Shown here piece by piece: positions 1-39,353 of a DNA stretch of 39,353 nucleotides (position 1 is its first letter; every line of letters begins with the position of its first letter). The DNA is taken from positions 1 through 39,353 of the forward strand of contig CALLPQ010000154.1 in NCBI GenBank assembly GCA_938015425.1, given 5' to 3'. The notes beneath the pieces are model-generated. The model saw only the letters and a program-made list of their open reading frames with translations. It was not told the origin of the DNA and made no database searches. The translations under genes and the position numbers were made by a program. The stretch comes from an uncultured Parvularculaceae bacterium (lineage in GTDB: Bacteria; Pseudomonadota; Alphaproteobacteria; Caulobacterales; Parvularculaceae).

Positions 1-331
1 TGTCGGGTAGAAAATAAGGTTGATTATCATATCCTGCCCCCACGGCAACGGGTTTGGGATTTTGTATGGAAAGTCCCTGATCCGTAATAATTATGTCGGC
101 CATATAAATATCGGTATTGGGCGGCGCGGCGGCATCGCTTGAAATATTAGGTGCCGTATCGGATGCAATCTTGATATTGTTGTCATCGGATTGACCGCAA
201 GCCGTTAGAGCCAGGCACATGACAAGAATGCGCGCATGGGGGCCATTTTTTGTTTTTGCTCTGGTTATTTCTTTGGTCACTTTTTGAGTCATTTTTTTGG
301 TGGTTGCCCTAATTACAAAATGATGCTGCAT
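1..331 (-). CDS. N-terminal part of a lipoprotein, probably PD40/TolB-like beta-propeller (truncated by window edge)
   Basis: Reverse-strand reading from ATG at 331 is open to base 1: MQHHFVIRATTKKMTQKV...ARILVMCLALTACGQSDDNN...DIYMADIIITDQGLSIQNPKPVAVGAGYDNQPYFLPD. LTAC lipobox; 'GYDNQPYFLPD' resembles PD40 repeats. Not in the supplied ORF track. Confidence 0.65.
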   Translation of the reverse strand, partial: MQHHFVIRATTKKMTQKVTKEITRAKTKNGPHARILVMCLALTACGQSDDNNIKIASDTAPNISSDAAAPPNTDIYMADIIITDQGLSIQNPKPVAVGAGYDNQPYFLPD

Positions 332-369
332 ATTCAAATCCCCTTATTGAAGAATAGTATTTTTAGATT

Positions 370-1572
370 TTATATTAAATCTAAAGCGCGACCTACTTTA
401 ATAAATGCCTGAACGGCCTCGTCGACGTGTTCATCTGTATGCGCCGCACACATTTGTGTGCGGATGCGCGCTTTGCCTTTCGGGACAACCGGATAAGAAA
501 AGGCAGTCACAAAAACACCTTCTTCCATCATTATATCTGCCATCTTACCGGCTTTTTTGGCGTCTCCTAGCATAACCGGAATGATAGGGTGTTCTCCTGG
601 TAGCAAATCAAATCCGGCGTCACTCATCTGGGTACGGAATCTTTTTGCATTCTTAAACAATTGAGTGCGAAGGCCATCCCCATTGGTAACTAGGTCTAGG
701 GTTTTTAAGGTGGCCCCTAACAAGGCAGGCGTTAACGCGTTGGAGAAAAGATAGGGCCGTGCGCGATTGCGCAATAGGTGAATGGTCTGGGCACTGGCGC
801 AAATATAGCCCCCCATGCCGCCGCCAAGGGCCTTACCCAATGTACCTGTTAAAATATCGACCTTATCGCCAACGCCGCAATGGTCTGGCGTGCCTTTTCC
901 TTTATCCCCCATAAAGCCGGTAGAATGGCAATCATCTACCATAATTAATGCATTATACTGATCGGCAAGTTTGGCGATCTGGTCCAATTTGGCGATATAT
1001 CCGTCCATGGAGAAGACGCCGTCCGTGACAATGAGTTTGCTGCGCGCGCCTTTTTCATCTGCCATCTTTAACTGGGCCTCTAAATCGTTCATATCCGAAT
1101 TGGCAAAACGGTATCGCTGGGCCTTGCAAAGGCGCACCCCGTCAATGATGGAGGCATGATTGAGACTATCTGAAATAATCGCGTCTTCTGGCCCTAGTAA
1201 AGGTTCGAACACGCCGCCATTGGCGTCAAAACATGCGGCGAATAATATACTATCCTCATACCCTAAATAATCGGCAATGGCTTTTTCAACGCGTCGATGT
1301 AAATCATTGGTGCCGCAAATAAAGCGCACGGACGCCATGCCGAAACCATATTCATCCATGGTGTCTTTTGCGGCCTGAACGATTTCAGGGTGATCCGCAA
1401 GGCCAAGATAATTATTGGCGCAAAAATTCAATACACGGACCGTTTTACCTTTGTGGGAAACTTCAATCTCAGGCCCTTGAGGGGAGGTGATTTCCCGCTC
1501 TATCTTTTCTAGACCTTGAGAGCGTAAATCTTCGATGGTTTCATGTATACGCTTATAAAATGCTTGATCCAT
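370..1572 (-). CDS. kbl: glycine C-acetyltransferase (2-amino-3-ketobutyrate CoA ligase)
   Basis: 400 aa; PLP aminotransferase class II alpha-oxoamine synthase pattern (LNFCANNYLGLADHPE, DDCHSTGFMGDKGKGT, GTLGKALGGGMGGY). Confidence 0.95.
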   Translation of the reverse strand: MDQAFYKRIHETIEDLRSQGLEKIEREITSPQGPEIEVSHKGKTVRVLNFCANNYLGLADHPEIVQAAKDTMDEYGFGMASVRFICGTNDLHRRVEKAIADYLGYEDSILFAACFDANGGVFEPLLGPEDAIISDSLNHASIIDGVRLCKAQRYRFANSDMNDLEAQLKMADEKGARSKLIVTDGVFSMDGYIAKLDQIAKLADQYNALIMVDDCHSTGFMGDKGKGTPDHCGVGDKVDILTGTLGKALGGGMGGYICASAQTIHLLRNRARPYLFSNALTPALLGATLKTLDLVTNGDGLRTQLFKNAKRFRTQMSDAGFDLLPGEHPIIPVMLGDAKKAGKMADIMMEEGVFVTAFSYPVVPKGKARIRTQMCAAHTDEHVDEAVQAFIKVGRALDLI

Positions 1573-1811
1573 GCAGGGGCTCCTTACGGTGTAGAGATGG
1601 GGGTGGCATCGCCATATTGATGATGAACGTGCATCTTATCGGCGGTGCTTCAGGGGATGTCAATTCAGCTTTAACGTCAAGCCCGTGAAAAGTATTAGGC
1701 CGAAACTATTAGGAGGTGGCTTGCTGTTTTGTATGAAATATCATACCCATAATGTAATTATTATGGTGCAATCTAGACGCCGGATATAAATTTAATTTAC
1801 AGGGCAAGGTC

Positions 1812-2549
1812 ATGTTTGATTTAAGTGGAAAAACAGCTTTAATAACGGGTGCAACGGGCGGTATTGGCGGAGAAATAGCCAAAGCGTTGCATGGGCGCGG
1901 CGCCAAAGTGACCCTTTCGGGGACGCGGGCAGAAAAATTGGAAACCTTGGCCCACGAATTGGGTGACGGGGCCTTTGTTGCGCCGTGTAACCTTTCTGAC
2001 TTGGAGGCAGTGGACGCGCTTCCCAAAACAGCGACCGAGGCGATGGGCGGTCTTGATATTGTGGTCTCGAATGCGGGAGTGACCCGTGACATGCTTATGT
2101 TGATGATGAAGCCGACCCATTGGGATGAAGTCATTCAGATTAATCTGACCGCTTATTATCGTCTAACCAAAGCGGCCTTACGGGGAATGACTAAAAAACG
2201 CTTTGGCCGGATTATTGGTATTACCTCTGTGGTCGGGGTGACGGGCAATGCGGGGCAGGCTAATTATGCGGCTTCTAAAGCGGGCATGATCGGCTTTTCC
2301 AAATCCTTGGCCCAAGAGGTGGCCAGCCGCAATGTAACCGTTAATTGTATTGCGCCGGGCTTTATTGAAACAGCCATGACAGATGCTTTGAACGATCAAC
2401 AAAAAGAGGCCATTTTGACAAAAATCCCAGCCGGCAAGATGGGCGCATCCCAGGATATAGCCGCCGCCGCATTATATCTGGCCTCTGATGAGGGCGGGTA
2501 TATGACGGGACAAACTTTGCATGTTAATGGCGGCATGGCGATGATTTAA
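1812..2549 (+). CDS. fabG: 3-oxoacyl-[ACP] reductase
   Basis: 245 aa SDR; TGATGGIGGEIA, NNAG-like VSNAGVTRD, YAASKAGMIGFSKSLA; followed by acpP and fabF. Confidence 0.95.
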   Translation: MFDLSGKTALITGATGGIGGEIAKALHGRGAKVTLSGTRAEKLETLAHELGDGAFVAPCNLSDLEAVDALPKTATEAMGGLDIVVSNAGVTRDMLMLMMKPTHWDEVIQINLTAYYRLTKAALRGMTKKRFGRIIGITSVVGVTGNAGQANYAASKAGMIGFSKSLAQEVASRNVTVNCIAPGFIETAMTDALNDQQKEAILTKIPAGKMGASQDIAAAALYLASDEGGYMTGQTLHVNGGMAMI

Positions 2550-2585
2550 GCACGTTTCGTCATTAATTCATTTAATAATAGAGCC

Positions 2586-2633
2586 GTTTAATTTAAGGAT
2601 CATTTAATTTAAGCACTATTTAATTTAAGCTAA
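2586..2633. repeat. three 16-bp tandem units, (g/a)tttaatttaagNNNN
   Basis: gtttaatttaaggatc / atttaatttaagcact / atttaatttaagctaa, read directly. Confidence 0.85.
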
Positions 2634-2944
2634 GGGTATGGATAGCTGAGCTTTTAGTGCCCCTATCAACAGGTTGTTTTCGCTGTAAATAAGCCCACAA
2701 ACCTTGCTAGAAACTATGGAAATGAGCGGTTAAAAGCACAAATACTTGAAAATTTTGCGAAACCCATTGCAAGAAATGACAATATGCCTTAATGCGCCCT
2801 AGCGGATCGCGATTGCATACACTATATACATGACGCGGTGCACACATAATTCTGGAATTTCGCCAACCAAAGCCTCTATTTATGGCGGTAAATAGCTTAA
2901 TTCCTCGTAGCCACTTATAACTGATAGCTTAGAAGGAGCCTTTA

Positions 2945-3181
2945 ATGTCAGATCTTGCGGATAATGTTAAAAAAATTGTTGTCGAACATCTTGATGTAGA
3001 CCCCGCGAAGGTCGAACCAAAGGCGAGTTTTATCGATGATCTTGGTGCCGATAGCCTTGATATTGTGGAACTTGTGATGGCATTTGAGGAAGAATTCAGC
3101 GTAGATATCCCTGATGACGCGGCTGAAACAATCCAGACTGTTGGTGACGCTATCGAGTTCATCACGAAGCAAAAAGGCTAA
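2945..3181 (+). CDS. acpP: acyl carrier protein
   Basis: 78 aa; [18 protein letters not shown] phosphopantetheine site; RBS aagaaggagcc. Confidence 0.98.
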
Positions 3182-3324
3182 CTGGATAAAGCCTGCCTTC
3201 GGCTAAAGCCGATGGGGTGAATATCCGGGTAAAACACTTCGAATTTGAAGTTTTTTGAGTTTGAATTTTTTTAAGTTTTAAGTGTCAATTATCTAGACTG
3301 GCATTATCAATCGTTAAACCGCTT

Positions 3325-3359
3325 AAAAAGCTGCGTATCCTGTCAGGGCGCGGCTTTTT
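3325..3359 (+). terminator. putative Rho-independent terminator after acpP
   Basis: aaaaagctgcg ... cgcggcttttt, 11-bp stem with one G:T pair, T-tract. Confidence 0.7.
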
Positions 3360-3472
3360 ATGTGGGCGTTTGTGATTGAGATCATTGTGTTTAGAAAACC
3401 GTTTTATTTTTTGGGTTACAATGTGGGTCGCAACAATTGCTTATAAAGGGAGTTGGCCATAAATACGCCATA

Positions 3473-3552
3473 CGCTATTGATATCTGGCGCTATTGATAT
3501 CTGGCCCTATTGATATTCGGGGCTATTGATATCTAGCGCTATTGATAATTCA
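3473..3552. repeat. five 16-bp tandem units between acpP and fabF
   Basis: cgctattgatatctgg x2, ccctattgatattcgg, ggctattgatatctag, cgctattgataattca. Confidence 0.9.
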
Positions 3553-3680
3553 GCGTCAGTTTAATGATTATCTGTAAAAGCAGTCGATAAAGTTGAACGG
3601 GTCAGTTACACTCAACAAAATAGATAGAAGATGTCGCAGTTATATTTCGCCGATGATGATGGATAAGTGAGGGTAGGATT

Positions 3681-4964
3681 ATGAGACGTGTTGTAATTAC
3701 CGGACTTGGGTTGGTCTCTCCATTAGCGTCGGGTGTTGATGCTACATGGAAAAGGCTTTTAGCAGGCGAGAGTGCTGCGGGCCCTATTGATACTTTTGAT
3801 CCTGTGCAAATGCCTTGTAAAATATCGGCCCAGGTTCCTTTTACGAGCGGGCGCGGTGGCGGCGAGAAAGCCGGTTCAGATGCTTTTGATCCTGATATGT
3901 GGGTTGAAGCCAAAGAGCAAAGACGGATGGATGATTTTATTGTCTATGGCTTGGCTGCGGCGCAAATGGCATGGAAAAATTCCGGCATTGAATTAAAAAC
4001 CCGTGAGCAAGAAGAGCGGGCGGGGGTTCTGGCTGGTTCCGGTGTGGGCGGCATTGAGGGTATTGAGAAATATTCGATTATTAATCATGAAAAAGGCCCT
4101 CGTCGGGTTTCGCCATTTTTTATTACTGGTAGTTTGATTAATTTGATCTCTGGTCAGATTTCTATTCGCCTTGGCTTGCGGGGCCCTAACCATGCGGTGG
4201 TAACGGCTTGTTCTACGGGTGCCCACGCTATTGGCGATGCGGCACGGCTTATTATGTATGATGATGCGGATGTTATGATTGCTGGCGGTGCGGAGGCGGC
4301 GATGACCCCGCTGAGTATTGCCGGATTTGCAGCCTGTAAAGCATTGACCACCCATTTTAATGATACGCCGGAAAAAGCGTCGAGGCCTTATGATAAAGAT
4401 CGTGACGGGTTTTTGATGGGCGAAGGGGCCGGCATGTTGGTATTGGAAGAATATGAACACGCCAAAGCACGCGGCGCCAAAATCTATGCAGAAATTACAG
4501 GATACGGCCTTTCAGGCGATGCCCACCATATAACGGCCCCTGCCTCTGATGGAGATGGTGGCTTTCGGTCTATGACAATGGCTCTTAAGCGAGCCGGTTT
4601 ATCGGCCAAAGATATCAATTATGTGAACGCACACGGAACATCAACCCCGCTTGGTGACGAGATCGAGTTAGGAGCGGTTGAAAGATTGTTTGGTGATGCA
4701 GCAGATAAAGCTGTGATGTCTTCCACAAAATCATCTATTGGTCATTTATTAGGGGCCGCCGGTGCGGTAGAGGCAATATTTTGTGTGCTGGCTATGCGTG
4801 ATAATATTGCGCCACCCACCTTGAATCTTGATAATCCATCAGTTGAAACACCCATAAATCTGGTGCCCCATAAACCCCATAAAATGGAAATAAATGCTAT
4901 TTTAACCAACTCGTTTGGCTTTGGCGGCACCAATGCTTCACTCGTGATGACAAAGGTCGAGTGA
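3681..4964 (+). CDS. fabF: 3-oxoacyl-[ACP] synthase II
   Basis: 427 aa; RRVVITGLGLVSPL start, VTACSTGAHAIGDA active site, NAHGTSTPLGDEIE, GHLLGAAGAVEAIF. Confidence 0.97.
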   Translation: MRRVVITGLGLVSPLASGVDATWKRLLAGESAAGPIDTFDPVQMPCKISAQVPFTSGRGGGEKAGSDAFDPDMWVEAKEQRRMDDFIVYGLAAAQMAWKNSGIELKTREQEERAGVLAGSGVGGIEGIEKYSIINHEKGPRRVSPFFITGSLINLISGQISIRLGLRGPNHAVVTACSTGAHAIGDAARLIMYDDADVMIAGGAEAAMTPLSIAGFAACKALTTHFNDTPEKASRPYDKDRDGFLMGEGAGMLVLEEYEHAKARGAKIYAEITGYGLSGDAHHITAPASDGDGGFRSMTMALKRAGLSAKDINYVNAHGTSTPLGDEIELGAVERLFGDAADKAVMSSTKSSIGHLLGAAGAVEAIFCVLAMRDNIAPPTLNLDNPSVETPINLVPHKPHKMEINAILTNSFGFGGTNASLVMTKVE

Positions 4965-4994
4965 TGATAACAATGAGATGATGAAAGGGGTTGG

Positions 4995-5660
4995 TTAGAG
5001 GGTTTTTGCCATTACAATAAATGAACTTTGACCATCCCATGAATTTTTCATACCGCGGATAACATCTTTAAAACCAAATTTTTTGTAAAGAGCCATAGAA
5101 GCGGGGAGACCGCTTGTAGTTTCTACAAAGATTTCATCGAATTCCTTGATGCGTGCTTGTTCAAGAATATGATCCATCATTTGATTGCCAATGCCGTTGC
5201 GTCGCATATGGGGCAGGGTCAGCAACCATTTAAGTTGGCCTTGTTTTTTCATACCGCTTGAGCGATCAATCAATCCGGCGCAAGCGACGGTTTCTCCGTC
5301 TTGTTCTATAAAGAATATTTCACCAAGCCCTGCGTCTTCGCTTTGGAAGTCAGCGATTGAACGTGCAATATGGGCTTCAAACTTTAGGCGATAATTCGGC
5401 TTATCGAGTTGTGCTATTTCGTTCGTGGTATATCCCACCCCGTGAAGATTTAACAAAAGACCCAAATCACCAGGGCGATTGCCGGAGCGAATCTCGAAAT
5501 CAACCTCATTGTTGATATTGGATACACTATTATTATCAGTACCAAGATGTTGATCCAGACAAATTGCATCATCAATGCCGTTTAGTAAGTCACCCATTTG
5601 ATCTGCATTCGGGTTGGCAAGGGGTGTCATCGTGTCCATATTCTTAAATTCCTTTGGCAA
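4995..5660 (-). CDS. GNAT-family N-acetyltransferase
   Basis: LTLPHMRRNGIGNQMMDHILEQARIKEFDEIFVETTSGLPASMALYKKFGFK - acetyl-CoA binding motif and C-terminal GNAT pattern. Confidence 0.85.
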   Translation of the reverse strand: MPKEFKNMDTMTPLANPNADQMGDLLNGIDDAICLDQHLGTDNNSVSNINNEVDFEIRSGNRPGDLGLLLNLHGVGYTTNEIAQLDKPNYRLKFEAHIARSIADFQSEDAGLGEIFFIEQDGETVACAGLIDRSSGMKKQGQLKWLLTLPHMRRNGIGNQMMDHILEQARIKEFDEIFVETTSGLPASMALYKKFGFKDVIRGMKNSWDGQSSFIVMAKTL

Positions 5661-5780
5661 ACTGAACTTTTTGAGCGCGATGCAGCCCTATTGCGTAGAT
5701 AGGGCCGCATCCTCATTAGGCAAAGTATGACGCAAGGAGTTCAAAAAACCCTTAAAGGAAAAGTAAAATTGGCATGATTA

Positions 5781-7463
5781 TCACCCTTTTTGGTCGATTT
5801 TTTCTGCTGCGCGGACAATTTGTACAAATTCAGAGCGATAGCCATAGGGATCATCGCCTTTATTGGCTTGGGCAAGGTTAATGATTTGTTCATAATCAAT
5901 GTCGTGAGTGAATTTAGAGCGCGCCAGTTTTTGCCCGAAGGCGGCAACACTGGAGGCGAAGCGCGCTTCGATTGGTGCATCTTCAAGTGATTGATAGATA
6001 TCCTTGGTCATCACCGGCATGGTAATGAGGTTGCTTTTATCTTGATCGGGAAGCTTATAGCGTAATTTTACAAAGGCCAGCTCGTCTATATTCAAGTCGC
6101 TATTAATGGCCGGTTTTTTTCCATATCGCAAGTCATCTACAAGGCGACTATTTGATCCGTTTAATGATAATTCATAAAGAGCCGTAACGGTATGACCGGC
6201 GCCAATATCCCCCGCATCGACCGCGTCATTGTTAAAGTCTTCATTATTCAATGCGCGGGTTTCGTAGCCAATTAAACGATATTCGGCGACCACGGCGGGA
6301 TTAAACTCCACTTGAAATTTTAAATCTTTGGCGATTGGGAATAAAGTTGACGTAAATTCATTGACCAGAACTTTTCGGGCTTCGTTTAAGTTATCCACGT
6401 AAGCCGCAACACCATTGCCCGCTTGGGCCAGTTTTTGCGCCAGTACATCGTTATAATTGCCCTGTCCAAACCCTAATATGGTGAGGTAAATGCCGCTTTT
6501 GCGCTTACGGGCGACAAAATCTTCCAAACTGTCATCGTCTACGGTGCCGACATTGAAATCACCGTCAGTCGCCAGAAGAATGCGATTGACTTTGTTATCG
6601 GAAAAATTTTCTTCTGCTAAGTCATAAGCAAGGCTAATGCCTTGGCCGCCTGCGGTTGATCCGCCAGCGTTTAAATTATTTAAAGCCTTTAAAATTTTTG
6701 TTTTCTGGTTAGCCGCTGTTGGTTCTAACACCACGCCCGCAGCGCCCGCATAAACCACGATAGAAATTGTGTCATTTTCGTCTAGTTCGTTTAACATCAA
6801 TTTAATTGATTTTTTCACAAGGGGCAGTTTGTCTTCATTGCTCATAGAACCGGATACATCAAGTAATAAGACAATATTTGCGTCAAGGTTTTCAGCCTGC
6901 GGAGTGTCATAACCTTGCACACCGATATGCATTAGCTTTTTATCCTCGCTCCATGGGGATGGGGTGACCCAAACCGTGGGGGCAAATGGTTCTTCGGCGC
7001 TTGACGCTTTTTTATAGTCATAGGTAAAATAATTGACTAATTCTTCAACCCGAACGGCTTCCGACGGGGGAAGTGAGTTATTATTCATGATAAATCTTCG
7101 GCCAATAGAATAGGAGGCGCTGTCTACATCCGCTGAAAAAGTAGACAAAGGTTCCTTGGTGGCAAGTTTTACCGGATTGGCTTCGCCATTGTCATAACGC
7201 TCTGTATTGGCCGGTATATTGGGAACGATGTTTGGAATGGGGCTTGGAAGAGTAGAATGAAATCTTGATGACTTACTTTGTTTTATCTGTGAGCTATTGA
7301 CGGCAACTTGCTCTGATTCAGCCCGAACCTCCTCGCTAAGTATGGGCGCAGTGGTATCTGCTATTTCTTGCTCGGGTGTGGCCTCACACGCATAAAGTGT
7401 TAGGGCGCTAAAGCTGACGGCTAGAAATGATTTAGCATGACGGTGATTGAATTTGGTGATCAT
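5781..7463 (-). CDS. VWA-domain lipoprotein, YfbK-like (von Willebrand factor type A with DUF3520-like C-terminus)
   Basis: Signal/lipobox-like N-term (ALTLYACEA), STFSADVDSASYSIGRRFI, MIDAS motif LLLDVSGSMSNEDKLPLVK. Confidence 0.9.
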   Translation of the reverse strand: MITKFNHRHAKSFLAVSFSALTLYACEATPEQEIADTTAPILSEEVRAESEQVAVNSSQIKQSKSSRFHSTLPSPIPNIVPNIPANTERYDNGEANPVKLATKEPLSTFSADVDSASYSIGRRFIMNNNSLPPSEAVRVEELVNYFTYDYKKASSAEEPFAPTVWVTPSPWSEDKKLMHIGVQGYDTPQAENLDANIVLLLDVSGSMSNEDKLPLVKKSIKLMLNELDENDTISIVVYAGAAGVVLEPTAANQKTKILKALNNLNAGGSTAGGQGISLAYDLAEENFSDNKVNRILLATDGDFNVGTVDDDSLEDFVARKRKSGIYLTILGFGQGNYNDVLAQKLAQAGNGVAAYVDNLNEARKVLVNEFTSTLFPIAKDLKFQVEFNPAVVAEYRLIGYETRALNNEDFNNDAVDAGDIGAGHTVTALYELSLNGSNSRLVDDLRYGKKPAINSDLNIDELAFVKLRYKLPDQDKSNLITMPVMTKDIYQSLEDAPIEARFASSVAAFGQKLARSKFTHDIDYEQIINLAQANKGDDPYGYRSEFVQIVRAAEKIDQKG

Positions 7464-7778
7464 TTTTTCCTCGATTTTGATTTGGGCATTTTAGATGGAA
7501 AATAGTCTGATAGAGGGATAGGTTTAGATGATGAGACTAAAATACTATTTTAGGGCTGGAACTTGCCTGATTCGTGTTGATATTATGGTTTACGCTTTTC
7601 CGGGCTTCATTCACTCAGGACAAGCGAGGCAAAGCGCGTTAAATTTAACGCTAATTGGGAAGCTTGCTTGCCTTTGGCGCTATCTTTGCGCAAATTTTAA
7701 AAGACGGTTTTTGTAAAACAGGGTATAAAGTCAGATTATAAAGATCGGTAAATCGGTATTATGGGTAAAGTGTAATCC

Positions 7779-8861
7779 TTGGATGGATACAAGATGAGGG
7801 TAATGATGGTGCAAGATAATCAGGCGGGCGACCCAAAAGACAATCAGACAGGCAGTCATTTGGGCGGTCAGGCAGGCGGCGTCGTAAAAGGATTATTGAT
7901 TTTTTTCTTTGGGGTGATTGTGCTTTCTGTGGTTGCCGTCGGGGCGGGTGCTTATCTCGCGCAAAAAGAAATTAAGCGGGCAGGGCCTTTAACCGAGCAA
8001 ACCATTGTCCAGTTTAAAAATGGTTCTTCGGTGAATGCGATTGGTGAAACCTTAGCGGAAAATAATATTATTCGTAATGCGGACTTGTTTAAAGTCGCGG
8101 TGCGTTTGCGTAAGGCCCAAGGGGCATTAAAAGCGGGGGAATATCAATTTTCTCCGGGGCTTAGTGTGGAAGAGGTGATCGATGTATTGATGGAAGGAAA
8201 TTCCATTTTGCATTTTGTTACGATCCCCGAAGGGCGCACAACGGCGCAAATCCTGAAAATCTTGCAAGAAGATCCGGTTTTAACGGGTGATATAACCATC
8301 ACGCCGCGCGAAGGCGCGTTGTTGCCAGAAACATATGGGTTTTCTCGTGGTGATAGTCGAGATATGATCATTACGCGGATGATGAAAGATCAACAAAAAG
8401 TCATTGAGGAATTGTGGGAGACCCGAAAAAGCGGTTTGCCACTCTCAAACCCGCGTGATGCGATCATTCTTGCCTCGATTGTCGAAAAAGAAACCGGAGT
8501 CGCGGGAGAGCGTGATCGCATTGCGGCGGTGTTTATCAACCGTCTTAACCGTAAAATGCGCCTTGAGTCAGACCCCACCATTATCTATGGCCTAACCCAG
8601 GGGGAGCCATTGGGGCGTGGTTTGCGGGTGAGTGAAATTCGCGGAGAAACACCCTACAATACTTATGTTATCAACGGATTGCCGCCAACGCCAATTTGTA
8701 ACCCCGGCAAAGCCTCGATCGAGGCGGTTTTAAACCCGTCCGATAGCGAGGAAATCTTTTTTGTGGCTGATGGCACTGGCGGTCATGCTTTTGCTAAAAC
8801 CTTGAGGGAGCATAATGCAAATGTGCGCAAATGGCGCCGCATTGAGGGGGGAAGACGATAG
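7779..8861 (+). CDS. mltG: endolytic murein transglycosylase MltG
   Basis: YceG/MltG family: ILASIVEKETGVAGERDRIAAVFINRL, LESDPTIIYGLTQG, YNTYVINGLPPTPICNPGKASIEAVLNP. Precise start uncertain. Confidence 0.95.
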   Translation: MDGYKMRVMMVQDNQAGDPKDNQTGSHLGGQAGGVVKGLLIFFFGVIVLSVVAVGAGAYLAQKEIKRAGPLTEQTIVQFKNGSSVNAIGETLAENNIIRNADLFKVAVRLRKAQGALKAGEYQFSPGLSVEEVIDVLMEGNSILHFVTIPEGRTTAQILKILQEDPVLTGDITITPREGALLPETYGFSRGDSRDMIITRMMKDQQKVIEELWETRKSGLPLSNPRDAIILASIVEKETGVAGERDRIAAVFINRLNRKMRLESDPTIIYGLTQGEPLGRGLRVSEIRGETPYNTYVINGLPPTPICNPGKASIEAVLNPSDSEEIFFVADGTGGHAFAKTLREHNANVRKWRRIEGGRR

Positions 8862-8865
8862 CCTT

Positions 8866-9792
8866 ATGGATAAGCCTTTAAACTCATCTTCCTTCAAGCT
8901 ATCTTCTAACTTGTCATCCATGACCGGGTTTTCGCGCCTTGAGGGCCAGTTGGGTGAATGTCAATGGACGTGGGAAATGCGCAGTGTCAATGGCCGCGGG
9001 CTGGATATCCGGTTCCGGTTGCCCTATGGGTTTGAAGAATTAGAATTACGATTACGCAAAATTTTGCCTACTTACATTAAGCGGGGTACGGTGAATATCT
9101 CTCTTGATTTACGCGAGGCTGAAAATACGTCGCGTTTGTTTCTCAATCGTCGTACCTTTGATGATGTGATTTCAATGATTGAGGAAATGAAAAAATCCGA
9201 TGTGGATTTTGCAGCGCCCCGCCCTGAGGGTATATTATCTATTCGCGGGGTTGTGGAAACACAAAATCAATTGATCGATAAAGACGAGCGCCAACATTTA
9301 TATGCAAAACTTGAAGAAAGCTTTCTAGACTGTGTTAAAGCGTTGGATGAAGCGCGGCGAACCGAGGGCAGGGCGTTACAGTCGGTGATCGTAAAACAGA
9401 TTGAAGATATTGCCGCCCTGCTTAAGCAAGCCGAGACCCAGAGTGCAGCCATGCCCGAGGTGATGAAAACGAGGCTTAAAAAACAGATAAGCGAAGTGGC
9501 CAACGAGGCAGGTATTAGCGAAGAACGCCTTGCCCAAGAGGTTGCCATGATGGTGGTCAAGGCAGACATCCGTGAGGAAACAGATCGGTTGAATGCCCAT
9601 CTTGAGGCTGCCTACGCATTGTTGCAGAACGCGGAACCAGTAGGGCGTAAATTTGATTTTCTGGTGCAAGAGTTTAATCGGGAAATTAATACTTTATGTT
9701 CGAAGGCACCGGATATACAAAGTAAACAAACAGGATTGGCCATGAAAACAATTATTGATCAGCTTAGAGAGCAAATCCAAAACGTGGTTTAA
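8866..9792 (+). CDS. yicC: YicC/YloC family endoribonuclease
   Basis: SSMTGFSRLEGQ, WEMRSVNGRGLDIRFRLP, VQEFNREINTLCSKAPD; start at 8866 or 8917 preferred over the 8815 start, which overlaps mltG. Confidence 0.93.
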   Translation: MDKPLNSSSFKLSSNLSSMTGFSRLEGQLGECQWTWEMRSVNGRGLDIRFRLPYGFEELELRLRKILPTYIKRGTVNISLDLREAENTSRLFLNRRTFDDVISMIEEMKKSDVDFAAPRPEGILSIRGVVETQNQLIDKDERQHLYAKLEESFLDCVKALDEARRTEGRALQSVIVKQIEDIAALLKQAETQSAAMPEVMKTRLKKQISEVANEAGISEERLAQEVAMMVVKADIREETDRLNAHLEAAYALLQNAEPVGRKFDFLVQEFNREINTLCSKAPDIQSKQTGLAMKTIIDQLREQIQNVV

Positions 9793-9863
9793 CCTAAAAC
9801 GCGGTTGAAATCGAAACAAAGATACATACGAAATAAAGTACTAACGAAATAAAGGCATTTAAT

Positions 9864-10505
9864 ATGTTAGGCGGTGACCTGAAAGTTGCAAGACGGGGGT
9901 TGATGTTCATTCTTTCCAGCCCTTCGGGGGCGGGCAAAACAACCCTTGCTGATAGAATTTTGCAAAATGATAGTGAAATTACATTATCAGTCTCGGCCAC
10001 TACGCGCCGCCGCCGCCCGGGAGAAGCCCACGGTAAGGATTATTATTTTGTATCCGAAGAAGAATTCGCCCGTATGCGTGATGGCGGCGAGTTTTTGGAA
10101 TGGGCTAATGTGTTCGGTAATCATTATGGCACGCCGCGCTCTCTCGTGGAAGATACATTGCGGTCCGGCAAGGATGTTTTGTTTGATATTGATTGGCAAG
10201 GCGCACAGCAATTAGATGAAGTTGCGGGGGAGGATGTTGTAAAAGTCTTCGTTTTGCCCCCCTCCCGCATTGAATTGGAGCGCCGATTGCGCGCACGGGC
10301 CCAAGACCCCGAAGAGGTCGTGCGCACACGGATGGAAAAAGCCGATTCGGAAATGTCCCATTGGGCGGAATATGACTATGTTATTGTCAATTATGATATA
10401 GACGAGTCAGAGGCTTTATTAAGGGCCATTTTGTTGGGGGAACGCTTGAAACGCAAACGCCAGATCGGTCTTGCTAAAATCGTTAGGGATATGATTGGCG
10501 ATTAA
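9864..10505 (+). CDS. gmk: guanylate kinase
   Basis: SSPSGAGKTTLADRIL P-loop; SVSATTRRRRPGEAHGKDYYFVSEEEF. Confidence 0.97.
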   Translation: MLGGDLKVARRGLMFILSSPSGAGKTTLADRILQNDSEITLSVSATTRRRRPGEAHGKDYYFVSEEEFARMRDGGEFLEWANVFGNHYGTPRSLVEDTLRSGKDVLFDIDWQGAQQLDEVAGEDVVKVFVLPPSRIELERRLRARAQDPEEVVRTRMEKADSEMSHWAEYDYVIVNYDIDESEALLRAILLGERLKRKRQIGLAKIVRDMIGD

Positions 10506-10648
10506 AGTAAGCCTATAAACCAGGCATAATGAAAAGTAAGGATAATTGCCTGATTCTTGAGGTAGAGGAGTTGACATTTAGGCGTGGTTTGGCACACCCA
10601 TGGCTTGAATGATCCCGTTAATTGACCCTCAAATTATTAGGTAGCCTT

Positions 10649-11953
10649 ATGATCGAACGATATGCCCGCCCTGAAATGACTGAAATCTGGTCAGCTCAAT
10701 CCAAGTTTCGGATCTGGTTCGAGATTGAAGCCCATGCCGCCGATAAAATGGCCGAGCTTGGCACAATCCCCAAAGAGGCTGCTAAAGTGATTTGGGACAA
10801 AGCAGGGTCGGTCCAGTTTGATGTTGCGCGCATTGACGAGATCGAAGCAGAGGTCAAGCATGATGTTATTGCATTTTTGACTCATCTCGCTGAAATTGTT
10901 GGCCCGCAAGCACGTTTTGTGCATCAGGGTATGACCTCATCAGATGTTTTGGACACATGTTTAAGTGTGCAATTGACCAAGGCCAGTGATATTTTATTGG
11001 GCGGCGTGGACCGGATTTTGGCGGCATTAAAAACACGCGCAATTGAACATAAAGACAGTGTATGTGTAGGGCGCTCCCACGGGATTCATGCGGAGCCAGT
11101 GACATTTGGGTTAAAGCTGGCTGGATATTACACCGAATTTTCAAGGGCGCGAAAACGCTTGCTGGCCGCCCGTGAAGAGATTGCGGTTTGTGCAATTTCC
11201 GGCGCTGTTGGTACATTTGCCAATATTGATCCGGCGGTTGAAGCCCATGTGGCTGAAAAGCTGGGTTTGGCGGTTGAGCCGGTTTCAACCCAGGTGATCC
11301 CCCGCGATCGTCATGCCGCATTTTTTGCAGCCCTTGGGGTTATCGCTTCATCGATTGAGCGATTGGCAACAGAGATCAGACATTTACAGCGTACGGAAGT
11401 TCTAGAGGCCGAAGAATATTTTTCTAAAGGTCAAAAGGGGTCTTCCGCTATGCCCCATAAGCGCAACCCGATTTTAACGGAAAACCTGACGGGCCTTGCC
11501 CGTCTTGTGCGGATGGCGGTTATTCCGGCGATGGAAAATGTTGCCCTTTGGCATGAGCGTGATATTTCCCATTCTTCGGTCGAACGCGGCATTGGGCCAG
11601 ACACAACCATCCATCTTGATTTTGCTTTGCACCGTTTGGCGGGGGTGATCGAAAAATTAGTGGTGTATCCAGAACGAATGCAGGAAAATCTTGATAAGCT
11701 TGGCGGGTTAGTGCACTCACAACGTGTATTGTTAGCGCTGACCCAAGCGGGGGAGTCGCGGGAAGATTCATATAGATTAGTGCAACGAAACGCGATGCCC
11801 GCATGGCGCGGCGAAGGCGCTTTCCTTGATAATTTGAAAGCAGATAAAGACGTGACGGCGAGATTGTCGCCGTCAGATCTGGATGCATTATTTGATTTGC
11901 GCTATCACACCAAGAATGTGGACGCTATTTTTAAGCGCGTCTTTGTTGAATAA
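10649..11953 (+). CDS. purB: adenylosuccinate lyase
   Basis: MIERYARPEMTEIWSAQSKFRIWFEIEAHAADKMAELG; GSSAMPHKRNPILTENLTGLAR signature. ATG 10649 preferred over upstream 10622. Confidence 0.97.
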   Translation: MIERYARPEMTEIWSAQSKFRIWFEIEAHAADKMAELGTIPKEAAKVIWDKAGSVQFDVARIDEIEAEVKHDVIAFLTHLAEIVGPQARFVHQGMTSSDVLDTCLSVQLTKASDILLGGVDRILAALKTRAIEHKDSVCVGRSHGIHAEPVTFGLKLAGYYTEFSRARKRLLAAREEIAVCAISGAVGTFANIDPAVEAHVAEKLGLAVEPVSTQVIPRDRHAAFFAALGVIASSIERLATEIRHLQRTEVLEAEEYFSKGQKGSSAMPHKRNPILTENLTGLARLVRMAVIPAMENVALWHERDISHSSVERGIGPDTTIHLDFALHRLAGVIEKLVVYPERMQENLDKLGGLVHSQRVLLALTQAGESREDSYRLVQRNAMPAWRGEGAFLDNLKADKDVTARLSPSDLDALFDLRYHTKNVDAIFKRVFVE

Positions 11954-12398
11954 CAAGGTTAATGATAGACACGACCAACATTCCAACAGCAATAAAAAAT
12001 AAGGCAGAACCTGTTTCCGCTGTGAAGTCGGTTCTGACAAACCCTTCGCCCGCTGCTAAAGCGGCTTCTGGTTTCGGGGTGGCAAAATCTGCGGGCGTCA
12101 CGGTACCCAAATAGGGTGAGAGGTGAATAATTACAGCGCCCAAAAAGGGACTAATCGCTAGGAGTGAACCAAGACGACGGGTGGGGGGAAGGAGCACCAA
12201 CGCACCAGTGATGATTTCAACACCGCCAATAATATAATTACCAAGGGGATAAGCCAGTTCAGCAAACGGTAGCCCCGCCGTTAAGCCTTTATATTCAATA
12301 TAAGGAAGAATAAAAGCGGCCCCGGAAAATTTCAGATAACCAAAAAATAATAAAAATCCGCCAACGATGATGGCAAATACCCATTTTATAATATTCAT
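11931..12398 (-). CDS. DoxX-like small membrane protein
   Basis: 155 aa with several hydrophobic helices, GGVEIITGALVLLPPTRRLGSLLA resembling DoxX-like proteins. Confidence 0.6.
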   Translation of the reverse strand: MNIIKWVFAIIVGGFLLFFGYLKFSGAAFILPYIEYKGLTAGLPFAELAYPLGNYIIGGVEIITGALVLLPPTRRLGSLLAISPFLGAVIIHLSPYLGTVTPADFATPKPEAALAAGEGFVRTDFTAETGSALFFIAVGMLVVSIINLVIQQRRA

Positions 12399-12711
12399 AA
12401 TATCCTCTTTACTAAATTGGCTTATATATTTGTTTTTATTTTTTAAATTGGTTTTATAAGCTAATCAGATCGTAAGTTTCGGACCAAAAATTTAAAAGGT
12501 TGAACGTTTTAGGGTTTTAAAGTCTTGGGGTTTGAAAATTTAAATCGTTTTTGCACATTTAAAGCATAAATTATGACACAAAATAATATGCAGATACAGT
12601 GCTCTGATTATTAACCGAGATCAACTAAAATCACGAAAATGTGTGTGCGCTGCATTTTTCGGCTCACCTCTATTTTTATCTTATGCTGGTTATTGTGCTT
12701 GGGGGGCCTGA

Positions 12712-13713
12712 TTATTTTTGCCAGATAGACCCTTGGCGGAGTAGGTCCGCAACTTTGCCGGTCCGCTTGCCATTGGTTGGATGGTTATTCCAGAAATTTT
12801 GGTCAAACGAAGCTTCGGCAGGGTCTTCATAGAGAACACCTAATGCGATCGGGTAATCCGACTCTGGCATATCAATCAACATTTGGGCGATGGCTTTATT
12901 TCTTGAGTCATGCACGAGAATGTCATCAAGGCTGATCCCGTTTTCACCAAGGGTTGCAACTTCTAGTTGCATCGTTTTGGCATTAAAAATAATACCTTTT
13001 GTTTCTTTAGCAAAAAGAAGCGGCTTACCGTGTTGAACATGAAGCTGATTATCCGTGGCCGCTGCTTTTTCGGTAAAGCCTTTGAAAACGTCTGCATTAT
13101 AAACAATGCAGTTTTGATAGATTTCCACAAAGGCAGTGCCATTATAGTGGTGAGCCGCTTTTAGGGTTTCACTAAGATGCTTGATATCTGTATCTATCCC
13201 GCGGGCAATAAACCGGGCGCCGGCCCCAAGGGCAAAAGCGCCGGCGGAAACAGACGTTTCAATAGACCCTTTTGGACTTGAGGGAGAACGGGTACCGGGG
13301 CGCGAAGTCGGAGAGTATTGACCCTTTGTCAGGCCATAAATCTCGTTATTAAATAATAGAACCTGCATATTGATGTTGCGGCGAAGTAGATGCAGTAAAT
13401 GATTCCCACCAATGGATAATCCGTCACCGTCGCCGGTCACCATCCACACATCAAGGTCAGGATTGGCGAGTTTCAACCCTGTGGCGAATGCGGGGGCGCG
13501 CCCGTGAATGGTGTGAAACCCATAAGTCGACATATAATAAGGAAAGCGCGAAGAGCAGCCGATGCCGGAAACAAAAACAGTTTCGTCAGGTTTGGCTTCA
13601 ATATCCGCCATGGTTTTCTGGACGCATTTTAAAATTGCATAATCACCGCAGCCAGGACACCAGCGGACTTCTTGATCGGTTGCAAAATCTTTAGCGGTTA
13701 ACGGTGCGTTCAT
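12712..13713 (-). CDS. korB: 2-oxoglutarate/2-oxoacid:ferredoxin oxidoreductase, beta subunit
   Basis: VRWCPGCGDYAILKCVQKTMA, GIGCSSRFPYYMSTYGFHTIHGRAPAFATGLKLANPDLDVWMVTGDGDGLSIGGNH TPP-binding pattern. Confidence 0.95.
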   Translation of the reverse strand: MNAPLTAKDFATDQEVRWCPGCGDYAILKCVQKTMADIEAKPDETVFVSGIGCSSRFPYYMSTYGFHTIHGRAPAFATGLKLANPDLDVWMVTGDGDGLSIGGNHLLHLLRRNINMQVLLFNNEIYGLTKGQYSPTSRPGTRSPSSPKGSIETSVSAGAFALGAGARFIARGIDTDIKHLSETLKAAHHYNGTAFVEIYQNCIVYNADVFKGFTEKAAATDNQLHVQHGKPLLFAKETKGIIFNAKTMQLEVATLGENGISLDDILVHDSRNKAIAQMLIDMPESDYPIALGVLYEDPAEASFDQNFWNNHPTNGKRTGKVADLLRQGSIWQK

Positions 13714-13721
13714 GATGGTTC

Positions 13722-14258
13722 CTAAATAGTCGCTTTGCCAAATATGGCTTTATTCAATTGACGGAATTGTATTGCTGAAATGGGTTGCACGATAAACCCT
13801 TCAAGGCTTTTTGGTTGTGCGAATAGACGGTTCTTTGTGTACACAATACGGCATGCCACATCTCTGTTTTCCAGAACCGTAACTCTTACGGCGTCTGTGG
13901 ACCAAGCATCGCGGGGCGTTGACCAATCATCGTTTAATGCACGAAGTGCTGTGTAAAGATCATCTCTTGAGGTGATGTTTGTAAGTTTTATGGCTTCGGG
14001 GTCGCTCGATGATTGCTCATCTGCTAAATCAGGTCGCACGGGGGCCGTAATTTTTTTTGGTTTTTTATGGTCTACTTTGAAGCTAACTGTGCCCGTAAGG
14101 TCCACATCGAAACAGATTGTGCTCCGGTCTGCATCTGTTGGTTGGCTGGTTTGCGCACCAACCATTTGTGGGGGAATAGAGGTAACGGTAAACGCGCAAA
14201 TTGCGAGCAATGTTTTAGTGGAATATGATTTAGTAGGATATGATTTTGTAATATGCAT
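13722..14258 (-). CDS. uncharacterised secreted protein encoded between korA and korB
   Basis: 178 aa; N-terminal hydrophobic segment TLLAICAFTVTSIPPQMVGAQT (signal-like); 1 bp after korA and 8 bp before korB, same strand. Confidence 0.75.
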   Translation of the reverse strand: MHITKSYPTKSYSTKTLLAICAFTVTSIPPQMVGAQTSQPTDADRSTICFDVDLTGTVSFKVDHKKPKKITAPVRPDLADEQSSSDPEAIKLTNITSRDDLYTALRALNDDWSTPRDAWSTDAVRVTVLENRDVACRIVYTKNRLFAQPKSLEGFIVQPISAIQFRQLNKAIFGKATI

Positions 14259-14259
14259 A

Positions 14260-16143
14260 TTATTCAGCCGCTTGAATAGCGCCGGGAATATTGGCGCGGA
14301 TTTGCTCTAATATTTCGGAAATTTTAAAGGGTTGTCCTGAAACTTTTGTCAGCGGTATTACATCGACCTCTAACTTGTCCCTTAATAAGGTGGCGCATTG
14401 TCCCATATTCATTTCCGGTAATAAAATGCGGTCATATCCGGCTAATAGTTTGCCCAGATTTTTAGGTAAGGGGTTCATATAGCGTAGGTGGATTTGCGCA
14501 ACGTTTAAACCTTCTTCCCGGGCCTGATTAACAGCGCGCCAAATTGCGCCGTGGGTTGATCCCCAGCCAACCACCACGAGGGGGCCGTTTTCGTCTCCCT
14601 GTTCGACAGTTTGATCAGGAATAAAATCAGCAATCGTATCAATTTTTGCAAATCTCATATCGCTCATGGCTTGGTGGTTATCCGCATCGTAGGAAATGTC
14701 TCCTGTGCGAATATCTTTTTCAATGCCGCCAACACGGTGGGCGAAACCCGCTTCACCGGGGGCGATCCATGGCCGGCCAAAGCTTTTTTCGTCGCGCTTC
14801 CAGATGGCGCGCTTCACGGCATCACCGTCGTTTAAATCGATGCCATCAGGAACCGGATTTGTTGATAGGGGCTCTATCTTGCTCATATCCGGCAAGGCCC
14901 AAGGGCCCGATGCGTTGGCGATATAGCCGTCAGTCAACAAGAACACGGGCGTCATATGTCGCAGGGCAATACGCACGGCCTCGATAGCCGCATAAAAACA
15001 ATCACCGGGGTCACTAGCGGAAACAACAGGAACCGGAGCATCACCATTCCGTCCGTATACAGCTTGATATAAATCCGATTGTTCAGTTTTTGTTGGTAAC
15101 CCTGTAGAAGGGCCACCACGTTGTGAATTAACAATCACCAAAGGGAGCTCGGCTGATATAGCCAAGCCGATAGCCTCTGTTTTCAAGGCAATACCGGGAC
15201 CGGAGGAAGATGTAATCCCGATTGACCCGCCATAGGAAGCCCCGATAGCGGCACAAGCGGCGGCAATTTCGTCTTCCGCTTGAAAAGTGGCAACGCCTAA
15301 ATCACCCATTTTAGTGAGATGGTGCAAAAGCGGGGAGGCAGGGGTGATAGGGTATGACGCAAAAATGATTTCTTTGTCGGCCAATTCCCCTGCGGCAGCG
15401 AGTCCAAGGGAAAGTGCATAAGCGCCGGTAACCGAGCGATAATCACCCGATGCCATGGGTGCTTCCCCGATTTCGAATTGAGGAATTTCGGCAGAGATTT
15501 CCACCGTTTCGGCATAGGCGTGACCTGCATTCAGTGCCGCGATATTGCCGGCTAGGGCGTCAGGCTTATTGGCAAATTTAGTTTTAATCCATTCTTCAAT
15601 GGGGGCGCGTTCGCGGCCAAACATCCACAATACGGCACCAAGGCCCCAAAAGTTTTTACATTGCTCCGCCCCTTTTTTGCCAAGGCCGGTGTCTTTAACC
15701 GCTTCCATGGTTTGGGTCGAGATGGCGATTTCAACCACTTGAAACCCGTCAAGTTCACCTGTTTCACGGGGGTCGGTTTCAATATTGGCCTTGGTAAAAT
15801 TACGGGCGTTAAAAGCGTCCGTGTTCAAAATAATCAATGCGCCTTTGGGCAAAAGTGGCAAGTTCACTTTTAGGGCAGCCGGGTTAAAGGCGATTAAAAC
15901 ATCAGGCGCATCCCCCGAGGTGGCGATGCGTCTTGCGCCCAGATTAATCTGGAAGGCAGAAACCCCAAAGGTTGTGCCCACGGGGGCCCTGATCTCGGCC
16001 GGAAAATCAGGGAAGGTGGTGAAATCTGCACCGGACAGTGCCGTAGATTCGGCAAATTGTGAACCAAGGAGTTGCACTCCGTCGCCGGAGTCTCCGGCAA
16101 AGCGCACTACGATTGATTGTTGTTTGGGGATGATGGTTGTCAT
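14260..16143 (-). CDS. korA: 2-oxoglutarate/2-oxoacid:ferredoxin oxidoreductase, alpha (gamma-alpha fusion) subunit
   Basis: VVRFAGDSGDGVQLLGSQFAESTALSG, FPDFPAEIRAPVGT, ITSSSGPGIALKTEAIGLA, QRGGPSTGLPTKTEQSDL. Confidence 0.95.
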   Translation of the reverse strand: MTTIIPKQQSIVVRFAGDSGDGVQLLGSQFAESTALSGADFTTFPDFPAEIRAPVGTTFGVSAFQINLGARRIATSGDAPDVLIAFNPAALKVNLPLLPKGALIILNTDAFNARNFTKANIETDPRETGELDGFQVVEIAISTQTMEAVKDTGLGKKGAEQCKNFWGLGAVLWMFGRERAPIEEWIKTKFANKPDALAGNIAALNAGHAYAETVEISAEIPQFEIGEAPMASGDYRSVTGAYALSLGLAAAGELADKEIIFASYPITPASPLLHHLTKMGDLGVATFQAEDEIAAACAAIGASYGGSIGITSSSGPGIALKTEAIGLAISAELPLVIVNSQRGGPSTGLPTKTEQSDLYQAVYGRNGDAPVPVVSASDPGDCFYAAIEAVRIALRHMTPVFLLTDGYIANASGPWALPDMSKIEPLSTNPVPDGIDLNDGDAVKRAIWKRDEKSFGRPWIAPGEAGFAHRVGGIEKDIRTGDISYDADNHQAMSDMRFAKIDTIADFIPDQTVEQGDENGPLVVVGWGSTHGAIWRAVNQAREEGLNVAQIHLRYMNPLPKNLGKLLAGYDRILLPEMNMGQCATLLRDKLEVDVIPLTKVSGQPFKISEILEQIRANIPGAIQAAE

Positions 16144-16686
16144 AAATCTCTACATCAGAGTTATCAAAAGGGAGTTTGAATCGTTAAGGTCGGGTTTTTC
16201 GTTTTGCTAAACTGTTCTAAGCGTGAAAACGCTCAAATTAACATCTCGTATCTTCTGCGTATATAGGCCAAGTTTTTGAGAAGAGAAAGACTCGTTTGTC
16301 TACTAAATGCGTTTTGGTGGGTCCTTTCCCTTCTCTATAGTGTCGTACAGGCCGTTGCGATGCTAACCCGTGAGGGTGATATGAAAGAATTCCCCAAAAA
16401 TGATTGAAAATCATAGTTAATCCTGCGGAAATCAGGGGGCAGATGAGAGTTGGTGACTAAAGAAAAGATAAAGTGTGTTTGGTTCAATATCGTGTGATCA
16501 GGGCAAGAGAGGCCATTTATAGTTTAGTTTTTCTATCCATCACCGCCCAAAAGCCCGGTTCCTATTTGATTTTGCGGTGTAAGGCTTTGGAATTAAATTT
16601 TGTACGATTTATATTGTAAGGAAAGCGAAAACCGTACTATCCAGAAAGCTACTCAATTACAATCATTCTATAGCGGAGCCGGATTT

Positions 16687-17340
16687 ATGAAGTTCTTTAT
16701 TGATACTGCCAATGTTGACGAAATTGAAGAGCTAATCCCTACGGGGCTTGTGGATGGTGTTACTACCAATCCTAGTCTGATTATGAAGTCGGGGCGTGAT
16801 TTCCGCGAGGTTGTGGCACAGATTTGCGCTTTAACCGACGGCCCCGTGAGTGCGGAAGTCACCGCTTTGGAGGCCGATGCCATGATTGCCGAGGGAAAAT
16901 CTTTGGCTAAAATCGCCGATAATGTAACGGTTAAACTTCCCCTTACGCTTGAAGGGTTGAAAGCTTGCGCCGCGTTTAAGGCCGAGAATATTCCAACCAA
17001 TGTCACTTTATGCTTTTCCGCTAATCAGGCTTTGTTGGCCGCTAAAGCGGGAGCCAGCTTTGTCTCGCCATTTATTGGCCGGATTGATGATCTGGGTATT
17101 GATGGGATGGAGCTTATTCGGGATATCAGAGAGATTTTTGATAATTACGATTTTCAAACAGAAATTCTGGCGGCGTCGATCCGCTCTTCGCTGCATATTC
17201 GTGAATGTGCGTTAGCCGGAGCCGATGTGGCAACAGCGCCGCCAGCGGTCATAAAATCATTGGTAAAACATCCGTTGACCGATAAAGGGCTTGAGGCTTT
17301 TTTAGCGGATTGGGAAAAAACGGGCCAAAAAATTCTCTAA
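16687..17340 (+). CDS. transaldolase (short TalC/fructose-6-phosphate aldolase-like type)
   Basis: [71 protein letters not shown] 16687 matches family start. Confidence 0.95.
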
Positions 17341-17444
17341 ATTTAAAACCCCTGCAAATTATATACTGGCTTTCTTATGTACATAATTTGACAGTAATAT
17401 TTAATGTCAGAACAATCTCAAGATTCATTTAATCATTAAACTGA

Positions 17445-18404
17445 TTATTTAATTAATCCAATCTCGCGCAGGCGCTGGTTTAAAAAATCGCCAGCGGTAA
17501 TGTCATTATATTTTGCGCCATCACCTTTGCAGCTATCCAAACAGGATAGTCTCGCTTCAGAGTGCGGATGCATGAAAAAAGGCATTGAGTATCGTGAAAC
17601 ATTTGGCCCTTCAGGGTTGATGACACGGTGTGTTGTCGCGGGGATAATATCATTGGTGATCCGCGCTAACATATCGCCCGCATCAACAATTAGATTTTCC
17701 GGATCTGTATCGATCGATAGCCATTCGCCATTACGATCCAGTAATTGTAAACCGCTGCCATTGGCGGAAACCAGTATGGTGATGAGATTAATGTCCTCAT
17801 GGGCTGCTGCGCGGATGGCCCCCGCCGGCGCGTCATCACAAATGGGGGGGTAATGTAATAGTCGCAATAAAGAATTGCCGTCTGTCACCATGTGGCGGAA
17901 AAAATCATGCGGCAAGTCCAAAGACGGCGTTAAGGCCTCCAGCATAATTTGCCCCGCTTCTTCGAGACTATTATAAAGGTTTATAAAGACATCTCGAAAA
18001 TCATTTGATTGACCATTGCTCAGTGTCGGCCAAACATTGATCGGGTACGTATTGACCAAAGCGTGATCTGGTTCAAACTCGCGTCCAATATGCCAGAATT
18101 CTTTTAGGTCGGGTACGTCGTTCCCTTTTGCGTGTTCCCGTCCAAAAGCAATATATCCTCTTTGACCGCCATCACCGCTATTGTACTGCATTTTATCTTT
18201 AAGAGGCTGTGCAAAAAGGGTTTCGGCTAGATCATAGGCTTTGGTTAACAACGAGGTTTCAACACCGTGATCTTTTAAAATAATAAAACCGTAATGTTTT
18301 AAACCATCAAACAGTTTGGTGATAAAATCTTGTCGGTCTGCATCATCACCATGTGTATAGGAATGAAGGCTAAGCTCGGGCACGCGGGTAAGGGGGGGTG
18401 TCAT
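17445..18404 (-). CDS. 2-oxoglutarate/Fe(II)-dependent oxygenase, isopenicillin-N-synthase-like
   Basis: FDGLKHYGFIILKDHGV, HEDINLITILVSANGSGLQLLDRNGEWLSID, TTHRVINPEGPNVSRYSMPFFMHPH. Start at MTPPLTRVPELSL (18404). Confidence 0.9.
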   Translation of the reverse strand: MTPPLTRVPELSLHSYTHGDDADRQDFITKLFDGLKHYGFIILKDHGVETSLLTKAYDLAETLFAQPLKDKMQYNSGDGGQRGYIAFGREHAKGNDVPDLKEFWHIGREFEPDHALVNTYPINVWPTLSNGQSNDFRDVFINLYNSLEEAGQIMLEALTPSLDLPHDFFRHMVTDGNSLLRLLHYPPICDDAPAGAIRAAAHEDINLITILVSANGSGLQLLDRNGEWLSIDTDPENLIVDAGDMLARITNDIIPATTHRVINPEGPNVSRYSMPFFMHPHSEARLSCLDSCKGDGAKYNDITAGDFLNQRLREIGLIK

Positions 18405-18579
18405 AAATGATCCTTCATTATGATTAGGGATGATTGGCATTTTAAGATTTATGTTGCCATTTCTTTAACCATATTCTGGCACGTTTAACGGATAGAATTA
18501 TTATAGCGGCCGCTAAAACTTTACAAAAGATAAATATTGCTAAAAGTCGAATATTTACGGCCTCAACAGGGATTAAGTG

Positions 18580-18975
18580 ATGGGATTAAAGCTGTCTTTA
18601 AAGCCTAATGAAAAAATCGCGATTAATGGTGCTGTGCTGACGAATGGTCATAAACGGACCCAGTTAATGGTGGAAAATCAGGCGCGTATTCTGCGTGAAA
18701 GTGACATTATACAAGAAGAAGAGGCCAATACACCAGCAAAACGGGTCTATTTGCCGATCATGTTGATGTATCTGGAGCCGGATTGCCGGAAAGAATGTCA
18801 TGGGGATTTTGCAAGGCGTTTAAGCGAGTTTATCGAAGTTGTGGATGATCCTGAATGTCAGACAAAATGTTTAAGTATTGCCGCCCACGTGGCGAATGAG
18901 GATTATTATAAAGCCTTGGCGGAGTGTCGCCACCTTATGAATTATGAAAAGGAGCGCCTTTCCCATGTCGCATAG
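18580..18975 (+). CDS. flbT: flagellar biosynthesis repressor FlbT
   Basis: GLKLSLKPNEKIAINGAVLTNGHKRTQLMVENQARILRESDIIQEEEANTPAKRVYLPIMLMYL - classic FlbT N-terminus. Confidence 0.95.
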   Translation: MGLKLSLKPNEKIAINGAVLTNGHKRTQLMVENQARILRESDIIQEEEANTPAKRVYLPIMLMYLEPDCRKECHGDFARRLSEFIEVVDDPECQTKCLSIAAHVANEDYYKALAECRHLMNYEKERLSHVA

Positions 18976-19327
18976 TCATTATATCGATGCACAAACAAAA
19001 GTAGGGACTCCGCGCGATGTGGAATATTTGGCCTTCACAAAGATTACCGCAAAGCTTATTGCGGTGCATGAACAGGGGCGGGAAGATTTAAAAACATTGG
19101 TGGATGCTATTCACGATAACCGCCAATTATGGGGCGCGTTGGCCAGTGATTGCGCAAGCGAGAAAAATTTATTGCCCGAAGAGACCCGCGCGACCATTAT
19201 CAATCTAAGTCGGTGGGTTAATGCGTATTCCAGCGAAGTGATGCGAGCGGGAAAAAGTGCAGAGCCATTGATTGAAGTCAACCGTATAATGATGGATGGC
19301 CTTGCGGGACGTGCCGCAAAAGAGTAA
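18965..19327 (+). CDS. flaF: flagellar biosynthesis regulator FlaF
   Basis: ATG overlapping the flbT 3' end; PRDVEYLAFTKITAKLI...NRQLWGALASDCASEKNLLPEETRATIINLSRWVNAYS typical of FlaF. Confidence 0.93.
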   Translation: MSHSHYIDAQTKVGTPRDVEYLAFTKITAKLIAVHEQGREDLKTLVDAIHDNRQLWGALASDCASEKNLLPEETRATIINLSRWVNAYSSEVMRAGKSAEPLIEVNRIMMDGLAGRAAKE

Positions 19328-19412
19328 TCTGTAGGCATAAATTTTTCAATAAAACGACCATCAGATAAAACGTTTTTCTGCCTATGCAGGAATTGCCCCC
19401 CGGCAAGAATTA

Positions 19413-19431
19413 CCCGGCAAATTTTGCCGGG
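19413..19431 (+). terminator. putative Rho-independent terminator after flbT-flaF
   Basis: cccggcaaa t tttgccggg followed by tttgttgttt. Confidence 0.75.
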
Positions 19432-19623
19432 TTTGTTGTTTCAGGCGGGATATTCGGGTTTATGGTTACTGGTCCTCTTAGGTAAAATTTAGGGTTCGTG
19501 AGGCCTTGTTAACAATAATTAACAAGGCGTTAAATGGCGTCCAATTTGCGATTAGGGTTGGTACGTCGTCGCTTATTTTTTGTTACTCGTTTTGTTACTT
19601 GGCCCTATTGTTTAAAAAATTGT

Positions 19624-19679
19624 GTGCCAGATTGTGAGTGCCAAATAGTAAGTGTCAAATAGTAAGTGTCGATGGTCAA
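19624..19679. repeat. four diverged 14-bp tandem units in the flagellin leader
   Basis: gtgccagattgtga / gtgccaaatagtaa / gtgtcaaatagtaa / gtgtcgatggtcaa. Confidence 0.75.
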
Positions 19680-19733
19680 AGCCGAGATAAAATCTCATTA
19701 AAGATAAAAACAGACCCCAGAAAGGGATATGAA

Positions 19734-20564
19734 ATGACCTCCAGCATCAACACAAATCCGGGCGCACTTGTCGCTCTTCAAAACCTCACCAGCGTCAATG
19801 ACCGTCTTGCTGAAACACAGCGCCGTGTCTCAACCGGCTTGCAAGTCTCAAGTGCTGCGGATAATCCCGCGCTTTTTGCGTTGGCTCAGCAACAGCGCGC
19901 AGAACTTGGTTCGATTGAATCATTGCAGCAAGGTTTACGCATTGGTCAATCTGCGGTGGATGTGGCTTTAACCGCGAGTGATTCAATTAGTGATATATTG
20001 GTTGAATTACGGTCGGTTGCGTTGCAAGCGGCTGACGAGTCTATCCCTTCAGAGACGCGTGATATTCTCAATGAAAGATTTGCTTCCCTAACGGAACAAA
20101 TTGGCCGTGTTGTTGATAGTGCCGAAGTTGGCGGGCGCAACCTTCTTGCTAGTGGTGCAAGTGATTTATCATTGGTGGCCAGCACTGATGGAGCCACACA
20201 AATCAGTGTTGCAGCACAAGACCTGTCACTTGGCGGCGCCAATTTGACAGTATCGAATAGTGCAACAGCCCTTAGTGATGGTGCATCTGCACTGGCGCAA
20301 ATCACAGCGATTGAAGAGTCACTGGTTAATGTCAGTAATGCTTCTGCCCGTCTTGGTAATGGGTCGCAAGCCTTGGATTTGCAAGAAAACCTTTTAGGCC
20401 GTGTTTCTGATTCTCTTGAAGTTTCTATCGGAAACCTTGTCGATGCAGATCTGGCAAGAGAAAGCTCACGCTTGCAAGCCCTACAGGTGCAACAGCAATT
20501 GGCAATCCAGACCTTATCGATTGCGAATGCAGCACCAAACTCGATCCTTGCCTTGTTTGCATAA
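19734..20564 (+). CDS. compact flagellin (about 276 aa)
   Basis: MTSSINTNPGALVALQNLTSVNDRLAETQRRVSTGLQVSSAADNPALFALAQQQR N-terminal D0/D1 and VDADLARESSRLQALQVQQQLAIQTLSIANAAPNSILALF C-terminal D0. ATG 19734 has RBS agaaagggat. Confidence 0.96.
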   Translation: MTSSINTNPGALVALQNLTSVNDRLAETQRRVSTGLQVSSAADNPALFALAQQQRAELGSIESLQQGLRIGQSAVDVALTASDSISDILVELRSVALQAADESIPSETRDILNERFASLTEQIGRVVDSAEVGGRNLLASGASDLSLVASTDGATQISVAAQDLSLGGANLTVSNSATALSDGASALAQITAIEESLVNVSNASARLGNGSQALDLQENLLGRVSDSLEVSIGNLVDADLARESSRLQALQVQQQLAIQTLSIANAAPNSILALFA

Positions 20565-20631
20565 CAGTCCATAAGCTGATGAAACTCAAATCCGGGCCGC
20601 ATTGGCGGCCTGGATAAGAGGGGAGGTTATT

Positions 20632-21042
20632 ATGTCAGAAATTCTACAGCCGTCTGCACAAGGATCAGGTGTCAGGATTAATCAAAATGTCAGTGCTGCG
20701 GCAACAAATAGTGCCAACCAGCGAAATGATGATTTGCGCGAGGCACGAAGAGCAGCAAGTGCTGACAGGGTTGCGGATGCGCAACGTGAACAAGATCAGC
20801 GTGCCGAACAGTTTCGGGAAACCAGCGAAATCATTCAACGCGCGATTGGGGCCAATACGCGCCTTGAAATAACGGCTGGTCTGGAAACAAACCGCTTTAT
20901 CTATCGTGCAATTGATGTGGATACGGGTGAGGTGGTGAGTGAATGGCCACCAGAACAATTTGCCCGGTTCATTAATGATCTTGGAGAACAAAGCACGAGC
21001 ACACAGCAATTGGCTGGTCTGGTGTTGGATGAGCAAGCTTAA
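20632..21042 (+). CDS. FlaG-like protein
   Basis: 136 aa with C-terminal RLEITAGLETNRFIYRAIDVDTGEVVSEWPPEQFARFIND (FlaG pattern: V.D..TGEVI...P); directly after flagellin. Confidence 0.75.
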   Translation: MSEILQPSAQGSGVRINQNVSAAATNSANQRNDDLREARRAASADRVADAQREQDQRAEQFRETSEIIQRAIGANTRLEITAGLETNRFIYRAIDVDTGEVVSEWPPEQFARFINDLGEQSTSTQQLAGLVLDEQA

Positions 21043-21068
21043 TCCGGACTTATTTGATGTATCGATAA

Positions 21069-21104
21069 AAAAATAGCGACCAACATAAGTTGGTCGCTAT
21101 TTTT
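21069..21104. terminator. bidirectional Rho-independent terminator
   Basis: aaaaatagcgaccaac ataa gttggtcgctattttt, 16-bp perfect stem, A/T flanks, between the FlaG-like (+) and MBL (-) genes. Confidence 0.95.
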
Positions 21105-21124
21105 AATTTTTGTTATTCGCTGAT

Positions 21125-22684
21125 TTATTCACTTGCTTGGGCTTCACGTCCACGCTTAACAGAGTCCCAAAAATCAGCCGCTTTTGTGGTCGCTCCATGT
21201 ACCGGAATAAATGTTTCAATATCAAGATTCAAACTTTCCAGCTTTTCAGCGAATGCAAGTTGGTTTGCATTGGCAGGCGGTAAAGTGTCACCGCGTGCGC
21301 TGAAGATATCGGCAACCAATAGTGATTTGATCTCGGGGATATACATCACGATGATTTCCTCGGCGTGTGGATTTGGTCCCACATTATAGAGTTCTACTTT
21401 GCGAGAGCCACGCCCGATAGAATATTTTTCATCATCAAAAGAGGTAATGTTTACATCTTCGGGGGTGCCGCCATTTTGACCTATATTGCGGCTGGCGTTA
21501 CCAACATTATTCACAAAATCTACATTGCCAGCTGTTGTTAGAATGCCAATCCCTGCTTCGAGATAGCCATATAATCCGCCAGAATGATCAAAATGGTGGT
21601 GGGTTGGCACGGCCCATTTGATCTTCCGTCCGGGGAGTTCTTTTTGGATGGTGCGAATAACATCGCGGCTGGTTTGTGCTGACTGCGGTGTTTCCAGAAT
21701 AAGAACACCAGAACGCTGGTTTACGAAAATCACATTATACCCTTGGGCCGCATTAGGGATGAAATAAATATTCTTGGCCAGTTTTTCAACGGGTAAATCG
21801 CGTGCCGCCGCTGAAGGGGCGGTAAAGGGATCATTTTGTGTTGCATCGTCAGGCTGGGTGAACAAAGCTTCATCCGCCGCTTCAAGGCTAACATTTTCCA
21901 CGGTAATCTTGGCAGTGGTGTTACCAGCCTGATCTACGGTGATGGCGTGGGCAAGCAATGCGCCGTTTACATCTTTGTAATCGCCAAACGACATAGTCGT
22001 GGCCGTGTCGCCCCATTGTTCGTGTGCGGTTAATGTTTGGGTTTTAGCAAGACGGCCTGTCTCGTTATCAAAATAAACATTTACAGCGCGTCCGAAACTG
22101 TCAGCAAAAACCAATACGGAATGGGTTTTGCCGTCATGGGTTTCAGTGCCGGCAAATCGCAATGCGTCTGAATTGTCCGCCATTTCCAACAATAGGCTGG
22201 CGGAGGTGTTTACGCGGTCAAGAATGTTTTGGCCGACGGCAACATCAATCAGGGCAACTGCGTTTTGGCCCGCTAGATAAACCCAGTCGGGGCCAGCGCC
22301 GCGCACATACCGAAAGCCTAAATTGTCGCCATTATAATTTTCAATGGAGAGGCGGCCATCGGAACGGTGAGCAACCGTTTTAAAAGCATTGCCAAAATCT
22401 GTTGAAGCGCCAGGTGTTGGGGCTTGGCCGGGGTTTGAACTACTGGTGGCGAAAGTCACACTGGAATTACGTATAGCGTTGAGGGCCTCATATCCGCCGA
22501 TGGATGTAATGGCGCGATCAAGAACAGTTTGCGCTTTTGCCTGATCAGTAAAGGCAATTGATTGGTTAGCTGATTGTGTGGTTGCGCTATTAGCGAAGGC
22601 CGTAAAATGCGGTGTTGCCAAAGCGGCAAGTGCAATCAGGCTAACTTTTGTTCTTAGCTTACGTGTCGCTATCTTGCTTTTCAT
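21125..22684 (-). CDS. exported metallo-beta-lactamase-fold hydrolase with long N-terminal domain
   Basis: Signal-like MKSKIATRKLRTKVSLIALAALATPHFTAFA; VPTHHHFDHSGGLYGY (HxHxDH); N-terminal ~250 aa LolA-like beta-rich segment. Start 22684 preferred over 22714. Confidence 0.88.
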   Translation of the reverse strand: MKSKIATRKLRTKVSLIALAALATPHFTAFANSATTQSANQSIAFTDQAKAQTVLDRAITSIGGYEALNAIRNSSVTFATSSSNPGQAPTPGASTDFGNAFKTVAHRSDGRLSIENYNGDNLGFRYVRGAGPDWVYLAGQNAVALIDVAVGQNILDRVNTSASLLLEMADNSDALRFAGTETHDGKTHSVLVFADSFGRAVNVYFDNETGRLAKTQTLTAHEQWGDTATTMSFGDYKDVNGALLAHAITVDQAGNTTAKITVENVSLEAADEALFTQPDDATQNDPFTAPSAAARDLPVEKLAKNIYFIPNAAQGYNVIFVNQRSGVLILETPQSAQTSRDVIRTIQKELPGRKIKWAVPTHHHFDHSGGLYGYLEAGIGILTTAGNVDFVNNVGNASRNIGQNGGTPEDVNITSFDDEKYSIGRGSRKVELYNVGPNPHAEEIIVMYIPEIKSLLVADIFSARGDTLPPANANQLAFAEKLESLNLDIETFIPVHGATTKAADFWDSVKRGREAQASE

Positions 22685-23003
22685 GGTTGGCTCAGTCCTT
22701 GTTAATTTAGTCATTAAACATTTCCCTTATCTATACGGATTAAAGTTGAGCATGAATGTCTTACTTTGCTTGTCTCGTACCTATCAGGTGCGCATTGGGG
22801 CAGGCAAGGTTTACCCACCATCTCCCCTTAAGAAACGCATCAATTTCTCGTTATGATACAGACGTTATGATTCACACGATATGATGCAGGCGATTTTGCG
22901 GTTAGGGGAGAGGGCATGCTTTTACAATTCAATAAAAACATGTTTATAAAATGCCGTTTAAGAAGATAAGATGATTGATTTGGAGGGTCGCTTCAAGAAT
23001 GTG

Positions 23004-23396
23004 CTAGAAATTAGCATCTTCCCCAAAAATACGGCCACCTCTGGCGGTTATATCATCATTTGGGTAATTGCATTGTTGCAGGCCAGCCCGCCAACCCAAT
23101 TGATAGGATTCATCTTCACTGAAGGCATAATCATCCCGCACCCTTTTTGTGGAGAAGCTTTTTTCTGCTTCGCGGGCAGTCTGGCAACCATCACTAAATC
23201 CAGCCAGATATCCCGGTTCATTTTGTAAGGCGGCTAATTTGCTGGTGGAGCAAGCGCCAAGGCAAATAAGGGCGGCCATGCAGGCACTAGCCTTTACCAA
23301 AAAGGCCTTTACTAAAAAGGTTTTTGAGCCATATTTTGAATTTTTAAGCGAATTTAATAAAAATGCATTGTAAGTATTTGTTTTTATTGGCTGCAT
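23004..23396 (-). CDS. small lipoprotein of unknown function
   Basis: LICLGACSTSKLAAL lipobox; repeated Gly/Cys motif PGYLAGFSDGCQTA ... SYQLGWRAGLQQCN. Confidence 0.7.
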   Translation of the reverse strand: MQPIKTNTYNAFLLNSLKNSKYGSKTFLVKAFLVKASACMAALICLGACSTSKLAALQNEPGYLAGFSDGCQTAREAEKSFSTKRVRDDYAFSEDESYQLGWRAGLQQCNYPNDDITARGGRIFGEDANF

Positions 23397-23651
23397 TTCT
23401 ATCTCCACATATATAATTAAGGCTAGATTATCTTCAATTGCGCTATTGCAATCAGGATTTACGGGTGATGGTAGCAGATTGACTGATATAATGCCCGCTT
23501 ATCCAAAACTATCTCCTGAACATCTACAGTGAAAGCTATCAGGTTAACTCCTTTTTGGGAAGCAAGGATGGTTGAAAATTAGATATTTCGCAATCAATCC
23601 TTAATCCTAATCGGGTAATGCTAGAGGAAATATTATAAAGGTTAGCTGTAT

Positions 23652-24911
23652 ATGACAAAAATCGCATATATTTCACATGATAATGCAGAAGCGTTTGAGG
23701 GGGGCGATTATCTTGATCCTGTAGATCAAGAGAGTGATGTTTTATCACAATCGAGCCGAGTCGACCTTGATCAGAATACGAATGCGTTAGCCGATATTAG
23801 CGGCGCACGCATTTTGATGGCCCGAAAATTAGCGGACATATTGGTGTTACCCGTTGAACAGGTTTCAGCCAATGATCGCTCTCTGGCGGGGGATATTCTG
23901 CTTCAAGTGTTAGATAAGGCTGAATATGATTTGCGCATTGATGTGGCGCGGCGCATTTGCCGCGTGCCTGAAGTTCCTGATATCGTCTTGCGCGCCTTTT
24001 TGTTGGATGTTCCAGAGGTGGCTAAACATGTCATTGTGGAGGCTTCAACAATTTCCAGCAGCTTGTTGATTGAATGCGCACGTATGGGAGAAACTGCTCA
24101 CCGGATGATGATTGCGGGGCGATATGGATTGCCAACCACGGTGATTGATGAGGTTGTCAGATTTAACGAACCTGATGTGGCAAAGATGCTTTTACGTCGT
24201 GAGGAATGCATTTTCTCGCAACAATCTATCGAGTTATTGGTTTCCCGTTCCACCAACGATATCAAATTACAAGAACTATTATTGCGTCGCCCCGAATTGG
24301 AACCCGCTCATGGGTTTATGATGTTCTGGTGGGTGGCAACCGATAATCGTAAAAAGATATTAAGCCGCTTCGCGTTGGATCGTACTCTTATTCAAGAAAC
24401 CTTGGAGGGAATTTATCCTTTAATGCGGGGCGTCAAAGTTCCTGATATGTTGGTGAAAGAAGTTTTGGCCCTCAATGATCGTCGCCATCGCCCGCGCGGG
24501 GTAAATGGCGAGGCTGTGGACTTTGAAGTGGTAAAGCGTACTCTAGCCTTATCCCGTCAGTACCCGTCTGAAGAGATTATCGAGGCTATAGCTATGATTG
24601 CCGGTATCACCCGCGAACAGGCGGCGCGTATATTACGCGACCCCGGCGGCGAACCTTATGCGGTTATGTGTAAAAGCCTTGGTGTGCCCCGCAATGACTT
24701 TTTCGAATTTATCCACGGTTCAGCGGAGGGTGTTTTTGATGATGGCGGCGAGAGCGCTATTTCTATGGAACGCGCTGATGACCTCCTTGACACATTTGAC
24801 CGGATGGCGCGTGATTATGCCCGTGCGGTTTTACGCTATTGGGATTGGACGGGTAATCCGCGTATCGCCCGAATTTCTAAATTGCTTGGGGAAAATGCAC
24901 CCACTGTTTAA
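23652..24911 (+). CDS. DUF2336 domain protein (HEAT-like helical repeats), copy 1
   Basis: 419 aa; LRIDVARRICRVPEVPDIVLRAFLLDVPEVAKHVIVEASTISSSLLIECAR typical DUF2336 helical pattern. Confidence 0.85.
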   Translation: MTKIAYISHDNAEAFEGGDYLDPVDQESDVLSQSSRVDLDQNTNALADISGARILMARKLADILVLPVEQVSANDRSLAGDILLQVLDKAEYDLRIDVARRICRVPEVPDIVLRAFLLDVPEVAKHVIVEASTISSSLLIECARMGETAHRMMIAGRYGLPTTVIDEVVRFNEPDVAKMLLRREECIFSQQSIELLVSRSTNDIKLQELLLRRPELEPAHGFMMFWWVATDNRKKILSRFALDRTLIQETLEGIYPLMRGVKVPDMLVKEVLALNDRRHRPRGVNGEAVDFEVVKRTLALSRQYPSEEIIEAIAMIAGITREQAARILRDPGGEPYAVMCKSLGVPRNDFFEFIHGSAEGVFDDGGESAISMERADDLLDTFDRMARDYARAVLRYWDWTGNPRIARISKLLGENAPTV

Positions 24912-25093
24912 AAATTTTTTATTGAGAATTTTTAAAAAAATCAAAGTAATTTTTGGCGTATTTATTGGGTCCATTAAGGGCATTTTAAAATGTTTGTGCC
25001 ATTACATATAAACCCCGGTTGTGGCTTTGCGTATTTTAGTTGCAATCGGCGGTAATAAAATTCCCCAAAATTCCTTATACAAATTGATTTTTT

Positions 25094-25249
25094 TCCCGCC
25101 GCGAAGGCGGCTCAAGAAATAAAGCCGAGAAGGCGGCTTAGAGAAATCCCGCCGCGAAGGCGGCTTAGGGAAATCCCGCCGCGAAGGCGGCTTAGGGAAA
25201 TCCCGCCGCGAAGGCGGCTTAGGGAAATAAAGCCGCGAAAGTGCATAAA
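25094..25249. repeat. 27-bp tandem palindromic repeat array, about 5.8 units
   Basis: Consensus tcccgccgcgaaggcggcttagggaaa; units at 25094, 25120, 25147, 25174, 25201 and a degenerate partial at 25228; three central units identical. Confidence 0.95.
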
Positions 25250-25271
25250 TTATAGATCTGCAAATGCAGTT

Positions 25272-25736
25272 TTACCGTCTTAGCCCCCGCACGCGGCTGG
25301 TTAGATCTTCATCTTTTACATTTTCTTCACTTAGAAGGTTTTGTGATGTTGCAATACCGGCTTCAATCACGCTCATCGGGTTTTTAGTGATTAAGGGATG
25401 CCACATAGGTAATGGTTGACTGTTAGCAAGGCGCCGATAGGCGCAAGTGCCTGGTAACCAGTCAAGGGTACGGGCTTTTTGCGGGGTTAACTGGATGCAA
25501 TCAGGGACAAGAGTATGGCGATTGTTATAATCACAGCAGCGCCGGTTTTTAACATCATATAGGCGGCAAGCTATATCGGTTTCATGAATTTCGTTTGTGT
25601 CCTCGTCGCGCAAAAGCACCAGACAGCATTTCCCGCATCTATCGCAAAGGGATTCCCACTCTTCCTGATTCATTTCATCAAGAGATTTTTCTTCCCAGAA
25701 GTTAGATTTCGCGTCAATTTTCTTTTTTTTCGTCAT
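25272..25736 (-). CDS. YcgN-family (UPF0260) cysteine cluster protein
   Basis: FWEEKSLDEMNQEEWESLCDRCGKCCLVLLRDEDT ... CRLYDVKNRRCCDYNNRHTLVPDCIQLTPQ. Confidence 0.93.
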   Translation of the reverse strand: MTKKKKIDAKSNFWEEKSLDEMNQEEWESLCDRCGKCCLVLLRDEDTNEIHETDIACRLYDVKNRRCCDYNNRHTLVPDCIQLTPQKARTLDWLPGTCAYRRLANSQPLPMWHPLITKNPMSVIEAGIATSQNLLSEENVKDEDLTSRVRGLRR

Positions 25737-25820
25737 GAGAGATTATCCCCCTTTCGCTCTTTACTATCTTATGATTGATCGCAACTAACACCATTCGTCA
25801 AATAGTAGAATCAGGCGAAT

Positions 25821-25864
25821 AGATACACTCTATAAGGATATCTGTACTCTATAAGTGTATCTGA
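25821..25864. promoter_or_regulatory. dyad plus direct repeat in ycgN/PBP1A divergent intergenic region
   Basis: agatacact(25821-25829)...agtgtatct(25854-25862) perfect 9-bp inverted repeat; actctataaggatatctgt / actctataagtgtatctga 19-bp tandem repeat. Confidence 0.45.
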
Positions 25865-26070
25865 ACTTTGTGGGGACATCCATAGAGTAGAGGAAATCAA
25901 CATAGTCGGTCTTAACTACGTTATATTATCAAACTCACAGGGAATATATCTGGATTGAATATTCCTTCATCGCTATCGTGATCTAAGGTTACCATATTGA
26001 GATGTGAATAGGGCTAAAAATCTTGTAAGGGTGGTTTCGCTCCACAGTAAAAAGATGTTAGATTCTGGAT

Positions 26071-28362
26071 ATGGGTAATTGGGTCGGTCATATAAAAACA
26101 CGTTTTGCTGATATTGTTCAGGCAATGGGCAGCTGGCCCCAAAAAAGGCGGGCAAAGCCCACTGATGAAGCAATTCAAAATCAGCCCCCCTTAATCCACA
26201 AGCCCCTACACCCCCATGATTTTAGTGCGGGCCATAACCAACCATCAATTGATGATGAACCGGAAAAGAAAAAACGCTCTTTTTGGCGGGGAAGCTGGGC
26301 AATTTTGCGTCCTGTTCTTGCCACGGGGGCGACCCTTGCCATTATGGGGATGATCGGACTGCTTTACCTAGGCTTTGTCGTGATTGCGCCGCGTGTGCCC
26401 GAGGGGACGGATTTATGGAATATCAACCGGCAATCCAGCATCGTTTTATTAGATCGACATGGTGAAGAATTAATGTCGCGGGGGGCACGCTATGGGGAAG
26501 CCGTTCGGGTTTCCCAACTTCCTCCTTATTTGGTTGCAGCGTTTTTAGCGACGGAAGACCGGCGTTATTACGAACATTTTGGTATTGATGTGCGCGGCAC
26601 ATTACGGGCAGCCCTGACCAATTATAAATCTGGCGGGGTGGTTCAAGGGGGGTCGACCATTACCCAACAATTAGCGAAAAACCTGTTCCTTAATTCCGAC
26701 CGAACTTATAGTCGCAAAATCCGTGAGGCTTTGTTGGCGCTGTGGTTAGAGGGGCGTTATTCGAAAGAAGAGCTTTTATCGCTTTATATGAACCGGATTT
26801 ATTTGGGGGCTGGTGCGTACGGTGTTGAAGCGGCGGCGCGGACTTATTTTGATAAATCCTCACGGGACGTCACCCTTGCCGAGGCGGCGATGTTGGCGGG
26901 TTTACCCAAAGCCCCGTCAAGTCTTGCCCCTACGCAAAATCTGGATGGAGCAAAAAGACGGGGGGCGGAAGTTATTCAAAACTTATTGGATACAAAAGCC
27001 ATTACCCGTTTTCAGGCCCGTGACGCCACCTATGATCCGGCTGTTCTTGCCATCAATGATGTCAGTCCGGAACTTGGCTATGTATTCGATTTTGTCGCGG
27101 GCAGCGCCAAAAAAAGGGTTGGTAATTATGATGGTGATTTGATTATTACCACCACATTGGATCCTAAAATTCAAAGGAATGGAGAGACCGCCATTAAAGC
27201 GGCCCTTACGGTGGAGAACCGCCTTGCCGGGGCTGAACAGGCGGCGCTTATTAGTTATGATATTGATGGCGCGACACGGGCGTTGGTCGGCGGTTTGGAT
27301 TATCGTGACAGTCAGTTTAACCGCGCCGTCCAAGCCAAGCGACAACCCGGCTCCTCTTTTAAGCCCTTTGTTTATCTGGCTGCCCTAGAAGCGGGGATGA
27401 CACCGCAAACCCGTTTTGTTGATAGGCCCGTTGAGATCGATGGATGGCGACCGCGAAATTATTCAAATAATTATAATGGGCCTATGCGTTTGACCGAGGC
27501 GATGGCCCGTTCCATCAATACGGTTGCGGTGCAGGTGAGTGAAGAAATCGGGCGCGAAAAAGTGGCCGAGATTGCCCAACGTCTTGGCATAAAATCACCT
27601 TTAAACCCGCACCCTTCTATTGCTCTGGGTGCGGTTGATATTTCTTTGGAAGAACTAACCAGCGCTTATCTGCCTCTCGCACGGGGCGGGACGCGTGTTA
27701 CTCCTTATATAATTTCGTCTATCCGTAATCAAGATGGTGATGTTTTATATAATCATGAAACAGCCAAGCCCGAGAGGGTTTTCGAGCAACAGGTCAGCCA
27801 TGATATTAATCATCTTCTCTATCAAGTGATGTTAAGTGGTACGGGCCGCAATGCAGCCCTTGGGTCACGTCAATCCATGGGCAAAACAGGCACTACCAAT
27901 GATTGGCGTGATGCATGGTTTGTTGGATATACAGCGCAAATGGTAACGGGGGTTTGGGTTGGCAATGATAGCAATCGCGGGATGGATAAAATAACCGGTG
28001 GCTCCATTCCCTCTGATATCTGGCGCAGCTATATGATTGCTGCCCATCAGGGGATAAAGGAAGTTGCCCTTGAAGGCGCTTATCCTGCGGCTACATATTC
28101 CAATGAACCTGTTTTACTTGATTTCTATGCGGATGTTACCCAAGGGTTTGATCAGATAATGGGCGGGCGTTTAAATCGGGCAAATCGAGATGATGTTCGT
28201 AGGGGCAGGGATGATAGAGAGACCGGACGGGAAACCGCGAAAGATTTGGCAGCCAGAAATGTAGACGCCAGAAACGCAGACAAAGAGAGCAAAAAAGCCA
28301 AAAAGAAAAAACGCGGTCGTCGTCGCTTTGGTATTTTTCGCCGCAAAAAGCGGGATAATTAA
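26071..28362 (+). CDS. class A penicillin-binding protein (PBP1A-type, transglycosylase/transpeptidase)
   Basis: ATEDRRYYEHFGIDVRGTLRAAL, GGSTITQQLAKNLFLNSDRTYSRKIREALLALWLE, RQPGSSFKPFVYLAALE, GKTGTTNDWRDAWFVGYT; basic C-terminal tail KKAKKKKRGRRRFGIFRRKKRDN. Confidence 0.96.
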   Translation: MGNWVGHIKTRFADIVQAMGSWPQKRRAKPTDEAIQNQPPLIHKPLHPHDFSAGHNQPSIDDEPEKKKRSFWRGSWAILRPVLATGATLAIMGMIGLLYLGFVVIAPRVPEGTDLWNINRQSSIVLLDRHGEELMSRGARYGEAVRVSQLPPYLVAAFLATEDRRYYEHFGIDVRGTLRAALTNYKSGGVVQGGSTITQQLAKNLFLNSDRTYSRKIREALLALWLEGRYSKEELLSLYMNRIYLGAGAYGVEAAARTYFDKSSRDVTLAEAAMLAGLPKAPSSLAPTQNLDGAKRRGAEVIQNLLDTKAITRFQARDATYDPAVLAINDVSPELGYVFDFVAGSAKKRVGNYDGDLIITTTLDPKIQRNGETAIKAALTVENRLAGAEQAALISYDIDGATRALVGGLDYRDSQFNRAVQAKRQPGSSFKPFVYLAALEAGMTPQTRFVDRPVEIDGWRPRNYSNNYNGPMRLTEAMARSINTVAVQVSEEIGREKVAEIAQRLGIKSPLNPHPSIALGAVDISLEELTSAYLPLARGGTRVTPYIISSIRNQDGDVLYNHETAKPERVFEQQVSHDINHLLYQVMLSGTGRNAALGSRQSMGKTGTTNDWRDAWFVGYTAQMVTGVWVGNDSNRGMDKITGGSIPSDIWRSYMIAAHQGIKEVALEGAYPAATYSNEPVLLDFYADVTQGFDQIMGGRLNRANRDDVRRGRDDRETGRETAKDLAARNVDARNADKESKKAKKKKRGRRRFGIFRRKKRDN

Positions 28363-28490
28363 GCTAGGATATAAGAGGGTACTATAAGCGCCTAACTGAA
28401 GCAGCGCGATAAGATATAAAAGTCTAGTACCAGATGTCGGTTTTCCCGAACGCATACGAGGCCTTAACTGTCATCAAGCTTAAAGATGAA

Positions 28491-28511
28491 TTTCCGCCTA
28501 TGCGGGAATGA
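28491..28511. repeat. dispersed hairpin repeat, ttccgcctatgcgggaatgac type
   Basis: Similar copy at 19375-19395 (tttctgcctatgcaggaattg), 17/21 identical. Confidence 0.6.
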
Positions 28512-28576
28512 CGATGATGGCTAGAGAGATCAGTTCGTAAACATCACGAGAGAACCCAAGACTACCCACCTAAGTC

Positions 28577-28597
28577 ATCCCCGATTTATTCGGGGAT
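28577..28597. repeat. hairpin atccccga-tttat-tcggggat
   Basis: 8-bp perfect stem; 'tcatcccCGa...tCGGGGatcca' type of dispersed palindromic element. Confidence 0.6.
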
Positions 28598-28649
28598 CCA
28601 CCAGACTTCTTCAAACCGTTAAATTTCAGTTTTTACCCTTGAACAGGTT

Positions 28650-29375
28650 CTAGGAACCATTCCCGAGTATTGAAGGGCCGCCGCGATTGGCCAGTGCCCA
28701 GCCTTCACCTTCATCACATGCTAATCCTTGCCAGCGATCTTTTTGTCCGCCTACGGTTATGCTTTGCGTAAATTCGCGGCATAGATAGGGACGGCGTATG
28801 GGCGTGCCCGCAAGCGAGAAACTATCCGTCCCCGGTGCTTTAATCATAAGCGGTATAAAGACATAACCCCGTACGCGATTATCAACCGAAATTAACATCC
28901 AATCTTGATTAATGATTTTACCAAGCCCTTTAACAGCGGTACCTGAAGGTAAAGTTTCGACGATAGTATGGTTGGTTGACGGGCCTTGCCTGACATTGGA
29001 GTTTTTAGTTAAAACAAAATCCCCTTGTTCCGTCTCCATATCAAAAGCAATATCAAGCCCGGGTCGGGCGACGGTCATGAGATCAGGATCAGCAAGAAGG
29101 TTAGCGATGAAATACCGCCCCGGGGTGATGCTACCCTCTGCGTTTGTTCCTTGCCATGTTGATGTATTGGCTTGCTCATTATCCATAGCGCTGAGAAAAA
29201 CCTGATTAAGCGCACGTATATCTGTGCGGTTCAACTGGCCTTGCAAGCTGGTGCCTGAGGCAAAGCTATTGCTCGCTCGTTCGACATTTCGGGTTGTCGG
29301 GTTTGTGGGGAGTGACTGACAAGCGAGTAGCGTGAAGGAAAGACAAAGAAGGATAAGCCAAAAAATGAACCGCAT
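28650..29375 (-). CDS. SH3-domain lipoprotein with C-terminal 17-kDa surface-antigen-like motif
   Basis: LSFTLLACQSLP lipobox; NSNVRQGPSTNHTIVETLPSGTAVKGLGKI SH3b; LCREFTQSITVGGQKDRWQGLACDEGEGWAL resembles the Rickettsia 17-kDa antigen C-terminus. Start MRFIFW at 29375. Confidence 0.75.
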   Translation of the reverse strand: MRFIFWLILLCLSFTLLACQSLPTNPTTRNVERASNSFASGTSLQGQLNRTDIRALNQVFLSAMDNEQANTSTWQGTNAEGSITPGRYFIANLLADPDLMTVARPGLDIAFDMETEQGDFVLTKNSNVRQGPSTNHTIVETLPSGTAVKGLGKIINQDWMLISVDNRVRGYVFIPLMIKAPGTDSFSLAGTPIRRPYLCREFTQSITVGGQKDRWQGLACDEGEGWALANRGGPSILGNGS

Positions 29376-29695
29376 AAAATAAATTTCCTTTTTTTGTTTT
29401 TTCTTTGATAGCGTAAATAAAGATGGGCTTATGGTAAACCAAAGATTAGCAAAACCTATGAATGGCTTGATGGCAAATGATGGCGTCATATTCATGGTTA
29501 ATGGATAGATTTCATAAGCCATTTTTACGGATATGTCATTGCTGTTTAGGTCTTATTGTAAGGAATATTGTGTCTTTATGTTAACCAAGGGGGGGAAAAG
29601 GTGAGGCATTTTTTTTACGCTTTTAGGTCATGGTGATATTTCACGGCGTTAATAATCATTAGAAATATCGCATGGCAAGTTGAGTAGAGGTAATT

Positions 29696-30901
29696 ATGGG
29701 CGTAGAGGCTTCACGCTTGAAAGAATTAATTTCAGTCGCAAAAGAGGGGTCTTCCCATAAAAGACGTGACCTTTTGCGTGAGATTACAGATGTGTTCATG
29801 ATCTCTCCAGATCGATATACCTCTAATGAAATGCAACATTTTGATGTGATAATGAGCCGTGTGACGCAAAATGTTGAGGTTGCTTTGCGTAGCGAAATTG
29901 CCAATAAGCTTGCTGATATCCCAACCGCGCCGCGCGGATTGTTAAAACAACTGGCGAATGATGAGTTTAGTGTTGCCGAACCTATTTTAAAACGTTCGGC
30001 GGGGCTTTCGGAAAAAGACCTTACACAAATTGTTCGTTTGCGTAGTCAACAACATATGAAAGCCATTGCAAAACGTAGTGGTTTGTCTGAGACGGTTACA
30101 AAAGAAATTGTCGAGCGTGGCAATAAAGAAGTGCTTGTTTCTCTCGCAAAGAACAAAAGCGCTAAAATTGAGCAAGCCTCTCTAAAAAAACTGGTTGATC
30201 ACTCGCGCACCATTACCGAATTACAAACCCCGATGACGGGGCGGTATGATCTGGCTCCGCAATTATTGACGCAAATGTACTTTTTTGTGTCTTCTGCTTT
30301 AAAGAAACAGATTTTAAATCGCTCTGATGTGTTAGACCCCTCTTTGATTGACCAATCAATAAAGGCTAACCGGAAAAAAATTCTTTCCATGGTTTCGTCT
30401 GATGTGCGGGTTGAAGTGAAAGAAGCCCAGCAATTTATTACGGATAAGATCAAAGCAAACGCGATTAACGAGACTTTATTGAAAGAGCTGATAGAGTCAC
30501 GTCGGGCAACTGAATTTCTTCTTGCTTTCGCCCATTTTGTAGGGGTTGATTCCTCGACCGCCAACCGGATATTGCAAGACCATTCCTGGGAGTCATTAGC
30601 CATTGCCAGCCGCGCCGTAGGGTTGGAACGGGCAACATTTGCAAAAATTGTGTTTGGGTTACAAAATCAAAAAGATGAACAGAATAAAGGCTTGCGCATT
30701 TTAGACCTATATCTGAAAATCCCTCAAGATGCAGCAGAAAGAGTAATGCGGTTCTGGCGGGTGCGCGCCCAAGCCGCCGCTAAAGAAGCAGGCGGTGATG
30801 AAGTTAAGAAACCGCGTCTTGACCGAAAACCGATTAAAGAGGTCCTAAAAGCGCAGGAGAATGAACAAGAAAGCACCTCCGCTAAAAAAGCGGTTGCATA
30901 A
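29696..30901 (+). CDS. DUF2336 domain protein, copy 2
   Basis: 401 aa; same helical repeat style and C-terminal FLLAFAHFVGVDSSTANRILQDHSWESLAIASRAVGLERATFAKIVFGLQ parallel to copy 1 AIAMIAGITREQAARILRDPGGEPYAVMCKSLGVPRNDFFEFI. Confidence 0.85.
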   Translation: MGVEASRLKELISVAKEGSSHKRRDLLREITDVFMISPDRYTSNEMQHFDVIMSRVTQNVEVALRSEIANKLADIPTAPRGLLKQLANDEFSVAEPILKRSAGLSEKDLTQIVRLRSQQHMKAIAKRSGLSETVTKEIVERGNKEVLVSLAKNKSAKIEQASLKKLVDHSRTITELQTPMTGRYDLAPQLLTQMYFFVSSALKKQILNRSDVLDPSLIDQSIKANRKKILSMVSSDVRVEVKEAQQFITDKIKANAINETLLKELIESRRATEFLLAFAHFVGVDSSTANRILQDHSWESLAIASRAVGLERATFAKIVFGLQNQKDEQNKGLRILDLYLKIPQDAAERVMRFWRVRAQAAAKEAGGDEVKKPRLDRKPIKEVLKAQENEQESTSAKKAVA

Positions 30902-30945
30902 TCACGCGCCTACAAAACAAAAGCGATAAATTCTCATAGGCATAT

Positions 30946-30983
30946 TAAAGCCTAATAGACAATATAAAACCTAATAATCAATA
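30946..30983. repeat. two 19-bp diverged tandem units
   Basis: taaagcctaatagacaata / taaaacctaataatcaata (16/19). Confidence 0.7.
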
Positions 30984-31044
30984 ATGGCTATTGTCGGCAT
31001 TTTTCTGTTTCGAGACCTTGATCGGGTTATTCGCAAATGGCTTA

Positions 31045-31089
31045 GCTAAAAAGGGTGTGGCTAAAAAGGGCGTGACCCAAAAGGCTATG
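31045..31089. repeat. three 15-bp diverged tandem units
   Basis: gctaaaaagggtgtg / gctaaaaagggcgtg / acccaaaaggctatg. Confidence 0.75.
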
Positions 31090-31357
31090 ATAAAACTGCG
31101 ATATCCTTTTCAAATAAATCCATTTTCATAATGTTTATAGGGTGTTTCATGATTATGGATGGACATTTTGTCATGCGTCAAACCCTCTTCTTGATATCAC
31201 AAAGAGCCCTTTTTATGTGACCTATATAATAGGAAGACTTTATAATGATGGTTGAAAATATGCTTTGCTTGAATTGTCTGGAAATATCCGTATCTTGATA
31301 ATCATATAAAGGTGTTTCCATCTTGGTTTTTAATTGCCCGTCAGGAAGGTATTGGTT

Positions 31358-32818
31358 GTGTTAGATGCTTTCGATACTCTTATATTAGCGCGAAGCCAGT
31401 TTGCGTTTACGGTGATGTTTCATATCATCTTTCCGGCATTTTCTATCGGGCTTGCTTCTTATTTATTGGTTCTTGAAGGGTTGTGGCTCAAGACTGATAA
31501 GAATGTTTATCTTGAGCTGTTTAAATATTGGCGCAAAATTTTTGCGGTGACCTTTGCTATGGGGGTCGTCTCGGGCATTGTTATGTCCTATCAATTTGGC
31601 ACCAATTGGAGTGTATTTTCCGATAAGGCGGGCCCCGTGATTGGCCCCTTAATGGCCTATGAGGTGTTGACGGCTTTCTTTCTTGAAGCGGGTTTTTTGG
31701 GGGTTATGCTGTTTGGCATGGGGCGGGTTTCCAAAAATCTGCATTTTCTGGCGACCTTTATGGTTGCCATCGGTACACTGATATCCACAACGTGGATACT
31801 TTCGGCCAATAGTTGGATGCATACCCCTGCAGGGTTTTCAATTAATGAGGTGGGGCAATATGTTCCTGAAAACTGGCTCGAGATTATTTTTAATCCTTCT
31901 TTTCCCTATCGCTTGGTGCATATGGTGTTGGCTGCTTATTTGACCACAGCGTTTATTGTTGGCGGTGTTGGGGCGCTGCATCTCTTGCGTGAAAATAGTA
32001 ATGAAGCGGCTCGCAAGATGTTTTCTATGGCCATGTGGATGGCTGTTCTGGTTGCGCCTTTGCAATTGGTTGCGGGTGATTTACACGGATTAAATACGTT
32101 TGAACATCAACCGGTCAAAGTCATGGCGATGGAGGGGCATTATCATAGTCATGCAGAAGGTGCGCCCCTTTATATTTTTGGTATTCCCAATGATGAAACC
32201 CAATCCCTTGATTATGCCATTGGCATTCCCAAATTATCATCCTTAATTTTAGAGCATGATTTAAACGCCCCTCTTAAAGGACTTGATACGGTGCCTGATG
32301 AATTACAGCCGCCCGTAGGGATCGTGTTCTGGAGTTTTAGGGTTATGGTTTCCGTCGGTATGCTTATGATTATTGTGGGGCTTATCGGGGCGGTTTTGCG
32401 GCGACGCGGCCACCTTTATGACAGCCGGTTATTTCATCGGTTATGCGTGTTGATGGGGCCATCGGGCTTTGTGGCTGTCTTGGCGGGATGGGTGACAACC
32501 GAAGTCGGACGCCAACCTTTTACAATATATGGAGAGCTTTTAACATCAAACTCGATTGGCCCTGTAGAAAAGCAAGCGGTTGCGGTTTCATTACTCGCTT
32601 TTATTATTGTGTACTTCCTATTATTCGGGGCGGGTACATATTATATTTTGAAGATGATGAACAAATTGCCTGAAGAATTACAAACCATATCCCATGGGCC
32701 TTCTCGGGTGATGGAAGGACATTCTTCAAAGAGATCCGAACGCTTAGGCGAAGTTCAAAACGGGCAGAACATCCAAAGTGCGGGGGAAGATAATCAAGGG
32801 GGGAATGGCGATGATTGA
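31358..32818 (+). CDS. cydA: cytochrome bd-type (CIO-like) ubiquinol oxidase subunit I
   Basis: LARSQFAFTVMFHIIFPAFSIGLASYL, GVVSGIVMSYQFGTNWSVFSDKAGPVIGPLMAYE, GWVTTEVGRQPFTIYGELLT. GTG 31358 with RBS aggaagg preferred. Confidence 0.95.
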   Translation: MLDAFDTLILARSQFAFTVMFHIIFPAFSIGLASYLLVLEGLWLKTDKNVYLELFKYWRKIFAVTFAMGVVSGIVMSYQFGTNWSVFSDKAGPVIGPLMAYEVLTAFFLEAGFLGVMLFGMGRVSKNLHFLATFMVAIGTLISTTWILSANSWMHTPAGFSINEVGQYVPENWLEIIFNPSFPYRLVHMVLAAYLTTAFIVGGVGALHLLRENSNEAARKMFSMAMWMAVLVAPLQLVAGDLHGLNTFEHQPVKVMAMEGHYHSHAEGAPLYIFGIPNDETQSLDYAIGIPKLSSLILEHDLNAPLKGLDTVPDELQPPVGIVFWSFRVMVSVGMLMIIVGLIGAVLRRRGHLYDSRLFHRLCVLMGPSGFVAVLAGWVTTEVGRQPFTIYGELLTSNSIGPVEKQAVAVSLLAFIIVYFLLFGAGTYYILKMMNKLPEELQTISHGPSRVMEGHSSKRSERLGEVQNGQNIQSAGEDNQGGNGDD

Positions 32819-33812
32819 TCTACCATTAATCTGGGCTAGTCTTCTTGCCTTTGCAGTCTTTGTTTATGTTGTGCTCGACGGGTTTGATTTGGGTATTGGC
32901 ATTCTTTACCCTTATTTAAAAACCGGGCAAGACCGTGATGTGGCCATGAATTCTGTGGCACCGGTTTGGGATGGAAATGAAACCTGGTTGATACTGGGTG
33001 GGGGCGGTTTGTTTGCGGCTTTTCCTCTGGCTTATGCGGTGATTATGCCAGCTTTATACGCGCCCATTATCGTTATGATTTTAGCATTGGTGTTTCGCGG
33101 TGTCGCTTTTGAATATCGTTGGCGTGATGATCGCCATAAGCCAATATGGGATTTGTCGTTTCATCTGGGCTCTCTTGCTGCGACTTTTTCTCAAGGGATT
33201 GTGCTTGGTAGTTTTGTGCAAGGCATCAAGGTTGTTGATCGTGCTTATGGGGGCGGTTGGTGGGATTGGCTTTCTCCCTTCACAATCATTTGTGGTTTTG
33301 CCTTAACGTGTGGCTATTGCTTGTTAGGGGCAACGTGGCTCATCTTGAAAACCGAAGAGGGTTTAAGGGATCGCGCCTATTCATTTGCCCGGCTTTTCGG
33401 TGTGTTAACATTGGTGTTTATGGCAATCGTCAGTGTATGGACGCCTTTTCTGTCACCGGATATTGCCGAAAGATGGGTTTCGTTTCCTCAACTATTGTTT
33501 GTAATCCCGGTACCGACCTTCATAATTGTTTTGGGTTGCTTGCTTGGATGGGGTATTTATAAACGTGTTGATAGGGTTCCTTTTTTTGCAACGATTGGGT
33601 TATTTGGCCTATGTTTTGCGGGGCTGGGTATTGGCGTTGCCCCTTATATCGTGCCGCGCGCTATAACCATTCATGAAGCGGCGGCCCCCCATGCCAGTTT
33701 GTTGTTTATGCTGGTTGGTGCGGTGATCCTGATCCCTATTATTTTAATGTATACGGCTTATTCATATTGGGTGTTTAGAGGTAAAATAGACCCGAATGCG
33801 GGGTATCATTAA
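32805..33812 (+). CDS. cydB: cytochrome bd-type ubiquinol oxidase subunit II
   Basis: DLPLIWASLLAFAVFVYVVLDGFDLGIGILYP; VAPVWDGNETWLILGGGGLFAAFPLAYA. ATG overlaps the cydA end. Confidence 0.95.
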   Translation: MAMIDLPLIWASLLAFAVFVYVVLDGFDLGIGILYPYLKTGQDRDVAMNSVAPVWDGNETWLILGGGGLFAAFPLAYAVIMPALYAPIIVMILALVFRGVAFEYRWRDDRHKPIWDLSFHLGSLAATFSQGIVLGSFVQGIKVVDRAYGGGWWDWLSPFTIICGFALTCGYCLLGATWLILKTEEGLRDRAYSFARLFGVLTLVFMAIVSVWTPFLSPDIAERWVSFPQLLFVIPVPTFIIVLGCLLGWGIYKRVDRVPFFATIGLFGLCFAGLGIGVAPYIVPRAITIHEAAAPHASLLFMLVGAVILIPIILMYTAYSYWVFRGKIDPNAGYH

Positions 33813-33940
33813 TGTTAAAAGAACGCGATCATCATATAGAAAAAACCGGCTTTAAAGAGATCATATGGTTTATTGCCCTATGGGGAATTGGGGTTTTGAG
33901 TATTCTTATTGTTGGTGGTTTAATTAAATTAATGCTGTAG
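33812..33940 (+). CDS. 42-aa single-TM protein, DUF2474/CydX-like third subunit
   Basis: ATG overlaps cydB TAA by 1 bp (TAATG); MLKERDHHIEKTGFKEIIWFIALWGIGVLSILIVGGLIKLML*. Absent from ORF track (below size cutoff). Confidence 0.8.
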   Translation: MLKERDHHIEKTGFKEIIWFIALWGIGVLSILIVGGLIKLML

Positions 33941-34007
33941 AACTTGCATCAAAAATTCACTTCACTTTCAGGGTTTACCTGCTCATCAGGCCTTTTTGAT
34001 GAAGGCT

Positions 34008-34352
34008 TTAAACGCTAATATCCAAATAGCCATTGCCGTCGCAATTCTCTATCTCGATAACCCATAAATCAGGGTCCATATTAATTTCTCTTTGCAAGCG
34101 TTCATCAACTTGCTCTTCGGGTGTAAAAATATTTTCTGCCTCTGAGAGGGGGAACGCATCGCGCCATATTGGATTACCATCAAGGTCGAGGCTTTTTAAA
34201 ATAAGCCGTGCTTGATTGCGCCCGCCATATATCTTGATAGCAATGGCGCCAGCATCGATATCGCCTTTACGCACAATAACGGCAAATGCGCCTTCACTTT
34301 GGCATCGTCTTATATGAGCCTGAACCCAGATTGATGATTTTAATCGCGCCAT
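34008..34352 (-). CDS. DUF1491 family protein
   Basis: MARLKSSIWVQAHIRRCQSEGAFAVIVRKGDIDAGAIAIKI typical DUF1491 N-terminus. Confidence 0.85.
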   Translation of the reverse strand: MARLKSSIWVQAHIRRCQSEGAFAVIVRKGDIDAGAIAIKIYGGRNQARLILKSLDLDGNPIWRDAFPLSEAENIFTPEEQVDERLQREINMDPDLWVIEIENCDGNGYLDISV

Positions 34353-34373
34353 TTATGTTGCGCTCCAGCTTTA

Positions 34374-35858
34374 TTAAGCTGCGTTTGCGCCTTGTTTTTT
34401 TCCAACCTTCTTGCGGAATTTTTCAATCCGTTCCATTTGGGTTTGGAGTGCAGGCGGTTTGCCGCCAACATAAATTTTACCTTGGGGGATTGGCTGAGGG
34501 CTATTGCCAACAATATGGGTGCCAGCCCATTCAGCATGCGGATTGGTATCACCCACAGCATTATGATTAATGTTGGCATTATTACGCGAAAGAAGAGGCA
34601 CTAAGGGCAAGGATAATATAGCCGTTAGCCCTTCCCCCGGGGCGCTTTCAAACGCTAAAGTTCCGCCGTGGGTCTGGGCAAGAGAGGAGGCGAGAGATAA
34701 ACCAAGGCCATTGCCTTTTGTTCCGCGAACCCCATCGCCTTGAGCCGTTGTAAAGCGTGTTCCTAGTTTTTCTAATTGCTCTTTGTTCATTCCCATGCCT
34801 GTATCGCGGACGATGACTTTAAGTGTCTCTCCTTCAAGGCTGGTGCTGACGCGAATCTCACCATCGCTGGTAAATTTGACCGCATTAGATAACAGGTTGA
34901 TCAAGATCTGGTTGACAACGCGAGGGTCCAATAGGCTAGGACCGATCTCTTTATCTGTGTCAAGAATAATTTTTAAGCCGGCATCCTTGGCCTGAAGTTT
35001 TAACATCGCAACACATTCACGAGCCAGATCAGCAATATTGCTGCTAACGGGTTCCAGTTTGTAACGGTTTGCGTCAATCTTGGCGATATCCAGCACCGAA
35101 GTAACCAAGTTCATCAAATGGGTGCCTGAGCTGTGAATATATTCAAGATATTCTTTATACTTTTTGTTTTCGATTGGCCCGAAGGTTTCCTGACGCATTG
35201 TGTCTGAAAACCCCAAAATAGCATTAAGGGGTGTTTTCATCTCATGACTTAAATCTGCCAAGCGGTCTGCCTCAAAACAATTCTCTTGTGGGGCAGGGGA
35301 TAGATTGACGGTTGGCCCTTGCGATGCACCAACATTCATACTCTCGCCATTTATTCCTTGACCATTTATACCTTCATCATGGGGGATATTTTGATTGGGA
35401 GGAGGCATATCGCCAAGCGCAGTATTTTTAGACTGCTCTAGCATAGCGGGTGTAGTGTTATCTTCGACCATGACATTCGTAATCAATAATTTGATCGTAT
35501 CAAAAGACCCCATTTGCATGGAAACGAGACAACGCACTTTGGGATTGTTTTTGGGAATTAAAGTCAGGCACATTTTTTTGGTGATAAGGGATGCTTTATC
35601 ACTTTGTGCAGCTTTTTCGCGGCGTAAATAGTTTACAATTTCCGCAAACCCGTCTTGATTCTCTCCCGCGATTAACCGGAAGAAAGATTGACCTTTGAGG
35701 CTTTTACGAGAGACCCCTAAAATGGAGGGGGCATGTTTGCTGAGTTTAAGGATACGGTTTTTATGGTTGAGGGTAATGATCATTTCATCGGGGCTGTGCC
35801 GCCAGCCTTTTCCTGAAAAAAGCAGTGCCATCTGGTTTTTCAGTAAATTCAACATCAT
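34374..35858 (-). CDS. PAS-containing histidine kinase, PleC/DivJ/PdhS-like
   Basis: DLSHEMKTPLNAILGFSDTMRQETFGPIENKKYKEYLEYIHSSGTHLMNLVTSVLDIAKID (HisKA); NQILINLLSNAVKFT, DTGMGMNKEQL, GNGLGLSLASSLAQTHGG. Confidence 0.92.
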   Translation of the reverse strand: MMLNLLKNQMALLFSGKGWRHSPDEMIITLNHKNRILKLSKHAPSILGVSRKSLKGQSFFRLIAGENQDGFAEIVNYLRREKAAQSDKASLITKKMCLTLIPKNNPKVRCLVSMQMGSFDTIKLLITNVMVEDNTTPAMLEQSKNTALGDMPPPNQNIPHDEGINGQGINGESMNVGASQGPTVNLSPAPQENCFEADRLADLSHEMKTPLNAILGFSDTMRQETFGPIENKKYKEYLEYIHSSGTHLMNLVTSVLDIAKIDANRYKLEPVSSNIADLARECVAMLKLQAKDAGLKIILDTDKEIGPSLLDPRVVNQILINLLSNAVKFTSDGEIRVSTSLEGETLKVIVRDTGMGMNKEQLEKLGTRFTTAQGDGVRGTKGNGLGLSLASSLAQTHGGTLAFESAPGEGLTAILSLPLVPLLSRNNANINHNAVGDTNPHAEWAGTHIVGNSPQPIPQGKIYVGGKPPALQTQMERIEKFRKKVGKKQGANAA

Positions 35859-36306
35859 TTCTCCACACCGTTTTGGTAGCGATTTAATATTTATGCCCTG
35901 AGTCGTTTCCGTAAAGGAGTCTTAAAGCATGTTTAATAATTGGACTGTCTTGCTTAACAAATACTAAACAAGAGTTTCAAAAGTATGAATTTTGCCAGAT
36001 TAGTAAGGAAAAAAAGAGGGAGTTTAGAGGCAGAACAAGGGGATTATTGGCAATTTGCCGTAAATAGCGCCGGCTTTTTAACGAAACCATTCAGAATTGC
36101 GTGTTATGGATATGGTTGAGAATCACTAGCTTATTCGTTAGCCCGTAGATATTTAAATGTGCAGCTTTTGTTTGGCTGGTTGTTGATAATTATCAGGCTA
36201 TTTATGATGTTATTAAATATAGCAAAACCAAGGATTGCATGTATAGTAAGGTGGGGCTCCGCTGGCTTAAAAGGACAATAAAACCCGAATGTATAAATGC
36301 GTAGAC

Positions 36307-37410
36307 ATGTTTAACCGAACCAGTAATGCCAGCCCAAAGCGTATTTATTTAGGGCCAAGCCGTGTTTTAATTGGGTTGTTGATCGCCAATAGTGTGATTG
36401 CCAATAATGTAGTGGCCAGTAATGTGGTTTCACTGCCGGATGGTAAAGAGGTCAAGACAGAGCTTGCCCCCGTTAGCGAGGCACCGGGGCCTTTAGAATT
36501 AAAGGCTTTATCCTATATCCGGTTTCGTGAAGATATCTCACAAGTTGAAACCCTAAGTTTTGATAGCGCACAAGCAACGAGGGATGCCCATGTGCGCCTT
36601 GGCACCCATGATTCGGGGGAACTTTCGTCCGGTTGGATGGCTTACGCCGCTTTAATTGCCGCTGATACGCCAGAGTTTATGGAAGCTATGCAGGCAGAGC
36701 TTTTAAAGAAGGAAGAAGTGCCGAGTAAAAAGAAAAAACGGCGCTCTCGTAAAAAGAAAAAGCCTAAACCGCCAACACAAGAAGATTATGATAATGGTCG
36801 CAGGGCGTTTTTAGATAAGCTATCAAAAAACCCTAGCTATCCACGGACCTTACCCGGGGCCCAAGCGGCTATTGATGCGGTGATGGCGGTGAGCCGCGCC
36901 GATTATAACCGGATTACAAGCCTTGGAGAGAGTTTTAAATCCCAGGCCTATGAGATGCAAAAAACCCGCTGGGGCAAGCGCAGAATTGCGTCAAGTCAGC
37001 AACGCCTGTCGGAAGTCGAGTCTTATGCCTATAATCGGCCCGGTGTTTCTATGCCTATTTTTGCAAAAGTGAGTAATGCAGGTATTACCAAACCGGGCAT
37101 TGCAACAACCCAATCCGCCAGTTGGACACCCCAATGGGGGTATAAAAGTGTTGGAGGGCTTCAAACTAAAGAGGACTCTCAGGTCATTATGGACCGTGTT
37201 CTAAATCTGGCTGCGCGATATGCTGTTGGTTCTATCAATGAAAAAATTGTTTTGGCTTACGCTAAAAACAACAAATCCCAACAGTGTTTATCGTTAGTCA
37301 AGCTGACACTTAATCAATGTATTGCAGCAACCAGAACCCCTTATGAAGAGGCCTTTTGCCTGGGAGAACACGCCTTAAGTGACGTGGCTAATTGCGTTTC
37401 AGGGAGATAA
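36307..37410 (+). CDS. uncharacterised exported protein with Lys/Arg tract and Cys-paired C-terminus
   Basis: Long hydrophobic N-term with 5-aa repeat; KKEEVPSKKKKRRSRKKKKPKPPTQ; C-term QQCLSLVKLTLNQCIAATRTPYEEAFCLGEHALSDVANCVSGR. Start 36289 or 36307. Confidence 0.7.
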   Translation: MFNRTSNASPKRIYLGPSRVLIGLLIANSVIANNVVASNVVSLPDGKEVKTELAPVSEAPGPLELKALSYIRFREDISQVETLSFDSAQATRDAHVRLGTHDSGELSSGWMAYAALIAADTPEFMEAMQAELLKKEEVPSKKKKRRSRKKKKPKPPTQEDYDNGRRAFLDKLSKNPSYPRTLPGAQAAIDAVMAVSRADYNRITSLGESFKSQAYEMQKTRWGKRRIASSQQRLSEVESYAYNRPGVSMPIFAKVSNAGITKPGIATTQSASWTPQWGYKSVGGLQTKEDSQVIMDRVLNLAARYAVGSINEKIVLAYAKNNKSQQCLSLVKLTLNQCIAATRTPYEEAFCLGEHALSDVANCVSGR

Positions 37411-37607
37411 GCCGGTTAGTTGATAGTTTAAAAACCTCTATCCACTTAGAATGGTCTTGCCTAATGATCTTAGGCTGCCTATGTCATAGGCAATAATTCA
37501 TAAACTGTAATCAAAAAGGGTGGGGTGCTAATATCGTCGCCCTTATACTCTTTTTCATTGTAACCAGTATTGCACTTCTAGTATCACCATTCCGGAAAAT
37601 CTGTATC

Positions 37608-38018
37608 ATGACTAAATTTGAAACAATCCTTGACGATTTTGCTTTTCTTGATGATTGGGATGATCGCTATAAATATCTCATCGATTTGGGTAGAAGTTTA
37701 TCGCCTTATCCAGAAGAGCGCCGTGATGAAGCGCATAAAGTTAAGGGATGCGCTAGTCAGGTTTGGTTGGCCAATGACCGGCGGATGGAAGACGGGGATG
37801 AGCATATTGACTTTTATGGGGATAGTGATGCCCACATCGTGCGCGGCCTAGTGGCGGTGGTGTTAGCGCTTTACTCCGGTAAAACTGTAACAGAAATTAA
37901 AAATATTGATCCCGATGAGGCCCTAAAACCCCTTGATCTAAGTGACCATCTAACCCCGCAACGCTCCAACGGGTTGGCCTCGATGATTGCGACCATTAGG
38001 AAGATTGAACCCTCATAG
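37608..38018 (+). CDS. sufE: cysteine desulfuration protein SufE
   Basis: DDFAFLDDWDDRYKYLIDLGRSL...AHKVKGCASQVWL with catalytic Cys; FYGDSDAHIVRGLVAVVLALYSGKT. Confidence 0.96.
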   Translation: MTKFETILDDFAFLDDWDDRYKYLIDLGRSLSPYPEERRDEAHKVKGCASQVWLANDRRMEDGDEHIDFYGDSDAHIVRGLVAVVLALYSGKTVTEIKNIDPDEALKPLDLSDHLTPQRSNGLASMIATIRKIEPS

Positions 38019-38046
38019 ATTTATAGTATGAATTTACGCTATGAAG

Positions 38047-38448
38047 TTAAACGGCTACTGATCCGTCCCCATCATAATATGAACTAACCGATAACCAGTT
38101 GCGGTATAGGTTGACAATTTTAGCTTTGTATTTTTGCTCTAAAAATGCCATTTGCTGTTCAAATAAGGGGCTGTCGCGCCTGTCTTCTATGATATGACAG
38201 GCATGGGAAACTGTGGTGCGGTCGCGATTAAATTCCTCCGATAATTGACGCAAACTCAACTGTCCAACCACATGAGCCAGATACATTGCCACTTGGCGCG
38301 CCAGCGAAATGTGGGCAAGGCTTCGGTTGGGTTGAAAAATTTCTGATGCTTCTACGCTATAAGCTTCACAAGCAAGATCAATAGCCGCCCGTGCTATGTG
38401 TCTTTGAGCTACTTTGGTTTTTCTTTGTTCCTGGTTTATTGTCATCAT
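38047..38448 (-). CDS. stand-alone DnaA domain IV-like helix-turn-helix protein
   Basis: ISLARQVAMYLAHVVGQLSLRQLSEEFNRDRTTVSHACHIIED matches the DnaA C-terminal signature; no AAA+ region. Confidence 0.88.
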   Translation of the reverse strand: MMTINQEQRKTKVAQRHIARAAIDLACEAYSVEASEIFQPNRSLAHISLARQVAMYLAHVVGQLSLRQLSEEFNRDRTTVSHACHIIEDRRDSPLFEQQMAFLEQKYKAKIVNLYRNWLSVSSYYDGDGSVAV

Positions 38449-39009
38449 TTTACACCCTAATATATGATCATGACACAGAATAGTCAGTGATTACATCATA
38501 GGGCGTATGGGTTATGGCGGGATAAATATCCCCCGACTAAAGGTGAATAATTTTTATTAACGTTAATTTTTAAAAGAAAAACAATTATTATTGCCTCGAA
38601 TAAATTATAAGCTGGTTTTCGGGCTCTCCTTTATTTTACTGGCTATTGTTATTAAAAATGTTCTGAGCATATTTGTCTGTTTTGTAATTAATAGGGTTAA
38701 AAAAACACGCAACAGTTTTAAATAAAATTAAATTTTATCTATTCAAATATTCATATAATTGAATATGTTGTATAAGTTGGGTTATTTTGACACTGCTTTA
38801 CAACCCAAACAAGAATGTCCATATGCGTTTTGTTGAGGGGTATTACGGGTTCTTATCGTTTGTTTACATTGGAGTAACGCTAGGACATATCATTTGCCTG
38901 TAGGGCTGCCCAAATTGATCAGTTAATTTTGTCGTCCGAATGCGCTTGCTTCTCAGGCTCTTATTTTAAAATAAACACTTTTTAAGATGAGCTCTATTTA
39001 AAATAAACT

Positions 39010-39353
39010 TTATGAGAAAAAAGATAATAATAAAACAGCGAGCAGTGTAACGGCGGTCCATAAAGCCATAAAACCGACGGGCCAGGATCGTGCCATCCGT
39101 CCTTCGGGTCCGTGGAGGGCATGAATACGATGGGTAATGTTTTCAATACGTTGTGTAAAGATTTTCCATACTCCAACCCACAATGCGCCGATCGCCGCAT
39201 TAAGCCAAGCCGCAAAATGGCGTCCGGGAATACGCCATAACCAGTCACTATCAAGATTGTCGGAGGGGATTTCCGCTGGATACCATTTCATTTTGATAAG
39301 AACCGCGAAAGCCAATATAGCGAACAGAAGAAGCTGTAACTGTTCGATAATAT
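39010..39353 (-). CDS. C-terminal part of an Mrp/NuoL-type antiporter subunit (MrpD-like), truncated by window edge
   Basis: Frame stays open past the annotated start to the window end: ...IIEQLQLLLFAILAFAVLIKMKWYPAEIPSDNLDSDWLWRIPGRHFAAWL...; hydrophobic C-terminal helix. Confidence 0.55.
   Translation of the reverse strand, partial: IIEQLQLLLFAILAFAVLIKMKWYPAEIPSDNLDSDWLWRIPGRHFAAWLNAAIGALWVGVWKIFTQRIENITHRIHALHGPEGRMARSWPVGFMALWTAVTLLAVLLLSFFS

Follow-up and report, generated by a model that had tools for sequence, protein, structure and literature searches.

KorA and KorB, the two subunits of a 2-oxoacid:acceptor oxidoreductase (KOR), are cytoplasmic enzymes by family. Why is a gene with an export-like signal lodged between korA and korB, on the same strand and nearly touching both? 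The question is raised by contig C154, whose 39,353 nucleotides form the window analysed here. It belongs to a 2.5-Mb draft genome (G000, 78% complete) of a family that is probably Parvularculaceae; the family search yielded no second genome from the window's genus. A preliminary description took the arrangement as a hint of either a functional link with the enzyme or a recent insertion. Choosing between the two requires establishing that the gene is real, and then looking at what other genomes of the family carry at the same place.

Gene X and its junctions

All the features of interest lie on the minus strand:

14260..16143, minus: korA, fused gamma-alpha subunit of 2-oxoacid:acceptor oxidoreductase, 627 aa; TIGR03710; Pfam POR and POR_N
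13722-14258 (ORF 14258..13722), minus: gene X, 178 aa, ATG start, TAG stop; member of the T1 family, occupying the korA-korB slot
14154..14258, minus: predicted signal peptide of X, residues 1-35, cut between VGA and QT (rule-based scan)
14112..14114, minus: Cys49 codon of X, invariant in T1 alignments
13851..13853, minus: Cys136 codon of X, invariant in T1 alignments; possible disulfide partner of Cys49
13720..13723, minus: putative Shine-Dalgarno-like AGGA of korB, read from the sequence, overlapping the X stop codon
12712..13713, minus: korB, beta subunit, 333 aa; Pfam TPP_enzyme_C; related to the beta chains of PDB 5b46 and 6n2n

KorA scores 589 bits against TIGR03710 (OAFO alpha), above the cut-off of 482.75. 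KorB scores 249 bits against TIGR02177, just below the cut-off of 261.9; it is PorB/KorB-like, and its relation to the solved beta subunits is clear.

The geometry is exactly as first described: a single base pair lies between the end of korA at 14260 and the 178-aa frame, and 8 bp separate X from the start of korB at 13713. The interval 13714-14260 given at that time includes both junctions; the gene proper is 13722-14258. The X-korB junction reads ATT-TAG-GAACCATC-ATG, with AGGA 6 nt before the korB ATG: the Shine-Dalgarno-like site of korB thus overlaps the stop codon of X, as had been claimed, and the junction sequence supports the tight coupling of X with its neighbours. The predicted export of X is likewise supported, by a rule-based test (not SignalP) that recognizes the hydrophobic stretch LLAICAFTV followed by the VGA/QT site. 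A 15-nt tandem repeat of 2.7 copies at 14210-14250 (TKSYPTKSYSTK; TRF score 54) lengthens the n-region of this signal peptide.

Codon usage supports the frame of X, with +0.13 bits per codon against values between -0.29 and -0.02 for the remaining five frames; the in-frame score is below that of the neighbouring genes. Around X, promoter and terminator signals did not rise above chance.

A protein family confined to one place

Used as a single query against 61 genomes, X returned nothing but noise besides itself, because G079, which carries the sole strong homolog, was outside that sample. Since this search was empty, the korA-korB intervals were tabulated in all relatives possessing both genes, and the synteny table revealed a family, T1, made of X and the slot proteins of G079, G077 and G081, all four encoded between korA and korB. 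The X-like frames of G077 and G081, first spotted by eye, gave a three-sequence profile. Applied to 398 genomes of the order, this profile produced four matches, every one of them between korA and korB; the match in G079 (E 1.4e-11) was new and independent. Profile searches found no credible copy of T1 outside the slot in the 398 order genomes or in 385 genomes of the class. A class-level match in G510 (E 0.005) was rejected: chance alone should yield such a value among 385 genomes, and the frame does not have the T1 pattern.

The relation of X to the G079 protein reaches a tblastn E of 2e-12, with X alone as query and a small database, and a shuffle Z of about 24; between the mature domains of X and the G077 protein, Z is 7.8. 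Alignments of X with both beat all 400 shuffles. The link to the G081 protein is weak when taken directly (Z 2.6) and passes through G079 (Z 9). All four members share two invariant cysteines, a signal-like N-terminus (by rule) and the order korA-X-korB.

X is a genuine coding gene, as its homology to the G079 protein in the same slot indicates. The preliminary description had envisaged a spurious frame with neither signal peptide nor homologs: X has a signal-like N-terminus and homologs, and these same-slot homologs, together with the in-frame codon bias, rule that reading out.

What the protein resembles is another matter. Comparisons of X with Pfam, NCBIfam, PHROGs, PADLOC, PDB sequences, and plasmid and phage records gave no credible match. 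The AlphaFold model of full-length X is poor (pLDDT 54). The mature T1 domain from G081 is modelled with a pLDDT of 82 and a pTM of 0.78, as a helix, antiparallel strands and a C-terminal helix; a Foldseek search with this model against PDB and viral models retrieved nothing significant.

Contents of the junction across the family

A korA of this type is found in 35 of the 62 family genomes and is missing from several genera, so that korAB itself is patchy. Thirty korA-korB junctions could be resolved. Twelve contain an exported-protein ORF, 11 contain only a palindromic repeat, and seven are contiguous, with 3-14 bp between the two genes; 18 junctions out of 30 thus hold no gene. The slot of G005, the nearest relative, is unreadable, since one contig break falls within korA and the other precisely at the first codon of korB (L153, L154). 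The repeat-only junctions comprise about 129-205 bp of repeat-like DNA, and inverted arms of 13-37 nt were present in all four of those tested. These palindromic, REP-like repeats of the 11 genomes are of several types (gaps L125, L130, L141, L143-L146, L176, L180), and DNA similar to them also precedes the slot gene in G061 and G067.

The order korA-X-korB, which it had been proposed to tabulate, is kept by the T1 homologs and is far from general. Contiguous korAB in relatives, with X elsewhere as stray cargo, had been named as a finding that would count against the arrangement: the contiguity occurs, but the X family was never found elsewhere in the genomes searched.

The twelve slot genes fall into about six groups without detectable mutual similarity. 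T1 occupies G000, G079, G077 and G081, with a possible relative in G080; a second family, T2, occupies G071, G006, G061 and G067; G065, G036 and G070 have singletons. T2 is cysteine-rich and exported by rule, with GCCS-type repeats (L140, L150, L142, L177), and has no match in Pfam or NCBIfam where tested. Both T1 and T2 are strongly matched in the slot only. Distant motif relatives of T2 exist elsewhere, as two shorter proteins in G076 (L256, L257); no credible relatives of the T1, G080 and G036 slot genes were found elsewhere in the family.

Every one of the twelve passes the signal-peptide rule, compared with 26 of 171 ORFs in the sampled regions, slot genes included. With an expected pass rate of 10-15%, about six independent groups at about 13% each would all pass by chance some 5 times in a million, an approximate figure based on our own signal rule. 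Beyond this family, ORFs inserted in korA-korB gaps do not pass the rule in the five clearest cases. The slot genes usually have a lower GC content than their flanks, several genomes showing a deficit of some 10 points or more, and some overlap their neighbours outright: a TGATG joins korA to the slot gene in G077, G079 and G080, and an ATGA joins it to korB in G077, G081 and G080.

On a korA tree of the 30 genomes, a quick tree with some weak branches, at least seven changes separate junctions with and without an exported-protein gene; T1 and its look-alike need five, and T2 four. The gene trees of T1 and T2 join members across genera, against the korA tree, although the sequences are few and divergent, the conflict for T1 being that of a quartet of very divergent sequences. 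In G067 (L177:8600-9098), the inserted gene for a cysteine-rich exported protein lies just upstream of korB and has fused to it, in frame, a 54-bp duplicate of the korB 5' end that matches the original exactly; the codons after the 54 bp are similar but diverged. Judging from the sequence, the duplication has the look of a scar left by an insertion for which korB supplied the homology. No mobility gene, recombinase, mobile element or site was seen at the junction.

Are subunit pairs commonly interrupted in this family? The control is one clean pair, etfB-etfA, which is contiguous in 28 of 28 readable loci of the same family, so such pairs are not generally interrupted. A second candidate control, sucC-sucD, was dropped: its genes are separated by others in many family members, so it is not a tight pair, and operon disruption therefore occurs elsewhere in the family too. 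In the sucD loci (L187-L216), the intervening genes often include a conserved frame whose end resembles LNTGE..SERTKTDLP.L and which, by eye, may encode a cupin.

Explanations for the slot

The reading that we consider likely makes of the korA-korB junction a slot into which small accessory genes for exported proteins are inserted, and in which they replace one another, relying on kor for their expression; X is one occupant. Two facts sit badly with it: T1 was not found elsewhere in the genomes searched and T2 has only distant motif relatives there, an unusual pattern for mobile cargo that might point to a link with kor; and a neutral insertion site does not explain why the occupants are always exported.

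A rival conjecture is that X descends from a single ancestral exported gene of the kor operon, whose descendants diverged beyond recognition and were lost many times. Occupants share place, direction and predicted export, T1 and T2 are essentially slot-only, and a weak alignment with the G080 protein, possibly a T1 relative, extends along T1 (hhalign P 0.003). However, the slot proteins vary from 121 to 264 aa and from 2 to 11 cysteines, and T1 compares with T2 and with the G065, G036 and G070 proteins at chance level. In the pair G036 and G080, the korA and korB ends are about 90% identical up to the junctions, whereas the slot DNA, 822 bp in one and 439 bp in the other, has an identity at the shuffle baseline (38.7%). 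Unrelated genes between conserved flanks in close relatives are what an accessory-gene hotspot predicts, and we leave the common ancestor a rather small chance.

A dedicated partner of the oxidoreductase, such as a redox or sensing protein of the envelope tuned to KOR activity, would account for the tight translational coupling read in the sequence on both sides of X, and for a position limited to korA-korB and reserved for exported proteins. Yet T1 is present in only 4 of 30 junctions, and is thus not conserved with korAB as a subunit or accessory would be; most kor junctions do without any gene, seven of them being contiguous, unrelated proteins take the place of X elsewhere, and the enzyme itself is cytoplasmic by family. 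X is probably not a KOR subunit, and the partner hypothesis seems to us improbable. Of the two initial suggestions, then, the functional link is made unlikely by the turnover of occupants, and insertion is favoured by the junctions without a gene and by the unrelated occupants of close relatives; the insertion of X, whose closest homolog is about 30% identical, need not be "recent".

Still harder to sustain is the birth of genes de novo, in which read-through of intergenic or repeat DNA would produce short, transient frames with hydrophobic N-termini. The singletons without homologs in the family, the lower GC of slot genes and the repeats carried by the junction would agree with it, but T1 and T2 are each found in two genera and retain their cysteines and signal peptides, the coupling is precise, and open frames of up to 264 aa are kept in GC-rich relatives; we think it very improbable. 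As for a spurious ORF or an assembly artefact, which a 78% complete draft might invite, the same-slot homologs, the in-frame codon bias and similar arrangements in the more contiguous genomes G036 (about 20 contigs) and G080 (about 40 contigs) leave it next to no credit.

A probable replaceable slot

If the junction is indeed a replaceable slot, X, which has neither an evident promoter nor an evident terminator, would depend for its production on read-through from korA and on reinitiation at that gene's stop codon, and the stop of X would sit on the ribosome-binding site of korB. The preprotein would be cleaved to a periplasmic or secreted protein of about 143 residues, its two conserved cysteines probably disulfide-linked. 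Each occupant would come, go or be exchanged as one unit reaching from the korA stop to the korB start; the likeliest route is homologous recombination in the conserved genes on either side, with an illegitimate join now and then. That the occupants turn over fast, are small and are predicted to be exported suggests conflict at the cell surface: X may be an accessory envelope protein acting in phage adsorption, bacterial competition or protease inhibition. A role in envelope defence or competition is our best guess, and the weakest step of the argument.

Insertion of unrelated genes into operons is a known phenomenon, operon mosaicism, attributed to horizontal transfer and gene displacement. 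The korA-korB junction resembles it, as a conserved operon broken by unrelated lineage-specific genes with sharp boundaries and conserved neighbours; it differs in that the two subunits of one enzyme are parted, repeatedly, and always by exported proteins. Integration hotspots likewise have accessory genes that turn over quickly at a fixed place in the chromosome, with core genes on both sides, but here single genes with coupled start and stop codons lie inside a presumed transcription unit, and neither recombinase nor mobile element was seen at the junction. Integron gene cassettes are also single genes, apparently without a promoter of their own, which are expressed from outside and exchanged at a single site; the korA-korB slot, in contrast, holds one gene per site, and its right boundary is the korB start. 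By analogy only, small exported proteins or lipoproteins with fast turnover bring to mind superinfection-exclusion and competition proteins, although X has no credible match in PHROGs, PADLOC or phage records.

A more specific version can be put forward tentatively, and we would sooner doubt it than defend it: a cassette slot without recombinase, reserved for exported proteins, with korA and korB as homology arms, expression coupled to kor, and occupants that serve envelope protection or competition and are swapped between species. No earlier report of a korA-X-korB arrangement was found in the literature searched, which was covered in part, and we know of no precedent for unrelated exported proteins filling, time and again, one fixed junction between an enzyme's two subunits. 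If the bias towards export is selective, the slot would be a marker for new envelope-acting proteins without known relatives, and the close species that differ in their occupants would offer ready-made natural replacements for functional tests.
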